Notes under the pieces: generated by a model
What the model was told of the DNA's origin: nothing
The model's input: the letters and a program-made list of their open reading frames with translations, nothing else
Database searches by the model: none
Made by a program: the position numbers and the translations under genes
Part shown: positions 1 through 64,000 of the stretch, in pieces
How the letters are laid out: every line of letters starts with the position of its first letter
Position numbering within the stretch: position 1 is the first letter of the stretch
Source: Eubacterium sp. ER2
GTDB lineage: Bacteria; Bacillota; Clostridia; Lachnospirales; Lachnospiraceae
Direction of reading: 5' to 3'
Assembly (NCBI RefSeq): GCF_000765215.1
Contig: NZ_JPJE01000013.1
Span: forward strand, 1-64,000
DNA length: 64,000 bases

Positions 1-42
1 CCTTTATAAGAAAATATGGGAGTTGGCATTTTGGCAAAAAGA

Positions 43-80
43 GTGGTGCTGGAGCTAGGGCTCCAGCACCACCTTTGTCT
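43..80 (+). terminator. Hairpin terminator of a gene upstream of the window
   Basis: Perfect 13-bp inverted repeat (arms 43-55 and 60-72, loop TAGG) followed by the short T-rich tract CTTTGTCT. It probably ends a plus-strand gene lying left of the window. The T tract is weak, so it could also be an mRNA-stabilising hairpin. Confidence 0.6.
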
Positions 81-88
81 ACAGTCTG

Positions 89-118
89 AAACGGCTGCCT
101 ACACGCAGCCGTTTTTTT
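89..118 (+). terminator. Rho-independent terminator overlapping the pip stop codon
   Basis: Stem AAACGGCTGC (89-98) with GCAGCCGTTT (105-114), six-base loop, and a run of seven T on the plus strand. This is a strong plus-strand terminator. The same stem encodes the last residues of the convergent minus-strand peptidase, whose stop codon lies in the loop; its T run in that direction is only three bases, so it would end that gene poorly. Confidence 0.75.
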
Positions 119-992
119 CTGTCTGATCCAGCCATTCAGTGAGAAGGCGGATATATTTTTCATTGTCCTCCACAAAGCACATGTGACGGCACCCGTCGAA
201 GAGCTCCCATCTTGCGTTCGGGATGCGGTCGTACATGGTCTTGGCGATGAGGGGTGTGCACAGGTCGTTCGTGCCGCTGATGATGAGGGCCGGGCATTTG
301 ATCCTCTCCAGCTTGTCCGTGTACTCCCAGCTTCCCAGGGATCCTGTGGGGTTGTACTCGTTGGGACCCCAGCCGTAGAGGTAGGCCTCCTTCCCGGATC
401 TCTTGGGACGGGTCACACACTCCGGCGTGTCAGCGGAGGGAGAGTCGCAGTGGCGCTCCATGAAGCGGCTGTTGGCGGCCAGGTACTCCGGCGTGTCAAA
501 GTTTCCGGTCCGCTCCGCCTCGGCGATGGCCTCCTGGTCCTCCTGGGAGAGGAAACGGATCATCCGGTGCTGCTCCTTTGCCCACAGACTGGCGGAGGAA
601 AGGGTGCTGGAGAGAATGACAGAGGCGACGCCCTCCGGCTGGTAGTCGCAGAGATACTCAATGGCCAGCATGCCGCCCCAGGACTGTCCCAGCAGGTGCA
701 CCTGGTCAAGCCCCAGATGCCTGCGCAGTTCCATCAGCTCGTTGTCCCATGTCTTCTGGCACCACAGCTCCGGGTGCCCGTCCACATAGGAGTTCCCGCA
801 GCCAAGCTGGTCGTAGGAGATGACGGCCCTGCCTGTATCCGCCAGAGCGTCCAGCACCTCAAAGTAATTGTGTGTGGAGCCCGGTCCGCCGTGGAGAAGG
901 AGCAGAGGCTTCTTGCCGTCCCTGCACTCGCCGGCGATCCGGTAGTAGGTCTGATGGCCCAGATAGGGCATGTATCCTTCTGTGATCTTCAT
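99..992 (-). CDS. pip: Proline iminopeptidase (alpha/beta hydrolase, S33)
   Basis: 297 residues. It should release N-terminal proline from peptides in the cytoplasm; there is no signal peptide. The oxyanion motif HGGPGS lies at residues 34-39, the nucleophile elbow GQSWGG puts the catalytic serine at 104, and Asp243 (GTNDLC) and His270 (GCRHMC) fit the rest of the triad. Length matches the roughly 300-residue family. The start is supported by an AGGAGG site eight bases upstream. It is transcribed away from the M24 peptidase gene next door, and together with the POT transporter and two M24 enzymes suggests use of proline-containing peptides. Other S33 amidases share these motifs, so exact substrate preference is inferred. 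Confidence 0.85.
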   Translation of the reverse strand: MKITEGYMPYLGHQTYYRIAGECRDGKKPLLLLHGGPGSTHNYFEVLDALADTGRAVISYDQLGCGNSYVDGHPELWCQKTWDNELMELRRHLGLDQVHLLGQSWGGMLAIEYLCDYQPEGVASVILSSTLSSASLWAKEQHRMIRFLSQEDQEAIAEAERTGNFDTPEYLAANSRFMERHCDSPSADTPECVTRPKRSGKEAYLYGWGPNEYNPTGSLGSWEYTDKLERIKCPALIISGTNDLCTPLIAKTMYDRIPNARWELFDGCRHMCFVEDNEKYIRLLTEWLDQTEKNGCV

Positions 993-1173
993 ATAGTTTA
1001 CCTCCTGAATTTTTTTCTGAATTTTCTTTATCTTATCTCATTGAAGGGCAGGCTTCTTACATAAAACCCGCTGCTTCTGACCAGTATATCATAAGGGGAT
1101 TTTATTTGACAAGGCATGGATATGGGCATGTACTTCCCGATAAAGCCAATATTTTCAAGCCGCAATTTTTGAG

Positions 1174-1202
1174 TTTACAAACCTGGCTTTATATTGTAAA
1201 AT
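1174..1202 (+). promoter_or_regulatory. SigA-type promoter of the aminopeptidase P gene
   Basis: TTTACA (1174-1179), 17-bp spacer, TAAAAT (1197-1202). A 9-bp inverted repeat, ATAAAGCCA (1140-1148) and TGGCTTTAT (1184-1192), has its right arm inside the spacer and could be an operator. The gap between the two divergent peptidase genes (993-1296) holds this promoter, a further TTGACA-like stretch near 1106 and no gene. Confidence 0.6.
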
Positions 1203-1296
1203 AATATGGTCTGCGCCTGGTGTGCTTGTGCCGGCTGCCCTGCGCGGACAGACAGTGCATTTATACAAAACCACAATAATGGAGGCGAAAAAAGTC

Positions 1297-3084
1297 ATGG
1301 ATATAACCGAGAGAGTGCAGAAGCTGCATGAGATCATGCGGCAGAACAAGGTGGATATCTACATCGTGCCCACGGCTGATTTTCATCAGAGCGAGTATGT
1401 GGGAGAGTATTTCAAGATGAGAGAATTTCTCACTGGCTTTACCGGATCAGCGGGCACGGCCGTCTTTACAGCGGACGAAGCTTACCTCTGGACGGACGGC
1501 AGATATTTTATCCAGGCTGCAAAGGAGCTGGAGGGGACGCCGGTCAGACTCATGAAGATGGGCGAGCCCGGAGTGCCTGACATAGAGCATTTCTTAAGCG
1601 CCAGTCTTCCCGAGGGGGGCGTCATTGCCTTTGACGGAAGGTGTGTTTCCCTGGGCGACGGCAAGCTCTACGAGCAGATTGCCGCGAGCAAGCAGGGCTC
1701 TGTCTCCTGCGAAAGGGATCTGGCGGCGGACATCTGGAAAGACCGTCCGGCCCTGTCAGAGGAGCCGGTGTGGGAGCTTGCGCTTCAGTACGCAGGCGAG
1801 GACCGCGGCTCAAAGCTTGAGAGGATCCGCAGATCCATGGAGGAGGCGGGAGCGGACTGCCATATACTGACCACGCTGGACGATATATGCTGGACGCTGA
1901 ACATCCGCGGAAACGACATCGAATTTTTCCCGCTGGTGCTGTCCTACGCAGTCATCAGGATGGACCGGATGGATCTCTATGTGGATGAGTCCAAATTCTC
2001 TGATGAGCTGAGGGAGAAGCTGGAGAAGGACGGCGTTGTCTTCCACCCCTACAATGACATCTATGAGGATGTGAAGAAGCTGGATGAAGGCGGAACTGTC
2101 CTCATCGACCCGGCAAGGCTGAACTACGCGCTCTGGAAAAACATTCCCCGCAAGACGGGAAAAGTGGAGATGCGCAACCCGGAGATCCTTTTCAAGGCAG
2201 TCAAAAATCCCACAGAGATTGCCAATATCCGCAAGGCGCAGCTCAAGGACAGCGTTGCCCATGTCAAATTTATGAAATGGGTCAAGGAGAACTACGACAA
2301 AGAGGTGATCACAGAGCTGAGCGCTTCACAGAAGCTGGATGAACTGCGGGCACAGCAGGGGAATTTTATCCGGCCCAGTTTTGAACCCATCGTATCCTTT
2401 GGCGAGCACGGGGCCATCGTGCACTACACATCCTCGCCGGAGACAGACGTGCGCCTGGAGGGCGGAAGCTTTCTTCTGACAGACACAGGCGCGGGCTTTT
2501 ATGAGGGATCTACCGATATCACGAGAACCTACGCACTGGGCGACGTGACAGATAAGATGAAGGAGCACTTTACGCTGACAGCCATCAGCAACCTTCAGCT
2601 TGCATCGGCAAAATTTTTATACGGCACTACCGGGATGACACTGGACATGCTTGCCAGAAAGCCATTCTGGGACAGGAACCTGAACTTTAACCACGGGACG
2701 GGCCACGGGGTCGGCTATCTTCTGAACATACACGAACCGCCGACAGGCTTCCGCTGGCAGTTCCGGGCAGGAGAGATCCAGCCCTTCGAGGATGGCATGG
2801 TGATCACAGACGAGCCTGGCATCTACCTGGAGGGAGAATATGGGATCCGACTGGAAAATGAGCTGCTGACACGAAAGGGAACCCGGAACGAGTACGGGCA
2901 GTTCATGTATTTTGAGACCATCACATTCGTCCCGATGGACCTGGATGCCATCCTGCCGGATATGATGACAGAAGAGGAGAGACATCTTCTGAACACCTAC
3001 CACAGCGCAGTGTACGAGAAGGTTTCCCCCTTCCTCGACGAGGAGGAGCGGGCATGGCTTCAGAAGTACACAAGAGCCGTGTAG
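1297..3084 (+). CDS. Xaa-Pro aminopeptidase P, large form (M24B)
   Basis: 595 residues. It should remove the N-terminal residue before proline, as a cytoplasmic dinuclear-metal enzyme. Two creatinase-like N-terminal domains are followed by the pita-bread domain. Predicted metal ligands are Asp396, Asp407, His470, Glu506 and Glu520; their spacing (11, 63, 36, 14) is close to that of eukaryotic-type large aminopeptidase P. I chose the ATG at 1297 because GGAGG lies 11 bases upstream; in-frame ATGs at 1279 and 1222 have no comparable site. The POT peptide transporter follows 28 bases downstream, probably in the same transcript. Confidence 0.9.
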   Translation: MDITERVQKLHEIMRQNKVDIYIVPTADFHQSEYVGEYFKMREFLTGFTGSAGTAVFTADEAYLWTDGRYFIQAAKELEGTPVRLMKMGEPGVPDIEHFLSASLPEGGVIAFDGRCVSLGDGKLYEQIAASKQGSVSCERDLAADIWKDRPALSEEPVWELALQYAGEDRGSKLERIRRSMEEAGADCHILTTLDDICWTLNIRGNDIEFFPLVLSYAVIRMDRMDLYVDESKFSDELREKLEKDGVVFHPYNDIYEDVKKLDEGGTVLIDPARLNYALWKNIPRKTGKVEMRNPEILFKAVKNPTEIANIRKAQLKDSVAHVKFMKWVKENYDKEVITELSASQKLDELRAQQGNFIRPSFEPIVSFGEHGAIVHYTSSPETDVRLEGGSFLLTDTGAGFYEGSTDITRTYALGDVTDKMKEHFTLTAISNLQLASAKFLYGTTGMTLDMLARKPFWDRNLNFNHGTGHGVGYLLNIHEPPTGFRWQFRAGEIQPFEDGMVITDEPGIYLEGEYGIRLENELLTRKGTRNEYGQFMYFETITFVPMDLDAILPDMMTEEERHLLNTYHSAVYEKVSPFLDEEERAWLQKYTRAV

Positions 3085-3112
3085 GAAATAATAGTAGAGA
3101 GGAAACTTCAAA

Positions 3113-4474
3113 ATGGAACAGACAGCAAAAAGAAAAAAACCCTTTGGTTTCTATGTCTGCGCGCTCGGCTTTACCTTTGAGCGTCTGGCATTTTACACCA
3201 TGAAATATCTTCTGGCGATCTGGATCGCCACAGAGGCAATGCAGGGCGGACTCGGGCTTACCGACTCCGAGGGAACATTTATCTCCGCCGTGTTCGTGGC
3301 CGGAACCTACATCACACCCATCGTGGGCGGATGGATCGCCGACTACTGGCTGAGCCCCCGCATCTGCGTGCCGGCAGGTATGATCCTGATGGGCCTTGGC
3401 TATGTGTGCGCATGGCAGGCTGACTCCCTCACTATGGTGTGGGTCATGATCATACTGGTTGCCATCGGTACAGGTCTTTTCAAGGGAAACCTGTCCGGTA
3501 TCAACGGACTTTTATTCCACGACCAGGAGGAGCTGAACAATGCATTCTCCATCCAGTACTCCTTTGTAAACATCGGAAGCTTTATCGGAACAACCTTTAT
3601 CGCCATGCTTCCCATCTCAGGACTCTTTGGCCTGAAGCTGCCCTTTAACACCGTATTCCTGATCTGCGGCATCTTCCTCTTCATCGATGCCATCTGGTTC
3701 ATCGCAAACCAGAGAGCGCTGGGAGAGGCGGGAAAGAAGCCCTTCAAGCATGATCAGAGAGAGTTCGTGGACAAGGCGAAGGCGGAAAAGGCAGAGAGCG
3801 CTCCCCTGACAAAGAGCGACTGGAAACGCATCATTGCGGTTATCCTTGTGACCCTGTTCTCTGTTGTGTTCTGGATGGTGTGGTATCTTGCCTACTATCC
3901 GGCCTATTTCTACTTTGGATGGGGCGACGGCGCTTCCTATCTGAACCACGCCAACTGGATGATCGGCTCCTTCCAGGTGCCCACATCCTGGTTTGACTCC
4001 ATGAACGCCATCACCTGCATCATTCTGGGACCGGTGTTCGCTGTGGTGTGGGACAAGATGGCCAAGCGTCCGAAGGGCGATATGAGCATGTTCAAGAAGA
4101 CAGCTCTGGGCATGATCCTTGTGGGTGTTGCCTTTGTTGTCATGGTACTGGCGGACATCATCAGAGGAGACGGCCAGTGCTCACTTGTCTGGATCGCCAT
4201 GGTGGCTGTTCTCATGTCTGTGGGCGAGATGATCTTCTCACCTCTGGGGAACTCCTTCATCACAAAGATCGCGCCGGCCAAGGCCATGGGAATTCTTCTT
4301 GGCTTCTGGCCCATCGCCGTGTTCTTTGCACAGATGATCTATCCGCCGCTCTACGACTTCCTGAAGACCGTTCCCTTCCAGATGGGATACGGCGTCCTGG
4401 CAGCGGTTGTCATTGTTCTGGGAGTGATCCTGTGGGCATGCAGCGGCAAGCTGGACAAGCTGGAGCAGGAGTAA
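3113..4474 (+). CDS. POT/PTR family proton-coupled di/tripeptide transporter
   Basis: 453 residues, strongly hydrophobic throughout with about 12 to 14 membrane segments. The N-terminal FERLAFYTMKYLL fits the POT ExxERFxYY motif, although the second Glu region is abbreviated, and GLFKGNLSGINGLLF near residue 120 fits the PTR2 signature. The family imports di- and tripeptides with protons. It lies between two M24 proline peptidases, which suggests imported peptides are cut by its neighbours. An RBS (AGAGAGGAAAC) lies just upstream. Substrate range cannot be told from sequence. Confidence 0.88.
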   Translation: MEQTAKRKKPFGFYVCALGFTFERLAFYTMKYLLAIWIATEAMQGGLGLTDSEGTFISAVFVAGTYITPIVGGWIADYWLSPRICVPAGMILMGLGYVCAWQADSLTMVWVMIILVAIGTGLFKGNLSGINGLLFHDQEELNNAFSIQYSFVNIGSFIGTTFIAMLPISGLFGLKLPFNTVFLICGIFLFIDAIWFIANQRALGEAGKKPFKHDQREFVDKAKAEKAESAPLTKSDWKRIIAVILVTLFSVVFWMVWYLAYYPAYFYFGWGDGASYLNHANWMIGSFQVPTSWFDSMNAITCIILGPVFAVVWDKMAKRPKGDMSMFKKTALGMILVGVAFVVMVLADIIRGDGQCSLVWIAMVAVLMSVGEMIFSPLGNSFITKIAPAKAMGILLGFWPIAVFFAQMIYPPLYDFLKTVPFQMGYGVLAAVVIVLGVILWACSGKLDKLEQE

Positions 4475-4513
4475 TATCATAAGTAAGAGACCGACTGTTT
4501 TTGGCGGACATTT

Positions 4514-4534
4514 TGCCGGGGAGCTTCCCCGGCA
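4514..4534 (+). other. GC-rich hairpin between transporter and second M24 gene
   Basis: TGCCGGGG (4514-4521) pairs with CCCCGGCA (4527-4534) around a five-base loop. There is no T run after it, so it is not a standard terminator. It may stabilise mRNA or partly reduce read-through into the next gene. Confidence 0.5.
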
Positions 4535-4565
4535 TGTGTAAAATATATAGAGAGGTGTGCATATC

Positions 4566-5651
4566 ATGAACGAGGGAAGAACTCAGAAAATTTTAAAGGC
4601 AATGGAAGAAAACAAGATTCCCCAGATGATCATCTCTGATCCGGTAGCGATCTTCTACCTGACAGGAAAGTGGATCCATCCGGGCGAGAGGATGCTGGCT
4701 CTGTACCTGAATGTAAAGGGGAACCACAAGCTGGTCATCAACAAGCTGTTCCCCCAGGAGAAGGATCTGGGCGTTGAGCTTGTGTGGTACGATGACGTGG
4801 AGGACGCCGTGGAGATCCTGAGCCGCTACGTGGACAAGGACGCTGTCATGGGCGTGGACAAGAACTGGCCCGCCAGATTTCTTCTCCGCCTTCAGGAGCT
4901 GGGCGGCGGAAGCAGCTTTGTCAATGCTTCCTGGATCGTTGACCAGGTCCGCATGATCAAGGATGAGGAGGAGCAGGAGCTGATGCGGATCTCCTCCCGG
5001 ATCAACGACGGCGTTATGGAGAAGGTCATCCCCCTTGTGGCAAAGGGAATGACAGAGATGGAGCTGGACCACAAGGTGCGGGAGATCTACAAGGAAGCCG
5101 GATGTGAGGGCGTGTCCTTTGATCCCATCACTGCCTACGGGAAGAACGGGGCAGATCCCCACCACGCCACAGACGATACAAAGGGCAAACGGGGTGACTG
5201 CGTAGTCATCGACATCGGCGGTTTCAAGGACAACTACGCTTCCGACATGACAAGAACCGTCTTCATCGGAGAGGTGTCAGACCGGGCAAGAGAGATCTAC
5301 AACATCGTCCTGGAGGCCAACCTGCGGGGCATCGCGGCTGCAAAGCCGGGCAACCGGATGTGCGACGTGGACCTTGCCGCGAGAAATTACATCGAGGAGA
5401 AGGGCTACGGACAGTATTTTACGCACCGCACCGGACACTCCATCGGTCTGGAGGACCACGAGTTCGGCGACGTGTCATCTGTGAACACAGATATCATCAA
5501 GCCGGGCCAGTGCTTTTCCGTTGAGCCGGGCATCTATCTGCCGGAGGAGGGCATCGGTGTGCGCATCGAGGACCTTGTCCTGATCACAGAGGACGGCTGC
5601 GAGGTGCTCAACAGCTTTACAAAGGATCTGATCGTCGTACCGGAGGAGTAA
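4566..5651 (+). CDS. M24 family Xaa-Pro peptidase (PepQ/PepP-like)
   Basis: 361 residues. N-terminal creatinase-like domain (about 1-130) and C-terminal M24 metal domain. Visible ligands: Asp in VIDIGG, Asp in ASDMTRT, His in HRTGHSIGLE, Glu in VEPGIYLPEEG and Glu in VRIEDLVLI. It should be a cytoplasmic Xaa-Pro dipeptidase or short-form aminopeptidase; sequence alone does not settle which. I chose ATG 4566, which has GAGG ten bases upstream, over an in-frame GTG at 4557. It is probably co-expressed with the POT transporter. Confidence 0.85.
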   Translation: MNEGRTQKILKAMEENKIPQMIISDPVAIFYLTGKWIHPGERMLALYLNVKGNHKLVINKLFPQEKDLGVELVWYDDVEDAVEILSRYVDKDAVMGVDKNWPARFLLRLQELGGGSSFVNASWIVDQVRMIKDEEEQELMRISSRINDGVMEKVIPLVAKGMTEMELDHKVREIYKEAGCEGVSFDPITAYGKNGADPHHATDDTKGKRGDCVVIDIGGFKDNYASDMTRTVFIGEVSDRAREIYNIVLEANLRGIAAAKPGNRMCDVDLAARNYIEEKGYGQYFTHRTGHSIGLEDHEFGDVSSVNTDIIKPGQCFSVEPGIYLPEEGIGVRIEDLVLITEDGCEVLNSFTKDLIVVPEE

Positions 5652-5661
5652 GGATTTCTAC

Positions 5662-5739
5662 TTGCGGACGGAAGCGACAGGATTTATAATAGTACAGTGA
5701 ATACACACAGAGGGCAGGAACCGGGGGTTCTTTGTCCTC
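5662..5739 (+). promoter_or_regulatory. Promoter and leader hairpin of the RpiR-type gene
   Basis: TTGCGG (5662-5667), 17-bp spacer and TATAAT (5685-5690). The transcript would begin near 5697 and then form a long stem (5710-5722 with 5726-5739, one bulged base and some G-U pairs) with a GGG loop. No T run follows, so attenuation is only a possibility. Confidence 0.55.
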
Positions 5740-5769
5740 TTGTGACTATAAAGAAAAGGGACCTGTAAA

Positions 5770-6708
5770 ATGGGAACAAACAACGAATTACTGCAGAAAA
5801 TTGATGACGGATACGCGAGGTTCAGCAAGGGGCAGAAAAAGCTGGCTGACTACATCCGCAGAGACTATGACAAGGCCGCATTCCTCACAGCGGCGAAGAT
5901 GGGCGAGGTGGTGGGGGTCAGCGAGTCCACAGTGGTCCGCTTTGCCACCGCTTTGGGCTATTCCGGCTACCCGGCCTTCCAGAAGGCGCTGGAGGAGATG
6001 GTGCGCACCCGGCTGAATTCCATCCAGCGCATGGAGGTGACTTACGGGCGTATCACCCAGGGGGAGATCCTGGAATCTGTCCTTCAGTCGGACATTGAGA
6101 AGATCAAGCTCACCATGGAGAACATTGACCATGAGGCCTTCGAGCTGGCGGTGGAGACTATCCTGAAGGCCAGGAAGGTGTATGTGGTGGGAATCAGGAG
6201 CTGCGCGCCCCTGGCCAGCTTCCTGAGCTTTTACCTCAATCTGCTCTGCGAGGATGTGACCCCTGTGAGCACCAACAGCTCCAGCGAGATCTTCGAGCAG
6301 CTCCTGCGCATCGGCGAGGAGGATGTGATCATCGGCATCAGTTTCCCGCGGTACTCCATGCGCACCCTGAAGGCGCTGGAATTCGCCAGCAACAGGAAGG
6401 CGAAGGTCATCACCCTGACAGACAGCATCCACTCCCCCATGAACCTCTACTCCTCCTGCAACCTGATCGCCAGGAGCGACATGGCCTCCATCGTGGACTC
6501 CCTGGTAGCCCCCTTAAGCGTTGTCAACGCCCTGGTGGTAGCCCTGTGCATGAAGAAGCAAAAAGAGGTGGTCTCCACCCTGGAGATGCTGGAGGAGATC
6601 TGGGACGAGTACCAGGTCTACAGCGGGGACGAACTGGACAAGGTGAGCGACAAGGTGGAGCTCTCCACGCCCGGAAGAAAGGAAGGCAAAGGGGAGGCAG
6701 ATGAGTAA
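5770..6708 (+). CDS. RpiR/MurR family transcriptional regulator (HTH + SIS)
   Basis: 312 residues. The N-terminal helix-turn-helix domain (about 1-77, with VGVSESTVVRFATALGYSGY as the recognition region) is followed by a SIS phosphosugar-binding domain (about 107-245, including VYVVGIRSCAPLASFL). The family senses phosphosugars or related metabolites and usually represses or activates a neighbouring pathway. No sugar genes lie nearby; it overlaps the following flavoprotein by eight bases, so the two are co-transcribed. The effector and targets are unknown. The C-terminus (about 280-312) is charged and probably disordered. Confidence 0.88.
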   Translation: MGTNNELLQKIDDGYARFSKGQKKLADYIRRDYDKAAFLTAAKMGEVVGVSESTVVRFATALGYSGYPAFQKALEEMVRTRLNSIQRMEVTYGRITQGEILESVLQSDIEKIKLTMENIDHEAFELAVETILKARKVYVVGIRSCAPLASFLSFYLNLLCEDVTPVSTNSSSEIFEQLLRIGEEDVIIGISFPRYSMRTLKALEFASNRKAKVITLTDSIHSPMNLYSSCNLIARSDMASIVDSLVAPLSVVNALVVALCMKKQKEVVSTLEMLEEIWDEYQVYSGDELDKVSDKVELSTPGRKEGKGEADE

Positions 6709-7930
6709 GGTTCTGATTATCGGCGCCGGCGCCGCCGGCATGTACGCGGCTGTGACAGCTGCCCGGGCGGGACATCAGGTCCACGTCTTTGAGAAAAATG
6801 ACAAAGCCGGCAGAAAGCTTTTTATCACGGGAAAAGGGCGCTGCAACCTGACAAACGACTGCGACACAGAGGAACTGCTCCAGGCGGTCAAAAGCAATCG
6901 GAAATTTCTCTACAGCAGCTTTTACACCCACACAAACCAGGATGTGATCCGCTTTTTCCAGGACAATGGTATGCCTGTAAAGACGGAGCGAGGGGGTCGT
7001 GTCTTCCCCGCCTCTGACCACTCCTCAGATGTGATCCGCACTCTGGAGCGGCAGATGAGCAAATGGGGAGTCAGGCTCCACCTGGGGACAGAGGTGAGGG
7101 AGCTTCTGACAGAGGAGGGAAGGATAGCCGGCCTTCTCCTGGGGGACGGCACCCGGGAGACAGGAGACGCCTGCATCGTCGCCACCGGAGGCTTTTCCTA
7201 TCCCCTGACCGGCTCCACCGGGGACGGCTACCGGTTTGCCCGGGAGGCAGGCCACAGCGTCACGGATCTTGTTCCCTCCCTCGTGCCGGTGGAGGCGAAA
7301 GAAAAGTGGGTGGGAGACCTGATGGGCCTGTCCCTGAGAAACATAGAGCTGACGGTAAAGGACGGGAAGAAGGAGCTGTACCGGGATTTCGGGGAAATGC
7401 TGTTCACCCATTTCGGTCTCAGCGGCCCGGTGGTACTTAGCGCTACCAGCGAGGTAGGGCCGCGGCTTGAGAAGGGGCCGCTCTCCTTCCACATCGATCT
7501 GAAGCCGGCTCTGACCCCGGAGCAGCTGGATCAGAGGATCCTGCGGGATTTCGGAGAGCAGAAGAACAGGCAGTTCAAAAATTCTCTCGGAAAGCTTCTC
7601 CCCGCCAAGCTGATCCCCGTGGTGGTGGGGCTGTCAGGCATTTCCCCGGAAAAGAAGATCCACGACATCTCCAGGGAGGAGAGAAGAGGGCTGGTCAGCC
7701 TTCTGAAGGATCTGACCGTGACGGCCGTGTCCCTGCGGAGCTGGAGCGAGGCCATCATCACAAAGGGCGGCGTCTCGGTGCGGGAGATAGACCCGGCCAC
7801 TATGGAGTCGAAAAAGATAAAGGGACTCTATTTTGCCGGTGAAGTTCTGGATCTGGACGCGGTGACGGGAGGCTTTAACCTCCAGATCGCCTGGTCCACC
7901 GCCTATCTGGCGGGGAGCAGCATTCCCTAG
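6701..7930 (+). CDS. NAD(P)/FAD-dependent oxidoreductase, BaiN/HI0933 family
   Basis: 409 residues. The N-terminal dinucleotide fold IIGAGAAGMYAAVTAARAG with an acidic residue in VFEKND binds FAD, and GKGRCNLTND is the conserved HI0933-family motif. The C-terminal segment AGEVLDLDAVTGGFNLQIAW is also typical. The length equals the family norm. Physiological substrates are poorly known for most members; BaiN itself was linked to bile-acid reduction, but that should not be assumed here. Start ATG overlaps the RpiR gene, and the regulator may control it. Confidence 0.85.
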   Translation: MSKVLIIGAGAAGMYAAVTAARAGHQVHVFEKNDKAGRKLFITGKGRCNLTNDCDTEELLQAVKSNRKFLYSSFYTHTNQDVIRFFQDNGMPVKTERGGRVFPASDHSSDVIRTLERQMSKWGVRLHLGTEVRELLTEEGRIAGLLLGDGTRETGDACIVATGGFSYPLTGSTGDGYRFAREAGHSVTDLVPSLVPVEAKEKWVGDLMGLSLRNIELTVKDGKKELYRDFGEMLFTHFGLSGPVVLSATSEVGPRLEKGPLSFHIDLKPALTPEQLDQRILRDFGEQKNRQFKNSLGKLLPAKLIPVVVGLSGISPEKKIHDISREERRGLVSLLKDLTVTAVSLRSWSEAIITKGGVSVREIDPATMESKKIKGLYFAGEVLDLDAVTGGFNLQIAWSTAYLAGSSIP

Positions 7931-7967
7931 CAGGAAAAAGAATTTTTACAGGAAAAGGAATGATATT

Positions 7968-8411
7968 ATGGAACCAGTATATTATATGGAATACAGCGAG
8001 TCTTTTAAGATCGTAAACGAGATGTACACAGCCCTCTACAAATACAGGAACTCAAAGGCCTGGGGGCCCTTCAAGATCCAGGACATCAAGACAAGGGCTT
8101 ACGAGGGCGCCAAGAAGCGGTGGGCAGAGCTGAAGAAGATCAGCCGGAAGGAGCGCCTTGTGAAGGTCAGCTTCTACGAGGACAGCTTCACCTGCGTGAC
8201 AGGGGATGTCACCCAGGAATTCTCCTACGGGGAGATCGAGTGCATCTGCGAGACCGATACCACTCTTGCGCTGGTGGCGGACAAAAAGTGGAAGAAGGAG
8301 GGCTTTATCGCTCTGAAAAAAGGGAGCGTAAAGGGGAAGAGCCTTGCGGATCTGAAGGAATTTCTCCTGAAAAAATGCACAAAGGCAGGCGGCAGTATCA
8401 GACATCTCTAA
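7968..8411 (+). CDS. Conserved hypothetical protein, YcxB-like C-terminal region
   Basis: 147 residues, soluble, Lys-rich. The segment around residues 65-135 (VSFYEDSFTC, FSYGEIECICETDTTLALV, GFIALKKGSVK) resembles the cytosolic part of YcxB-like proteins, but the membrane segments usual in that family are missing. Function unknown. RBS AGGAAAAGGAA precedes the ATG. It lies 37 bases after the flavoprotein gene and 58 bases before cmk, in the same direction, so it probably belongs to the same transcript. Confidence 0.6.
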   Translation: MEPVYYMEYSESFKIVNEMYTALYKYRNSKAWGPFKIQDIKTRAYEGAKKRWAELKKISRKERLVKVSFYEDSFTCVTGDVTQEFSYGEIECICETDTTLALVADKKWKKEGFIALKKGSVKGKSLADLKEFLLKKCTKAGGSIRHL

Positions 8412-8469
8412 AAGCGGAAGCGGACAGCCAACATGCGGCGAAAAAATATACAGGACAAGGAGCAAAGAT

Positions 8470-9126
8470 ATGGGTTACAGTATAGCGATCGACGGTCCGG
8501 CGGGGGCGGGAAAGAGCACCATCGCCCGGCTTGTGGCCAAAGAGAAGGGATTTATCTACGTGGATACAGGAGCCATGTACAGGGGGCTGGCGGTCCACTT
8601 CCTGAAGAAGGGCATACAGCCGGAGGACACGGAGAAGATCAAGGAGGCCTGCCGGGACGCCCAGGTTTCCATCGGCTATGAGGAGGGACAGCAGCAGGTC
8701 TATCTGAACGGCGAAAATATCACCTCCCAGCTGCGCCGGGAGGAAGTGGGCAATATGGCTTCAAAAAGCTCTGCCATCCCGGAGGTGAGAGAGAAGCTTC
8801 TCTCCCTGCAGCGGGATCTGGCCCGCAGGCAGAACGTGGTCATGGACGGCCGGGACATCGGCACCTGCGTCCTGCCGGACGCGGATGTGAAAGTCTACCT
8901 GACAGCCAGCAGCCGGACCCGGGCGAAGAGAAGATATGACGAGCTGACCGCCAGGGGAGTCCCCTGCGATCTGGAGCAGATCGAGCAGGACATCATCGAG
9001 CGGGACAGCCGGGATATGAACCGGGAGATCTCTCCTCTGCGCCAGGCTGAGGACGCGGTGCTGGTGGACAGCTCGGACATGACCATCAGGCAGGTGGCGG
9101 ACGCCATCCTGGCTCTCTGCCGCTAG
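8470..9126 (+). CDS. cmk: Cytidylate kinase
   Basis: 218 residues. It phosphorylates CMP and dCMP with ATP in the cytoplasm. The P-loop is GPAGAGKST near the N-terminus, followed by IYVDTGAMYRGLAVH, the conserved DGRDIGTCVLPDADVKVYLTA block and the LID-region arginines RTRAKRRYDE. Length is normal. In related Clostridia cmk is followed by ispH and rpsA; here only a fragment of ispH remains between cmk and rpsA. Confidence 0.95.
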   Translation: MGYSIAIDGPAGAGKSTIARLVAKEKGFIYVDTGAMYRGLAVHFLKKGIQPEDTEKIKEACRDAQVSIGYEEGQQQVYLNGENITSQLRREEVGNMASKSSAIPEVREKLLSLQRDLARRQNVVMDGRDIGTCVLPDADVKVYLTASSRTRAKRRYDELTARGVPCDLEQIEQDIIERDSRDMNREISPLRQAEDAVLVDSSDMTIRQVADAILALCR

Positions 9127-9143
9127 AGCCCCGCCGGGACTTT

Positions 9144-9409
9144 GAAACGACATATAATTACAATAAAATCAAAGATTTAGTTGAAATTATCTCGAAAAAG
9201 GGGTATGATATAAATGTTTTAGATACGATTTGCCGCACTGCAGACAGCGCGCAGATCATGCATGTAACAATACGTACTACATACAGACACTTGACGATTT
9301 TGATATGAATCAATTAAGGTCCGTGGAAACAGTAGGTATTACAGCAGGGGCATCCACGCCCAATAAAATAATTGAGGAGGTTCAAAATAATGTCAGAATT
9401 AACTTTTGA
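9144..9409 (+). pseudogene. ispH: Decayed remnant of ispH (HMB-PP reductase)
   Basis: Two pieces of IspH coding sequence survive. Piece 1 (about 9144-9256) reads ETTYNYNKIKDLVEIISKK then GYDINVLDTICRTADSAQ, matching the segment before the third iron-sulfur cysteine region. Piece 2 (9266-9409), in a different frame, reads NNTYYIQTLDDFDMNQL, then VGITAGASTPNKIIEEV and ends QNNVRINF-stop; VGITAGASTP is the IspH C-terminal signature. The N-terminal half and about 40 internal codons are gone, so no enzyme can be made. The stop overlaps the rpsA start region. The remnant is much richer in A+T than cmk. The organism must either carry another ispH or obtain isoprenoids another way. Confidence 0.88.
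9181..9209 (+). promoter_or_regulatory. Promoter-like sequence inside the ispH remnant, upstream of rpsA
   Basis: TTGAAA (9181-9186), exactly 17 bp, TATGAT (9204-9209). It lies about 180 bases before the rpsA start and no other strong promoter is seen closer. It may drive rpsA through a long leader made of dead ispH sequence. The match could be chance in AT-rich DNA. Confidence 0.4.
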
Positions 9410-10490
9410 ACAGATGTTGGAAGAGTCTTTTAAGACAATACGGAACGGGGAAGTGGTAGATGGTACAGTCATCGACGTAAAGCCTGATGAGATCATTTTA
9501 AATATAGGTTACAAGGCAGATGGCATCATTACGAGAAGCGAGTACACAAACGAGCCGAACGTGGATCTGACTACCATTGTGTCCCCTGGCGATACCATGA
9601 CAGCAAAGGTGTTAAAAGTAAATGACGGAGAAGGTCAGGTGCTGCTCACTTATAAACGGCTTGCGGCCGAGAAGGGAAACGAGCGTCTCAGAGAGGCATT
9701 TGAGAACAAGGAAGTGCTGAAGGCTCCTGTTACTCAGATCCTGGGAGGCGGACTTTCCGTTGTGATCGACGAAGCCAGAGTATTTATCCCTGCAAGCCTG
9801 GTTTCCGACACCTATGAGAAAGACCTGAGCAAATATCAGGATCAGGAGATTGAGTTCGTCATCAGCGAGTTCAATCCGAGAAGAAACCGCATTATCGGCG
9901 ACAGAAGACAGCTCCTTGTTGCCAGAAAGGCAGAGAAGCAGAAGGAACTTTTCGAGAAGCTACAGGTCGGCGACAGGATCGAAGGTACTGTGAAAAATGT
10001 GACAGATTTCGGCGCCTTTATCGATCTGGGCGGTGTGGACGGACTTCTCCACATCTCCGAGATGTCCTGGGGCAGAGTGGAGAACCCGAAGAAGGTATTC
10101 CAGGTTGGCGAGAAGGTGACTGTTCTCGTAAAGGATATCCACGACACAAAGATTGCCCTCAGCCTGAAGTTCCCGGAGACAAATCCCTGGGCCAACGCGG
10201 CAGAGGACTACGCTGTAGGAAAGATCATTACAGGCAGGGTTGCCCGCATGACAGACTTTGGCGCTTTTGTGGAGCTGGCTCCGGGTGTGGACGCGCTGCT
10301 TCACGTGTCACAGATTTCCAGAGCGCATGTCGACAAGCCGTCTGATGTCCTGACAGTGGGACAGGAGATCACAGCCAAGATCGTGGACCTCAACGAGGAG
10401 GAGAAGAAGATCAGCCTGAGCATGAAGGCTCTCGAGAACGCACAGCAGGCTGAGGAGGCTCCGGCTGAGGCAGAGGCTGAAGAGGAATAG
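9390..10490 (+). CDS. rpsA: Ribosomal protein S1 (RpsA-type, four S1 domains)
   Basis: 366 residues, shorter than the six-domain proteobacterial S1 but normal for Firmicutes. Four S1 RNA-binding repeats can be seen: about 18-88, 105-170, 190-258 (GTVKNVTDFGAFIDLGGVDG then LLHISEMSW) and 275-345 (GRVARMTDFGAFVELAPGVD then ALLHVSQIS). It binds mRNA and helps translation initiation. I chose ATG 9390, which has TGAGGAGG nine bases upstream, over an in-frame TTG at 9372. In some Clostridia IspH and S1 are fused; here the IspH remnant is in another frame. Its first ~20 codons are AT-rich like the remnant. Confidence 0.92.
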   Translation: MSELTFEQMLEESFKTIRNGEVVDGTVIDVKPDEIILNIGYKADGIITRSEYTNEPNVDLTTIVSPGDTMTAKVLKVNDGEGQVLLTYKRLAAEKGNERLREAFENKEVLKAPVTQILGGGLSVVIDEARVFIPASLVSDTYEKDLSKYQDQEIEFVISEFNPRRNRIIGDRRQLLVARKAEKQKELFEKLQVGDRIEGTVKNVTDFGAFIDLGGVDGLLHISEMSWGRVENPKKVFQVGEKVTVLVKDIHDTKIALSLKFPETNPWANAAEDYAVGKIITGRVARMTDFGAFVELAPGVDALLHVSQISRAHVDKPSDVLTVGQEITAKIVDLNEEEKKISLSMKALENAQQAEEAPAEAEAEEE

Positions 10491-10542
10491 ATATATCCGG
10501 ACATATCATTTCTTTTGAAATTATATAGCGAATTAAAAGATG

Positions 10543-10569
10543 GAGACTATGTTATAGTCTCTTTCTTTT
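10543..10569 (+). terminator. Rho-independent terminator after rpsA
   Basis: GAGACTAT (10543-10550) pairs with ATAGTCTC (10554-10561) across a three-base loop and is followed by TTTCTTTT. Confidence 0.75.
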
Positions 10570-10617
10570 CGTGTGAAGCATTGTTAAAAATGCGACAAGA
10601 TGTACTTCGAAATATAC

Positions 10618-10656
10618 AAAAAAAACGCCGGAAAACCTAGAAGAAACCGGTTTTTT
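10618..10656 (+). terminator. Second hairpin with T run upstream of rnfC
   Basis: A run of A (10618-10625) and CCGG (10628-10631) pair with CCGG (10647-10650) and a run of six T (10651-10656); CG at 10626-10627 is bulged. It could back up the rpsA terminator or act as an attenuator of the rnf operon. A clear rnf promoter was not identified; TATAGT occurs at 10661 and 10677 without a good -35 element. Confidence 0.4.
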
Positions 10657-10702
10657 CTTGTATAGTATATACAGATTATAGTAGGAAGGAAGGAAAAAAG
10701 AG

Positions 10703-12025
10703 ATGGCATTGTTGACATTTAAGGGTGGTATCCACCCGGATGATGGCAAGAGCCTGGCAAAAGACAAGGCTATTGTCGAAGTTAAGCCAAAGGGAAACCT
10801 GGTTTATCCGCTTTCTCAGCATATTGGCGCCCCGGCTTCTCCCATCGTTGTAGTGGGCGATCATGTATTAAAAGGGCAGAAGATCGCGGAGGCCGGCGGA
10901 TTTGTATCTGCCCCCATCTACGCCTCTGTCTCTGGTACAGTCAAGGCGATCGAGCCCCATTTCAACCCCACAGGGGCCAAGGTAAACTGCATTGTCGTTG
11001 AGAACGACGGCGAGTACGAGGAGGTTGAGTACGCTCCCGTAAAGCCTCTGGCCGATATGACCAAGGAAGAGATCCTAAACGCCATCGGTGAGGCCGGAGT
11101 TGTAGGTATGGGAGGCGCAGGCTTCCCCACAAGAGTGAAGCTCTCACCGAAGGAGCCGGAGAAGATCGACTATGTGATCGCGAACTGTGCGGAATGTGAA
11201 CCATACATAACAGCGGACTACCGCAGAATGATGGAAACACCGGAGCTGCTCGTGGGCGGCATGAAGGTGGTTCTTTCACTGTTTGACAACGCAAAAGGTA
11301 TTTTCGCGGTGGAGGACAACAAGCCGGACTGCATCGCCAAATTAAAGGAGCTTGTGAAGGACGAGCCCCGCATGGAAGTGATGGCGCTGAAGACAAAGTA
11401 TCCGCAGGGCGCTGAGCGCCAGCTCATCTACGCCACCACGGGAAGGGCGATCAATTCCTCTATGCTCCCGGCCGACGCGGGCTGCGTTGTGGACAACGTG
11501 GAGACCATGATCAATATTTACCAGGCTGTCGTGAAGGGACTTCCCTCCATGGAGCGCATTGTGACAGTCAGCGGAGACGCTGTGAACGAGCCGGGCAACT
11601 TCAAGGTCCTGTTTGGCACAAACCAGGCGGAGCTTGTGGAGGCAGCCGGCGGATTTAAGGGAGAGCCCAAGAAGGTGATCTCAGGCGGCCCCATGATGGG
11701 ATTTGCCATGTTCACACTGGACACTCCTGTCACAAAGACTTCTTCCTCCATTCTCTGTCTTTCCAGAGACGCGGTGGCAGAATTTGAACCAACAGCATGT
11801 ATCAACTGCGGAAGATGCGTAGACGCCTGTCCAAGCAGGCTCATCCCCTCCAGACTGGCAGACTACGCGGAGCACCACGATGAGGAGCAGTTCACAAAGC
11901 TGAACGGGCTGGAGTGCGTGGAGTGCGGATGCTGCAGCTATGTATGTCCTGCAAAGCGCCAGCTGAAGCAGTCTATTGGTTCTATGAGAAAGATCGCACT
12001 TGCGAACCGCAAGAAAAAGAAATAA
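10703..12025 (+). CDS. rnfC: Rnf complex subunit RnfC (electron transport, NADH-linked)
   Basis: 440 residues. RnfC is the peripheral subunit where NAD+ is reduced. The flavin/NADH-binding region contains GEAGVVGMGGAGFPTRVKL, and two ferredoxin-type cluster motifs follow: Cys366/369/372/376 (CINCGRCVDACP) and Cys405/408/411/415. The C-terminus ends in KKKK. RBS AGGAAGGAAAA precedes the ATG. It is the first gene of an intact rnfCDGEAB operon, the order seen in Clostridia, which couples reduced ferredoxin to NAD+ reduction and ion export. Confidence 0.96.
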   Translation: MALLTFKGGIHPDDGKSLAKDKAIVEVKPKGNLVYPLSQHIGAPASPIVVVGDHVLKGQKIAEAGGFVSAPIYASVSGTVKAIEPHFNPTGAKVNCIVVENDGEYEEVEYAPVKPLADMTKEEILNAIGEAGVVGMGGAGFPTRVKLSPKEPEKIDYVIANCAECEPYITADYRRMMETPELLVGGMKVVLSLFDNAKGIFAVEDNKPDCIAKLKELVKDEPRMEVMALKTKYPQGAERQLIYATTGRAINSSMLPADAGCVVDNVETMINIYQAVVKGLPSMERIVTVSGDAVNEPGNFKVLFGTNQAELVEAAGGFKGEPKKVISGGPMMGFAMFTLDTPVTKTSSSILCLSRDAVAEFEPTACINCGRCVDACPSRLIPSRLADYAEHHDEEQFTKLNGLECVECGCCSYVCPAKRQLKQSIGSMRKIALANRKKKK

Positions 12026-12054
12026 AGATTTTAGAGAGGAAGAGGTGAACAAAC

Positions 12055-13008
12055 GTGGAGAATTCATTTAATATTTCATCTTCACCACATATACGTTCCA
12101 AGGTGACCTCCGGCAATATCATGCTCATGGTAGTCATTGCGCTGCTCCCGGCAACCTTCTTCGGAGTGTACAACTTTGGACTGCCCGCCCTGATCATGAT
12201 GGTCAGCACAACGGCGGCTTCTGTGCTTACAGAATTTATCTATGAGAAACTGATGCATAAAAAGGTCACAGTGGGAGACTTCAGTGCGGTTGTCACTGGT
12301 ATGCTCCTTGGATTGAATATGCCGCCCACAGCCCCCTGGTGGATGGGCGCCCTGGGAAGCGTATTTGCAATCCTGATCGTAAAGCAGCTTTTCGGAGGAC
12401 TGGGACAGAACTTCATGAACCCTGCTCTGGGAGCCAGATGTTTCCTTCTGCTTTCCTTCACAGGTCCCATGACAAGCTTCGTCTATGACGGCATCACAGG
12501 TCCGACTCCCCTTTCCTATGTAAAGAGCGGGGCGCTGGATCAGGTGAACACCATGGACATGCTCATTGGAACCATTCCGGGAACCATCGGTGAGACATCC
12601 GTGATCGCCATCGTCATCGGTGCGATCTTCCTGATTCTGATGGGAGTCATCGATCTGCGCATCCCGGGTACATACATTGTAACCTTCGTGATCTTTGTGG
12701 GAATTTTCGGCCATGTGGCACATCCGGAGATCGGATTTTTCGATCCCACCTACCTGACAGCCCACCTGTGCGGCGGTGGCCTTATGCTGGGCGCCTGGTT
12801 CATGGCGACAGACTACGTCACCTCCCCCATCACGAAGAAGGGACAGTACCTGTACGGCATCTGCCTCGGCGTTCTGACCGGCCTGTTCCGTATTTTCGGC
12901 GGGTCTGCTGAGGGCGTCTCCTACGCCATCATCATCAGTAACCTTCTGGTTCCGCTGATCGAGAAGGTTACTCTTCCAAAACCGTTTGGCAAAGGAGGAG
13001 AGAAATAA
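12055..13008 (+). CDS. rnfD: Rnf complex subunit RnfD (FMN-binding membrane subunit)
   Basis: 317 residues, polytopic membrane protein (about 9-10 segments). Starts with GTG preceded by AGAGGAAGAGGTG. The covalent FMN site in RnfD usually lies in a TGAT-type motif; here the equivalent is TGPTPLS with Thr151 as the likely acceptor, so Ala is replaced by Pro. Gene stop and the rnfG start share one base. Works with RnfG, RnfE and RnfA in moving electrons through the membrane. Confidence 0.95.
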   Translation: MENSFNISSSPHIRSKVTSGNIMLMVVIALLPATFFGVYNFGLPALIMMVSTTAASVLTEFIYEKLMHKKVTVGDFSAVVTGMLLGLNMPPTAPWWMGALGSVFAILIVKQLFGGLGQNFMNPALGARCFLLLSFTGPMTSFVYDGITGPTPLSYVKSGALDQVNTMDMLIGTIPGTIGETSVIAIVIGAIFLILMGVIDLRIPGTYIVTFVIFVGIFGHVAHPEIGFFDPTYLTAHLCGGGLMLGAWFMATDYVTSPITKKGQYLYGICLGVLTGLFRIFGGSAEGVSYAIIISNLLVPLIEKVTLPKPFGKGGEK

Positions 13009-13592
13009 TGAACAAGATCATAAAAAATACAATTATCCTTACAGTAATTACATTGGTTTCCGGACTTCTTCTGGGACTGGCCTATGAGGTCACAAAGGAT
13101 CCCATTGCCCAGTCTGAAGAGAATGCCAAGAGAGAGGCCTGGCAGGCTGTGTTCCCGGACGCGGACCTTACTGCCTTTGAGGAGACGGATGTGGACACCG
13201 ATGTGGCGGATCAGGTGATCGCTGATCTTGGCATTGACGCCACAATCGATGAGGTCTGCACAGTGGACGGCGGCGACACCGGCTATGTTATCACTGCCAC
13301 AGACAGCGAGGGATACGGCGGCGACATTCAGGTTGTTGTGGGCATCACAGCGGACGGCACGGTGAGCGGTATTTCCTTCCTGTCCATCAGCGAGACCGCG
13401 GGTCTTGGAATGAACGCCCAGAACGAGTCCTTCTACGGCCAGTATGTAGGTGTACAGACAGACCATTTCTATGTATCTAAAGACGGCGGCGAAGGCGAGC
13501 CAATCGATGCCATCAGCGGCGCCACCATTACATCAAGGGCAGTGACAGGTGCGGTGAACGCGGCACTTGGTTACTTCCAGAATGAGTTTTAG
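13008..13592 (+). CDS. rnfG: Rnf complex subunit RnfG (covalent FMN protein)
   Basis: 194 residues. One N-terminal membrane anchor (about 7-27), then an extracytoplasmic FMN-binding domain. SGATITS near the C-terminus places the flavinylated threonine at Thr173; ApbE, encoded 3.6 kb downstream, is the enzyme that attaches FMN there. The middle region is rich in Asp and Glu. RBS GGAGGAG sits before the ATG. Twelve bases separate it from rnfE. Confidence 0.95.
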   Translation: MNKIIKNTIILTVITLVSGLLLGLAYEVTKDPIAQSEENAKREAWQAVFPDADLTAFEETDVDTDVADQVIADLGIDATIDEVCTVDGGDTGYVITATDSEGYGGDIQVVVGITADGTVSGISFLSISETAGLGMNAQNESFYGQYVGVQTDHFYVSKDGGEGEPIDAISGATITSRAVTGAVNAALGYFQNEF

Positions 13593-13604
13593 GAGGTAGT
13601 TGAG

Positions 13605-14321
13605 ATGAATGAATGTGGCGAGAGACTGAAAAATGGTCTTATTGATGAAAATCCTATCTTTGTCCTGATGCTCGGCATGTGTCCCACACTTGCTGTCACA
13701 ACCTCAGCGACAAACGGTATCGGCATGGGGCTTTCCACGACATTCGTGCTTGTCATGTCCAACATGCTGATCTCCATGCTGCGAAAGATCATACCGGACT
13801 CTGTCCGTATGCCTGCGTTTATCGTAGTCGTGGCATCCTTTGTAACAGTTGTTGACTTTATGATGGAAGGCTTTACGCCTGCCCTCTATGATTCACTTGG
13901 AATTTATATTCCTCTGATCGTTGTAAACTGTATCATCCTGGGCCGCGCTGAGAGCTATGCCTCCAAGAATAAAGTGCTTCCCTCTATCTTTGACGGACTG
14001 GGAATGGGACTTGGATTTACAGTGGCCCTGATCGCCATCGGTATCGTCCGTGAGATCCTGGGCGCCGGACAGATCTTTGGATACCAGATTCTTCCTCTGG
14101 CTGACGCGGCTACAGGAAAAGCGGGCTATACACCCATTACCATCTTCATCCTTGCTCCGGGCGCGTTCCTCGTTCTTGCAGGTCTTGCCGCTCTCCAGAA
14201 CAAAGTGAAGATCAACATGGAGAAGAAGGGCAAGGACGCATCCAAGATCCAGTCAGGCTGCGGCGCGGACTGCGCTACATGCGGCGGATGTCCTTCAGCA
14301 GCCGGAAAAGATAAAGAATAG
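13605..14321 (+). CDS. rnfE: Rnf complex subunit RnfE with Cys-rich C-terminal tail
   Basis: 238 residues, about six membrane segments, homologous to RnfA. Members of this family carry paired cysteines that hold a membrane-embedded iron-sulfur centre with RnfA; LMLGMCPTLAVTTSA and VVNCIILGRAES are the conserved segments here. After the last membrane helix comes a soluble tail ending SGCGADCATCGGCPSA, with four cysteines in 11 residues, which is not part of the core fold and could bind metal or a cluster. RBS AGGAGGTAG upstream. Central gene of the operon. Confidence 0.94.
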   Translation: MNECGERLKNGLIDENPIFVLMLGMCPTLAVTTSATNGIGMGLSTTFVLVMSNMLISMLRKIIPDSVRMPAFIVVVASFVTVVDFMMEGFTPALYDSLGIYIPLIVVNCIILGRAESYASKNKVLPSIFDGLGMGLGFTVALIAIGIVREILGAGQIFGYQILPLADAATGKAGYTPITIFILAPGAFLVLAGLAALQNKVKINMEKKGKDASKIQSGCGADCATCGGCPSAAGKDKE

Positions 14322-14332
14322 GAGGGAAAACC

Positions 14333-14908
14333 ATGGGAGATTTGATTTTAATTGCAGTTGGCTCTGCGCTCGTGAGCAACGTGGTGCTCAGCCAGTTCCT
14401 CGGTATCTGTTCCTTCCTCGGTGTCTCCAAGAAGACGGAGACAGCTGTCGGCATGGGCGGAGCCGTTATCTTTGTTATCACACTGGCCTCCTTGGTGGCA
14501 GGCCTTTTATACCAGTTCATCCTTCATCCGCTGGGCTTTGACTATCTGAACACGATCGTGTTCATCCTGGTCATCGCGGCGCTTGTGCAGATCGTGGAGA
14601 TGTTCCTTAAAAAGTTCGTCCCCTCCCTCTACAATGCGCTGGGCGTTTATCTGCCCCTGATCACGACCAACTGCGCCGTGCTGGGCGTTGCCCTGAACAA
14701 CGTGCAGGATGGCTACAACATCCTGGAGGGTGTTGTAAACGGCTTCGCAACTGGCGTCGGCTATCTGATCGCCATCGTTCTGCTGGCTGGTATCAGAGAG
14801 AAAATGGAATACAATGATATTCCGGAGTCCTTTAAGGGGATGCCGATTGTCCTTCTCACATCCACACTGATGGCGATCGCATTCTTCGGGTTCTCCGGAC
14901 TGATATAG
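14333..14908 (+). CDS. rnfA: Rnf complex subunit RnfA
   Basis: 191 residues, six membrane segments, normal length. Conserved VVLSQFLGICSFLGVSKKTE and LITTNCAVLGVALNN contain the two cysteines thought to hold the [2Fe-2S] centre together with RnfE. RBS AGGAGGGAAAACC precedes the ATG, and 12 bases separate it from rnfB. Confidence 0.96.
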   Translation: MGDLILIAVGSALVSNVVLSQFLGICSFLGVSKKTETAVGMGGAVIFVITLASLVAGLLYQFILHPLGFDYLNTIVFILVIAALVQIVEMFLKKFVPSLYNALGVYLPLITTNCAVLGVALNNVQDGYNILEGVVNGFATGVGYLIAIVLLAGIREKMEYNDIPESFKGMPIVLLTSTLMAIAFFGFSGLI

Positions 14909-14920
14909 GAGGAAAAGAAA

Positions 14921-15712
14921 ATGAGTATGACAGGAATTATCTTGGCTGCAGTCATTGTAGGCGGTACTGGGTTATTCATCGGTATTTTCCTCGGACTTGC
15001 GGACAAGCAGTTTGCAGTAGAAGTTGATGAGAAAGAAGAGCAGATCCTGGGCGTGCTGCCGGGCAACAACTGTGGCGGCTGCGGTTACCCGGGATGCTCC
15101 GGACTGGCGGCGGCCATCTCCAAGGGAGAGGCTCCGGTAAACGCCTGCCCTGTGGGCGGCGCTCCGGTGGCAGCAAAGGTAGGCGAGATCATGGGCGTCG
15201 AGGCAGGAGAGCAGGTTCGTGAAGTGGCCTTCGTCAAATGCGCCGGCACCTGTGAGGTGGCAAAGCAGACATACAACTACAACGGATTACACGACTGCGT
15301 CATGATCAACATGATGCAGAACGGCGGCCCCAAGGCCTGTACCTTCGGCTGTCTGGGAGAGGGCTCCTGCGTGCAGGCATGTCCCTTTGACGCCATCCAC
15401 GTTGTGGACGGCGTGGCTGTAGTGGACAAGGATGCCTGCAAGGCCTGCGGCAAGTGCGTGGCTGTCTGCCCGCGCCATCTGATCGAGCTTGTGCCCTACG
15501 AGCAGAAGCATCTTGTGCAGTGCAGCTCCAGAGACAAGGGCAAGGATGTCATGTCCGTGTGCTCCGTCGGATGTATCGGATGTAAGATGTGCGAGAGAGT
15601 CTGCGAGTTTGACGCAGTCAAGGTGACAGACAACATCGCCCACATCGATCCTTCCAAGTGTACAAACTGCGGAAAGTGCGCAGAGAAGTGTCCGAAGAAA
15701 GTGATACTGTAA
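14921..15712 (+). CDS. rnfB: Rnf complex subunit RnfB (ferredoxin-accepting iron-sulfur protein)
   Basis: 263 residues. N-terminal membrane helix (about 5-25), then a 4Fe-4S domain with CGGCGYPGCSGLA, and several further Cys clusters: CPVGG, CAGTC, CTFGCLGEGSC plus CP, CKACGKCVAVCP, CSVGCIGCKMCERVC and CTNCGKCAEKCP. This many cluster motifs is usual for clostridial RnfB, which takes electrons from ferredoxin. RBS AGGAGGAAAAG. A small DUF2752 gene begins six bases after its stop. Confidence 0.95.
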   Translation: MSMTGIILAAVIVGGTGLFIGIFLGLADKQFAVEVDEKEEQILGVLPGNNCGGCGYPGCSGLAAAISKGEAPVNACPVGGAPVAAKVGEIMGVEAGEQVREVAFVKCAGTCEVAKQTYNYNGLHDCVMINMMQNGGPKACTFGCLGEGSCVQACPFDAIHVVDGVAVVDKDACKACGKCVAVCPRHLIELVPYEQKHLVQCSSRDKGKDVMSVCSVGCIGCKMCERVCEFDAVKVTDNIAHIDPSKCTNCGKCAEKCPKKVIL

Positions 15713-15718
15713 AAATTT

Positions 15719-16174
15719 ATGATAAGACATATCAGATCCAGTATAAAAATTTTCTGGGCGGATATGAGGAATGTAAAATGGGCGGTTATTTCGATAATCG
15801 CCTGTTTTCTGTTTCTCTATGTCCTGTTCGGCAGCATCTGTCCTGTGGCCTGTCTGACAGGTTTCCCCTGTCCGGCCTGCGGCCTGACCAGGGCGGGGAT
15901 CAGTGTCCTCACTCTCCGCTTTGCGGATGCCTGGGAGCTGCAGCCTTTTATCTACCCGATTCTGCTGTGGCTGGCTGCCGCCGCTGTGCAGAGATACTTC
16001 TGCCGCAGGAGGCGACTCTCCGTGTGGCTCAAATGGGCAGGCGCTGTCCTCATCTGCGGGATGGCTGTCTTCTACGCTGTGTCCATGTACAGGTATTTCC
16101 CGGACAGGGCGCCCTACCTATATCATTCAGATAATCTCCTCCAAAAGATTGTCATTTACAGACAATTATGGTAA
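15719..16174 (+). CDS. DUF2752 domain membrane protein
   Basis: 151 residues. The DUF2752 hallmark PCPACGLTRAGISVLTLRF is present near residues 50-68, preceded by CPVAC and one membrane helix (about 21-42); two more hydrophobic segments follow. Function of the family is unknown. It starts six bases after rnfB, so it is very likely the last gene of the rnf transcript. The RBS is poor at this ATG; an in-frame ATG at 15764 (MRNVKW) is an alternative. Confidence 0.75.
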   Translation: MIRHIRSSIKIFWADMRNVKWAVISIIACFLFLYVLFGSICPVACLTGFPCPACGLTRAGISVLTLRFADAWELQPFIYPILLWLAAAAVQRYFCRRRRLSVWLKWAGAVLICGMAVFYAVSMYRYFPDRAPYLYHSDNLLQKIVIYRQLW

Positions 16175-16215
16175 AATAACCGCAGATTGTTATATTTCTC
16201 AAGGAGGATGAACAA

Positions 16216-16842
16216 ATGGATAATAACTACAACAATCAGCCGGACAACGGACAGGACAATACATACTCCGGGAGCGGAGACGGCGCCGGAAGCTCTCAGA
16301 GCCAGCCGGAGCAGCAGTACACAGACCCAAATGCAGGCTACAGCAGCACAGACTATAACGGTGCGGGCGGCACGGAGGGCGCTGGCAGCCAGGGACAGAG
16401 CGGGTACTATAATCAGAATGGGCAGACCCAGTACCAAGATCAGAGCCAGTATCAGTACCAAAACTACAATTACAGCCAGAATTATAACCAGAACGGCCAG
16501 AGCTATAATCAGAATTACAACCAGAACTACAACTCAAACTATAATCAGAACTACAATCAGCAGTACGGCGGAAACGGCTACAACCCGCAGCAGTACGGCG
16601 GTATGGACACAAGCCCCATGTCTATGGGTGACTGGGTGCTCACCATCCTGGCCCTGATGATCCCCTGCGCGGGCATCATCCTCTACTTTGTGTGGGCCTT
16701 TGGGAAGAACGGCAACATCAACAGGAGAAACTACTGCCGCGCGGCTCTCGTCATTGAGCTGGTGATCATTATACTCTCCATCATCGTGATGGTCATCTTC
16801 GGAGCGGCTCTCTTTACAGCCTATCCGTCATACGGATATTAA
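16216..16842 (+). CDS. Asn/Gln/Tyr-rich low-complexity membrane protein
   Basis: 208 residues. Residues 1 to about 130 are almost only Asn, Gln, Tyr, Gly and Ser, with repeated YNQN units and no long hydrophobic stretch, so this half is disordered and prion-like in composition. Two membrane segments follow (MGDWVLTILALMIPCAGIIL and LVIELVIIILSIIVMVIFGA) separated by a loop with NRRNYCRAA. RBS AAGGAGG sits seven bases before the ATG. Proteins with a disordered N-terminus and this two-helix tail are seen in Lachnospiraceae, but function is unknown. It follows the rnf/DUF2752 genes and ends at its own terminator. Confidence 0.8.
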   Translation: MDNNYNNQPDNGQDNTYSGSGDGAGSSQSQPEQQYTDPNAGYSSTDYNGAGGTEGAGSQGQSGYYNQNGQTQYQDQSQYQYQNYNYSQNYNQNGQSYNQNYNQNYNSNYNQNYNQQYGGNGYNPQQYGGMDTSPMSMGDWVLTILALMIPCAGIILYFVWAFGKNGNINRRNYCRAALVIELVIIILSIIVMVIFGAALFTAYPSYGY

Positions 16843-16866
16843 TTTTTGAAAGTATGTAATCAGGAA

Positions 16867-16897
16867 ACGGTCAGTCCCCACAGAGCTGGCCGTTTTT
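16867..16897 (+). terminator. Terminator after the Asn/Gln/Tyr-rich gene
   Basis: ACGGTCAG (16867-16874) pairs with CTGGCCGT (16886-16893), one G-U pair, followed by five T. Confidence 0.8.
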
Positions 16898-16921
16898 CAT
16901 AAGCAGTATTGACAAGTAAAC

Positions 16922-17134
16922 TTGGCAATGATATTCAAGATAGTCCAGACAGAGTCTCCAGCAGACATCATATCGCTGCTGTTTTGCACTTCTGGCCTGG
17001 GATTCGCCTATGAGGGACTGAAGCTGAACCAAAAACATTCTCTCATAGCCGGTATTGTACTGCTGATATTGTCTGCCTGCTTTTTCTATATATTTTGTAT
17101 GGGGCTGTTCTATTTTGACGAACAGCAGATGTGA
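16922..17134 (+). CDS. Possible small membrane protein or gene fragment
   Basis: Up to 70 residues from a TTG, with two hydrophobic stretches (SLLFCTSGLGFAYEGL and IAGIVLLILSACFFYIFCMG) and the end FYFDEQQM. No RBS is visible at the TTG (16922) or the ATG (16928). The hydrophobic pattern looks like real membrane protein, so it may be the tail of a broken gene. The stop codon runs into a long hairpin. An overlapping minus-strand frame has no better support. Confidence 0.3.
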   Translation: MAMIFKIVQTESPADIISLLFCTSGLGFAYEGLKLNQKHSLIAGIVLLILSACFFYIFCMGLFYFDEQQM

Positions 17135-17192
17135 GAAGCCCCCTGTGTGAGAGACGCTGCAAAAGATAATGCCTCTCACGCAGGGAGCTTCT
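17134..17192 (+). other. 20-bp imperfect hairpin
   Basis: The 20-nt arms 17134-17153 and 17173-17192 match at 18 positions, with a G-U pair and one mismatch, around a 19-base loop. The right arm is not followed by a T run. It may be a transcript 3' end stabiliser placed before the terminator at 17202. Confidence 0.5.
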
Positions 17193-17201
17193 GTATTCAC
17201 T

Positions 17202-17221
17202 GCCCCGCACGAGGGGCTTTT
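17202..17221 (+). terminator. Short terminator before apbE 3' end
   Basis: GCCCC (17202-17206) and GGGGC (17213-17217) with a six-base loop followed by TTTT. It acts for plus-strand transcripts converging on apbE. Confidence 0.5.
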
Positions 17222-18208
17222 CTATTTCTGGAAATTGTTTGAGTAGGTGATCTGGTTGTCTATGTCCACGAACACAGCCTCCACATTATCAAGCTGATTG
17301 ACAAGGGACAGCCCTTTCTCCGGCCCCAGCAAAAAGCAGGTGGTGCTCAGTGCATCCGCGGTGAGAGAGGAGTCCGTGATGATGGACACGCTGGCCAGGC
17401 CGTTGTTGCAGGGATACCCGGAAGCCGGATCCAGAATATGGTGATACAGGGTGCCGTCCTTCTCAAAATACCGCTGGTAGGTGCCCGACGTGACGATGGA
17501 TTTGTCATCGATCCGGACAGAGGTGAGAGGGATACCGCTCTCGTCAAAGGGCTTCTGTATGCCGATGTGGAAGGGGGAGCCGTCCGGCTTGTCCCCTACT
17601 GCCAGCACATTTCCTCCCAGGTTGATGAGGGCGTGGTGGACACCTTCCCCCTTCAGGTAATCCTTCAGCCTGTCGGCTATGTATCCCTTGGCAACGGCGC
17701 CCAGATCCAGAGCGGCAGCCGGATCCTGCAGGGTGACGGTGTTGCCCTCCACCACTACCTTTTTGTAGTCCACGTGGGTCAGTGCCGCGGCGATGGCAGC
17801 CGTGTCCGGCGGGGCCGGATCCTCGGACTTGAAATCCCACAGACTGGACACAGCGCCGATGGTGATGTCAAAGGCCCCGTTCGACAGCTTGCCGTAGTAG
17901 AGTCCCTTTTTGATCAGGGTGGCCGTGTCCGGGGACACCTCCACCGGGTTGCCCTGGGCGCTGTTGATCATGGAGACCTCGCTCTCCCCGTTAGTCCGGG
18001 AGAACATGACGTCATATTTCTGACAGAGCTTCTGGCATCCGTCCAGAATATCCTGATCTCTTGAGTCGTAGATCTGTACGGAGATCACGCTGTCAAAAAG
18101 GGTATCCGTGTATGTCATAGGCCCGGAGGAGACTGCCGCGCAGCCGGATGCCAAAAAGACAGAGACTACGGCGGCTCCCGCCAGGAACCGTATCTTTCGT
18201 AATTTCAT
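17222..18208 (-). CDS. apbE: FAD:protein FMN transferase (lipoprotein)
   Basis: 328 residues. ApbE moves FMN from FAD onto threonines of extracytoplasmic flavoproteins; RnfG (Thr173) and RnfD next door are the expected targets. A lipoprotein signal (MKLRKIRFLAGAAVVSVFLA, lipobox LASGC) places it on the outer face of the membrane. Conserved segments NGAFDITIGAVSSLWDF, LDLGAVAKGYIADRLK, INLGGNVLAVG and HHILDPASGYP are all present, as is the C-terminal TADALSTTCFLLG. I chose the ATG at 18208 because AGGTGG lies six bases before it; an upstream in-frame ATG lacks the signal-peptide context. Confidence 0.92.
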   Translation of the reverse strand: MKLRKIRFLAGAAVVSVFLASGCAAVSSGPMTYTDTLFDSVISVQIYDSRDQDILDGCQKLCQKYDVMFSRTNGESEVSMINSAQGNPVEVSPDTATLIKKGLYYGKLSNGAFDITIGAVSSLWDFKSEDPAPPDTAAIAAALTHVDYKKVVVEGNTVTLQDPAAALDLGAVAKGYIADRLKDYLKGEGVHHALINLGGNVLAVGDKPDGSPFHIGIQKPFDESGIPLTSVRIDDKSIVTSGTYQRYFEKDGTLYHHILDPASGYPCNNGLASVSIITDSSLTADALSTTCFLLGPEKGLSLVNQLDNVEAVFVDIDNQITYSNNFQK

Positions 18209-18240
18209 AATTTTCCACCTCGTCTGTAAAATCGCGCCAA

Positions 18241-18289
18241 ATTGCGCTTTTGCGCAATCATTATACCATAGCCACGGCAGGGGCCGCAA
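18241..18289 (-). promoter_or_regulatory. apbE promoter with palindrome at the start of transcription
   Basis: On the minus strand: TTGCGG (18289-18284), 18-bp spacer, TATAAT (18265-18260). Directly after it, ATTGCGC (18241-18247) and GCGCAAT (18252-18258) form a perfect 7-bp inverted repeat around TTTT, covering the expected first transcribed bases. This is a good place for a repressor operator. Confidence 0.55.
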
Positions 18290-18313
18290 CTGCTACCATA
18301 CCCGAACATGCAT

Positions 18314-18322
18314 CCGAACATG
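18314..18322 (+). repeat. Left target-site duplication of the IS element
   Basis: CCGAACATG, identical to 19896-19904 and directly touching the left terminal inverted repeat. Nine bases fits IS4-type transposition. Confidence 0.92.
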
Positions 18323-18336
18323 CTTGAGTTTCCGCA
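18323..18336 (+). repeat. Left terminal inverted repeat of the IS
   Basis: CTTGAGTTTCCGCA; exact complement is at the right end. The match stops beyond 14 bases. Confidence 0.9.
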
Positions 18337-18480
18337 AACTGCAATAAAAAAATAGCTATGTCTACCCAAAGTACCAATCTGCCCATTTTTTGAGAGATTT
18401 AGAATGGCAGCACCGAGAGTAGAGGCACTTTTATAAGCCCCGCCGGAACCGGGCTTTGGGAGACATATACTTTTATCTAT

Positions 18481-19734
18481 TCAGGCGGTCAGCTTAAGGC
18501 AGAGTTGACGGTATGTCGGACGCTTTGTCCTGTACCAGAGCCGGATGCCCTCTTTGGCATGTGACAGTATGCCGGAGATGCCTTTTGCCAGCCGGTAATA
18601 GCAGAAACTGACTTTTTCCTTGATCGGGTCTGCTTCCTGTATGATTGAAACTTTCAGGGCGTTTGTCTCAGGACTTAATTCTTCCTGAGCTAAAAATGCC
18701 ATGGCTAAAGTAATATAAAAGTTAAGCGCATTAATGGCTTCCAGTTTCCTTACACGGAAATTTTCAAACTGATAGGTCTGCTTTTTACAACGGAAATATT
18801 CCTCGATCCGCCATCTGGAAAAATAAGTTCTGGCAATGCGGATCACATCATCCTTTGAACGGATCTCTTTGTTTGTAGCCAGCATCATGGGATGTTCCGT
18901 GATCCCATAGACCAGGACCAGATAAATATTTTTCCGGGAGGCAGTGATCTGAACTTTTACGTGGGAAAGATATGCGGTATGCTCTTTTCCCTTATAGAAA
19001 ACATCCGCTTTTACTTTCCCTTTCCTCCGATTCTGCAGTTCCGTTGCCTTTGTCCATTTGTTGTGATAAAGAAGTTTCCGGTTGGATTTCAGGCGGATCA
19101 CGTAATCCTGCTTCAGATGGTCGAGGATGAGAAAGATCTTATTGTCATCATAACCGCGGTCCATAACAAAGGTGGCCTTTCCGAAAAGAGCAGATGCCTG
19201 TTTGATCGCATCAAATGTGATGGTATTTACAGATTTATAGTCCTTCTCAACAGAAGAATGGATCATGGAAAAAACACTGACAGGATGCTTGTTGGCAGTC
19301 AGGACACAGGCCTCTGTTACATGGTATCCTTTTTTATAAACACTTTTCGTCTGTGTGCTTTCAGAACCATCGCGAACGATACCAAGAGCTTCAAACTGTT
19401 TTCCATCTGGTTTTACGATATCACTTTCATCAATGAGGACCACTGGTTCAGAGGGAACGAGTCTCTTTACGGTGTGGAGATAAGAAGCGGTAGCAGAAGC
19501 CGGCGTTCCTTCCGAAAGATGATTTGAAAGCCGTTTTACAGTATTCACCTTATGTACCGTTTCATGAAGCTGGTCGGAAATATCAGTGAGCAGACAGCTT
19601 CTGGATGCCAGAATGCCATAAACCATATCTGCTGTGAACTTCCGGTCTGGTTTCGAAAGTCTGCGGGAGATTTTATTTGTAAAAGTCAAAATTTTTCTTT
19701 TCAAACGGTAAGTAATTGATGTAGAATTAGCCAT
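18481..19734 (-). CDS. IS4-family DDE transposase
   Basis: 417 residues, basic. DDE chemistry: Asp in VVLIDESDIVKPDGK (about residue 102), Asp in FVMDRGYDDNKIF (about 195) and Glu in YFSRWRIEEYFRCKKQ (about 314), which is the YREK motif (Y-x2-R-x3-E-x6-K) of the IS4 family. The long beta-rich insertion between the second Asp and Glu is also typical. No frameshift or stop interrupts it, so it should be active. The start codon lies at the edge of a hairpin that could block translation of read-through transcripts. Confidence 0.95.
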   Translation of the reverse strand: MANSTSITYRLKRKILTFTNKISRRLSKPDRKFTADMVYGILASRSCLLTDISDQLHETVHKVNTVKRLSNHLSEGTPASATASYLHTVKRLVPSEPVVLIDESDIVKPDGKQFEALGIVRDGSESTQTKSVYKKGYHVTEACVLTANKHPVSVFSMIHSSVEKDYKSVNTITFDAIKQASALFGKATFVMDRGYDDNKIFLILDHLKQDYVIRLKSNRKLLYHNKWTKATELQNRRKGKVKADVFYKGKEHTAYLSHVKVQITASRKNIYLVLVYGITEHPMMLATNKEIRSKDDVIRIARTYFSRWRIEEYFRCKKQTYQFENFRVRKLEAINALNFYITLAMAFLAQEELSPETNALKVSIIQEADPIKEKVSFCYYRLAKGISGILSHAKEGIRLWYRTKRPTYRQLCLKLTA

Positions 19735-19815
19735 AAGGAATCCCCTTTCTTTTTTGTTTAGTAAGGTTTTTGTTTGGTAGCTTAATTTTACATCAAAAAG
19801 GATTAGGATTCCTTA
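19734..19815 (-). promoter_or_regulatory. Inverted repeat covering the transposase start
   Basis: TAAGGAATCC (19734-19743) and GGATTCCTTA (19806-19815) are perfect 10-bp arms. In a minus-strand RNA that enters from outside the element the upstream arm would pair with the ribosome-site and the first base of the ATG. An RNA starting inside the element would lack the upstream arm. Similar read-through protection is known for IS10 and IS50; here it is inferred. Confidence 0.5.
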
Positions 19816-19881
19816 TATTTTGGCCATTTTTTGAAAGTTGTGGATAACGAAATACGGTAGATTTATCTAAGGGGATAATTC

Positions 19882-19895
19882 TGCGGAAACTCAAG
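19882..19895 (-). repeat. Right terminal inverted repeat of the IS
   Basis: TGCGGAAACTCAAG, exact complement of the left end 18323-18336. Confidence 0.9.
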
Positions 19896-19904
19896 CCGAA
19901 CATG
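19896..19904 (+). repeat. Right target-site duplication of the IS element
   Basis: CCGAACATG, same as 18314-18322, directly after the right terminal repeat. Confidence 0.92.
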
Positions 19905-19907
19905 TGG

Positions 19908-19936
19908 TTGCACATCCCAAAACGATATGGTAGAAT
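19908..19936 (+). promoter_or_regulatory. Promoter of the NusG-II/Gx-transporter operon
   Basis: TTGCAC (19908-19913), 17-bp spacer, TAGAAT (19931-19936). The IS element ends just upstream, so any upstream activator site or operator has been moved 1.6 kb away. Confidence 0.6.
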
Positions 19937-19975
19937 AGCAGATATAGTATTTAAGAGAAAGCGAAAGCAGTCATC

Positions 19976-20347
19976 ATGAAAAAACATCTGAAGATAAAAG
20001 ATATCATACTGGTCGTACTGATCCTTCTCGTGGCGGGGGGAGCCTGGCTTCTCCACGAGGTGCTGAAGGATGCGGGCAGCGGTGTGGCCGTGATCCGCGT
20101 GAACGGCGAGATCGAAGGCACCTACCCCTTGAGCGAGGACAGAGAGATCTCCGTCAACGGAGGGACCAACATTCTCCGGATCAGGAACGGAAAGGCCAAG
20201 ATGATCGAGGCGGATTGTCCGGACCAGCTCTGTGTGAATCAGAGGGCCGTGTCCGCGGACAACGAGAGCATCATCTGTCTGCCAAATAAGGTGATCGTGG
20301 AGATCCAGTCCAGGCAGGAGAGCGAATACGATGCCGTCACGAATTAG
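19976..20347 (+). CDS. NusG domain II-containing membrane-anchored protein
   Basis: 123 residues. One N-terminal membrane helix (IILVVLILLVAGGAWLLHEV, about 10-29) and an outward-facing NusG-II beta domain; CPDQLCV carries a Cys pair typical of the group (EADCPDQLCVNQRAVS). Such proteins are regularly encoded beside Gx-transporter proteins and ApbE, and similar pairs (EetA/EetB-like) occur in flavin-based extracellular electron-transfer loci. Molecular role unknown. It was probably once directly divergent from apbE; an IS now separates them. The next gene follows after 12 bases. Confidence 0.82.
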   Translation: MKKHLKIKDIILVVLILLVAGGAWLLHEVLKDAGSGVAVIRVNGEIEGTYPLSEDREISVNGGTNILRIRNGKAKMIEADCPDQLCVNQRAVSADNESIICLPNKVIVEIQSRQESEYDAVTN

Positions 20348-20359
20348 GAGGTGCTGCCC

Positions 20360-20854
20360 TTGAAGACGAGAGTTGCCTATTTCGGAGTCTTCACAGCGCT
20401 GGCACTGATTTTCAGCTATGTGGAGTCCCTGATACCATTTCAGATCGGTATCCCCGGAGTGAAGCTGGGACTTGCCAATCTGATCATAGTGATCGCACTT
20501 TACAAGATGAGCCTCAGAGAGGCTTATCTTTTGTCTGTAACAAGAGTTGTCCTGGCTGGATTTATTTTCGGGAACTTGTTCAGCATCCTCTACAGTCTTG
20601 CCGGCGCGCTCCTCAGCCTGACTGTCATGGCCCTTCTGAAAAGGAACGGCGGCTTCAGCATACTTGGAGTCAGCATCGGCGGCGGCGTCATGCACAACGT
20701 GGGGCAGCTCATAGTGGCCATGTTTGTCGTCCAGACCTTCAGCGTGTCCTACTATATTCCGGTCCTTCTCGTGGCCGGACTGCTCACAGGACTTTTCATC
20801 GGCATCGCCGCTGACGCCATGCTGATGAGGCTGAGAGGCATCACATTGAAATGA
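20360..20854 (+). CDS. Gx transporter family protein (Hpre_diP_synt_I)
   Basis: 164 residues, about five membrane segments. IPGVKLGLANLIIVIALYKM and SLAGALLSLTVMALLKR are family hallmarks. The group was named after a supposed heptaprenyl diphosphate synthase component but looks like an ECF S-component-type membrane protein; the substrate is not known. I chose TTG 20360, with AGGAGG eight bases upstream, over GTG 20351, whose codon overlaps that site. Pairs with the NusG-II gene before it; ruvA follows after 16 bases. Confidence 0.82.
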   Translation: MKTRVAYFGVFTALALIFSYVESLIPFQIGIPGVKLGLANLIIVIALYKMSLREAYLLSVTRVVLAGFIFGNLFSILYSLAGALLSLTVMALLKRNGGFSILGVSIGGGVMHNVGQLIVAMFVVQTFSVSYYIPVLLVAGLLTGLFIGIAADAMLMRLRGITLK

Positions 20855-20870
20855 AAAGGAGTTAGATGAT

Positions 20871-21485
20871 ATGATTTCATATATACGGGGCGAGCTTGCC
20901 GCTGTGGAAGAGGACAGGGTCGTGGTGGAGGCCGGAGGCGTCGGGTACGGTATCTTCATGTCCGGCAGCGCCATAGGCCGGCTTCCCTCTGTCGGCAGCC
21001 AGGTAAAGATCCACACCTATTTCAGCGTGAAGGAGGACAGCATGCAGCTGTTCGGTTTCCTCACAAGAGACGATCTGGAGGTGTTCCGGCTCGTCATAGG
21101 GGTCAGCGGCATCGGCCCCAAGGGAGGGCTGAACATTCTATCGCAGCTCACGCCGGATGAGCTGCGCTTTGCTGTGTTCTCCGGCGATGTGAAGGCCATC
21201 TCAGCCGCGCCCGGCATCGGAAAGAAGACCGCTGAGAAGCTGATCCTGGAGCTCAAAGACAAGCTGAAGCTGGAGGACGCTCTGGGCCATTCCCAGGAGG
21301 CAGACAGCGTGGCCGGAACCGGCACTGTCCTGTCCGGATCCATCCAGAACGACGCGGTGCAGGCTCTTGTGGCTCTGGGCTATGGAAATACAGATGCCCT
21401 GAAGGCAGTGCGCCAGGTGGAGATCACAGAGGACATGCAGGTGGAGGACGTGCTGAAGAGGGCGCTGAAATTAATGATGTTCTAA
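20871..21485 (+). CDS. ruvA: Holliday junction DNA helicase subunit RuvA
   Basis: 204 residues. RuvA binds four-way DNA junctions as a tetramer and recruits RuvB. N-terminal OB domain (MISYIRGELA), paired helix-hairpin-helix motifs (VSGIGPKGGLNIL and APGIGKKTAEKLILELKDKL) and a C-terminal RuvB-contact domain (about 158-204) after an acidic linker. RBS AAAAGGAG upstream. ruvB follows after 15 bases. RecU, the usual Firmicutes resolvase partner, is encoded at 46842. Confidence 0.96.
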   Translation: MISYIRGELAAVEEDRVVVEAGGVGYGIFMSGSAIGRLPSVGSQVKIHTYFSVKEDSMQLFGFLTRDDLEVFRLVIGVSGIGPKGGLNILSQLTPDELRFAVFSGDVKAISAAPGIGKKTAEKLILELKDKLKLEDALGHSQEADSVAGTGTVLSGSIQNDAVQALVALGYGNTDALKAVRQVEITEDMQVEDVLKRALKLMMF

Positions 21486-21500
21486 AAGCAGGTAGAAGAC

Positions 21501-22508
21501 ATGACACGAAGAATTATCACAACAGAAAATCTGGAAGAAGATGTTAAGATAGAAAACAGTCTCCGGCCCCAGTATTTGAAGGATTACATTGGCCAGGAGA
21601 AGGCAAAGGCCACACTGAAGATCTATATCGAGGCTGCAAAGGCCAGGGGGGAGGCGCTGGACCACGTGCTCTTTTACGGCCCGCCTGGCCTTGGAAAGAC
21701 GACTCTGGCAGGTATTATCGCCAATGAGATGAACGTTCATCTGAAGGTCACCTCCGGACCGGCCATTGAGAAGCCGGGGGAGATGGCCGCCATTTTGAAC
21801 AATCTCCAGGAGGGGGATGTGCTTTTTGTGGATGAAATCCACAGACTGAACCGGCAGGTGGAGGAGGTGCTTTACCCGGCCATGGAGGACTACGCCATCG
21901 ACATTGTCATCGGCAAAGGCGCGGGAGCCAGGTCGATCCGCCTGGACCTCCCCAAATTCACCCTCGTGGGAGCCACCACAAGGGCAGGCATGCTGACTGC
22001 CCCCTTGAGGGACCGCTTCGGGGTAGTCCACCACCTGGAATTTTACACGGTGTCGGAGCTGAAGACCATTATCATGAACTCCGCCTCTGTGCTGGGGGTG
22101 GAGATCGATGAGGCGGGAGCCATGGAGCTGGCCAGACGTTCCAGGGGGACGCCCCGTCTTGCCAACCGGCTTCTCAAGCGGGTGAGAGATTTTGCCCAGG
22201 TGAAATACGACGGCGTCATCACAAAGGAGGTAGCGGACTTTGCGCTGGACCTTCTGGACGTGGACAAGTACGGTCTGGACCATATTGACAGGAACATCCT
22301 TCTCACCATGATCGAGAAGTTCCAGGGCGGTCCGGTGGGCCTTGACACACTGGCTGCCTCCATTGGGGAGGACGCGGGCACCATCGAGGATGTGTACGAG
22401 CCCTATCTCCTGAAGAACGGCTTTATACAGCGGACGCCAAGAGGGCGTGTGGTGACGGCCCTCAGCTATGAGCATCTGGGAATTTCACCTGAAAATATCG
22501 AAAAATAG
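21501..22508 (+). CDS. ruvB: Holliday junction DNA helicase motor RuvB
   Basis: 335 residues. AAA+ ATPase that drives branch migration with RuvA. Walker [12 protein letters not shown], Walker [10 protein letters not shown], sensor 1 LVGATTRAG and arginine finger APLRDRFG are present; the winged-helix domain is C-terminal and includes [13 protein letters not shown]. Length is normal. Co-transcribed with ruvA. Confidence 0.97.
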
Positions 22509-22537
22509 TTGGTTTTTATATGTAAATAGTTTATAAT
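22509..22537 (+). promoter_or_regulatory. Promoter of zapA
   Basis: TTGGTT (22509-22514), 17-bp spacer, TATAAT (22532-22537), 39 bases before the zapA ATG. Confidence 0.6.
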
Positions 22538-22575
22538 GAATTGCAGGATAAACGTAAAAGGGCGGGAGGTCATTT

Positions 22576-22989
22576 ATGGCATCATCAAAAAATTATACGG
22601 AAGTTCTCATAGGGGGCAAGGTATTCACATTGAGTGGATTTGAAAGCGAAGAGTATCTGCAGAGAGTGTCCACCTATCTGAACCATAAATTGGAAGAGTG
22701 TACGAACAGCGAGGGATACCGCAAGCAGAGCGCCGAGACCAGGAGCATCCTTCTCGCGCTGAACATTGCCGATGATTACTTCAAGGCAAAGAAGCAGGGT
22801 GGCACGCTGGAGAGCGATATCGAGGCAAAGGACAAAGAGATGTACGATCTGAAGCACGAGCTCATCTCCGTGCAGATTAAACTGGAGAACGCGGAGAAGA
22901 CTCTGGATCGGATGAAGGAGGAGAACAGAGAGCTTCAGATGAAGATCGTCAAACTGGAAACAGAGATGAAGAACAATCAGAAAAAATAG
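22576..22989 (+). CDS. zapA: Cell division protein ZapA
   Basis: 137 residues. ZapA binds and bundles FtsZ at the septum. The N-terminal globular domain (NYTEVLIGGKVFTLSGFESEE to about residue 65) is followed by a long coiled coil (about 75-135, rich in Lys, Glu and Leu). Longer than the 85-residue B. subtilis protein, as is common in Lachnospiraceae. RBS GGGAGG precedes the ATG. Confidence 0.88.
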   Translation: MASSKNYTEVLIGGKVFTLSGFESEEYLQRVSTYLNHKLEECTNSEGYRKQSAETRSILLALNIADDYFKAKKQGGTLESDIEAKDKEMYDLKHELISVQIKLENAEKTLDRMKEENRELQMKIVKLETEMKNNQKK

Positions 22990-23011
22990 GCTGTCATGGG
23001 ACAGCCTTTTT
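22989..23011 (+). terminator. Terminator overlapping the zapA stop codon
   Basis: GGCTGTC (22989-22995), loop ATGG, GACAGCC (23000-23006) and five T. The stem begins with the last base of the zapA stop. Confidence 0.85.
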
Positions 23012-23043
23012 AAATGGCGGATAAAAAGAGAGGAGGGACAGCT

Positions 23044-25266
23044 ATGACGCATCCGAACCGATCGAAAAAAAGAGAACCCGGGCAGAAGGGCGGGCCTGTG
23101 GAAATCCTGGCTCCGGCCGGTTCTCTGGACATACTGAAGTGCGCCTTCGAGGCGGGGGCTGACGCGGTCTACGCGGGAGGCTCCTGCTTTGGAGCCAGGG
23201 CCTTTGCCACCAATTTTACCCAGGAGGAGCTCATGGAGGGGATTGACTATGCCCATATCCACGGGAAAAAGCTCTATCTGACGGTCAACACGCTGGTCAA
23301 GGAGAGAGAATTTGACCGGCTCTACCACTACCTTCTCCCCTTTTACCGGCAGGGGCTGGACGCGGTTATTGTCCAGGACATGGGAGTGATGGAATTTATA
23401 AGAGAAGAATTCCCCCTTCTTCCCATCCATGCCAGCACCCAGATGACTGTGACGAGCTCGGTCAGCGCATCCTTTCTTGAGGAGAGGGGCGTCACAAGGG
23501 TGGTCCCGGCAAGGGAGCTGTCTCTTGGGGAGATACGCCGGATCGCTGAGGGGACGGACCTGGAGATTGAGTGCTTTGTACACGGAGCCCTGTGCTACTG
23601 CTATTCCGGTCGCTGCCTCATGAGCAGCATGATCGGCGGCCGGAGCGGAAACCGGGGCCAGTGCGCCCAGCCCTGCCGTCTCCCCTGGAAGGCGGAGCAG
23701 GCAAAGAAGGAGCAGGATCTCTTAAGCCTGAAGGATCTTTGCGCCATCGAACTGATCCCGGAGCTGATCCGGGCCGGCATCACGTCCTTTAAGATCGAGG
23801 GTCGGATGAAGCAGCCCTCCTACGTGGAGACGGTCACCGCCATGTACCGCAGGTACACGGACCTCTGGGCTGCCCTAAACGGGGACAGGGAGCGCTTCCA
23901 GGTGTCGCGGGAGGACAAAAGAGCCCTCATGGAGGCCTACACGCGCCGGGGCTACACGGACGGCTACTACACCCGCCACAACGGCAGGGAGATGCTGTCC
24001 CTGAGCCGTCCTGAGCCGGCGCAGGCGCAGAGGGAAGCTTCCCCCAAAAAGGGGAGAGAAAGACAATTGCAGGAAAAAATTAATGGGAAATTAATACTTT
24101 CCCCCGGAAAAAGTGCTACACTTACTTTATCTTCCGGCCCTGACGGAGAGATGACGAAGGTGACTGTCACAGGAGACACAGTGCAGGAGGCCCAGAGCAG
24201 GCCTTTAGCCAGGGAGCAGATCCTGAAGCAGCTCCGGAAGACAGGAAATACAGAATTCGTCTTTCAAAATCTGGAGATCTGCACAGAGGGAGACGTTTTT
24301 CTGCCTCTCCAGGCTCTCAACGCACTCCGGCGGGCGGGACTGGAAAAACTGAGTGACAGCATCACCGGCAGGTTCCGCAGGCCTGGTGGGACAGCAGCGG
24401 GGCTTTCAAATAAACCGGCTCTCTCCATCGGTAAGTCCCGGCAGGACAGGTCTCTGGGAGAAATTCCCCTCTTTGTCTCTGCCATGTCCGCGGAGCAGGC
24501 CATGTCCGCCCTTGCCTTCCCAGCCGTGAAAAGGATCTATCTTTCCGATACAGCCTGGGCCCGGGGAGAGGCGGATGAGTTCCTTGCGAAGGCCCGGCAG
24601 CGTCAGGTGGAGGTGTATGCCTCCATGGCGGAGATCTGCCGCCGTGAGGCGGAAGATTTCTACAGCAGAAATCTGGAGGCTATGGCCCGGGATTTTGACG
24701 GGGCTATGGTGAAAAATCTGGAAAGCCTTCTGCTTTTGAAAAGAGCGGGCTTTTCAAAGCCTGTGGATACCGGGGCTTCCGCCTACGCCTGGAACCGGAG
24801 AGCAGCCGCGTTCTGGAAGGAGCTGGGAGCCGGCTTTCTGGAGGCGCCCCTTGAGCTGAACGCCCAGGAGCTGAAGAGCCTGGAGGAAAGCCGGATGCTC
24901 CTGCCTGTGTACGGCTATCTCCCGGTCATGGTCAGCGCCGGCTGCATACGCAAGCACACAAAGGGATGTACCGGGAAGGCGGGCTGGACATCCATGACAG
25001 ACCGGTACCACAAGAAATTTATGGTGCGCAGTGAGTGCCTTTACTGTTATAATGTGATATATAACACAGACCCTCTTGTGCTTTTGGGCCAGAAGGAGGA
25101 GATTGAGTCTCTGGCGCCGGCGGCTCTCCTGTGCGGATTTACGTGGGAGAGCAAGGAGAAGACAAGAGAGGTGCTGGAGCAGTTCCGGAAGTGGCTTTCC
25201 ACAGAGGAAACGCCCCGGTGGGAGGGCGGCTTTACACGGGGCCATTTTAAAAGGGGAGTAAAGTAG
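23044..25266 (+). CDS. Peptidase U32 family protein (RlhA/YegQ-like, with DUF3656)
   Basis: 740 residues. The N-terminal U32 TIM-barrel region (EILAPAGSLDILKCAFEAGA) carries the signature block EIECFVHGALCYCYSGRCL followed by SGNRGQCAQPCRLPW, whose cysteines probably hold an iron-sulfur cluster. A DUF3656-type region lies in the middle (about 330-440). The E. coli homologue RlhA makes 5-hydroxycytidine in 23S rRNA, so RNA modification is more likely than proteolysis. I chose ATG 23044, with AGGAGG seven bases upstream. The ftsW gene follows after eight bases. Confidence 0.85.
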   Translation: MTHPNRSKKREPGQKGGPVEILAPAGSLDILKCAFEAGADAVYAGGSCFGARAFATNFTQEELMEGIDYAHIHGKKLYLTVNTLVKEREFDRLYHYLLPFYRQGLDAVIVQDMGVMEFIREEFPLLPIHASTQMTVTSSVSASFLEERGVTRVVPARELSLGEIRRIAEGTDLEIECFVHGALCYCYSGRCLMSSMIGGRSGNRGQCAQPCRLPWKAEQAKKEQDLLSLKDLCAIELIPELIRAGITSFKIEGRMKQPSYVETVTAMYRRYTDLWAALNGDRERFQVSREDKRALMEAYTRRGYTDGYYTRHNGREMLSLSRPEPAQAQREASPKKGRERQLQEKINGKLILSPGKSATLTLSSGPDGEMTKVTVTGDTVQEAQSRPLAREQILKQLRKTGNTEFVFQNLEICTEGDVFLPLQALNALRRAGLEKLSDSITGRFRRPGGTAAGLSNKPALSIGKSRQDRSLGEIPLFVSAMSAEQAMSALAFPAVKRIYLSDTAWARGEADEFLAKARQRQVEVYASMAEICRREAEDFYSRNLEAMARDFDGAMVKNLESLLLLKRAGFSKPVDTGASAYAWNRRAAAFWKELGAGFLEAPLELNAQELKSLEESRMLLPVYGYLPVMVSAGCIRKHTKGCTGKAGWTSMTDRYHKKFMVRSECLYCYNVIYNTDPLVLLGQKEEIESLAPAALLCGFTWESKEKTREVLEQFRKWLSTEETPRWEGGFTRGHFKRGVK

Positions 25267-25274
25267 GTGAAACT

Positions 25275-26750
25275 TTGGTAAATATTATAGTAGAGCTTTC
25301 GAAATATCTCATCATCATACTGATCATCATGTACACATACCTGTGCTTCACGATATTCGGCTATCACGATATGCAGAGGAAGCAGGCCATGCTGCGCAGA
25401 CAGAATGTCCTTATGTTCCTCTTCCATCTGATCGCCTTCCTTGTGCTGTATCTGGAGATGGATGACATACGGATAGCGGGGCTGTACCTTGCCCAGGTGG
25501 TGCTCTTTGGGCTGACGATCCTTCTGTACACGAAGATCTATCCGAGAGTGTCACGGCTTGTAGTCAACAATATGTGTATGCTCCTGTGTGTCGGCCTCGT
25601 GATGCTGACACGGCTGGACTACGGCACCGCCATGCGGCAGTTTGTCTTTGCGGCTGCGGGCATTGCCCTGAGCCTTGTGGTACCTGTCATTATCCGAAAG
25701 GTGAAGGGCCTGGCGAAGCTTCGGAAGCTGTACGCCATCGCCGGTATGGCGTCCCTCGCGGTCGTGGCGGTGCTGGGACAGGTGTCCTACGGCGCCAAGC
25801 TTGGCTTTTCCATCGGCGGCATCAGCATCCAGCCATCGGAGCTGGTGAAAATTATTTTCGTATTCTATGTGGCCGCCAGCCTGAAGGAGTCCACCCGGTT
25901 TAAGAATGTGGTGATCACCACCATGATCGCGGCCCTCCACGTACTGATCCTTGTCATCTCCACAGATCTGGGAGCGGCCCTCATCATCTTTGTGGTGTAT
26001 CTGGTCATGCTGTATGTGGCCACCAGGCAGCCCCTCTACATGCTGGCCGGGATCGGAGCGGGGGCCTGCGCCTCGGTGGCCGGGTATTACCTGTTCGCCC
26101 ATGTGCGGACCCGCGTCAATGTGTGGAGAGACCCCTTTGGCACCTACGACAACGGAGGCTACCAGGTGGCCCAGTCGCTGTTTGCCATCGGTACCGGGAG
26201 CTGGTTCGGCATGGGGCTTTGTCAGGGCTCTCCGGAGAGCATCCCTGTGCGGGACTCGGACTTTATTTTCTCAGCCATCGCAGAGGAGCTTGGACTTGTC
26301 TTTGCCCTCTGTCTCATCCTTATATTTGTGAGCTGCTACATTATGTTCCTGAACATTGCCATGCAGCTCCACAACCAGTTCTACAAGCTGGTGGCGCTGG
26401 GACTGGGAACCTGTTACATCTTTCAGGTGTTTCTGAATGTAGGCGGTGTGATCAAATTCATTCCGTCCACCGGCGTGACGCTGCCCCTTGTCAGCTACGG
26501 GGGGAGTTCCATGCTCAGCACGCTGATCATGTTTGCGATCATCCAGGGACTTTACATCTTAAGAGAGGACGAGGAAGAAAGCATTGAAAGAAGAAAAAAA
26601 GAACAGAAGCTACGAGCTCAGAAGAGAGGCAGAGCGCCAAAAGAAGCAGCAGGAAAAAGCCTCCATGAGCCGTCAGGGCAAAAAAGAGTTAAAACAGCGG
26701 GAAAAGAAAGAAAAAAAGAAAAAGCGGGAAGCAAACAAAGAGTTCGCTAG
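25275..26750 (+). CDS. FtsW/RodA/SpoVE family peptidoglycan glycosyltransferase
   Basis: 491 residues, about ten membrane segments. SEDS proteins polymerise lipid II into glycan strands with a partner class B PBP. Conserved segments GGISIQPSELVKIIFVFYVA, FSAIAEELGLVFA and LPLVSYGGSSMLSTL are present. The last 60 residues form a basic, Lys/Arg-rich tail that is unusual and lies in the region overlapping the next gene. Start TTG 25275 follows AGGTGA closely. Partnered with the class B PBP directly downstream. Division, elongation or spore role cannot be told apart by sequence. Confidence 0.9.
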   Translation: MVNIIVELSKYLIIILIIMYTYLCFTIFGYHDMQRKQAMLRRQNVLMFLFHLIAFLVLYLEMDDIRIAGLYLAQVVLFGLTILLYTKIYPRVSRLVVNNMCMLLCVGLVMLTRLDYGTAMRQFVFAAAGIALSLVVPVIIRKVKGLAKLRKLYAIAGMASLAVVAVLGQVSYGAKLGFSIGGISIQPSELVKIIFVFYVAASLKESTRFKNVVITTMIAALHVLILVISTDLGAALIIFVVYLVMLYVATRQPLYMLAGIGAGACASVAGYYLFAHVRTRVNVWRDPFGTYDNGGYQVAQSLFAIGTGSWFGMGLCQGSPESIPVRDSDFIFSAIAEELGLVFALCLILIFVSCYIMFLNIAMQLHNQFYKLVALGLGTCYIFQVFLNVGGVIKFIPSTGVTLPLVSYGGSSMLSTLIMFAIIQGLYILREDEEESIERRKKEQKLRAQKRGRAPKEAAGKSLHEPSGQKRVKTAGKERKKEKAGSKQRVR

Positions 26751-28131
26751 GGTGACCTATGCCTTTGTGGCTCTCTTCCTTGTGCTGATGGTCTACATCG
26801 GCTACTTCAATATTGTGGAGAGCAAGGATATCATAAACAGTCCCTACAACCCCAGGCTGGACTCCATGGCGGACCGGGTGGTGCGGGGCAGCATCCTGGA
26901 CAAGGACGGAAATGTGCTGGCCTCCACTCAGACAGCAGAAGACGGCAGCGAATACCGCAGCTATCCCTACGGCAGCCTCTACGCCCATGTGGTTGGCTAC
27001 GATACCCAGGGGAAATCCGGGCTGGAGTCCACGGAAAACTTTGAGCTCCTAACATCCAACGCTTTTTTCCTGGAGAAGCTGCGCAATGAGTTCCAGGATG
27101 AGAAAAATATGGGAGACACGGTGGTGACTACCCTGGATACAAGCCTCCAGCAGGCAGCCTACAATGCCCTTGGCGACAACAAGGGGGCTGTGGTGATCCT
27201 GGAGCCAACAACCGGGAAGATCCTGACCATGCTCTCCAAGCCGGACTTTGACCCCAACACAGTGGAGCAGAACTGGGACGCCCTGAACAGCGATCCGGAC
27301 AGCCGTCTTTTAAACCGGGCCATCCAGGGACAGTACGCGCCTGGCTCCACCTTCAAGATCGTGACCGCTCTGGAGTACATGCGGGAGCACGCGGACTACG
27401 ACAGCTACTCCTACACCTGCAACGGCTCCATTACCTACGATGGAGTGACCATTCCCTGCGCGGGAGGACAGGTCCACGGGACCGTCAGTCTGGCGGACTC
27501 CTTCGCCTACTCCTGCAACTCATCCTTCTGCAACATCGGCCTGTCGCTGGATATTTCCAGCTACCGGGGCACAGCCAAGGATCTGCTCTTCAACAAGAGC
27601 CTTCCGGGAAACGATATCTCCCCGGTCAAGAGCAGCTTTTCCCTGAAGAGCGGCGCCTCTGCCTCAGACCGGATGATGACAGCCATGGGACAGGGGGAGA
27701 CCCAGGTCAGCCCCTACCATATGGCCCTCATCACCTCTGCCATCGCAAACGGGGGCAATCTGATGCGCCCCTACCTGGTGGAGCAGGTGACCAACTATAC
27801 AGGCTCCATTGTCAGAGAGGCGTCTCCTGACAGCTACGGGTCTCTCATGACCTCCCAGGAGGCGGCTCAGCTGAAGGAGTACATGCAGGATGTGACAGAT
27901 TACGGTACGGGCTCCGTATTCTCCGGCTCAGGCTACAGCGTGGCCGGCAAGACCGGAACCGCCGAGTACGCGGACGGGGACTCCTCCAAAAACCACTCCT
28001 GGTTCGTGGGATTTTCAGACGTAGACAACCCCGAGCTCGCTATCTGTGTGATCGTGGAGCAGTCCGACGGAGGCACAAGGGCGGTAGATGTTGCAAAAGA
28101 GATCCTGGACAGCTATTATTATAATCAGTAG
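26584..28131 (+). CDS. Class B penicillin-binding protein (PbpA-type transpeptidase)
   Basis: 515 residues from TTG 26584. A basic cytoplasmic tail (1-55), one membrane helix (TYAFVALFLVLMVYIGYF, about 58-76), a short dimerisation region and a transpeptidase domain with Ser255 (STFK), Ser310-Cys-Asn312 and Lys456-Thr-Gly458. It cross-links peptidoglycan outside the membrane with the FtsW/RodA partner. The TTG has GAGGA eight bases upstream, so it overlaps ftsW by 167 bases in another frame; ATG 26665 is the alternative and would shorten both tail and overlap. Confidence 0.88.
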   Translation: MKEEKKNRSYELRREAERQKKQQEKASMSRQGKKELKQREKKEKKKKREANKEFARVTYAFVALFLVLMVYIGYFNIVESKDIINSPYNPRLDSMADRVVRGSILDKDGNVLASTQTAEDGSEYRSYPYGSLYAHVVGYDTQGKSGLESTENFELLTSNAFFLEKLRNEFQDEKNMGDTVVTTLDTSLQQAAYNALGDNKGAVVILEPTTGKILTMLSKPDFDPNTVEQNWDALNSDPDSRLLNRAIQGQYAPGSTFKIVTALEYMREHADYDSYSYTCNGSITYDGVTIPCAGGQVHGTVSLADSFAYSCNSSFCNIGLSLDISSYRGTAKDLLFNKSLPGNDISPVKSSFSLKSGASASDRMMTAMGQGETQVSPYHMALITSAIANGGNLMRPYLVEQVTNYTGSIVREASPDSYGSLMTSQEAAQLKEYMQDVTDYGTGSVFSGSGYSVAGKTGTAEYADGDSSKNHSWFVGFSDVDNPELAICVIVEQSDGGTRAVDVAKEILDSYYYNQ

Positions 28132-28149
28132 GAAGAGGGCTTGTTTACC

Positions 28150-28473
28150 ATGAAATTCGCAAGGCATCTGTATCTGTCAGAAGGGATGGAAAAAAAGAAG
28201 AGAAAAGTGATGCACCGGCTGCGCCGCGGGAAGCTTCAGGTGCCGGTGTATCTCATCGCCCTGTGCGATTACGGGCAGGAGAGGCTGGAGATCCTCTCCT
28301 CTGCGGAGCTTCTGCAGAAGGGCTACCCATCCCAGGGGCTGCTCGTCGCGGGCATAGCCGGAGACTACGATGACGCTCTGGAGCTGGTGCGCAGGATCGC
28401 CCAGGAGACCTTTGACGCCCTCATGGGAACAGATCTGTGCGGATACATACACCACAGGGAACAGGAAGAGTAA
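28150..28473 (+). CDS. Conserved hypothetical protein
   Basis: 107 residues, soluble, with a basic N-terminal half (MEKKKRKVMHRLRRGKLQVP) and a C-terminal half containing LLVAGIAGDYDDALELVRRI. I do not recognise a domain. I chose ATG 28150, which has AAGAGGG about 11 bases upstream, over TTG 28141. It sits 18 bases after the PBP gene and one base before the DUF2953 gene, so it is expressed with cell-envelope genes. Confidence 0.7.
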   Translation: MKFARHLYLSEGMEKKKRKVMHRLRRGKLQVPVYLIALCDYGQERLEILSSAELLQKGYPSQGLLVAGIAGDYDDALELVRRIAQETFDALMGTDLCGYIHHREQEE

Positions 28474-28474
28474 T

Positions 28475-29521
28475 ATGCTTCACATTTTATTATTGATCTT
28501 AAAAATTGCAGGCATCATATTGGCAGCTATACTGGGCATACTCATATTAGCGCTCCTTATCGTCCTCTTTGTGCCCTTCTGTTACCAGGGCGCCGCAAAG
28601 TGGGACGGCGGGCAGAGAGACCTGCGGGCCCAGGGGCGGATCAGCTGGCTGTTCGGCCTGGTTGAGCTGCGGTTTGTGCTCCGGGACGGAAATGCCTCTG
28701 TAAAGGGCCGGATCGCCTGGAAGAAGCTGGGCGGAGCGCGGGCCAAGGGCCGGGAGTCCGAGCCGGAAGCGGCGGAAGAGGAAAAGGCGGAAGAGGAAAG
28801 GCCGGTAAAGGATGAGAGCAGGGACCGGCAGAAGGAGGAAAAGCATGAAGAAGAACGTGAAAAGGATCAGCAGGGAGCTGAGAAAGCTGAAGAAGCGCCA
28901 GAGGCAGTTCCGGCGCCTGCAAAGGCAGCTGCGCAGGCTGAGAAAGCGCATGAAGAAAAAGGGCTGGAGAGAGGCGCCCGGATTGAAAAAGACGCTGCGC
29001 ATGATGAAAAAGAGGGCGCCCAGGCTGACAGGGGGCACAGTAAGCTCCGCCGGACAGCTGAAAAAATATGCCGGCGCCTTCGGCAGATCATTAAAAAGAT
29101 AAAATGTACTTTTAAGAAGATCTGTGATAAAATAAATCTGATTACTGAAAAAAAAGAACAGATTGCAGCGTTTTTAAGCAACGAGACCCATAAAAAAGCG
29201 TTTGATGTCGTGAAAAAGGAATGTATCCGCCTTCTCGGGAGCGTCCTGCCCAAACAGTTCAGCCTGTCCGCGCGTTTCGGCTTTGAAGACCCATACCACA
29301 CGGGACAGCTGCTGGCAGGAATTGCCGTGCTCTACCCCTTTCTCCCGGGAGACGTCCGGGTGGAGCCTGATTTTGAGGAGCGGATCTTTCGGGGAAAAGC
29401 CGTGCTGCGGGGACGGCTGTATGTGGCAAGCCTTGTCTTTGCGGCTTTTCAGGTGCTGCGGCGCAGAGCGGTGAGAGAGACCTACCGGGATATACGGGGA
29501 TTGTTGCGGGCGAAAGCGTAA
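28475..29521 (+). CDS. DUF2953 domain membrane protein with charged linker
   Basis: 348 residues. N-terminal membrane helix (about 4-32), a short DUF2953-like beta region (QGRISWLFGLVELRFVLRDG), a linker of about 110 residues made mostly of Glu, Lys and Ala (about 90-200), then the C-terminal DUF2953 part (SLSARFGFEDPYHTGQLLAG). In sporulating Clostridia and Bacilli this family (YtfI-like) is encoded next to the GerW/YtfJ gene, as here. Function is not known. The start ATG 28475 is one base after the previous stop. Confidence 0.8.
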   Translation: MLHILLLILKIAGIILAAILGILILALLIVLFVPFCYQGAAKWDGGQRDLRAQGRISWLFGLVELRFVLRDGNASVKGRIAWKKLGGARAKGRESEPEAAEEEKAEEERPVKDESRDRQKEEKHEEEREKDQQGAEKAEEAPEAVPAPAKAAAQAEKAHEEKGLERGARIEKDAAHDEKEGAQADRGHSKLRRTAEKICRRLRQIIKKIKCTFKKICDKINLITEKKEQIAAFLSNETHKKAFDVVKKECIRLLGSVLPKQFSLSARFGFEDPYHTGQLLAGIAVLYPFLPGDVRVEPDFEERIFRGKAVLRGRLYVASLVFAAFQVLRRRAVRETYRDIRGLLRAKA

Positions 29522-29542
29522 AAATACAGGAGGTTAACGAAT

Positions 29543-29953
29543 ATGGCTGACAATAATTTCAAAGGGACTGTGGAGGCGCTGTTTCACGGAATGGATGCGG
29601 TCATCTCTTCCAGGACAGTAGTGGGGGACGCCATCCATATCAATGACACCATCATCCTTCCCCTTGTGGATGTATCCTTCGCCGTGGGGGCCGGCGCCTT
29701 TAACGGGGACAAGAGCGGTGAGAAGAAGGAGAAGGGGGCGGGAGGCCTGGGCGGCAGGATGACTCCAAGCGCTGTCCTTGTCATCCAGAACGGCACCACG
29801 AGACTGGTGAATATCAAGAACCAGGATACCATCACCAAGCTCCTGGACATGGTGCCCGACGTGCTGGATCGCTTTGCCGCAAAGGGAAACGGCAAGATGT
29901 CAGAGGACGATCTGAACGATATCCTGGACGAGGCGGAAGAGGAGAAAAAGTAA
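29543..29953 (+). CDS. GerW/YtfJ family sporulation protein
   Basis: 136 residues. The segments FHGMDAVISSRTVVGDAI, IILPLVDVSFAVGAGAF and a Gly-rich loop (GGRMTPSAVLVIQNGTTRLV) are characteristic of GerW (YtfJ), which in B. subtilis is needed for spore cortex breakdown during germination. The C-terminus is acidic. RBS AGGAGGTTAACG. Downstream of the DUF2953 gene, as in other spore formers. Confidence 0.9.
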   Translation: MADNNFKGTVEALFHGMDAVISSRTVVGDAIHINDTIILPLVDVSFAVGAGAFNGDKSGEKKEKGAGGLGGRMTPSAVLVIQNGTTRLVNIKNQDTITKLLDMVPDVLDRFAAKGNGKMSEDDLNDILDEAEEEKK

Positions 29954-30028
29954 CTGTCCGGGTTCTGAACGGCGGCGGGAGCGAATAAGCATAGAAGGAA
30001 GAGGCCTTGCGGAAGGGGCGGTGCCCTT

Positions 30029-30181
30029 ATGAAACGGGTGGCTGGCTTTGCCTTGTTCTGGATTGCTGTCGGGGTTCTGATCAGTATCTGGCTTCCCAAT
30101 ATGTTTGTGGAAGTACTGTGCATTATCCTGTGTCTGCTGGCGGCATATGAGCTGTTTTTTTGCTGCAGGGACGATAAATGA
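30029..30181 (+). CDS. Small membrane protein, 50 residues
   Basis: Begins MKRVAGFALFWIAVGVLI and ends CCRDDK. Two hydrophobic segments (about 5-22 and 26-46) separated by WLPNMF, so probably a hairpin membrane protein. GGAAGGGG lies ten bases before the ATG. A short protein of this kind after gerW looks familiar from other Lachnospiraceae. Function unknown. It ends 30 bases before the -35 box of the rpmB promoter. Confidence 0.7.
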   Translation: MKRVAGFALFWIAVGVLISIWLPNMFVEVLCIILCLLAAYELFFCCRDDK

Positions 30182-30211
30182 GAAATATTTTGGAAAATCA
30201 AAAAGAAATGC

Positions 30212-30240
30212 TTGCATTTTGAAAATTCTTCTGATAGAAT
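30212..30240 (+). promoter_or_regulatory. rpmB promoter
   Basis: TTGCAT (30212-30217), 17-bp spacer, TAGAAT (30235-30240). Confidence 0.65.
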
Positions 30241-30295
30241 ATCATTGTTGCGAGTCTGGAGAACGGACTTATTATGAGCGTTAGGAGGTGCAGTC

Positions 30296-30481
30296 ATGGC
30301 GAAATGTGCTATTTGCGAAAAGGGTGCTCACTTTGGAAACAGTGTCAGCCACTCTCATAGAAAGACACCGAAAATGTGGAAATCAAACGTAAAATCTGTG
30401 CGTGTAAAAACAGAGAGCGGAGCAAAGAGAATGTATGTATGTACTTCTTGCTTAAAATCCGGCAAAGTAGAGCGTGCTTAA
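30296..30481 (+). CDS. rpmB: Ribosomal protein L28
   Basis: 61 residues, normal length. Both zinc-type Cys pairs are kept: CAICEKG near the N-terminus and CTSCLKSG near the C-terminus, so this is the C+ form. VSHSHRKTPKMWKSN is conserved. RBS TTAGGAGGTGCAG precedes the ATG. Monocistronic between its own promoter and terminator. Confidence 0.97.
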   Translation: MAKCAICEKGAHFGNSVSHSHRKTPKMWKSNVKSVRVKTESGAKRMYVCTSCLKSGKVERA

Positions 30482-30499
30482 TCAGCGAGTAAGAAAGAG

Positions 30500-30541
30500 G
30501 GCTAATTTCCCCATACAGACGTGGGAAGTTAGTCTTTTTTT
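30500..30541 (+). terminator. rpmB terminator
   Basis: A 12-bp stem (30500-30511 with 30523-30534, including two G-U pairs) is followed by seven T. Confidence 0.85.
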
Positions 30542-30542
30542 G

Positions 30543-30571
30543 TTGTAAAACAATGGAAAACAGAGTATAAT
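30543..30571 (+). promoter_or_regulatory. Promoter of the Asp23/DAK2 operon
   Basis: TTGTAA (30543-30548), 17-bp spacer, TATAAT (30566-30571). Confidence 0.6.
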
Positions 30572-30628
30572 ATTTTTGTTAAGCAGACTTTTAAGAAAGT
30601 ATGAAAATAGAACATTGGAGGGAATTAT

Positions 30629-30988
30629 ATGAAGGGAAGCATGAGCACAGATCTTGGTATCATAACAGTAAATCCTGAAGTGATTGCGAAATATGCGGGT
30701 ACTGTTGCCGTTGAGTGCTTCGGCATCGTCGGCATGGCGGCTGTCAATATGAAGGACGGTCTTGTCAGGCTGCTGAAAAAGGACAGCCTCACCCACGGCA
30801 TCCAGGTTACCATATCGGATGACAACCGGATCACCATCGATTTCCATGTGATCGTGTCCTACGGCGTGAGCATTTCTGCTGTCACGGACAACCTGATCAG
30901 CAATGTAAAGTACAGGGTGGAAGAATTTTCCGGTATGCCGGTGGATAAAATCAATATCTACATCGAAGGCGTCAGAGTCATCGATTAG
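30629..30988 (+). CDS. Asp23/Gls24 family protein
   Basis: 119 residues. Family pattern GIITVNPEVIAKYAGTVAVE then CFGIVGMAAVN, and the C-terminal VKYRVEEFSGMPVDKINIYI. Members are cytoplasmic proteins tied to envelope stress or, next to DAK2 genes, of unknown role. Directly upstream of the DAK2 gene (17 bases), the standard arrangement in Firmicutes (yloU-yloV). RBS TGGAGGGAATT. Confidence 0.9.
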   Translation: MKGSMSTDLGIITVNPEVIAKYAGTVAVECFGIVGMAAVNMKDGLVRLLKKDSLTHGIQVTISDDNRITIDFHVIVSYGVSISAVTDNLISNVKYRVEEFSGMPVDKINIYIEGVRVID

Positions 30989-31005
30989 TTAAGGAGGACT
31001 TTTAA

Positions 31006-32691
31006 GTGGCTACAAATTCTATAAGTGTGGATATGCTCGCCAGGATGTTTCTCGCCGGGGCGCAGAATATTGAGGCGAAGAAGGAATATATCAACGAACT
31101 CAACGTATTTCCCGTGCCGGACGGCGACACGGGTACGAACATGTCGCTGACCATTATGTCGGCGGCAAAGGAAGTGACAGCGCTTGCCGACATGGACATG
31201 AAGTCTCTGGCAAAGGCCATCTCATCCGGCTCCCTGCGAGGGGCAAGGGGGAACTCCGGCGTGATCTTATCCCAGCTTTTGAGAGGGTTTACAAAGGCTC
31301 TCCGGGACGAACAGGAGATCAATGTACAAAATCTGGCAGCCGCTTGTGAGCGGGCCAAGGACACGGCCTACAAGGCGGTCATGAAGCCCAAAGAAGGGAC
31401 CATCCTCACTGTCGCCAGGGGCATTGCGGACAAAGCGAAGGAGCTGGCGGAGACTACCGATGACCTGGAGGTGTTTATCCCCGCCCTCATCGAGGAGGGG
31501 GATGCGGTTCTGGCAAAGACACCGGACATGCTTCCTGTGCTGAAGGAGGCTGGTGTGGTGGACTCCGGCGGGCAGGGTCTTATGGAGGTCCTGAAGGGAG
31601 CCTACGACGCTTTCCTGGGCAAGGAGGTCGACTACAGCGCCCTCACATCCGAGGGAGGCGGCGCGACAGCAGCCGGGCAGCAGAAGGTTGCCGCCGAGTC
31701 TGCGGCGGACATCCGGTTTGGCTACTGTACGGAATTTATTATCATGACGGAAAAAGAATTTACAGATGCGGATGAGCACGAGTTCAAGGCCTATCTGGAG
31801 TCCATCGGCGACTCTATCGTCTGTGTGGCTGACGAGGACGTGGTGAAGGTACATGTTCACACCAATGATCCCGGACTTGCCATCCAGAAAGCCCTCACCT
31901 ACGGACAGCTCTCCCGCATCAAGATTGACAATATGCGCGAGGAGCATCAGGAAAAGCTGATTCGCGATGCTGAGAAGCTGGCAAAGCAGCAGAAGGAAGA
32001 GGAGGAGAAGGCCGCCGCGGCAGAGCCGAGGAAGCCCATGGGATTTATCACAGTCTCCATCGGCGAGGGCCTGAACGAGATTTTCCGGGAGCTGGGAGCC
32101 GACTATATCATCGAGGGCGGCCAGACCATGAACCCCAGCACCGAGGATATGCTCAACGCTGTGGATCATGTGAACGCAGACACCATTTTCATCCTTCCCA
32201 ACAACAAGAACATTGTTCTGGCAGCCAACCAGGCCAAGGCCCTTGTGAAGGATAAGGAGATCATCGTCATCCCCACCAAGACAGTTCCCCAGGGCATCAC
32301 AGCCATCATCAGCTTTATGCCAGAGGCGGACAGCAAGGCCAACGAGGAGGCCATGCTGGATGCCATCAGCCATGTGAAGTCCGGGCAGGTGACCTACGCT
32401 GTCCGGGACACAAAGATCGATGACAAGGAGATCCACGAGGGAGATATCATGGGCATCGGCGACGCCGGCATCATCGCGGTGGGCACTCAGATTGAGGAGA
32501 CTACCAGGGACATGCTGGAGCAGCTTGTGGACGAGGACTCTGAGCTTATCAGCCTGTATTACGGCGAGGAAGTAAAGGAGGAGGACGCCCAGAGGTTTGT
32601 GGCTGAGATCGAGGAGAAATACCCGGATGTGGATGTGGACGCACACTACGGCGGACAGCCTATCTACTACTACGTGCTGGCTGTAGAATAA
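31006..32691 (+). CDS. DAK2 domain protein (YloV/FakA-like)
   Basis: 561 residues, GTG start with AAGGAGG upstream. N-terminal DAK2 domain (about 1-200) with the nucleotide and Mg motif FPVPDGDTGTNMSLT and GSLRGARGNSGVILSQLLRG, a middle domain with HVHTNDPG, and a C-terminal DegV-like fold domain (VDAHYGGQPIYYYVLAVE). In S. aureus FakA phosphorylates fatty acids held by DegV-type FakB. Whether this enzyme does the same is inferred. A weak terminator follows. Confidence 0.9.
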   Translation: MATNSISVDMLARMFLAGAQNIEAKKEYINELNVFPVPDGDTGTNMSLTIMSAAKEVTALADMDMKSLAKAISSGSLRGARGNSGVILSQLLRGFTKALRDEQEINVQNLAAACERAKDTAYKAVMKPKEGTILTVARGIADKAKELAETTDDLEVFIPALIEEGDAVLAKTPDMLPVLKEAGVVDSGGQGLMEVLKGAYDAFLGKEVDYSALTSEGGGATAAGQQKVAAESAADIRFGYCTEFIIMTEKEFTDADEHEFKAYLESIGDSIVCVADEDVVKVHVHTNDPGLAIQKALTYGQLSRIKIDNMREEHQEKLIRDAEKLAKQQKEEEEKAAAAEPRKPMGFITVSIGEGLNEIFRELGADYIIEGGQTMNPSTEDMLNAVDHVNADTIFILPNNKNIVLAANQAKALVKDKEIIVIPTKTVPQGITAIISFMPEADSKANEEAMLDAISHVKSGQVTYAVRDTKIDDKEIHEGDIMGIGDAGIIAVGTQIEETTRDMLEQLVDEDSELISLYYGEEVKEEDAQRFVAEIEEKYPDVDVDAHYGGQPIYYYVLAVE

Positions 32692-32709
32692 AGAGAGAAC
32701 AAAAGAGAG

Positions 32710-32742
32710 ATAGCAGGCATGATTTTGCCTGTTATTTCTTTG
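32710..32742 (+). terminator. Weak terminator between the DAK2 gene and recG
   Basis: ATAGCAGGC (32710-32718) pairs with GCCTGTTAT (32727-32735), one G-U pair, followed by TTCTTTG. Confidence 0.5.
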
Positions 32743-32776
32743 TCCGGAGACAAAACCAAGAGCAGGTGAATGAGGT

Positions 32777-34807
32777 ATGAACAAACTGACACCGGTCCAT
32801 GAGCTGAAGGGGATCGGAGACAAGACAGAAAAACTTTTTATAAAGGTGGGCATCCACACGGTGGGAGACCTGATCCAGTACTATCCCAGAGGATACGACG
32901 TGTACGAGGAGGCGGTGCCTGTCAGCGAGATTGTGGAGGGAAAGGTGCAGACTGTCACCGGGGCCATCTTCGGCAGGGTTCAGGTGTCCGGGAACCGCTC
33001 CATGCAGGTGACCACGCTCCATGTAAAAGATATCAGCGGCACTCTGAAGGTGGTCTGGTTCCGCATGCCTTTTCTTCGGAATACGCTGGGAAAGGGTGGA
33101 GTCATCACTCTGCGGGGACTTGTGTCCAGGAAAAAGAGCGGCCTTGTCATGGAGCACCCGGAGATCTTTTATCCTTCCTCAAAATATGAAGAGAAGCTGA
33201 ATACCATGCAGCCGGTCTATCCGCTGACAAGCGGCCTGTCCAACAATGCGGTCATGAAGGCAGTCCGCCAGGCGCTGGACAGTCTTCCCCTGGAGCGGGA
33301 GCTGCTGCCCGAGTCCCTGCGGCTCAGGTACCAGCTTGCAGAGTATAACTATGCGCTGAGAGGAATTCATTTTCCCGAAGACAAGGACGTGTACTACCAT
33401 GCCAGGAACAGGCTCGTGTTCGAGGAATTCGCCCAGTTTATCTGCTCCCTGCGGCTTTTGAAGGAGGAGACGGACCGGGCCCGCAATGATTTTCACATCG
33501 AGCCCAAGCCCCAGGTGGATGATTTTATCCGGAAGCTGCCCTATGAGCTCACCGGGGCCCAGAGGCGGGTCTGGGGAGAGATCCTGGCAGATATGCAGAG
33601 GGATTACTCCATGTCCCGGCTTGTCCAGGGAGACGTGGGCTCCGGGAAGACGGTCATCGCCCTGCTGGCTCTCATGACAGCGGCACTGAACGGATTTCAG
33701 GGAGCGCTCATGGCGCCTACTGAGGTGCTGGCCAAACAGCACTATGAGTCCATCACTTCTCTTCTCAGGGAATACAACATCCCCATCCGGACTGAGCTCC
33801 TCACCGGATCCATGACCGCCAGGGAAAAGCGGGAGGCCTACCAGCGGATGGAGGACGGGACAGCACAGATCATCATCGGCACCCACGCCCTCATCCAGCA
33901 AAAGGCGGGCTACAAAAATCTGGCCCTGGTGGTCACGGACGAGCAGCACAGATTCGGGGTAAAGCAGCGGGAGATGCTGGCACAGAAGGGGCAGATGCCC
34001 CACATCCTTGTCATGAGCGCCACCCCCATTCCGCGGACGCTGGCCATCATTCTGTACGGGGATCTGGACATCTCCGTCATCGACGAGCTGCCCTCTGACC
34101 GGCTGCCCATCAAGAACTGCGTGGTGGACACAGGCTACCGGAAGACCGCTTACCGCTTTATAGAAAAGCAGGTGGAAGAAGGGCGCCAGTGCTACATTAT
34201 CTGCCCCATGGTGGAGGAGAGCGAGCACCTGGAGGTGGAAAATGTGACGGACTACGCCGCCATGCTGCAGGAGGAGCTGGGAGAGGGCATCACCGTGGAC
34301 TACCTCCACGGGAAGATGAAACAGGCCCAGAAGGATGAGATCATGGAGCGGTTTGGCAGCGGCCAGATCCAGGTCCTCGTCTCCACCACAGTCATCGAGG
34401 TGGGTATCAACGTGCCCAACGCCACGGTCATGATGGTGGAGAACGCGGAGCGCTTCGGACTGGCCCAGCTCCATCAGCTGCGGGGACGTGTGGGCCGTGG
34501 AAAATACCAGTCCTACTGCATTTTCATGACCGGCTCCCACGACGAGGAGACGAAGAAGCGGCTGGACATTTTAAACAAAAGCAACGACGGCTTCAAGATA
34601 GCGGATGAGGACCTGAAGCTGCGGGGACCTGGGGATCTGTTCGGCATCCGCCAGAGCGGCCTGATGAACTTTAAGCTAGGGGATGTGTTCCAGGACGCAC
34701 GGCTCCTTCAGATGGCGAACGAGGCCGTCTCTTCCCCGGAGGCCGCCGGCTCCGAATGGTTGAAAAAAATGGAAAAGCATGCAGGAAATACTAGTGTAAT
34801 ATTGTAA
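32777..34807 (+). CDS. recG: ATP-dependent DNA helicase RecG
   Basis: 676 residues, normal length. It reverses stalled forks and moves branched DNA. N-terminal wedge/OB domain (about 60-150), Walker A GDVGSGKTVIALLAL, the DEQH Walker B (VTDEQHRFGVKQRE), SATPIPRTLA and C-terminal QLRGRVGRG. RBS AGCAGGTGAATGAGGT before ATG. Next gene is the spore protein ssp. Confidence 0.97.
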   Translation: MNKLTPVHELKGIGDKTEKLFIKVGIHTVGDLIQYYPRGYDVYEEAVPVSEIVEGKVQTVTGAIFGRVQVSGNRSMQVTTLHVKDISGTLKVVWFRMPFLRNTLGKGGVITLRGLVSRKKSGLVMEHPEIFYPSSKYEEKLNTMQPVYPLTSGLSNNAVMKAVRQALDSLPLERELLPESLRLRYQLAEYNYALRGIHFPEDKDVYYHARNRLVFEEFAQFICSLRLLKEETDRARNDFHIEPKPQVDDFIRKLPYELTGAQRRVWGEILADMQRDYSMSRLVQGDVGSGKTVIALLALMTAALNGFQGALMAPTEVLAKQHYESITSLLREYNIPIRTELLTGSMTAREKREAYQRMEDGTAQIIIGTHALIQQKAGYKNLALVVTDEQHRFGVKQREMLAQKGQMPHILVMSATPIPRTLAIILYGDLDISVIDELPSDRLPIKNCVVDTGYRKTAYRFIEKQVEEGRQCYIICPMVEESEHLEVENVTDYAAMLQEELGEGITVDYLHGKMKQAQKDEIMERFGSGQIQVLVSTTVIEVGINVPNATVMMVENAERFGLAQLHQLRGRVGRGKYQSYCIFMTGSHDEETKKRLDILNKSNDGFKIADEDLKLRGPGDLFGIRQSGLMNFKLGDVFQDARLLQMANEAVSSPEAAGSEWLKKMEKHAGNTSVIL

Positions 34808-34870
34808 ATCCTCCATATACTATCGGTGTAACAACAAAACAAAATGTTACAAAAAAGGAGGAGTATAAAA

Positions 34871-35077
34871 ATGACTAATCGTTCATCTAACAAAGCAGCA
34901 GTGCCTGAGGCAAAGGGCGCACTGGACAAATTCAAATACGAGGTGGCAAGCGAGCTTGGCGTACCGCTCACAGACGGCTACAACGGCGACCTGACTTCCA
35001 GACAGAACGGCTCTGTTGGCGGATATATGGTAAAGAAGATGATCGAGCAGCAGGAGAGACAGATGGCCGGAAAATAG
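34871..35077 (+). CDS. Alpha/beta-type small acid-soluble spore protein
   Basis: 68 residues. It coats and protects DNA in the spore. Conserved segments: FKYEVASELGV (containing the GPR protease-cleavage region ELGV preceded by ...YEVAS), GYNGDLTSRQNGSVGGYMVK and KKMIEQQE. Start ATG 34871 has AAAAAGGAGGAG upstream. CATATACTA at 34814-34822 resembles a SigG -10 element, but no convincing -35 partner was found. TGTAACA (34827-34833) and TGTTACA (34845-34851) form a small hairpin in the leader. Confidence 0.93.
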   Translation: MTNRSSNKAAVPEAKGALDKFKYEVASELGVPLTDGYNGDLTSRQNGSVGGYMVKKMIEQQERQMAGK

Positions 35078-35160
35078 GCTGAAAATCCAGCTCAAAACGG
35101 TATCTGAAAAAAAGTGTATCAATACCTGCGAAAATTCTGAAATATGAAACCGAAAAGCGT

Positions 35161-35196
35161 CCGGCAGATTGAAATAATATCTGTCGGGTGCTTTTT
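35161..35196 (+). terminator. Terminator after the SASP gene
   Basis: CCGGCAGAT (35161-35169) pairs with ATCTGTCGG (35179-35187), one G-U pair, then GTGC and five T. Confidence 0.75.
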
Positions 35197-35207
35197 GTTT
35201 ATTCCTG

Positions 35208-35237
35208 TTGACACAATTATGCACCAGTTAGTATAAT
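35208..35237 (+). promoter_or_regulatory. Near-consensus SigA promoter of rsmD-coaD
   Basis: TTGACA (35208-35213), 18-bp spacer, TATAAT (35232-35237); both hexamers are perfect. Confidence 0.8.
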
Positions 35238-35275
35238 TTCAGACGTAATACTTTTTAAAAGTATTACGTCTGAAA
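35237..35275 (+). promoter_or_regulatory. 39-nt perfect palindrome at the rsmD transcription start
   Basis: Arms of 19 nt (35237-35255 and 35257-35275) match exactly around one T. The core reads TAATACTTTT/AAAAGTATTA. It begins in the last base of the -10 box and covers the expected start site, so it could be an operator or, as RNA, a very stable 5' hairpin. No T run follows, so it is not a terminator. It leaves 22 bases to the rsmD ATG. Confidence 0.75.
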
Positions 35276-35297
35276 TGAAGTAAAAGGATGTGATTTC

Positions 35298-35867
35298 ATG
35301 CGTGTGATCGCCGGGACCGCGCGGAGCCTGCAGCTGAAAACCCTGGACGGGCTTGACACCCGTCCCACAACGGACCGCATAAAGGAGACTCTCTTTAATA
35401 TGCTGGCCCCCTACCTCTATGACTGTATTTTTCTGGATCTCTTTGCCGGCAGCGGCGGGATCGGCATCGAAGCCCTAAGCCGGGGCGCCATGGAGGCTGT
35501 ATTCGTGGAGAAGAACCCAAAGGCCATGGCCTGCATCAAGGACAATCTGAAGCACACCCGCCTGGAGCGCAGGGCCCTCACCATCTCCTCTGACGTAATG
35601 ACGGCCCTCTACCGCCTGGAGGGGGAGAAGCAGTTTGACTATATTTTCATGGATCCACCCTACAACAGGGAGCTGGAAAAGCAGGTTCTCACCTACCTGT
35701 CAGAGTCCGACCTTCTGGCCCACCAGGGGGTGATCATCGTGGAGGCCTCCAGGGAGACTTCCTTCGACTATCTGGATGACCTGGGATTTCAGATCATAAA
35801 GGAGAAAGTGTACAAGACAAACAAGCACGTGTTCATAGAGCCGTCAGGGAGGAAAGAGATATGTTAA
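35298..35867 (+). CDS. rsmD: 16S rRNA (guanine-966 N2)-methyltransferase RsmD
   Basis: 189 residues. SAM-binding motif [19 protein letters not shown] and catalytic DPPYN ([10 protein letters not shown]). N-terminal [20 protein letters not shown] and [16 protein letters not shown] are typical. It methylates G966-equivalent of 16S rRNA. Overlaps coaD by seven bases, the usual Firmicutes pair. Confidence 0.95.
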
Positions 35868-36358
35868 GAGCGGTTTATCCGGGCAGCTTTGACCCGGTCA
35901 CATTCGGCCATCTGGACATCATAACCAGATCCGCGAAACTGGTGGACGAATTAATCGTCGGAGTATTGGTAAATAACGCAAAAAGTCCGTTGTTTTCCGT
36001 AGAAGAACGTGTTAAAATACTAGAGAAAACAGTGGAAAATATTCCAAATGTAAAAGTCATTCCATTTGAGGGACTGCTGGTAGAATTTGTGAGAAAAATG
36101 GAAGCGCAGATGGTAGTAAGGGGACTTCGTGCCATTACCGATTTCGAGTACGAGCTCCAGATGGCCCAGACCAACCACAAGCTGGAGCCGGAGCTGGAGA
36201 CGATCTTCCTGACCACCAGCCTGGAGTATTCTTACCTGAGCTCCAGCACAGTGAAGGAAGTGGCCGCTTTCGGGGGAGACATCTCACAGTTTGTGCCTCA
36301 TATCGTGATAGAGCGGATGCAGGAAAAAATGGATAAAAAAGGAGAGTGTAAATTATGA
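35861..36358 (+). CDS. coaD: Phosphopantetheine adenylyltransferase
   Basis: 165 residues. Penultimate step of coenzyme A synthesis. The nucleotidyltransferase motif [14 protein letters not shown] and [20 protein letters not shown] (the ISSTxVR-like motif, with SSST) are present, as is [12 protein letters not shown]. Translationally coupled to rsmD and to the next gene (ATGA overlap). Confidence 0.96.
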
Positions 36359-36981
36359 GCAGCCGTATTGAACAGATTATCGAAGAGATCGAGGAGTACA
36401 TCGACAGTTGCAAATTTCAGCCTCTGTCCACCACTAAGATCATTGTAAACAAGGATCAGATAGACGAGCTTCTCCGCGAACTCCGCATGAAGACTCCGGA
36501 CGAGATCAAGCGCTATCAGAAGATCATTGCAAATAAAGATGCCATCCTGGCCGACGCCCAGGCAAAGGCTGACAGCATGCTCCAGGAGGCCCAGATTCAG
36601 ACATCCGAGCTGGTCAGCGAGCACGAGATCATGCAGCAGGCCTACGCCCAGGCAAATGAGATCGTCACCGCCGCCACAGAGCAGGCTCAGCAGATACTGG
36701 ACAATGCCACAAACGATGCCAACGACATCCGCATCGGCGCCATGCAGTACACAGACGACCTGCTGGCAAACGCGGAGAGTATCATCGGCCACACGCTGGA
36801 CAGCTACACTACCAAATACGACGGACTTGTCAACTCCCTCCAGGAGTGCTACGACATGGTCCGCAACAACCGCTCTGAGCTGGAGATCCCGGATCAGTCC
36901 TCAAGAGGGCTGGAGGCTGAGTACGGCACTCCCGAGGAGCCGGAGGAGGACTACGAAGAGGACGATATAGAGCTGGAGTAG
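36355..36981 (+). CDS. Coiled-coil protein (DivIVA/ATPase-subunit-like)
   Basis: 208 residues. Central coiled coil (about 55-150) rich in Ala, Gln and Glu ([20 protein letters not shown]), an N-terminal region [20 protein letters not shown] and a very acidic C-terminus ([15 protein letters not shown]). Such proteins are often labelled V-type ATPase subunit H or DivIVA-like because of the coil; neither is well supported. Commonly sits after coaD in Lachnospiraceae. The gene overlaps coaD by four bases and converges with ylbJ seven bases away, without a visible terminator. Confidence 0.75.
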
Positions 36982-36988
36982 GCAAAGC

Positions 36989-37951
36989 CTACAGCAGTCC
37001 CCTTTCGGATACATAGAGAAAGACAGCGCACATACAGCTGGTCACCCCTGCGGTGGCCAGCTTTTCTGTCAGATAGGCGGAAATTCTCAGTCCTGTCCCC
37101 TGGATCATGCTGTAGGTCTGGGCGGACGCGCAGAAGCCTCCGAAGGAGGTGAGGGCCATGACCAGTACCCACCGCAGAGGGAAGGATACCTGGAGAGCAG
37201 CCAGCATGGGAACGCCCGCCGTGATCTCCAGAAAAGAAAAGAGGCACACTGACAGGGAACCTCCGGTTCCCGGGAGCAGAAAAGCCAGCTCCGTGAAGAC
37301 GGAAAAAAGCATAATGTACCCTCCCACCCTTGTGATGGAGTCAAAGCTGTCCATAATACAGGCGTCCAGCACGTCGAAGGAGAAGGGCGCGCTCCTGGCG
37401 CCGGGAGGGCTTTTGAATTTTCCCCGCCGGTCCAGGCCCGGCGCCCATCTCCCCCGGAATATCCGGTAAAAGACGCGGCTGCACAGGAGAGGGGAGAGGA
37501 GGAGGATGGCCACCGAAGGGACAAACAGAGCCTGCTTACCGATGTTCTGCATGACCACATAGCTGACAATGAACATAGGGCTTGTGTTGTTGCAAAAGGA
37601 CAGAAGATAGGCAGCCTCCTCCCGGCAGATTTTCCCCTCCCGCAGAAGGTCTGCCGTCACTTTGGCGCCCATGGGGTAGCCGCACAGGAAACCGGCTATA
37701 ACCGCAAAGGCCCCGCAGTCCGACACCTTCAGCGCCCTGCCCAGAAGCCCTCCTGCCAGCCGGGAGATGCAGTGGACTGCATTTGTCCGAACCATCAGGT
37801 TGGCGGCGATCATAAAGGGGAGAAGAGTGGGAAGGACAGTCTGAAACCAGAGCAGGATCCCCTGGCTTGCCCCCCTGAACACGGGGCCCGGAAAGAGGAG
37901 CATAATAAAGAAAAATACTATGACGGCCAGCGTGAAGAGACGGCGTTTCAT
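36989..37951 (-). CDS. ylbJ: YlbJ-like sporulation integral membrane protein
   Basis: 320 residues, about eight membrane segments with two nucleoside-recognition (Gate) repeats; AVIAGFLCGYPMGAKVTADL and LSFCNNTSPMFIVSYVV are hallmark segments, repeated in weaker form near TSFGGFCASAQTYSMI. In B. subtilis YlbJ is needed for spore cortex formation. Placement beside coaD matches the ylbJ-coaD neighbourhood of Bacilli. Divergent from pepD. Confidence 0.9.
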   Translation of the reverse strand: MKRRLFTLAVIVFFFIMLLFPGPVFRGASQGILLWFQTVLPTLLPFMIAANLMVRTNAVHCISRLAGGLLGRALKVSDCGAFAVIAGFLCGYPMGAKVTADLLREGKICREEAAYLLSFCNNTSPMFIVSYVVMQNIGKQALFVPSVAILLLSPLLCSRVFYRIFRGRWAPGLDRRGKFKSPPGARSAPFSFDVLDACIMDSFDSITRVGGYIMLFSVFTELAFLLPGTGGSLSVCLFSFLEITAGVPMLAALQVSFPLRWVLVMALTSFGGFCASAQTYSMIQGTGLRISAYLTEKLATAGVTSCMCAVFLYVSERGLL

Positions 37952-38080
37952 GGACAGGCACCTCGGCTTTTCCGGAAGGATCTGGTTTATTTTATGGCGC
38001 GGCTTGCTTTTTTATGTATTCCGTGACACAATAGAGAAAGACGAATTTACATTCAAATCACACATAAAGGAGATAATACA

Positions 38081-39529
38081 ATGGCAGTACTTGACAACCT
38101 GGAACCAAAGGCAGTCTTTCATTTTTTTGAGGAGCTGTGCAGCATCCCTCACGGCACATTTGACACAAAGCGGATCAGCGACTACTGCGTCCGCTTCGCA
38201 AAGGAGCGTGGACTGGAGGTGCTCCAGGACGAGGCGAACAATGTGATCATCCGGAAAAGCGGGACAGAGGGCTATGAAGGAAGCGACCCGGTGATCATCC
38301 AGGGCCACCTGGACATGGTCTGCGACAAGACCGAGGACTCAGACCACGACTTTACAAAGGACGGGCTGGATCTGTATACGGAGGAGGGCTTTGTAAAAGC
38401 CAGGAACACTACCCTGGGAGGCGATGACGGAATTGCCATCGCCATGGCTCTGGCTCTCCTGGACAGCAAGGATATTCCCCACCCGCCCCTGGAGGCTCTC
38501 TTTACGACAGACGAGGAGACCGGCATGGGAGGGGCTATGGCTGCGGACCTGACCCTCTTGAAGGGCACAAAGCTGATCAATATCGACTCGGAGGAGGAGG
38601 GCTATCTGACCTGCGGATGCGCCGGCGGCATCACCTGCCGCACCTCCTTTGCCCTTGATCCACAGCCGGATAAAGGCCTGGCTGTAAAGCTGCGGATTTC
38701 CGGGCTGAAGGGAGGGCACTCCGGGGCGGAGATCCACATGCAAAAGGGCAACGCCCTGAAGCTGATGGGACAGCTCCTCCACAGGCTGAACAGAGACGCC
38801 GGCCTGCGCCTTGTAAGCCTGGAGGGCGGCAGCAAGGAGAACGTCATTGCCATGGACTGTACCGCCACCCTTCTGGTAGCTGAGGGCGGCCTGGAGAAGC
38901 TTGAAAAAGAAGCGCAGGCCATGAAGGAGACCTGGGACGTGGAATTTATGGGGGATGAGCCGGGGCTGAAGGTGACTGTGGAGGGAGCCCAAGGGCAGGA
39001 GCTCTCCGCCGCCTCGCCGGAGCGGACCACTCAGATCATCGACTATCTCTATCTTATGCCCAACGGCCCCCAGGCCTACAGCCGGGGACTGGAGGGACTT
39101 GTAGAGACCTCCCTCAACCCAGGCGTGGCCTCCATGAAGGGGGATATCCTCACCATTCACGCCCTCGTGCGCAGCTCCGTGGACAGCAAGAAAGAAGCGC
39201 TGGCGGACAGGCTTCGGACTCTGGCGGCTCTGTGCGGCGGCGACTTCACGGCGGACAGCGATTACCCGGGGTGGATGTACAAGGAGCACTCGCCTATGCG
39301 TGAGATCATGGTAGATACCTACAGGCAGATGTACGGGGAGGATCCCAAGGTCATCACCATCCACGCCGGACTGGAGTGCGGTCTCTTCCTCGGCAAACGC
39401 CCGGACCTTGACTGCGTTTCCTTCGGGCCGGACATTCCGGACGTTCACTCCGTCCGGGAGAGACTGGACATCGCGTCCACAAAAAGATGCTACGACTACC
39501 TGAAGGCAGTCCTGGCAAAATGCAGATAG
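38081..39529 (+). CDS. pepD: Beta-Ala-His/aminoacyl-histidine dipeptidase (M20C)
   Basis: 482 residues. Metal-binding motifs are QGHLDMVCDK (His and Asp), LGGDDGIA (bridging Asp), TDEETGMGGA (catalytic Glu pair) and the closing His in IPDVHSVRERLDI. Cytoplasmic dipeptidase with broad specificity including Xaa-His. RBS AAAGGAGATAATAC. Monocistronic by appearance; the M23 gene follows after 56 bases. Confidence 0.92.
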   Translation: MAVLDNLEPKAVFHFFEELCSIPHGTFDTKRISDYCVRFAKERGLEVLQDEANNVIIRKSGTEGYEGSDPVIIQGHLDMVCDKTEDSDHDFTKDGLDLYTEEGFVKARNTTLGGDDGIAIAMALALLDSKDIPHPPLEALFTTDEETGMGGAMAADLTLLKGTKLINIDSEEEGYLTCGCAGGITCRTSFALDPQPDKGLAVKLRISGLKGGHSGAEIHMQKGNALKLMGQLLHRLNRDAGLRLVSLEGGSKENVIAMDCTATLLVAEGGLEKLEKEAQAMKETWDVEFMGDEPGLKVTVEGAQGQELSAASPERTTQIIDYLYLMPNGPQAYSRGLEGLVETSLNPGVASMKGDILTIHALVRSSVDSKKEALADRLRTLAALCGGDFTADSDYPGWMYKEHSPMREIMVDTYRQMYGEDPKVITIHAGLECGLFLGKRPDLDCVSFGPDIPDVHSVRERLDIASTKRCYDYLKAVLAKCR

Positions 39530-39585
39530 GCAGCTACTAAAATACATACGGCCAGTCATATAGTAATACAAAAAGGAGTTTTGCG

Positions 39586-40299
39586 TTGAGACAAATAAGA
39601 GCCGAACGGCTGCTCCTTCTTGTATTACTATTTTCTTTTTTCTGCACTCTGGGCGCCCGGTGCCTGCTGGAGACAGGACGGCAGAACACCCTGGCCGGCA
39701 GGAGGATCTCCTCGCCATCCTACAGGCAGGATTTCTTTTCCCCTCAAATGCAAAAGGACAGGAAGCTGCTCTCAGAGGAGTGCCGCACCTTCCTGCGGCA
39801 GGTGGAGGAGGACAGCGTGTACTTTCCTGTGCCCGCGTCCTCCCTGGATCCCTCCCTTTCTGTATCCTATGTGAATTCCTGGATGTACGAACGAAATTAC
39901 AAGGAGAAGAGCAGTCATGAGGGGACAGACATCATGGCTGCCAGAAACGAGCGGGGGCTCTATCCCATTGTCAGTATATCTGATGGGACTGTCACCAATC
40001 TTGGCTGGCTGGAGCTGGGCGGGTGGCGGATCGGCATCACCTCGCCTCACGGTGTCTACTACTACTATGCCCACCTGGACTCCTATGCGGGCATCAAGGA
40101 GGGGGATACCGTGAAGGCGGGACAGCTCCTGGGCTTTATGGGGGACTCCGGGTATGGCCCCGAGGGGACGAAGGGGGAGTTCGACGTGCACCTCCACCTG
40201 GGCATCTACTCCTGGGGGACGGGGGAGGAGATCAGCGTCAACCCCTACTATCTGCTGCGGTCCCTGGAGAGCAGCAGGCTGAAATACCAATATTCTTAG
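39586..40299 (+). CDS. M23 family metallopeptidase (LytM-type)
   Basis: 237 residues, TTG start with AAGGAG seven bases upstream. N-terminal membrane anchor or signal (LLLLVLLFSFFCTLGARCLL). The peptidase domain spans about 105-235: HEGTDIMAARNE gives His and Asp ligands, and FDVHLHLGIYS the HxH ligand. All ligands are kept, so it is probably an active peptidoglycan endopeptidase on the outer face. It could be sporulation-linked, like SpoIIQ relatives, but that cannot be shown. Confidence 0.85.
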   Translation: MRQIRAERLLLLVLLFSFFCTLGARCLLETGRQNTLAGRRISSPSYRQDFFSPQMQKDRKLLSEECRTFLRQVEEDSVYFPVPASSLDPSLSVSYVNSWMYERNYKEKSSHEGTDIMAARNERGLYPIVSISDGTVTNLGWLELGGWRIGITSPHGVYYYYAHLDSYAGIKEGDTVKAGQLLGFMGDSGYGPEGTKGEFDVHLHLGIYSWGTGEEISVNPYYLLRSLESSRLKYQYS

Positions 40300-40367
40300 C
40301 TGGTGTAATCCGCCCATCTGTGTTATACTTTATCAGATGACTACGAGACAAAAAACGGAGGAAAAAC

Positions 40368-41762
40368 ATGAATCTCCCATCTGAGTTTGAAGAGAAAATG
40401 CAGCGCCTTCTGGGCGATGAATTCCCATCCTATATAGCCTGCTACGACGAACCCCGGTATTACGGGCTCCGGGTCAACACAAAGAAAATATCCGTAGAGG
40501 ATTTCCGGCGGATCTGCCCCTTTGAGATCCGGCAGGTGCCCTGGATCGAAAACGGCTTTTACTACAACGGGGAGGAGGTGTCTCCGGCACGCCATCCCTA
40601 CTATTTCGCCGGCCTCTACTACCTCCAGGAGCCAAGCGCCATGACCCCTGCCAGCCGTCTCCCGGTGGAGCCAGGGGACAGAGTACTGGACCTGTGCGCA
40701 GCCCCGGGCGGCAAGGCTACGGAGCTGGGGGCCAAGCTCCGGGGAAGGGGCCTTCTGGCGGCCAACGACATCAGCAGCTCCCGGGCCAAGGGGCTCCTAA
40801 AGAACATTGAGCTCTTCGGCATCGGAAACGTCCTTGTGTCCAGCGAGGAGCCGGGACGCCTGGCGGAATTTTTTCCAGAATTCTTTGACAAGATCCTTAT
40901 TGACGCCCCCTGCTCCGGGGAGGGGATGTTCCGCAAGGACAAAAAGATGGTAAAGGCGTGGGAGGAGCACGGCCCCGCCTTTTTCTCAAAGATACAGAAG
41001 AATATCATCCTGCAGGCAGCCTCCATGCTGCGGGAGGGGGGCATGATGCTCTATTCCACCTGCACCTTTGACCCGTCGGAGAACGAGGAGGTCATTGCCC
41101 ACCTCTTAAGAGAGAGGCCGGAATTTCACGTCTGCCCCATAGAGCCCTACCAGGGCTTTGCCCCCGGAAGACCGGAGCTGGCAAAAGGGGCGGATCCCTC
41201 TCTGGCTGACACGGTTCGCATCTTCCCCCACAGGATGCACGGGGAAGGGCATTTCCTGGCCCTCCTCCAGAAGGGGGAGCAGGCTCCGAAAAAAGGCAGT
41301 GAAGGGAAGGAGCCACCCAGACGGAGGAGCAGAAGGCTGCCGGAGGAGCTGGAAAAGTTTTTAGAGAAACTTAAGATAGATTTAAGTCCGGACAGACTGG
41401 ATATTCACGGCGAAAGGGTTTATTATATGCCAGAAGGGCTTTCCGATATCCGGGGACTTCGCTTCCTGCGGACAGGCCTTCTCCTGGGCGAACTCAAGAA
41501 GAACCGCTTCGAGCCCAGCCAGGCTCTGGCCATGGCGCTCCGGGCGGAGGAGTTTGACCAGGTTATCAGTCTCCCCTGCAGCGACGAGCGGGTGATCCGC
41601 TACCTGAAGGGGGAGACCCTGGATGTGGAAGACCAGACCTCCACAGCGCAGAAGGGCTGGCATCTCTTCTGCGTGGACGGCTATCCGCTTGGATGGGGAA
41701 AGCTGTCCGGAGGAACACTCAAGAACAAATATCTGCCAGGCTGGAGATGGCAGTCCCTATGA
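40368..41762 (+). CDS. RsmF/RsmB-type rRNA cytosine-C5 methyltransferase
   Basis: 464 residues. SAM motif LDLCAAPGGKATELGAKL, catalytic loop DAPCSGEGMFRKD and second catalytic cysteine in LYSTCTFDPSENEEV. A C-terminal PUA-like/YebU-type extension (about 330-464) ends PGWRWQSL. It makes 5-methylcytosine in 16S or tRNA; the exact site is not clear. The stop overlaps the ATG of the next gene (ATGA). Confidence 0.9.
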   Translation: MNLPSEFEEKMQRLLGDEFPSYIACYDEPRYYGLRVNTKKISVEDFRRICPFEIRQVPWIENGFYYNGEEVSPARHPYYFAGLYYLQEPSAMTPASRLPVEPGDRVLDLCAAPGGKATELGAKLRGRGLLAANDISSSRAKGLLKNIELFGIGNVLVSSEEPGRLAEFFPEFFDKILIDAPCSGEGMFRKDKKMVKAWEEHGPAFFSKIQKNIILQAASMLREGGMMLYSTCTFDPSENEEVIAHLLRERPEFHVCPIEPYQGFAPGRPELAKGADPSLADTVRIFPHRMHGEGHFLALLQKGEQAPKKGSEGKEPPRRRSRRLPEELEKFLEKLKIDLSPDRLDIHGERVYYMPEGLSDIRGLRFLRTGLLLGELKKNRFEPSQALAMALRAEEFDQVISLPCSDERVIRYLKGETLDVEDQTSTAQKGWHLFCVDGYPLGWGKLSGGTLKNKYLPGWRWQSL

Positions 41763-42478
41763 TAAGATTAGATAAATACCTGGCTGACATGGGTGAGGGC
41801 ACCCGCCAGGAGGTAAAAAAACAGATCCGCAGAGGGGCTGTCACCGTCAACGGCGAGACGGTCCGCTCCCCGGAGCGCAAGGTGAGCGAAGGAGACCAGG
41901 TCTGCCTGGACGGAATAGAGGTCACCTATGCAAAAATGGAGTATTATATGCTCAACAAGCCGGGCGGTGTCGTCTCCGCCACGGAGGACAAAAGGGACAG
42001 GACTGTCCTGGACCTGATACAGGATAAGAAGAGAAAGGATCTCTTCCCTGTAGGACGCCTTGACAGGGATACGGAGGGGCTTCTCCTCATCACAAACGAC
42101 GGGGAGCTGTCCCACCGCCTCCTGTCCCCCAGACGCCATGTGGATAAGACCTACTACGCGGAGGTGGACGGCCGCGCGACAGAGCAGACAAAGAAAGCCT
42201 TCCGGGAGGGAGTGGACATCGGGACCAGGGAGGAGCCTCTTGTCACTATGCCCGCCGATCTGGAAATCCTGGAGGCGGGGCGGGACCTGTCCCGTGTGCG
42301 CCTCACCATACGGGAGGGCAAGTTCCACCAGGTCAAGAGGATGTTCCACGCGCAGGGCATGGAGGTAGTCTACCTGAAGCGGGAGTCCATGGGGCCACTT
42401 AGGCTGGATGAAAGCCTGAAACCGGGAGAGTACCGGCCCCTCACCGAGGAAGAGATCAAGAGGTTGAAAGAAGAATGA
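41759..42478 (+). CDS. RsuA family 16S rRNA pseudouridine synthase
   Basis: 239 residues. N-terminal S4 domain (MIRLDKYLADMGEGTRQEVK, 1 to about 60), then the RsuA catalytic motif GRLDRDTEGLLLITNDGEL with the catalytic Asp. Ends KEE-stop. It converts a uridine of 16S rRNA to pseudouridine. Start ATG 41759 overlaps the preceding stop by four bases; the next gene overlaps its end likewise, so three genes are translationally coupled. Confidence 0.92.
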   Translation: MIRLDKYLADMGEGTRQEVKKQIRRGAVTVNGETVRSPERKVSEGDQVCLDGIEVTYAKMEYYMLNKPGGVVSATEDKRDRTVLDLIQDKKRKDLFPVGRLDRDTEGLLLITNDGELSHRLLSPRRHVDKTYYAEVDGRATEQTKKAFREGVDIGTREEPLVTMPADLEILEAGRDLSRVRLTIREGKFHQVKRMFHAQGMEVVYLKRESMGPLRLDESLKPGEYRPLTEEEIKRLKEE

Positions 42479-44403
42479 AGCAGGGATTTTTACCGATTTC
42501 CAGAAAAGAGATGGAGGACAGAGGATGGAGCCAGCCGGATTTCGTCTATGTGTCCGGCGATGCCTATGTGGATCACCCCTCCTTTGGCCATGCCATCATC
42601 ACCAGACTTTTAGAGTCCCTTGGATATAAAGTGTGTATCCTGCCCCAGCCGGACTGGCGCAGGCGGGAAAGCATCATGGAGTTCGGGGAGCCAAGGCTCG
42701 CCTTTCTCGTGTCAGCGGGGAACATGGACTCCATGGTCAACCACTACACAGTGGCAAAAAAGAGGCGCCGCACGGACGCCTTTTCACCTGGCGGTGTCAT
42801 GGGAAAGCGTCCTGATTACGCCGTGGTTGTATACTGCAATCTGATCCGTCAGGTGTACAAGCATACCCCCATTATCGCGGGGGGCATTGAGGCCAGCCTG
42901 CGCCGTCTGGCCCACTACGACTACTGGTCCGACACGCTGAAGCGATCCATCCTTCTGGACTCCGGAGCGGACCTCATCTCCTACGGGATGGGAGAGCGGT
43001 CCATCGCCGCTGTGGCGGAGGCGCTGGACGCAGGGCTTTCCATCCGGGATATCACCTATATTGACGGGACTGTCTGCAAGGTGCGGGATCTTTCCAGTGT
43101 CTACGACCCGGTGATTCTTCCGTCCTACGAGGCGCTGAAGGAGGACCGGCTGAATTATGCCAGAAGCTTCTACACCCAGTACTGCAACACGGATCCCTTC
43201 TCCGGCAGGAGGCTGGTGGAGCCCTACTCGGACCACTGCTTTGTGGTCCAAAACCCGCCTGCAAAGCCCCTGACTCAGGAGGAGATGGATCAGGTGTACA
43301 GCTATCCCTACATGCGCACCTGGCACCCCGCCTACGATGAGGCGGGCGGTATCCCGGCCATCCAGGAGGTAAAGTTCTCCCTGGTCAGCAACAGGGGATG
43401 CTTCGGGGGCTGCAGCTTCTGCGCCCTGACCTTTCACCAGGGCCGCATCCTCCAGACGAGAAGCCATAAATCCCTTCTGACAGAGGCAAAGGGGATGATG
43501 GAGGATCCGGATTTCAAAGGGTACATTCACGACGTGGGCGGGCCCACTGCCAATTTCCGGCAGCCCTCCTGCAAAAAGCAGCTCACAAAGGGCGTATGCA
43601 GCAAAAAGCAGTGTCTCTTTCCAGAACCCTGCAAAAACCTGGAGGTGAGCCATAAGGACTACGTAAAATTATTACGGAAACTGAGAGAGGTGCCCGGTGT
43701 GAAGAAGGTGTTTATCCGCTCCGGCATCCGGTTCGACTATGTGATGGCCGACAGGGACGACACCTTCCTCCGGGAGCTGTGCCAGTACCATGTGAGCGGA
43801 CAGCTCAAGGTGGCCCCGGAGCATATTGCGGACCCGGTCCTTGATAGGATGGGGAAGCCAAAGAACAGCGTGTACCAGTCCTTTGTAAAGAAATACGAAA
43901 GCATCAACCGACAGATCGGGAAAAAGCAGTACCTGGTTCCCTATCTGATGTCCTCCCACCCGGGCTCCACCCTGAAGGAGGCCATCGCTCTTTCCGAGTA
44001 CCTGCGGGATCTGGGAGTTATGCCGGAGCAGGTCCAGGATTTCTATCCCACCCCCTCCACCATCTCCACCTGCATGTACTACACAGGTGTGGATCCGAGG
44101 GACATGGGGCCGGTCTACGTGCCGAAAAATCCGCATGAGAAGGCCATGCAGCGGGCCCTTATCCAGTTCCGGGATCCGCGGAACTATGATCTGGTTCTGG
44201 AGGCTCTGAAAAAAGCGGGGCGGATGGATCTGGTGGGATTTGATAAGAAATGTCTGATCCGTCCAAGAAGACCAAAGGATAAGGAAGAGGGCGCGGGCAG
44301 ACGCATAAAGCAGTACGCTCCGGCCGGCCAGGGGGAGAGAAAGGCCGGAAAGAGGGGAAAGAAAAAGACGATCCGCAATATACATAGAAAGAAAACCATA
44401 TAG
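42475..44403 (+). CDS. YgiQ family radical SAM protein (UPF0313)
   Basis: 642 residues. Radical SAM cluster motif GCFGGCSFCAL (Cx3Cx2C) near residue 310; N-terminal half is B12-binding-like (YVDHPSFGHAIITRLLESLG). C-terminal 45 residues are very basic (GKRGKKKTIRN), possibly for RNA binding. Substrate unknown. Coupled to the preceding pseudouridine synthase gene by ATGA overlap, which hints at RNA modification. Confidence 0.9.
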   Translation: MKQGFLPISRKEMEDRGWSQPDFVYVSGDAYVDHPSFGHAIITRLLESLGYKVCILPQPDWRRRESIMEFGEPRLAFLVSAGNMDSMVNHYTVAKKRRRTDAFSPGGVMGKRPDYAVVVYCNLIRQVYKHTPIIAGGIEASLRRLAHYDYWSDTLKRSILLDSGADLISYGMGERSIAAVAEALDAGLSIRDITYIDGTVCKVRDLSSVYDPVILPSYEALKEDRLNYARSFYTQYCNTDPFSGRRLVEPYSDHCFVVQNPPAKPLTQEEMDQVYSYPYMRTWHPAYDEAGGIPAIQEVKFSLVSNRGCFGGCSFCALTFHQGRILQTRSHKSLLTEAKGMMEDPDFKGYIHDVGGPTANFRQPSCKKQLTKGVCSKKQCLFPEPCKNLEVSHKDYVKLLRKLREVPGVKKVFIRSGIRFDYVMADRDDTFLRELCQYHVSGQLKVAPEHIADPVLDRMGKPKNSVYQSFVKKYESINRQIGKKQYLVPYLMSSHPGSTLKEAIALSEYLRDLGVMPEQVQDFYPTPSTISTCMYYTGVDPRDMGPVYVPKNPHEKAMQRALIQFRDPRNYDLVLEALKKAGRMDLVGFDKKCLIRPRRPKDKEEGAGRRIKQYAPAGQGERKAGKRGKKKTIRNIHRKKTI

Positions 44404-44437
44404 ATAAGTATAGATAATTGATAAAGAAGGGATTTAT

Positions 44438-45220
44438 ATGAAAACAGCAATCGTGACAGGCGCCTCCTCCGGTCTTGGAAGAGAGTTCGCCAGACAGATA
44501 CCGAAGTTTTACCGCAGCCTTGATGAGATATGGCTCATTGCCCGCAGCAGCGACAAGCTGGAGCAGCTGAAGGAGGAGCTGACAAAGGAGACCGGCATCT
44601 ACTGCCGCATCTACGACAGCGACCTCACAAGAGACTATGTCTTCTATCACCTGCAGCGGGACCTGGAGGCCCTCAGGCCGGACATTCGGATGCTCGTCAA
44701 TGGAGCCGGCGTCGGGTGCAACGCTCTTGTATCCCAGTCAAGCCCGGAGACCCTGACCGGGATGATCCAGCTGAACTGCACGGCCCTGACCCACCTGACC
44801 AGCCTGTGCCTGCCCTACATGAACCGGGGAAGCCGCATCGTCAATCTGGCCTCCGCGGCTGCCTTCGCGCCCCAGCCCGGATCTGCGGTCTACGGCGCCA
44901 CGAAGGCCTACGTGCTCAGCTTCAGCAGGGCCCTTGGCCAGGAGCTGGCTGACAGGAGGATCTTTGTCACCGCCGTCTGCCCGGGGCCTGTGGAGACGGA
45001 CTTTTTCCGCACCGCCGGAGAGCCGGCAGGGAAGACCAGGCAAAAGCTCATGGCCCAGCCCGGGAAAGTGGTGCGAAAGGCTCTGTCGGACGTGCGCAGG
45101 CGCCGCAGCGTCTCTGTATACGGCGCGGCCATGAAGGGGGCCAGGACGGCCGCCAAGATTGCGCCGGACAGACTGACGGACTGGTTTATGAACAAAATGA
45201 ATACAAGGAGTCTGACTTAA
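44438..45220 (+). CDS. SDR family NAD(P)-dependent oxidoreductase
   Basis: 260 residues. Cofactor motif TGASSGLGREFA near the N-terminus, NGAGVGCNAL, and active-site Ser plus YGATK (Tyr-x3-Lys). Typical classical SDR of the YdfG/DltE-like group. Substrate not deducible. RBS AAGAAGGGATTT. One base separates it from the next gene. Confidence 0.9.
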   Translation: MKTAIVTGASSGLGREFARQIPKFYRSLDEIWLIARSSDKLEQLKEELTKETGIYCRIYDSDLTRDYVFYHLQRDLEALRPDIRMLVNGAGVGCNALVSQSSPETLTGMIQLNCTALTHLTSLCLPYMNRGSRIVNLASAAAFAPQPGSAVYGATKAYVLSFSRALGQELADRRIFVTAVCPGPVETDFFRTAGEPAGKTRQKLMAQPGKVVRKALSDVRRRRSVSVYGAAMKGARTAAKIAPDRLTDWFMNKMNTRSLT

Positions 45221-45221
45221 G

Positions 45222-45797
45222 ATGAAGATAGAAAAAGGAACACCTGGCTATCTGAACGCCAGAAAAATACGGCTTTTGCTGCTCACTCTCCTGGAGTTTG
45301 CCATTGTGATCGCCCTCCTGGTGCTGGGGTACATGCAGACCGGCACCAGGCTGAACCTGCTCACCGTAGTGGCCATCGTGGGCTGTCTGCCGGCCTGCAA
45401 GGTGCTGGTGGGACTCATCACCCTGCTGCCCTACAGGACTGCTGACCAGGACAAGGCGGCCGAGATCCGGGAAAAGGCGCCCCTTCTCACCACAGCCTTC
45501 GACCTGGTCATCACAAGCCGGGAGAAGATCATGCCCGTGGAGGCGGTGGTCATCTCCGGAAATACTGTCTGCGGCTACGCCCCCAACAGGAAGACTGTCC
45601 CCGAGGAGGCCGCAAAACACATCAGGAATATTCTGGAGGAGAACCGCCTGAACAAGATCACTGTAAAGATCTTTTCCGATTACAAGCCCTTTCTCACAAG
45701 GGCGGAGGGGCTGAACAGCATCGCCCAGGTAGAGCACAGCGAACACAGCAAGAAAGAGAAGCGGATCCGCCAGATCCTTCTCAACATTTCCATGTAG
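45222..45797 (+). CDS. Conserved hypothetical membrane protein
   Basis: 191 residues. Two membrane segments (LLLLTLLEFAIVIALLVLGY, about 18-37, and LLTVVAIVGCLPACKVLVGL, about 46-65), followed by a soluble domain with EAVVISGNTVCGYAPNRKTV and KITVKIFSDYKPFLTRAEGL. No family recognised. It lies one base after the SDR gene and 25 bases before rluA, so is part of an operon. Confidence 0.7.
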   Translation: MKIEKGTPGYLNARKIRLLLLTLLEFAIVIALLVLGYMQTGTRLNLLTVVAIVGCLPACKVLVGLITLLPYRTADQDKAAEIREKAPLLTTAFDLVITSREKIMPVEAVVISGNTVCGYAPNRKTVPEEAAKHIRNILEENRLNKITVKIFSDYKPFLTRAEGLNSIAQVEHSEHSKKEKRIRQILLNISM

Positions 45798-45822
45798 GGA
45801 AAATATATAGGGAAAAGAAACT

Positions 45823-46839
45823 ATGAGGGAATTACAGATAGCAGAGAATGAAGCCGGGCAGCGCCTGGACAAATTTCTCGCCAAATACATGAAAAAAGCC
45901 CCCAAAAGCTTTTTCTACAAGATGCTCCGCAAAAAGAACATTGTCCTCAACGGAAAGAAGGCCTCCGGCAGTGAAAAGCTGGCCCAGGGAGACGTGGTGC
46001 GGCTCTTCCTGTCTGAGGAGACCATCGACGGCTTCTCGGACACAGCAAAAAATGCCGGGAAGGTTCCTGGGAAAGCTGCCGGGAAAGCCGGTGAGGAAAG
46101 GAGCCCCTTCCGCCTGACAGGCAGTGACATCGTCTACGAGGACGACCACGTCCTCCTTTTAAACAAGCCCGCCGGCATCCTGTCCCAGAGGGCAGACAAC
46201 CGGGAGCTGTCCATGACCGAGTATGTCATCCGCTACCTGCTGGAGACGGGGCAGCTCACAGAGGAGGAGCTGCGCACCTTCCGGCCCTCTGTGTGCAACC
46301 GTCTGGACAGGAACACAAGCGGCCTCATCGCCGCAGGGAAGAGCCTTGCCGGGCTCCAGGAGCTGAGCCGCCTCTTCAAGGACAGGAGCCTGAAAAAGTA
46401 CTATCTGTGCCTTGTCAGGGGCAGAGTGGAGGAATCCCAGCGGATACGGGGCTGGCTGCAAAAGGACAGACGGACAAACCGGGTCACTGTCCACCAAAGA
46501 AAGAACGCCCCGGAGGATCTGTTCATCGAGACAGAGTACCGGCCGGTATCCATCATAAGAGACGCCACCCTTCTGGAGGTGCATCTGATAACCGGCCGCA
46601 CCCATCAGATCAGGGCCCACCTGGCGGGGACGGGGCATCCCATCATCGGGGATTACAAGTACGGGGACAGGAGGGTAAACGACCGCTTCAAAAAGGCCTA
46701 CGGCCTGAAAAGCCAGCTTCTCCACGCCCACCGCATGGTCTTTCCTGAGATAGCGGGCCCCCTTGCCCATCTTTCAGGAAAAGCCTTTGAGGCGCCTCTC
46801 CCGGATCTCTTTTCCAGGATACTGAAGGAGGAGAAATAG
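45823..46839 (+). CDS. RluA family pseudouridine synthase
   Basis: 338 residues. N-terminal S4 domain (LRELQIAENEAGQRLDKFLA-type start), linker with repeated GKVPGKAAGKAGE, and the RluA domain with VCNRLDRNTSGLIAAGK (catalytic Asp) and LITGRTHQIRAHLAGTGHPI. It makes pseudouridine in 23S rRNA or tRNA, most likely RluC-like. RecU begins two bases after it. Confidence 0.92.
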   Translation: MRELQIAENEAGQRLDKFLAKYMKKAPKSFFYKMLRKKNIVLNGKKASGSEKLAQGDVVRLFLSEETIDGFSDTAKNAGKVPGKAAGKAGEERSPFRLTGSDIVYEDDHVLLLNKPAGILSQRADNRELSMTEYVIRYLLETGQLTEEELRTFRPSVCNRLDRNTSGLIAAGKSLAGLQELSRLFKDRSLKKYYLCLVRGRVEESQRIRGWLQKDRRTNRVTVHQRKNAPEDLFIETEYRPVSIIRDATLLEVHLITGRTHQIRAHLAGTGHPIIGDYKYGDRRVNDRFKKAYGLKSQLLHAHRMVFPEIAGPLAHLSGKAFEAPLPDLFSRILKEEK

Positions 46840-46841
46840 CA

Positions 46842-47390
46842 ATGGCCACATGGAATACAAGAGGACTGAGGGGATCAGAGCTGGAGGATATCATCAACAG
46901 GACTAACGAGCGGTACGCGGAAAAAAATATCGCCCTGATCCAGAAGATCCCCACCCCCATCACACCGGTCCGGATGGACAAGGAGCACCGACAGATCACC
47001 CTGGCCTATTTCGAGCAGCGCAGCACAGTGGACTATATCGGCGTTGTCCAGGGAATTCCGGTATGCTTTGACGCAAAGGAGTGCGCGGAGGGCACCTTCC
47101 CCATCCAGAATATTCACGAGCACCAGGCCGTATTTATGGAAAAATTTGAACGGCAGGGCGGGGTGGCTTTCCTTCTCATCTACTTCAGCGGTGAGCACAG
47201 GGCCTACTACATGCGGTTTGAAGAGCTCCTGAAGTTCTGGAACCGCTCCCGCCAGGGAGGACGCAAGAGCTTCCGAATGGACGAGCTGGATCCCCGCTTT
47301 TTTCTGGATATGAAGGCAAAGGTCTATCTGCCCTATCTGGATCTTATGAACCTGGATCTGTCCATGAGGGACAAACTTGACAATACATAA
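46842..47390 (+). CDS. recU: Holliday junction resolvase RecU
   Basis: 182 residues. Nuclease core: FEQRSTVDYIGVVQGIPVCF with Asp, and DAKEC (Asp-x-Lys catalytic pair), QNIHEHQAVFMEKF and GGVAFLLIYF. RecU resolves four-way junctions in Firmicutes and works with RuvAB (genes at 20.9-22.5 kb). In many Firmicutes recU is next to a PBP gene; not so here. The -35 box of the his promoter lies within its last codons. Confidence 0.92.
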   Translation: MATWNTRGLRGSELEDIINRTNERYAEKNIALIQKIPTPITPVRMDKEHRQITLAYFEQRSTVDYIGVVQGIPVCFDAKECAEGTFPIQNIHEHQAVFMEKFERQGGVAFLLIYFSGEHRAYYMRFEELLKFWNRSRQGGRKSFRMDELDPRFFLDMKAKVYLPYLDLMNLDLSMRDKLDNT

Positions 47391-47405
47391 AAAAGTGCGT
47401 ATAAT
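47377..47405 (+). promoter_or_regulatory. Consensus SigA promoter of the his operon
   Basis: TTGACA (47377-47382), 17-bp spacer, TATAAT (47400-47405), an exact consensus. The -35 box overlaps the end of recU. The leader to hisZ is about 45 bases, with no T-box or leader-peptide signs. Confidence 0.85.
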
Positions 47406-47455
47406 TGCAAAAGAGTTTTAACGTTTTAGCACGGTAAAGTGCGAGGAGGATTTTC

Positions 47456-48712
47456 ATGAAACAGTTACTACATACACCGGAGGGAGTCCGTGATATATAC
47501 AACGTGGAGTGCGGCAAAAAGCTTTCCCTGGAGAGCCGTCTGCACAAGGTGCTGCAGCTCTACGGCTATCACGACATCCAGACACCTACTTTCGAGTATT
47601 TTGATGTCTTCCGCAAAGAGATCGGCACCACCCCCTCAAAGGAGCTTTACAAGTTCTTTGACAAGGAGGGCAATACCCTTGTGCTCAGGCCGGATATCAC
47701 CCCCTCCATCGCGAGAGCGGCGGCCACCCTCTTCGGGGAGGAGGAGCTTCCCATCCGTCTCTGCTACACAGGGAACACATTTGTCAATCATTCCAGCTAC
47801 CAGGGCAGGATGCGGGAGAATACTCAGATGGGCGCGGAGCTGATCGGCGTGGACACGGTGGAGGCCGACGCTGAGATGCTGGCCATGGTAGTGGACTGTC
47901 TGTCCTCCATCGGGCTGCGTGAGTTTCAGGTCAGCGTGGGAAACGTGGATTTCTTCCAGAGCCTGATCGAGGATGCCTCCCTGGATTCGGAAGCCGAGAT
48001 GCGGGTGCGGGAGCTCATAGGTAACAGGAACTACTTCGGCGTGGAGGAGTATCTGGACAGCATCCAGGTGAGAAGGAGCGCAAAGGAGGCCCTCTCCGGA
48101 CTGGGTGACCTGTTCGGAGGCGTGGAGGTGCTGGCCCAGGCCCGGAACATCGCCCCCAACTCCAAGGCTATCATGGCCCTGCGCCGCCTGGAGCAGATCT
48201 ACGACATTCTGAAGATATACGGGGCTGAGAAGTACATCAGCTTTGACCTGAGCATGAGCGGAACCTACGGCTACTACACAGGCATCATTTTCCGCGGATA
48301 CACCTTCGGAACAGGGGATGCCATCGTAAAGGGCGGCCGGTACGACCATCTTCTGGAGAAATTCGGCAAGGAGTCCCCCTCCATCGGTTTCGCCCTGGTC
48401 ATCGATGAGCTGATGAAGGCTCTCACAAGACAGCACGTGCGGATCACCTACTCCCGCAAAAACACCCTCATCCTCTATGACAAGGGGATGGAGAAGTCTG
48501 CTATCGAGCTGGCCAAGGAATTCCGGGACAAATTCAAGAACACGGAGCTTCTGCGCAAGGAGACGGGGAAGACGCTGGACGACTACAAGAGGTACGGAAA
48601 AGAATACTATGCCGGAAGCCTGATCTACATTCAGGCGGACAGACAGATCTTAATGATCAACCTTGTCACAGGGGAGGAGAAGGTTGTAGGCAGTAAGGAA
48701 CAGGAGCAGTAA
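47456..48712 (+). CDS. hisZ: ATP phosphoribosyltransferase regulatory subunit HisZ
   Basis: 418 residues. A histidyl-tRNA-synthetase paralogue without charging activity, required by short HisG. Class II synthetase motifs: TPEGVRDIYNVECGKKLSLE, QTPTFEYFDVFRKEIG, LRPDITPSIARAAAT, and the motif 3-like GGRYDHLLEKFG. Residues 335-418 form a degenerate C-terminal domain. RBS GAGGAGGATTTTC. Two bases before hisG. Confidence 0.95.
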   Translation: MKQLLHTPEGVRDIYNVECGKKLSLESRLHKVLQLYGYHDIQTPTFEYFDVFRKEIGTTPSKELYKFFDKEGNTLVLRPDITPSIARAAATLFGEEELPIRLCYTGNTFVNHSSYQGRMRENTQMGAELIGVDTVEADAEMLAMVVDCLSSIGLREFQVSVGNVDFFQSLIEDASLDSEAEMRVRELIGNRNYFGVEEYLDSIQVRRSAKEALSGLGDLFGGVEVLAQARNIAPNSKAIMALRRLEQIYDILKIYGAEKYISFDLSMSGTYGYYTGIIFRGYTFGTGDAIVKGGRYDHLLEKFGKESPSIGFALVIDELMKALTRQHVRITYSRKNTLILYDKGMEKSAIELAKEFRDKFKNTELLRKETGKTLDDYKRYGKEYYAGSLIYIQADRQILMINLVTGEEKVVGSKEQEQ

Positions 48713-48714
48713 TT

Positions 48715-49350
48715 ATGAGATATCTGACATTTGCCCTGGGAAAGGGCAGACTTGCAAAACATACACTGGAGCTTTTTGAGAAGATCGGCATCACCTGTGA
48801 GGAGATGAAGGACGAGAAGTCCAGAAAGCTCATTTTCACAAACGAGGATCTGAAACTCCGGTTTTTCCTTTCAAAGGGCCCTGACGTGCCCACCTATGTG
48901 GAATACGGGGCGGCGGACATCGGGATCGTCGGCAGGGATACCATCCTGGAGGAGGGGCGAAAGGTCCACGAGGTCATGGATCTGGGCTACGGCGCCTGCC
49001 GCATGTGTGTCTGCGGGCCCAAGAAGGCGGCTCCTCTGCTGGAGCACCACGAGCTCATCCGGGTGGCCACAAAATACCCCAATATCGCTAAGGACTATTT
49101 CTACAACACAAAGCATCAGACCGTGGAGATCATCAAGCTTAACGGCTCCATCGAGCTGGCCCCCATTGTGGGCCTTTCTGAGGTCATCGTGGACATCGTG
49201 GAGACCGGCTCCACCCTGCGGGAAAACGGCCTGACCGTGCTGGAGGAGGTGTGCCCCATCTCTGCCAGAATGATCGTAAATCCGGTCAGCATGCGGATGG
49301 AGAGCGACAGGATCAGAGATCTCATCACCCGCCTGCGAACCGTGATTTAG
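48715..49350 (+). CDS. hisG: ATP phosphoribosyltransferase HisG, short form
   Basis: 211 residues, the short form that needs HisZ. First step of histidine synthesis: ATP plus PRPP. Begins MRYLTFALGKGRLAKHTLEL; catalytic region GAADIGIVGRDTILEEG, and the PRPP-binding loop IVDIVETGSTLRENGL. No C-terminal regulatory domain, as expected. 67 bases separate it from hisD. Confidence 0.96.
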   Translation: MRYLTFALGKGRLAKHTLELFEKIGITCEEMKDEKSRKLIFTNEDLKLRFFLSKGPDVPTYVEYGAADIGIVGRDTILEEGRKVHEVMDLGYGACRMCVCGPKKAAPLLEHHELIRVATKYPNIAKDYFYNTKHQTVEIIKLNGSIELAPIVGLSEVIVDIVETGSTLRENGLTVLEEVCPISARMIVNPVSMRMESDRIRDLITRLRTVI

Positions 49351-49417
49351 CGGACCGCGATTGAAAGAGTAAGCGAGAGCGTGACTGAAAGACAGATTGG
49401 AAGGAAGGATTGTGAAC

Positions 49418-50719
49418 ATGAGGATACAGAAGCTGGACAGACATACAAGGAGAAACCTGCTGGAGGACCTTCTGAAGAGAAGTCCCAACCAGTACGGCAG
49501 CTACGAGGAGGGTGTGACCCGCATCCTGGAGGATGTGAAGGCAAAGGGCGATGAGGCTCTGTTCGAGTACACCGCGAAATTTGACCACGCTGACATCAAT
49601 GAGCAGAATATCCGGGTGACGGAGGAAGAGATCCGGGAGGCCTACGAGCTGGCCGGGGAGGAGCTCATCTCCATTATCCGGAAGGCTCTCGTTAATATAC
49701 GCAGCTATCACGAGAAGCAGCGGCAGTACAGCTGGTTTGACAGCAAGCCGGACGGCACCATCCTTGGCCAGAAGGTGACAGCCCTGCAGAGGGTGGGAGT
49801 CTACGTGCCCGGCGGAAAGGCCGCCTATCCCTCCTCCGTGCTGATGAACATCGTGCCCGCAAAGGTGGCGGGAGTGGAGGAGATCGTCATGGTGACTCCC
49901 CCCGGGAAGGACGGAAAGGTAAATCCCAACACTCTGGTGGCTGCCAACGAGGCGGGGGCGGACGTGATCTACAAGGTGGGAGGAGCCCAGGCTGTAGGCG
50001 CACTGGCCTACGGCACCGGATGTATCCCCAAGGTGGACAAGATCGTGGGGCCGGGCAACATCTACGTGGCCCTGGCCAAGAAGGCTGTCTACGGGTATGT
50101 CAGCATTGACGCCATCGCAGGTCCCAGCGAGATCCTAGTCATCGCTGACGACAGCGCCAATCCCAGGTATGTGGCAGCGGATCTTTTGTCCCAGGCCGAG
50201 CATGACGAGCTGGCGAGCGCCATCCTTGTCACCACCAGCGAGGAGCTGGCACGGCGGGTGTCTGAGGAGGTGGACGAATTTCTCGGGGTGCTCTCCAGAA
50301 GCGAGATCATCCGGAAATCACTGGACAACTACGGCTACATCCTTGTGGCAGAGAACATGGATGAGGCCATCGACATTGCCAATGAAATTGCCTCAGAGCA
50401 CCTGGAGATCCAGACAAGGAACCCCTACGATGTGATGACAAAGATCCGCAACGCGGGCGCCATTTTCATCGGGGAGTATGCCAGCGAGCCCCTGGGCGAC
50501 TATTTCGCGGGCCCCAACCACGTGCTCCCCACCAACGGCACGGCCCGGTTTTTCTCTCCCCTGTCAGTGGATGATTTCATCAAGAAATCCAGCATCATCG
50601 GCTATTCAAGGGAGGCCCTTGAGAAGATACACACGGACATTGAGGCCTTTGCCCAGGCGGAGCACCTGACGGCACATGCCAATTCCATCAAAGTCCGCTT
50701 TGAGGACAAGGAGGCGTAA
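49418..50719 (+). CDS. hisD: Histidinol dehydrogenase
   Basis: 433 residues. Last two steps of histidine synthesis, zinc- and NAD-dependent. YVPGGKAAYPSSVLMNIVPA, DAIAGPSEILVIADDSANP, LLSQAEHDELASAILVT (zinc Gln and His), and FAGPNHVLPTNGTARF (catalytic His). ATG 49418 has AAGGAAGG nine bases upstream; an upstream in-frame start lacks this. hisB starts seven bases after. Confidence 0.96.
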   Translation: MRIQKLDRHTRRNLLEDLLKRSPNQYGSYEEGVTRILEDVKAKGDEALFEYTAKFDHADINEQNIRVTEEEIREAYELAGEELISIIRKALVNIRSYHEKQRQYSWFDSKPDGTILGQKVTALQRVGVYVPGGKAAYPSSVLMNIVPAKVAGVEEIVMVTPPGKDGKVNPNTLVAANEAGADVIYKVGGAQAVGALAYGTGCIPKVDKIVGPGNIYVALAKKAVYGYVSIDAIAGPSEILVIADDSANPRYVAADLLSQAEHDELASAILVTTSEELARRVSEEVDEFLGVLSRSEIIRKSLDNYGYILVAENMDEAIDIANEIASEHLEIQTRNPYDVMTKIRNAGAIFIGEYASEPLGDYFAGPNHVLPTNGTARFFSPLSVDDFIKKSSIIGYSREALEKIHTDIEAFAQAEHLTAHANSIKVRFEDKEA

Positions 50720-50726
50720 TACAGAT

Positions 50727-51314
50727 ATGGACAGAAAAGCGACGATCAGAAGAACCACAAAGGAGACAGACATAGAGGTCACCATCTGCCTGGACGGAAC
50801 CGGAAAGACGGACATAGAGACCGGCATCGGCTTCTTTGACCACATGCTGAACGGATTTGCCCGCCACGGGCTCTTTGACCTGACCGTGAGGGCCGCGGGA
50901 GACCTGGATGTGGACTGCCACCACACGGTGGAGGACACCGGCATTGTCCTCGGCAGCGCCATCCTGGAGGCCCTGGGAGGAAAGGAAGGGATCAAGAGAT
51001 ACGGCAATTTCCTGCTCCCCATGGACGAGACCCTCATTCTGTGCGCCATCGACCTGTCCGGCCGCCCGTATTTTAACTATGATGCCCCGTTTACGGCAGA
51101 GCGGATCGGAGATCTGGACACAGAGATGGTGCGGGAATTTTTCTATGCCATCTCCTACAGCGCAAAGATGAACCTGCACCTGAAGGTGCTGGACGGCATA
51201 AACAACCACCATATCGCCGAGGCCCTCTTCAAGGGCTTTGGCAAGGCCCTGGATATGGCTGTATCCATGGAACCCCGCATCGAGGGAGCCTGGACCACAA
51301 AGGGTACTTTATAG
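50727..51314 (+). CDS. hisB: Imidazoleglycerol-phosphate dehydratase
   Basis: 195 residues, monofunctional. Duplicated metal-binding motifs: GFFDHMLNGFARHGLFDL with DCHHTVEDTGIVLG, and LHLKVLDGINNHHIAEALFK. ATG 50727 has AGGAGG 12 bases upstream. Normal length. Sixth step of the pathway. It precedes the HisIE fusion by 21 bases. Confidence 0.96.
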   Translation: MDRKATIRRTTKETDIEVTICLDGTGKTDIETGIGFFDHMLNGFARHGLFDLTVRAAGDLDVDCHHTVEDTGIVLGSAILEALGGKEGIKRYGNFLLPMDETLILCAIDLSGRPYFNYDAPFTAERIGDLDTEMVREFFYAISYSAKMNLHLKVLDGINNHHIAEALFKGFGKALDMAVSMEPRIEGAWTTKGTL

Positions 51315-51335
51315 GAAAGGAAAAGGGGAAGAGAA

Positions 51336-52619
51336 ATGAGTTATAAAAGACTGATACCCTGTATCTTTATCGACTCCGGCAAGGCGGTTCGCTGGTTCGA
51401 CGACCATACGGTAGTGAGCGACGATGTCATTTCCCTTGCCAGATATTACAGTGAGCACGGAGCGGACGAGCTCCTTGTATTTGACCTGTCAGACTCTGAT
51501 GAGGACCACGACGAGGCCATTGACCTCATGAAGAAAATTAACCGCGTCATCCACATTCCCATGGTGGCGGGCGGAAATGTAAAGCGGCAGGAGGACATCA
51601 AAAAGATCCTCTACGCAGGCGCCAAGAGAGCCATGCTGAACTTCTCTAAAGCAGACAACCAGAAGCTTATAGAGGACGTGTCCAAGCGCTTCGGCAAGGA
51701 GAAGATCGCTGTCTCGCTGAACGACTTTGACGCCCTCTTCAAGCACCAGCACCTCATCAACGAGTACGCCAGCGAGCTTGTTTTCATGCATCGTCTGGAT
51801 CTGAACTCTGTGATCAACGTGACGGATATCCCCTGCGTGGTGCTGACAGACACCATGGAGGAAAAAGAGCTCTTCAAGATTCTGAAGTGCTCCGGCGTGC
51901 GGGGGCTTTCCGGCAAGTATGTGAGCCAGACGGACATGAATTTCGATGACTTCAAGAAGAAATGCGAGGAAGAGCAGATCCAGATGACTTCCTTTGAGAG
52001 TATGATGGATTTCTCTGAGTTTAAGACAGACGACAAAGGACTGATCCCGGTCATCGTGCAGCACTACAAGACCCAGGAGGTGCTGATGCTGGCCTACATG
52101 AATGAGGAGGCCTTTGACCAGACCATCAAGACCGGGCGGATGACCTACTACAGCAGAAGCCGCCAGTGCCTCTGGGTGAAGGGGGAGACGAGCGGACACT
52201 TCCAGTATGTCCACTCCCTGACCATCGACTGCGACAAGGACACCCTCCTGGCCAAGGTAGACCAGGTGGGAGCGGCATGCCACACCGGCAATCCGACCTG
52301 CTTCTTCCAGCCACTGGTGGGATCGGACTACGACGAGACCAATCCGCTTCAGGTGTTTGAGAGCGTCTACAATACCATTGTGGACAGAAGGGACCACCCC
52401 AAGGAGGGATCCTACACAAACTACCTCTTTGAGAAGGGAATCGACAAGATCCTCAAGAAGGTGGGAGAGGAGGCCACAGAAATCATCATCGCGGCCAAGA
52501 ACCCCAACCCGGAGGAGGTCAAGTACGAGATGGCGGATTTCCTCTACCACGCCATGGTGCTCATGGTGGAGAGGGGCGTCAGCTGGGAGGACATTGTCAA
52601 AGAGCTGGCGGACAGATAG
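51336..52619 (+). CDS. hisIE: HisF-like/HisI/HisE fusion (PR-AMP cyclohydrolase and PR-ATP pyrophosphatase)
   Basis: 427 residues. Residues 1 to about 215 form a HisA/HisF-like TIM barrel ([50 protein letters not shown]). HisI spans about 225-335 with [15 protein letters not shown] then [11 protein letters not shown] (zinc and Mg ligands). HisE covers about 340-427 ([28 protein letters not shown]). The barrel has lost the first catalytic Asp of HisF (CLDV becomes CIFI), GGGIR becomes AGGNVK and the second Asp region has no match, so it is probably inactive as HisF. Steps 2 and 3 of histidine synthesis are supplied by the C-terminal parts. Confidence 0.9.
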
Positions 52620-52650
52620 GAAGACAGGTAATCTAAAGACAGATAATTTA

Positions 52651-52680
52651 AAAATCCTCATGGAGCTCCATGAGGATTTT
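52651..52680. terminator. Bidirectional terminator between hisIE and the 52689 gene
   Basis: A 30-nt perfect palindrome (AAAATCCTCATGGA, GC, TCCATGAGGATTTT) with TTTTCTTT on the plus side and a T run on the minus side as well. It can stop both convergent transcripts. Confidence 0.88.
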
Positions 52681-52688
52681 CTTTGACC

Positions 52689-53174
52689 TTATTTTTCGTT
52701 TTCGTTCAGTGGAGGCACCTGGATGGGCGCGGCCTTCTCCTTGGCCTGCCCGATGTGCTCCAGCAGTCTGTCCAGCTTTTCCTCCATGCTCTCCATCTCC
52801 TCCTTGCCCACATTGTAATTGAGGAAGAGATTTTCAAGAGCCTCCGCAAATTCAGCTCCCTTTTTTGAAATCTCAATAAACTTGTCAAAATTGCGGCTGT
52901 GCTCCGCGTTGCGGAACTTGGACAGATCCTTTTCAATAAATTCGGCGATCTGTGCCGTGTTGGCATATTTGCCCTGAACCATGGCATAGGGGCGCATCCT
53001 CTGAAGGAAATACTTGTCTCCCCGGGTAATATTGAACACGTAGGACACAAGAAGTCCGCCCTCCAGCTTAAAGTCAACAATGTACATATTGCTGTTTACA
53101 AATGTGATATTCGAGGCGCCCATCTGTCTGAGCTGCCAGTCGATAATATCTCCGCTCACTGTGTTTCTGTTCAT
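52689..53174 (-). CDS. Conserved hypothetical protein
   Basis: 161 residues, soluble. A globular part (MYIVDFKLEGGLLVSYVFNI, ITRGDKYFLQRMRPYAM) is followed by helical segments and a coiled-coil-like C-terminal part (about 110-150, NVGKEEMESMEEKLDRLLEH). No known domain. The RBS on the minus strand is GGAGAGG. Transcribed with the permease gene upstream of it (33 bases), so possibly co-regulated. Confidence 0.65.
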   Translation of the reverse strand: MNRNTVSGDIIDWQLRQMGASNITFVNSNMYIVDFKLEGGLLVSYVFNITRGDKYFLQRMRPYAMVQGKYANTAQIAEFIEKDLSKFRNAEHSRNFDKFIEISKKGAEFAEALENLFLNYNVGKEEMESMEEKLDRLLEHIGQAKEKAAPIQVPPLNENEK

Positions 53175-53207
53175 AAAAGCCTCTCCTTCCTTTTCTCCGC
53201 CGGGCGC

Positions 53208-54476
53208 CTACGCAAAACGGAGCAGCAGGTAGACCATGCTGATCAAGATTGAGATAAGCATCAGCGGAAATCCTATTTTCGTGTACTGCATGAAGGTGAT
53301 CGGATAGCCGTTCTTTGAGCTGACTCCTGCCAGTACCACATTGGCGCTGGCTCCGATCAGCGTGCCGTTTCCTCCCAGGCATGCGCCCAGGGAGAGAGCC
53401 CACCACAGGGGAGCCACATCCACACCGCTGCTCTCCATTGTGAGGATCAGCGGAATGAGAGTCGCCACAAAAGGAATGTTGTCCAGGAAGGACGAGATGA
53501 TGGCGGACACCCACAGGATAACGATAATGCCCAGCGCCTCGTTGTTTCCGATAAATCCGACCATTACCTCAGCCATGGAGGAGATGACACCGGATTTCTG
53601 CAGTCCTCCAACAACGACAAAGAGCCCGATAAAGAAGAGGATCGTGGACCACTCCACGCCAAGGATGATCTCTTCCGCATCCTGCTTTCCAAAGATGAGC
53701 ATAAAGCCAGCGGCAAACATCGCGACTGTGGCCGACTCTACCTGGAGCTGTGAATGGAACACAAATCCGATCACTACCACTATAGTCATTATAACACTTT
53801 TTATGAGAAGTGGCTTATCTTTAATGGAGCGGTCCTCATCCAGCTCCATGACCTTCTGCATGTTCTCCTTGACTACGCTGATCCGGCTTCTGTACATGAA
53901 ATAGTAGATCACCACAGTCACGGCCATGATGATGACGATTACGCTTCCGGTGTTGATCACGAAATCCACAAAGCTCAGTCCCGCAGCGCTTCCGATCATA
54001 ATATTGGGCGGGTCACCGATCAGCGTGGCTGTACCGCCGATATTGGACGCCATGATCTGGGAAAGAAGATAGGGGATGGGGTTGACCTCCAGCATCTGCG
54101 TGATGGCAATTGTCATGGGCCCGATCAGGAGCACGGTGGTCACGTTGTCCAGAAAGGCGGACAGCAGCGCCGTGATGACGGCAAATACAACCATGATAGC
54201 CATGGGTCTTCCTTTTGTGAGCTTCGCCGCCTTGATGGCGACATACTCAAACAGACCGGAATTCTTGACAACCGCCACAAAGAGCATCATACCCACCAGT
54301 ACGCCGATCGTGTTGATATCCACGTAGGACGTGGCCTCCTCGATGGACAGCACGTGGAAGAGAAGAAGGATGACAGCTCCGGCCATTGCGGCCACGGAGC
54401 GGTGCACTTTTTCAGATATGATCGCAGCCATGACGAGAAGAAAGACAAGGACTGAGATCACTGCCTCTGTATTCAT
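53208..54476 (-). CDS. ArsB/NhaD-type ion permease
   Basis: 422 residues, about 11 membrane segments in two repeats. NIGGTATLIGDPPNIMIGSA and LGGNGTLIGASANVVLAGVS are the paired helical-hairpin motifs of the ion-transporter superfamily (ArsB, NhaD, CitMHS). Substrates could be Na+/H+, arsenite or an organic anion; no arsenic gene is near. RBS AGGAGGTAACA on the minus strand. Leads a two-gene operon. Confidence 0.85.
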   Translation of the reverse strand: MNTEAVISVLVFLLVMAAIISEKVHRSVAAMAGAVILLLFHVLSIEEATSYVDINTIGVLVGMMLFVAVVKNSGLFEYVAIKAAKLTKGRPMAIMVVFAVITALLSAFLDNVTTVLLIGPMTIAITQMLEVNPIPYLLSQIMASNIGGTATLIGDPPNIMIGSAAGLSFVDFVINTGSVIVIIMAVTVVIYYFMYRSRISVVKENMQKVMELDEDRSIKDKPLLIKSVIMTIVVVIGFVFHSQLQVESATVAMFAAGFMLIFGKQDAEEIILGVEWSTILFFIGLFVVVGGLQKSGVISSMAEVMVGFIGNNEALGIIVILWVSAIISSFLDNIPFVATLIPLILTMESSGVDVAPLWWALSLGACLGGNGTLIGASANVVLAGVSSKNGYPITFMQYTKIGFPLMLISILISMVYLLLRFA

Positions 54477-54616
54477 CTTTTGTTACCTCCTAGTTAATGT
54501 TCAGATGGTATTGTACTCTTATTTTTCTGTTTTGTAAATATAAGATACGCACAATTTTCTTCGTTGTCAAACATTTAACAAAATTGTTTTTAAATTATCA
54601 TTTTTGTGTTTCGTCC

Positions 54617-54644
54617 TTGCATTTTTCAGACATAGTGATATAAT
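54617..54644 (+). promoter_or_regulatory. tRNA-Val promoter
   Basis: TTGCAT (54617-54622), 16-bp spacer, TATAAT (54639-54644), ten bases before the tRNA. Confidence 0.65.
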
Positions 54645-54653
54645 AATAGACAT

Positions 54654-54727
54654 GGAAGCATAGCTCAGCTGGGATGAGCGTTCGCCTCACACGCGAGAGG
54701 TCATGGGTTCGAGCCCCATTGCTTCCA
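54654..54727 (+). tRNA. tRNA-Val (anticodon CAC)
   Basis: Full cloverleaf: acceptor GGAAGCA/TGCTTCC with discriminator A (54727), D stem GCTC/GAGC, anticodon stem 54681-54685 with 54693-54697 and loop CTCACAC (anticodon CAC at 54688-54690), T stem ATGGG/CCCAT with TTCGAGC loop. No encoded CCA. It reads GUG codons. The gap between permease and hicA (54477-54957) contains only this gene, its promoter and the hicA promoter. Confidence 0.95.
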
Positions 54728-54903
54728 TTTATTTTTTCTTAAAATTCTTTTTCCCCTTTATTAGTATTAGTTTTTATTGAGTCTCAGTTGGCTTTGTTTT
54801 TGCCCAAATTTCCCAGTTTCTTCCGAAAATATATTTATAATAGGAACCACAGGCCACATTCAACTGACCGAAGCATATACAAGAGGCAATTTTTGCCGCA
54901 GCA

Positions 54904-54932
54904 TTGTATTTTGTGTAATTAGTGTGTATAAT
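54904..54932 (+). promoter_or_regulatory. hicAB promoter
   Basis: TTGTAT (54904-54909), 17-bp spacer, TATAAT (54927-54932), 25 bases before the hicA start. Confidence 0.6.
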
Positions 54933-54957
54933 TAATTATAAGGAGGATGTATACTTT

Positions 54958-55131
54958 TTGAAAAGGCGTGATTTGATCAAAAAACTAGAAGACGGTGGAT
55001 TTGTCTTCGAACGCCATGGTAGCAGTCATGATGTTTATACTAGAGGAGATGAACAGGAAACTGTTCCACGACACAATGAAATTGATGAGCGATTGGCCAG
55101 AGCGATATTGAGAAGAAGAGGGCTTTTATAA
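54958..55131 (+). CDS. hicA: HicA-type mRNA interferase toxin
   Basis: 58 residues from TTG 54958, which has AGGAGG 11 bases upstream. KRRDLIKKLEDGGFVFERHG then SSHDVYTRGDEQETVPRH is the HicA double-stranded RNA-binding fold with the catalytic His region (GSSHDVY). It cuts mRNA when free of its antitoxin. DNA here is AT-rich compared with all flanking genes, which suggests transfer. hicB follows after 30 bases. Confidence 0.85.
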   Translation: MKRRDLIKKLEDGGFVFERHGSSHDVYTRGDEQETVPRHNEIDERLARAILRRRGLL

Positions 55132-55161
55132 GTTTTAGGATTGCCAGAAGGAGGAGATTAT

Positions 55162-55584
55162 ATGAAAGCCGTTTACCCAGTTTTATTCACTAAAACAGAA
55201 AATAATATTCTAATCGAAGTCCCTGATTTTGATATTTTAACTGAAGGGGAAAATATGAGCAATGCAATTGAAATGGCAAGAGACGCAATTGAAGTAAAAT
55301 GCGTATCGCTGGAAGATGCAAATAAACCTATTCCTAAACCATCTGCATTAGAAGGGCTTAATGCAAATGATGGAGTTTTTGCTGGCGAGGGTAATACTGT
55401 CATTTCTTTGGTAGACATTGACTCTGGTGAGTACAGAAGAAAAATAGACACAAAAACGGTTAGGAGAAATGTTGCTTTACCCAGTTGGCTGAACTATGAG
55501 GCTGAACATGCAGGCATCAATGTCTCAAGAGTCCTTCAGGAGGCACTAATATCAACTCTTGGGCTTAAAACACCGAATTATTAA
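55162..55584 (+). CDS. hicB: HicB-type antitoxin
   Basis: 140 residues. N-terminal HicB domain (about 1-70, YPVLFTKTENNILIEVPDFD then ALEMAR-like helix) and a C-terminal ribbon-helix-helix DNA-binding region (RRNVALPSWLNYEAEHAGIN, VSRVLQEALI). It neutralises HicA and should repress the hicAB promoter. ATG 55162 has AAGGAGG seven bases upstream. AT-rich like hicA; a terminator follows. Confidence 0.88.
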   Translation: MKAVYPVLFTKTENNILIEVPDFDILTEGENMSNAIEMARDAIEVKCVSLEDANKPIPKPSALEGLNANDGVFAGEGNTVISLVDIDSGEYRRKIDTKTVRRNVALPSWLNYEAEHAGINVSRVLQEALISTLGLKTPNY

Positions 55585-55589
55585 TCCGC

Positions 55590-55626
55590 AAAAGACCAGA
55601 AGATAGTATATTTCTTCCGGTCTTTT
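55590..55626 (+). terminator. Terminator after hicB
   Basis: 14-nt arms (55590-55603 and 55613-55626) pair with a single mismatch; the right arm ends in TCTTTT. Confidence 0.8.
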
Positions 55627-55731
55627 GTTAATTAAAAAGTAAAATAATTCTTCTAAGTCTCTTTTCATCAATTTCCTTTTAATCGCATAGAGATATAATA
55701 ATCCTTTAGAATATAAAGGGAGGAAGAGCAG

Positions 55732-56073
55732 ATGGACAGAACAGACACAGAAAAAAGAAGGCGGGCGCTCCTCGCCCAGACAAGGAGTCTGTACAGTGAG
55801 AAAAGCTTCTCCCCGGCTGTCCACCCGAGGTACAGGAACGCCTACAACAGCCTCTACGGGGACGGTGAGGACAGGGAGAGCTCCGGCCTCTTCGGCCTGC
55901 GGGTCATACTCTGCTGTCTTCTCTTTATCGGCTTTGTCATGATGGACAATTACGATATCACAGTGGCGGATGTCAGCAGCAGCCAGATCACAGAGGCTGT
56001 GGAGGAGGGGGTGGATGTCCGGACTGTGTGGCAGGAAATCCAGAGCCTCACCGGCCAGGAGGAAGCTCCCTGA
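55732..56073 (+). CDS. Conserved hypothetical membrane-anchored protein
   Basis: 113 residues. A basic, disordered N-terminus (1-55, MDRTDTEKRRRALLAQTRSL), one membrane helix (LRVILCCLLFIGFVMMDNY, about 56-75) and a small outward domain (QITEAVEEGVDVRTVWQEIQ). RBS GGGAGGAAGAG. A TATAAT lies at 55694-55699 but the -35 is poor. Not recognised. Confidence 0.65.
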   Translation: MDRTDTEKRRRALLAQTRSLYSEKSFSPAVHPRYRNAYNSLYGDGEDRESSGLFGLRVILCCLLFIGFVMMDNYDITVADVSSSQITEAVEEGVDVRTVWQEIQSLTGQEEAP

Positions 56074-56119
56074 CATTTATAAATATAAAAAGAAAAGCCA
56101 GCGTTATTCACAGCGCAGG

Positions 56120-56167
56120 AAAGATCGGACGGGAATATCCATCATGGCATATGATCGTCCGGTCTTT
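56120..56167 (+). terminator. Terminator after the 55732 gene
   Basis: AAAGATCGGACG (56120-56131) pairs with CGTCCGGTCTTT (56156-56167), one G-U pair; the loop holds ATCAT/ATGAT as a second stem. Confidence 0.65.
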
Positions 56168-56209
56168 GTATGTCCAGCCCTCCTGTGCAGGCCTTTTCCC
56201 ATCTTTACA

Positions 56210-56238
56210 TTGATTTTCCCATCCAGAGTTTGTATAAT
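56210..56238 (+). promoter_or_regulatory. Promoter of the radical SAM/DUF2344 operon
   Basis: TTGATT (56210-56215), 17-bp spacer, TATAAT (56233-56238). Confidence 0.65.
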
Positions 56239-56293
56239 GTAAAAATGTATGAATATGCGTTTGTTCAATTAATTCAAAATAAAGGTGGATTTT

Positions 56294-58159
56294 ATGCGTA
56301 AACTGGCGTTAAGTGATGAAATATTACTAAAAGTCGAGAAGCCTGCCCGCTACATCGGCGGAGAGGTGAACTCGGTGATGAAAGACAGGGACAAGGTGGA
56401 TATCCGTTTTGCCATGTGCTTTCCCGATGTGTACGAGATCGGGATGTCCCACCTGGGCATCCAGATCCTCTACGACATGTTCAACCGGATGGAGGATGTG
56501 TGGTGCGAGAGGGTGTACTCCCCGTGGACAGATCTGGACCGGATCATGAGAGAGGAGCACATTCCCCTCTTTGCCCTGGAGTCCCAGGATCCCATAAAGG
56601 ACTTTGATTTTCTGGGCATCACCATCCAGTATGAGATGTGCTACACAAACATCCTGCAGGTGCTGGATCTCTCCGGCATCCCCCTTCTGGCTGCCCAGAG
56701 GGATGAGGACTGTCCCATTGTCATAGGGGGCGGCCCCTGCGCCTACAATCCGGAGCCGCTGGCGGACTTTTTCGACCTCTTCTATATCGGGGAGGGGGAG
56801 ACGGTCTACCGGAAGCTTCTGGATGTCTATAAGGAAAACAAAAGTTCCGGCGGAAGCCGCAGGGATTTTCTCCTCAAAGCGGCCCGGATCGAGGGGATTT
56901 ATGTCCCCATGTTCTACCACACAGAATACAGGGAGGACGGCACCATTGCCTCCTTTGAGCCTACGGAGCCGGGAGTGCCCGCTGTGGTCAAGAAGCAGGT
57001 AGTCATGGACATGGCGCAGACCACCTACCCGGAGCGCCCTATTGTCCCCTTTATCAAGGTGACACAGGACCGGGTGGTACTGGAGATCCAGAGAGGATGC
57101 ATCCGGGGCTGCCGCTTCTGCCAGGCCGGCATGCTGTACCGGCCCACCAGGGAGCGGGACGTGGAGACCCTGAAGGAGTACGCCCGCCGCATGCTGGAAA
57201 GCACCGGGCACGAGGAGATTTCCCTGAGCTCCCTAAGCTCCAGCGACTACAGCAAGCTGGAGGAGCTGGTCAGTTTCCTCATCGACGAATGCAACGAGAG
57301 GGGAATCAACATCTCCCTTCCCTCTCTGCGCATTGACGCCTTCTCCCTGGACGTTATGAGCAAGGTCCAGGATGTGAAGAAGAGCAGCCTGACCTTTGCC
57401 CCTGAGGCTGGCTCCCAGCGGATGCGGGACGTGATCAACAAGGGACTGACAGAGGAGGACATCCTGACCGGAGCAGGACAGGCCTTTGAGGGCGGCTGGA
57501 ACAAGGTCAAGCTCTACTTCATGCTGGGACTTCCCACGGAGACGAGGGAGGACATGGAGGCCATCGCCGTTCTGGCGGACAAGGTGGCCCGGCGGTACTA
57601 CGAGATCCCCAAGGATCAGCGGAATGGAAAATGCCAGATCACGGCCAGCTCCTCCTTCTTTATCCCCAAGCCCTTCACCCCCTTCCAGTGGGCCCGGATG
57701 TATAGCAACGAAGAGTATATCGCAAGGGCTGCCATTGTCAAGCACGCCTTCCAGGATCAGCTGAACCGCAAGAGCCTGAAGTACAACTGGCACGATGCGG
57801 AGGTCACTGTCCTGGAGGGGATACTGGCGCGGGGAGACCGGAGAGTGGGCAGGGCTGTCCTTGAGGCCTATAGGTCTGGCTGCATCTACGACGCCTGGAC
57901 AGAGAATTTCCACTACGAGAAATGGCTGGAGGCCTTTGAGAAGACCGGCATTGACCTGGCCTTCTACAACGAGCGTGAGAGAGGGGCGGATGAGATCTTC
58001 CCCTGGGACTTTATCGACATCGGTGTGACAAAGCAGTTTCTCCGCCGAGAGTGGGAGAGAGCCATGAGAGGGGAAGTCACGCCAAACTGCCGACAGCAGT
58101 GTTCCGGCTGCGGCGTGGCCAGATGGAAAGGAGGTGTCTGCGTTGAAGGTAAGAATTAA
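56294..58159 (+). CDS. TIGR03960 family B12-binding radical SAM protein
   Basis: 621 residues. N-terminal B12-binding-like region (VRFAMCFPDVYEIGMSHLGI-type, about 35-180) and radical SAM core with GCIRGCRFCQAG (Cx3Cx2C) near residue 270. A C-terminal cysteine cluster NCRQQCSGCGVARW is present. Function unknown; members are fused with or next to DUF2344 proteins and are often near RNase G and L21 genes. ATG 56294 has AAAGGTGG five bases upstream. Overlaps the next gene by 17 bases. Confidence 0.9.
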   Translation: MRKLALSDEILLKVEKPARYIGGEVNSVMKDRDKVDIRFAMCFPDVYEIGMSHLGIQILYDMFNRMEDVWCERVYSPWTDLDRIMREEHIPLFALESQDPIKDFDFLGITIQYEMCYTNILQVLDLSGIPLLAAQRDEDCPIVIGGGPCAYNPEPLADFFDLFYIGEGETVYRKLLDVYKENKSSGGSRRDFLLKAARIEGIYVPMFYHTEYREDGTIASFEPTEPGVPAVVKKQVVMDMAQTTYPERPIVPFIKVTQDRVVLEIQRGCIRGCRFCQAGMLYRPTRERDVETLKEYARRMLESTGHEEISLSSLSSSDYSKLEELVSFLIDECNERGINISLPSLRIDAFSLDVMSKVQDVKKSSLTFAPEAGSQRMRDVINKGLTEEDILTGAGQAFEGGWNKVKLYFMLGLPTETREDMEAIAVLADKVARRYYEIPKDQRNGKCQITASSSFFIPKPFTPFQWARMYSNEEYIARAAIVKHAFQDQLNRKSLKYNWHDAEVTVLEGILARGDRRVGRAVLEAYRSGCIYDAWTENFHYEKWLEAFEKTGIDLAFYNERERGADEIFPWDFIDIGVTKQFLRREWERAMRGEVTPNCRQQCSGCGVARWKGGVCVEGKN

Positions 58160-58841
58160 ATTCCGCAAATACGGCATCCTGCGGTTTATCGGGCATCTGG
58201 ACGTGATGCGGTGCTTTCAGAAGGCTATGAGAAGGGCAGACATCCCCATCGCCTTTACCGGGGGATACAGCCCCCACATGATCATGTCCTTTGCCCAGCC
58301 TCTGGGCATCGGCCTCACCAGCGACGGAGAGTACATGGACATCGAGCTGAGAGAGCCGGTTCCCTCCTCCCGGGCTGTCCAGGCGCTGAACGCCGTCATG
58401 CCGGAGGGGCTTGAGGTGGTCAGCTTTCGGCAGATCAGCGATGAGAAAAAGGCCAGCGGCATGACCATCGTCTCAGCGGCAGACTACCTTGTGACGGTCA
58501 AAGACGGGGCCGCGGCTCCCTCTGCCAGCCCCTTCCGGGCGGACAAACTTGAGGCCTTCCTCGCGCAGCCCTCTATCCCTGTCCTGAAGAAGACAAAGAG
58601 GAGTGAGAAGGAGCTGGATATACGCCCTCTGATCTACGGTGCAGCAGTGAAAAAGGAGGGCCTGTTCCTTAGACTGGCTGCCGGAAGCGCCGACAACCTG
58701 AAGCCGGAGCTTGTGACGGGCGCCTTTTACCGCTGGGCACAGGAGGAGCCTGCGCCCCTTCATTTTCACCGCCTGGAGCTCTACGCCGGAAGCCCGCAGG
58801 AGCTTAAGGCACTGGAGGAGCTGGGGCAGGACATCAAGTAA
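58143..58841 (+). CDS. TIGR03936 family protein (DUF2344), radical SAM associated
   Basis: 232 residues. MKVRIKFRKYGILRFIGHLD then VMRCFQKAMRRADIPIAFTG and YSPHMIMSFAQPLGIGLTSD are hallmark segments. I chose TTG 58143 with AAAGGAGG eight bases upstream. Translationally coupled to the preceding radical SAM gene; in some genomes the two are one protein. Function unknown. Confidence 0.9.
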   Translation: MKVRIKFRKYGILRFIGHLDVMRCFQKAMRRADIPIAFTGGYSPHMIMSFAQPLGIGLTSDGEYMDIELREPVPSSRAVQALNAVMPEGLEVVSFRQISDEKKASGMTIVSAADYLVTVKDGAAAPSASPFRADKLEAFLAQPSIPVLKKTKRSEKELDIRPLIYGAAVKKEGLFLRLAAGSADNLKPELVTGAFYRWAQEEPAPLHFHRLELYAGSPQELKALEELGQDIK

Positions 58842-58845
58842 AACG

Positions 58846-58875
58846 TTGCCAAGCACTCTTTTTGGGTGGTATGAT
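58846..58875 (+). promoter_or_regulatory. Putative promoter of ybaK
   Basis: TTGCCA (58846-58851), 18-bp spacer, TATGAT (58870-58875). Confidence 0.5.
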
Positions 58876-58900
58876 AGAACAGGAAATGAAGGAGTAAGAC

Positions 58901-59395
58901 ATGAGCAAAAAAGAACTGAAGACAAACGCCATGAGAATTCTCGACAGAGCCGGCATCCCCTACACGTATCAGACCTACGAGTGCGGGGAGTTTACGGACG
59001 GGGTACACGTGGCGGACCAGCTGGGCCTGCCCCACGAGCGGGTCTACAAGACTCTGGTGACTGTGGGAAGGACAGGAGCCCATTACGTGTTCGTCATCCC
59101 CATTGCAGAGGAGATCGATTTCAAGAAGGCCGCAAAGGCTGTGGGGGAGAAATCCGTGGAGATGCTCCATTTAAAGGATCTGACAAAGGTGACCGGGTAT
59201 GTCCGGGGAGGCTGTACCTCCATCGGCATGAAAAAGCAGTTCCCCACCGTGATCCAGGCGGACGCGGAAGAGCTGGACTACATCTATATAAGCGGCGGGA
59301 AGCTGGGCATGCAGCTTCAGCTTTCCCCCCAGGATCTGAAAAAAGTGACTGGCGCCTCCTTCGCTGACGTCACGGCAAAGGAGAATACAAAATGA
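58901..59395 (+). CDS. ybaK: YbaK/EbsC-type Cys-tRNA(Pro) deacylase
   Basis: 164 residues. Editing domain that hydrolyses mischarged tRNA, mainly Cys-tRNA(Pro). Signature RVYKTLVTVGRTGAHYVFVI with the catalytic Lys in YKTL, and GYVRGGCTSIGMKKQFPTVI. RBS AAGGAGTAAGAC. Overlaps the HAD gene by four bases. Confidence 0.93.
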   Translation: MSKKELKTNAMRILDRAGIPYTYQTYECGEFTDGVHVADQLGLPHERVYKTLVTVGRTGAHYVFVIPIAEEIDFKKAAKAVGEKSVEMLHLKDLTKVTGYVRGGCTSIGMKKQFPTVIQADAEELDYIYISGGKLGMQLQLSPQDLKKVTGASFADVTAKENTK

Positions 59396-60009
59396 GAGAC
59401 AGACTGGCTTTTATGGAGGAGGACACAGAGGCGGTCATCTTTGACCTGGGCAATGTGCTTCTCGGATACGACTGGCGTCCCTACCTTGCGTCCCTCGGGT
59501 ACGATGAGAGGACGAGCGAGATACTGGCAGACGCCGTTTTCCGCAGCGAGGACTGGGAGAGAGGAGACAGGGGCGGCATCACATCCCGGGAGTGGGAGCA
59601 GCTCTTTATAGAGAACGCTCCGGCCTACGAGGAGCAGATCCGCCAGGTGTACAGCGGGATAGAGCACACCATCTTTCCCCTTCCCTACACGGAGAGGCTG
59701 GTTCGCTTCCTGAAAAAGGAGGGGCTGAAGCTCTACTACCTGTCCAACTATTCTGAGCATCTGTATCAGAAGACAAAGCAGTGCATGGGCTTTCTGGAGG
59801 AATTTGACGGAGGGCTCTTCTCCTACGAGGTGCTCTGCATCAAGCCGGAGGAGAGGATCTACCGCCTGCTTCTGGAAAAATACGGCATCGACCCGAAGAG
59901 GGCCGTCTTCTTTGACGACAGACAGGTCAACACAGAGGCCGCATCCCGCCTTGGAATAAAGGGCGTGGTCTTCCAGCCGGACATGGCCTACCACATACTG
60001 GACGTGTAG
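59392..60009 (+). CDS. HAD family hydrolase (YihX-like)
   Basis: 205 residues. Motif I VIFDLGNVLLGYD (nucleophile Asp, with Gly at the usual second-Asp position as in YihX relatives), motif II YLSNYS, motif III Lys in CIKPEERIY and motif IV VFFDDRQVN. Cap type 1. Probably a sugar phosphatase; substrate unknown. Translationally coupled to ybaK. Confidence 0.88.
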   Translation: MRDRLAFMEEDTEAVIFDLGNVLLGYDWRPYLASLGYDERTSEILADAVFRSEDWERGDRGGITSREWEQLFIENAPAYEEQIRQVYSGIEHTIFPLPYTERLVRFLKKEGLKLYYLSNYSEHLYQKTKQCMGFLEEFDGGLFSYEVLCIKPEERIYRLLLEKYGIDPKRAVFFDDRQVNTEAASRLGIKGVVFQPDMAYHILDV

Positions 60010-60091
60010 CAGGACAGAGCCATTCAATATATCTACACCGGACTTTGAGTATTCCGGGCAAAAACACAAGACGATTACGGAGGATTGACAG

Positions 60092-61423
60092 ATGAAAAAA
60101 GTAGTAAAATTCGGCGGCAGCTCTCTGGCAAGTGCAGCCCAGTTCAAAAAGGCAGGCCACATCATACGCCAGGACGAGTCCCGCAGATATGTGGTCCCGT
60201 CAGCACCGGGAAAACGCCACCCCCAGGACACCAAGGTGACAGACATGCTCTACAGCTGCTATCTTCTCGCCCTGCGCGAGGAGGACGAGGAGGAGCAGTT
60301 TGAGAAGATAATCCTGGACATCAAGGCCAGATACGATGAGATCATACGGGGGCTGGACCTGACACTGGATCTCACAGAGGAATTCCAGGTCATCCGGGAG
60401 AACTTCAGCCGCAAGATCGGCCGGGACTACGCGGCATCCAGGGGCGAGTACCTGAACGGTATCGTCATGGCGGAGTACCTGGGCTACACCTTCATCGACG
60501 CGGCGGACGTGATCTTCTTCCAGGAGTCCGGAGCCTTTGACGCGGAGAAGACGAACCAGGTTCTCGCCGAGAGGCTGGCGGACTGTGAGAGGGCGGTGAT
60601 CCCCGGGTTTTACGGCTCCCTTCCTGACGGGAGGATCAAGACCTTCTCAAGGGGCGGCTCCGACATCACCGGCTCCATCGTGGCAAAGGCGGTGCACGCT
60701 GACATGTACGAGAACTGGACGGACGTGTCCGGCTTCCTGGTGGCAGATCCCCGCGTAGTCAAAAATCCGAAGGCTATCGATGTCATTACATACAGGGAGC
60801 TGCGGGAGCTGTCCTACATGGGAGCTTCCGTCCTCCACGAGGACGCTATCTTCCCGGTCCGCAAGGAGGGAATTCCCATCAACATCCGCAATACAAACTG
60901 TCCTGAGGACAAGGGCACTCTCATCGTGGAGGACACCTGCCGCACCCCCCGTTTTACCATCACCGGCATTGCGGGCAAACGTGACTTTGCCTCCATCACC
61001 GTGGAGAAGGCCATGATGAACTCCGAGGTGGGCTTCTGCCACAAGGTGCTGGGCGTATTTGCGGACAACGACATCTCCATCGAGCACATGCCCTCCGGCA
61101 TCGACACCATGACCATCTTTGTCCACCAGGACGAGTTTGAGGAGAAGGAGCAGGAGGTCATCGCGGGCATCCACAGAGCCGTGGAGCCGGATTTTGTGGA
61201 GCTGGAGTCTGATCTCGCCCTCATCGCCGTTGTGGGAAGGGGCATGAAGGCCACAAGGGGTACCTCCGGCCGGATCTTCTCCGCTCTGGCCCACGCCAAT
61301 GTCAATGTGAAGATGATCGACCAGGGCTCCAGTGAGCTGAACATCATCATCGGCGTGCGGAACCACGATTTTGAGGCGGCCATCAGAGCCATCTACGATA
61401 TTTTTGTCACAACACAGATCTAA
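60092..61423 (+). CDS. lysC: Aspartate kinase with two ACT domains
   Basis: 443 residues. First step of the aspartate family pathway. Begins VKFGGSSLASAAQFKKAGHI with the KFGGSS signature; catalytic FSRGGSDITGSIVAKAV region; two C-terminal ACT domains (about 305-440) bind lysine or threonine as feedback inhibitors. RBS ACGGAGGATTG. The 82-base leader is too short for a lysine riboswitch. Monofunctional, without a homoserine dehydrogenase domain. Feeds asparagine and aspartate use together with asnA at the window end. Confidence 0.94.
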   Translation: MKKVVKFGGSSLASAAQFKKAGHIIRQDESRRYVVPSAPGKRHPQDTKVTDMLYSCYLLALREEDEEEQFEKIILDIKARYDEIIRGLDLTLDLTEEFQVIRENFSRKIGRDYAASRGEYLNGIVMAEYLGYTFIDAADVIFFQESGAFDAEKTNQVLAERLADCERAVIPGFYGSLPDGRIKTFSRGGSDITGSIVAKAVHADMYENWTDVSGFLVADPRVVKNPKAIDVITYRELRELSYMGASVLHEDAIFPVRKEGIPINIRNTNCPEDKGTLIVEDTCRTPRFTITGIAGKRDFASITVEKAMMNSEVGFCHKVLGVFADNDISIEHMPSGIDTMTIFVHQDEFEEKEQEVIAGIHRAVEPDFVELESDLALIAVVGRGMKATRGTSGRIFSALAHANVNVKMIDQGSSELNIIIGVRNHDFEAAIRAIYDIFVTTQI

Positions 61424-61453
61424 AGCACATATACAAGGAGCGTTAAAGGAGAA

Positions 61454-61894
61454 ATGAAGCACGCAAACAGCAACATCCTGTTTTTCCTGAAGCCCAAGGT
61501 GGAGATCGCCTACATCTACGACTATCACACAGTCCGGCAGGCCCTCGAGATCATGGAGTACCACAAGTACTCCTCCATCCCCATTCTGAGCCGTGATGGA
61601 AAATACGTGGGCTCTATCACAGAGGGAGACCTTTTGTGGGGCCTGAAGAAGCTGGACCTCTTCAATCTGAAGGAGGCCGAGAATATCAGCATCATGAAGG
61701 TGGACCGGCGTCTGGACTACCAGTGCGTGACGGCCAAGTCCAAGATGGAGGATCTGATCGGGAGAGCCATGGAGCAGAATTTTGTCCCCGTAGTGGACGA
61801 CCAGGAAAACTTTATCGGGATCATCACCCGAAAGGACATTATCGGCTACTGCTACAACGAGCTGAAGAAACAGGAGGAACAATGCGGTGATTGA
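61454..61894 (+). CDS. CBS domain protein
   Basis: 146 residues with two CBS repeats: IYDYHTVRQALEIMEYHKYS with SIPILSRDGKYVGSITEGDL, and AKSKMEDLIGRAMEQNFVPV then DDQENFIGIITRKDII. CBS pairs bind adenine nucleotides. No catalytic domain. Overlaps the next gene by eight bases. RBS AAAGGAGAA. Confidence 0.85.
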   Translation: MKHANSNILFFLKPKVEIAYIYDYHTVRQALEIMEYHKYSSIPILSRDGKYVGSITEGDLLWGLKKLDLFNLKEAENISIMKVDRRLDYQCVTAKSKMEDLIGRAMEQNFVPVVDDQENFIGIITRKDIIGYCYNELKKQEEQCGD

Positions 61895-62726
61895 CTTTCA
61901 TACACATATTTTCCCGGAGAAGATCGCCTCGAAGACTCTGGATTTTCTCGAGTCCAGATGCCACACTCACCCCTACACGAACGGGATGGCGTCCGGTCTT
62001 CTGGCCTCCACCAGGGAGGCGGGACTTGAGTTCTCTGTGGTCCTTCCCGTGGTGACAAAGCCCTCCCAGTTCGACTCCATCAACCGGTTTGCCCAGAAGA
62101 TGCAGGATCCGGGAGAGGGGCTTTTGTCCTTTGGCGGTATCCACCCGGACAATGAGGACTATAAGGAAAAGCTGCGCTTCATCCGGGATGCAGGCATGAA
62201 GGGGATCAAGCTCCACCCGGACTACCAGGGCGTCATGATCGACGACATCCGCTACAAGCGTATCATTAGCTACGCCACCGAGCTGGGGCTGATCATCAGC
62301 GTTCACGCGGGCTTTGACCCGGGCTATCCGGAGTGCGTCCACTGTCCTCCCAGGCTGGCCAGAGCCGTGATACGCGAGGTGCAGCCGGACAGGCTGATCC
62401 TGGCCCACATGGGCGGCTATCGCAGGTGGGACGAGGTGGAGGAGTACCTGGTGGGAGAGCCTGTCTGGTTCGACACCGCTGTCGTCCTGGGTGAGATCCC
62501 CGATGACCAGTTCCTCCGCATTGTCAAAAACCACGGCGCGGACCGCATCCTCTTCGGCACAGACTCCCCCTGGGCAGGACAGAAGGAATTTGTCCGGTAT
62601 CTGGGGGATCTCCCTCTCACAGAAAAGGAGAGGGAGCGGATTTTCCGCCTCAATGCCCTGGAGCTTCTGGGGCTGTCCGCAAAGACGCCGCAGGAGCAGC
62701 CCGGCCAGGGGACAGCTCAGGTGTAA
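61887..62726 (+). CDS. Amidohydrolase family metal-dependent hydrolase
   Basis: 279 residues, GTG start with AGGAGG nine bases upstream. TIM-barrel metal ligands: DFHTHIFPEKIA (HxH), KGIKLHPDYQ, SVHAGFDPG, LAHMGGYRRWDEVE and FGTDSPWAGQ (Asp). ACMSD-type amidohydrolase-2 family; substrate not known. Start overlaps the CBS gene. Confidence 0.88.
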   Translation: MIDFHTHIFPEKIASKTLDFLESRCHTHPYTNGMASGLLASTREAGLEFSVVLPVVTKPSQFDSINRFAQKMQDPGEGLLSFGGIHPDNEDYKEKLRFIRDAGMKGIKLHPDYQGVMIDDIRYKRIISYATELGLIISVHAGFDPGYPECVHCPPRLARAVIREVQPDRLILAHMGGYRRWDEVEEYLVGEPVWFDTAVVLGEIPDDQFLRIVKNHGADRILFGTDSPWAGQKEFVRYLGDLPLTEKERERIFRLNALELLGLSAKTPQEQPGQGTAQV

Positions 62727-62734
62727 AACGGATA

Positions 62735-62763
62735 TTGTTTTTTATTAAAAAAGTTCTTATAAT
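62735..62763 (+). promoter_or_regulatory. asnA promoter
   Basis: TTGTTT (62735-62740), 17-bp spacer, TATAAT (62758-62763). The 80-base leader can fold (CAGGTCAA at 62785-62792 with TTGACC near 62800 and TACG/CGTA further out) but has no T run. Confidence 0.65.
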
Positions 62764-62844
62764 TATAAATCATGGTACGACACACAGGTCAATTTCCTTT
62801 TGACCCCTGCACCGTAGTATTAAAGAAAAGCGAGGTAAAAGTAT

Positions 62845-63855
62845 ATGAGCAGTCTCATGACACCAGAGGGATATACATCTCCTCTCACCATACGCGAGAC
62901 AGAAGTCGCGATCAAAGAAGTAAAGGATTTTTTTGAGCGGGCCCTTGCGAAGTCCCTTCACCTGACCCGGGTCTCAGCGCCCCTCTTCGTGAAGCCCTCC
63001 ACCGGCCTCAACGACAACCTGAACGGAGTGGAGCGCCCGGTCGCCTTCGGCATTAAGGAGCAGAACGACGACGTTGCGGAGATTGTCCACTCCCTGGCCA
63101 AGTGGAAGCGCTACGCTCTGAAGAGATACGGCTTTCACTCAGGGGAAGGTCTCTATACGGACATGAACGCCATCCGCAGAGATGAAGACACCGACAATCT
63201 CCACTCCATCTACGTGGACCAGTGGGACTGGGAGAAGGTGATCTCCAGGGAGGAGCGGAACACAGAGACGCTGCAGTACACGGTGCGCAAGGTCTACGAG
63301 GCACTGAAGGAGACAGAGAGCTACATCTCCAGGCGCTATAATTACATAGAGCCCATCCTTCCCGAGGAGATCACATTTATCACCTCCCAGGAGCTGGAGG
63401 ACATGTACCCCGGCATGACTCCCAAAGACAGAGAGCGTGCCTTTGCCAAAGAGAAGAAGGCCATCTTTGTATCTCAGATCGGAAAAATGCTGGCCTCCGG
63501 CGAGAAGCACGACGGCCGGGCTCCGGACTACGACGACTGGGAGCTGAACGGCGACATCATCGTCTACTATCCGGTGCTGGACATTGCCCTGGAGCTGTCC
63601 TCCATGGGCGTGCGAGTAGACGAGGATTCCCTTCGCCGTCAGCTGAAGGAGGCGGGCTGCGAGGAGAGGGCCGAGCTTCCCTTCCAGAAATCTCTCCTTG
63701 CCGGCGAGCTCCCCTACACCATCGGCGGCGGCATCGGCCAGTCACGCATCTGCATGTTCTGCCTGCGCAAGGCACACATCGGCGAGGTTCAGTCCTCCAT
63801 CTGGCCGGATGAGACCGTGGAGGCGGCAGAGGCGGCAGGCATCCATCTGCTGTAA
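62845..63855 (+). CDS. asnA: Aspartate-ammonia ligase
   Basis: 336 residues, normal length. AMP-forming asparagine synthetase using ammonia, related to class II tRNA synthetases. [20 protein letters not shown] then [16 protein letters not shown], and the C-terminal [20 protein letters not shown] are family hallmarks. Own promoter in front. RBS GCGAGGTAAAAG. Confidence 0.96.
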
Positions 63856-63909
63856 GAAGGATGGCTCGCGGGACAGACAAAGTCTCCGAAAATAATTCAT
63901 TTAATTTGT

Positions 63910-63947
63910 GGAAAATCATTGATTTTCCCGGATCTTTATGCTAAACT
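63910..63947 (+). promoter_or_regulatory. Palindrome and possible promoter for the gene beyond the window
   Basis: GGAAAATCA (63910-63918) and TGATTTTCC (63920-63928) form a 19-nt perfect palindrome. TTGATT (63919-63924), 17-bp spacer, TAAACT (63942-63947) could be a promoter, with the palindrome over its -35. No gene begins before the window ends. Confidence 0.4.
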
Positions 63948-64000
63948 ACACTAGTGTGCCGCACAGCGAGGTTTTAAAAGTGCGCTCCAAAGCGGAGAGC

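Follow-up and report, generated by a model that had tools for sequence, protein, structure and literature searches.

A RAYT-associated palindromic repeat family in Eubacterium sp. ER2 and related genomes, with one copy as the putative promoter of rsmD-coaD

The promoter and palindrome upstream of rsmD

The DNA analyzed here (the window) is a 64-kb stretch of the Eubacterium sp. ER2 genome, in which recG, an alpha/beta-type SASP gene (34871-35077, plus strand, PF00269), a long palindrome, and two further plus-strand genes follow each other. These last two match PF03602 (35298-35867) and PF01467 (35861-36358), and we take them to be rsmD and coaD, respectively. Upstream of rsmD, a -35 hexamer TTGACA (35208-35213, plus strand) and a -10 hexamer TATAAT (35232-35237, plus strand) are separated by 18 nt, and all 12 of their positions agree with the consensus (12/12). 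Four promoter-like sites are found between 34900 and 35400, compared with a mean of 0.6 in shuffled sequences. The palindrome, located by an inverted-repeat search and by folding, is perfect and spans 41 nt (35236-35276), being formed by two arms of 20 nt (35236-35255 and 35257-35276) around one central base; its first two bases are also the end of the -10 hexamer. The sequence-only reading had described a near-consensus promoter followed, at the expected +1 and ahead of rsmD-coaD, by a perfect 39-nt palindrome with 19-nt arms. The promoter, its position directly before both genes and the perfect match of the arms are borne out, and the size had been understated.

By our own estimate, the expectation for a perfect 20-bp palindrome in 64 kb is about 64000 x 4^-20, that is, none would occur by chance. 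Folded as single-stranded DNA, the palindrome reaches -18.3 kcal/mol (z = -8.3), a value equaled by 0 of 200 shuffled sequences. If transcription starts ~6-7 nt past the -10 hexamer, as was assumed for the RNA fold, the mRNA would carry at its 5' end a predicted 12-bp hairpin (35243-35269, plus strand; z of -2.2, mildly better than shuffles, 4 of 200 being as good).

Two candidate explanations were dropped. For a known RNA family, the only Rfam match at gathering score in the 64-kb window is one tRNA, with no family at the palindrome. For a phage origin, megablast of 34844-36360 against phage records gave no match, and two variants of the palindrome core had no exact match in IMG/VR.

A dispersed repeat family and its RAYT-type gene

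Within the window, the core of the palindrome is present as a single copy when up to 3 mismatches are allowed. At the same tolerance, a 25-nt core pattern finds 28 copies in the whole genome and a 29-nt pattern finds 30, and the reversed control patterns find 0 in both cases. The palindrome upstream of rsmD corresponds to the hairpin of this repeat unit, with the core GACGTAATACTTTTTAAAAGTATTACGTC (35242-35270) common to ~30 genomic copies by pattern search and alignment. The alignment of 29 copies from the window's genome reveals a shared core GACGTAAYA...TRTTACGTC and a variable outer stem that often pairs; in the family, perfect arms counted from the center have a median of 16 bp. Moreover, most copies have a one-sided tail, AACTGGTGYRYAATTGTGT, at a near-constant distance from the hairpin, three of them (L048, L053, and L059) being without a recognizable one. 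According to the alignment of copies, the tail of the rsmD unit is AACTGGTGCATAATTGTGT (35211-35229, minus strand). The -35 hexamer and the spacer sit within this tail, the hexamer overlapping its outer end, and the -10 hexamer lies at the hairpin foot.

Among 11 genomes of the genus, six carry the palindrome (the window's genome, G000, and G003, G005, G006, G009, and G010), and the same six have PF01797 genes, a count that includes IS200-like genes; the other five have neither. This co-occurrence follows one clade and therefore does not amount to 11 independent observations. In each of the six palindrome-bearing genomes, one RAYT-type gene lies between two inverted units with their tails inward, and both bracketing units belong to orthology clusters spanning all six genomes. 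The neighbors of this gene in G000, G003, G006, and G010 are presumably kbl-like and M18-peptidase-like genes. In the window's genome, the RAYT ORF (L051:4162-4959) scores 36 bits against PF01797, above the cut-off of 23, and 75.1 against the REP_Tyr_transpos model NF047646, below the cut-off of 80. Its best PDB match is 4er8 (E. coli TnpAREP), with an E value of 0.00097 over a 48-residue stretch including the Tyr motif, and the residues H67, H69, and Y126 are invariant across the six RAYTs. Inverted flanking copies, HUH and Tyr motifs, and dispersed copies with dimers, which are among the features of RAYT-associated repeats in the TIRtron sense, are all found. As a separate observation, IS200-like PF01797 genes, with open frames of 170 and 242 aa, are found ~300 bp or less from palindromes at G003:C2:19701-20376 and G009:C12:173193-173780 (L130, L175).

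The six genomes gave a set of 177 sites, drawn from fetched stretches only and with the own copy C28:41933 left out. The tail side is ambiguous at 26 of these sites, none of them among the 18 close pairs of units, which are all tail-inward; no close pair of another arrangement was found in the set. Six of the pairs enclose the RAYT gene and 12 do not, the units of these 12 being 185-243 bp apart. Two of the gene-free pairs (L058:3896-4170 and L063:3983-4250) are similar in their interior, where a strong terminator-like hairpin lies, and therefore resemble MITE-like versions of the RAYT element. Also, CCGTCATTA-like units form a short tandem array directly beside the palindrome at G003:C95:65868 (L211).

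At E values of up to 1e-15, relatives of the RAYT are present in 39 of 200 genomes of the family, each of another genus. At 29 other fetched RAYT loci, four of them cut by contig ends (L272, L278, L282, and L291) and with flanks partly misplaced, GACG-type palindromes lie within 350 bp in 10 cases and any palindrome with arms of at least 11 bp in 15. The design thus extends beyond this genus. The related palindromes at the other-genus loci L264-L268, L271, L273-L275, and L280 read GGGGACGTAG..., GGGGACGGAGG..., and GGGACGTGTTC..., and GGTGTACC-type tails are seen at L265-L267, RAYT loci of other Lachnospiraceae.

With respect to the neighboring genes, the hairpin side faces a gene end in 22 of the 29 own copies, a gene start in six and an uncalled neighbor in one, and for 20 of the 22 units at gene ends the stop codon is no more than 40 nt away. 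Over the six genomes, the hairpin faces a gene end at 104 of 177 sites, a gene start at 40 and an uncalled stretch at 33. Within the gene-end group, 96 units lie 40 nt or less from the stop codon, and for 9 of these 96 the called frame overlaps the core. This gene context comes from codon-scored frames under a model trained on the window's genome, which left both neighbors uncalled at 21 of the 177 sites, every one of them in G006 or G010. As for the rsmD copy, it falls in the minority orientation class.

This distribution bears on the operator that the sequence-only reading had in mind. In a fuller form of this idea, a regulator dimer bound over the +1 would repress rsmD-coaD and the other copies would form its regulon. 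A perfect dyad at the +1 of a consensus promoter and the many near-identical sites would agree with such a role. However, the genome-wide search finds the core ~30 times per genome, and these sites are not concentrated in promoters, most of the own ones facing gene 3' ends, for which reason the operator was rejected as the main explanation. In addition, the asymmetric tail is conserved together with the dyad, the outer stem varies widely with pairing kept, and inverted copies flank the transposase gene. Overall, an operator is very unlikely.

On the other hand, the proximity of the gene-end units to stop codons would favor a structured 3'-UTR RNA element (an mRNA stabilizer or part of a terminator), of which the rsmD copy would be a 5'-UTR variant, and the G-T intermediates and compensated changes in the stems, described below, point the same way. 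Against it, the hairpin is without a following U-tract in the copies inspected, and Rfam recognizes at gathering score only the tRNA mentioned above. Moreover, such an element does not account for the inverted units around the RAYT gene, the tail-inward pairs, and the empty site presented in the next section. It is thus quite improbable as the primary explanation, and these repeats might have an RNA function in the 3'-UTR as a secondary role.

Stem changes and presence or absence of units

In the 29 own copies, both sides vary at 8 of 18 stem pairs, giving 39 two-sided cells compared with 18.1 in shuffled alignments (0 of 500), and 90.8% of the cells are paired, compared with 84.6% when shuffled and at most 46.7% with the arms slid; the stem structure was drawn from these same 29 sequences. 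Further pair types in these copies (16 versus 14.2 shuffled, 69 of 500) are not significant. A comparison of the same sites between genomes, with 26 orthologous sites of G000 and G009, shows 39 stem positions with compensated changes in both arms, 22 with one side broken, 14 with G-T, 0 doubly broken, and 35 unpaired in both. The sequence-only reading had considered the palindrome to be under selection or recent. The maintenance of arm pairing agrees with the first part of this statement; a recent origin does not fit the rsmD copy because four species have it (G006 and G010 being without it).

The changes also follow lineages. At stem pair 15, G003, G005, and G009 together have G:C in 88 of their 93 copies and never A:T, and the own copies have A:T in 15 of 29 and G:T in 6 of 29. 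Such a lineage-wide shift would fit the co-evolution of an operator with its DNA-binding protein. When 45-nt palindromes are compared between the two clades, the similarity of orthologues (0.730-0.757) is below that of paralogues in one genome (0.790-0.812) and barely above that of non-orthologous copies (0.715-0.745). Within the four-species clade, orthologous palindromes are more alike (0.846-0.941), so concerted evolution holds only across the deeper split and at single stem positions. These comparisons suggest that the repeat family shifts partly in concert. A stronger version would be that the units stay put and are rewritten in place throughout the genome, with one arm or unit being copied onto others either by the RAYT or by hairpin-templated repair, so that the palindromes shift together (an example being the change of stem pair 15 in the window's lineage, from G:C to A:T) and rsmD-type promoters are re-edited, possibly under control of the RAYT. 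We regard this version as improbable.

Perfect pairing could also be kept by templated repair, that is, quasi-palindrome correction, instead of selection, in which case the stem alone would be uninformative on function. In this respect, double changes are clustered within sites in G005-G009 (13 changes at 28 sites, variance/mean 2.2, P 0.001) and in G000-G009 (39 changes at 26 sites, variance/mean 2.0, P 0.003), as correction of this type would predict. However, no clustering is observed in G000-G003 (P 0.35), it is unclear in G009-G003 (P 0.09), and rate differences among sites would produce this signal as well. Also, the one-sided G:T at stem pair 15 in own copies fits a stepwise compensation. 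Templated repair as the cause of the pairing is therefore rather doubtful, and it would complement the reading of the palindrome as a repeat, not replace it. For the upkeep of the stems, selection for the hairpin, templated repair and replacement of units are all possible.

One precise empty site is available for the RAYT-associated repeat. In G010, a unit lies before a gene, and in G006 78 nt are absent at this position, with one extra base, between flanks that are 99-100% identical; this could also be a precise loss. At a second locus, a unit is present directly after a stop codon in G005 and absent from G000, G009, and G003, although other parts of this intergenic region differ too, so that it is not a clean empty site. 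The clean 78-nt site and the less clean G005 locus indicate gain or loss of units, and the clean one is indirect evidence that the transposase may cut and join its repeats. At the latter locus, a different long palindrome with GAGGACGTCC is found in G003 (L298, G003:C60 ~12077-12170), and terminators in G000 and G009. The sequence following the tail junction at the empty sites is CTGT in G006 and CTCTGT in G000 and G009, and neither is seen in G003. In PMC8266576, E. coli TnpAREP is described as cutting at CT dinucleotides; the tail junction would therefore be compatible with RAYT action.

Regarding the age of the sites, 13 of the 54 orthology clusters have members in all six genomes. Many old sites fit a settled functional element as well, and it is possible that independent insertion at the same hot spots underlies the deep clusters.

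The palindromes are themselves targets of insertion in G010. A 1588-bp insert with an 11-nt overlap interrupts the palindrome center at G010:C1:506575-508162 (L255, L256) and at 1389437-1391024 (L251, L253), both palindromes being intact in G006; the first insert codes for a DDE_Tnp_1 (PF01609) transposase. A second insert of ~1.7 kb (G010:C1:1387265-1388984) lies ~440 bp past an interrupted palindrome, and more half-palindromes in this genome (e.g. 2813634 / 2815226) suggest further insertions. REPs are likewise described as targets of IS1397 and of the IS4-family ISRm22 in PMC1525189, whereas the element at the palindrome center in G010 is a DDE_Tnp_1 one in a genome of this same genus.

Comparison with known RAYT systems and origin of the rsmD promoter

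The closest description is that of TIRtrons, or TIRYT (Di Nocera et al. 2013, PMC3733652), in which RAYT-type genes have on both sides long inverted repeats that are not related to GTAG REPs. There, as here, the repeats are sometimes self-complementary and have moderately abundant dispersed copies and dimers. The motif GGGGWSAS of some TIRtron terminal repeats is absent from the 177 units, whereas GGGGACG is present in 53 of them. The terms 'Firmicutes' and 'Clostridi' do not appear in the main text of that paper, figures apart. These features point to repeats of the RAYT-associated kind in the TIRtron sense, without the motif of the GGGGWSAS group.

REPtrons (RAYT/TnpAREP with GTAG REPs, REPINs, and BIMEs) are treated in PMC8266576, PMC2817692, and PMC3116915. 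As in the present case, PMC8266576 describes a domesticated HUH/Tyr transposase, usually single-copy, beside its own hairpin family, with inverted pairs, a mostly intergenic location and, in one group, perfect palindromes. However, a canonical GTAG REP requires GT[AG]G at the 5' hairpin foot, and within 6 nt of the foot this motif occurs in 2 + 1 of the 177 units on the two strands, the background being 2.2% per hexamer. Also unlike REPtrons, the units number ~30 and not hundreds, their perfect arms are long, and the stems are conserved toward the loop and variable but compensated outside.

In PMC6006769, flanking structures without GT[AG]G are described for TnpAY1 class 2.6 and class 3, and for class 2.6 also copies in the host genome, as is the case here; those structures are described as weaker, whereas the present palindromes are long and often perfect. 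The CGTC-tagged REPs of PMC3733652 have CGTC in common with the present family, but there it is unpaired and terminal, on an 8-9 bp stem without a transposase, and here it is paired inside a longer, RAYT-linked stem. Searches of the open-access part of PubMed Central listed nothing that deals with this repeat family in the genus.

At the rsmD locus itself, the unit is present in 4 of 30 cases. Upstream of rsmD in relatives, where the sequence-only reading had proposed to look for it, the motif is found in the sister species G005, G009, and G003, in addition to the window. Both hexamers are identical in these 4 of 4 orthologues (12/12 matches), at corresponding positions of the element, so that a SigA-type promoter of the form TTGACA-16/18-TATAAT is kept at the same gene between species. 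The rsmD loci of G006 and G010 are without the unit and read, by eye, TTGACT-17-TATAAT. For the outer stem, the rsmD copy of the window has CAGACG/CGTCTG and those of G005, G009, and G003 have GGGACG/CGTCCC, paired in all four, and in G003 two positions beside the center are unpaired. Moreover, in G003 the rsmD copy is the right member of an inverted pair, the left one lying directly after the SASP stop codon; in the window, no left partner was found by the core search at up to 3 mismatches.

To put the promoter match in context, the four species have 122 copies, of which 109 passed a filter for the tail, namely the 4 rsmD copies and 105 others. None of these 105 reaches 11 of 12 hexamer positions, six reach 10 and the mean is 7.5. 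Part of the rsmD promoter match is therefore inherited from the element. The simplest account of the rsmD copy would be the exaptation of a promoter-like tail.

Taken together, we consider it probable that the palindrome belongs to a RAYT-associated palindromic repeat in the TIRtron sense, and that the tail of the rsmD copy would have been exapted as the rsmD-coaD promoter, with the mRNA gaining a 5' hairpin. The unit would consist of the hairpin and the one-sided tail (~78 bp, judging by the clean empty site), dispersed and probably non-autonomous. The single HUH/Tyr transposase, encoded between two inverted units, would process them, recognizing the hairpin on single-stranded DNA by analogy with E. 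coli TnpAREP, and would have spread units to many spots directly after stop codons. One unit would have arrived at rsmD with its tail upstream, and in G003 this unit still forms, with an inverted partner, a pair across the SASP-rsmD gap. Then, in the common ancestor of the four species, the promoter-like tail would have been tuned to TTGACA-18-TATAAT and become the promoter of rsmD-coaD. Transcription would start inside the palindrome, leaving the 12-bp hairpin at the mRNA 5' end, which may stabilize or protect this end of the rsmD-coaD transcript.

Finally, in these gut Lachnospiraceae the RAYT-linked repeat family occupies many sites that are orthologous between six species, and gain, loss and stem evolution are therefore traceable copy by copy. 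Both the mode of action of RAYTs and the reason for their retention by the host are stated to be open questions in PMC8266576, and ~30 units with one RAYT would constitute a small and tractable system. The compensated and partly concerted stems are one point of interest; the other is promoter exaptation, for which the rsmD locus offers a concrete case, one copy having apparently turned into the promoter of housekeeping genes.
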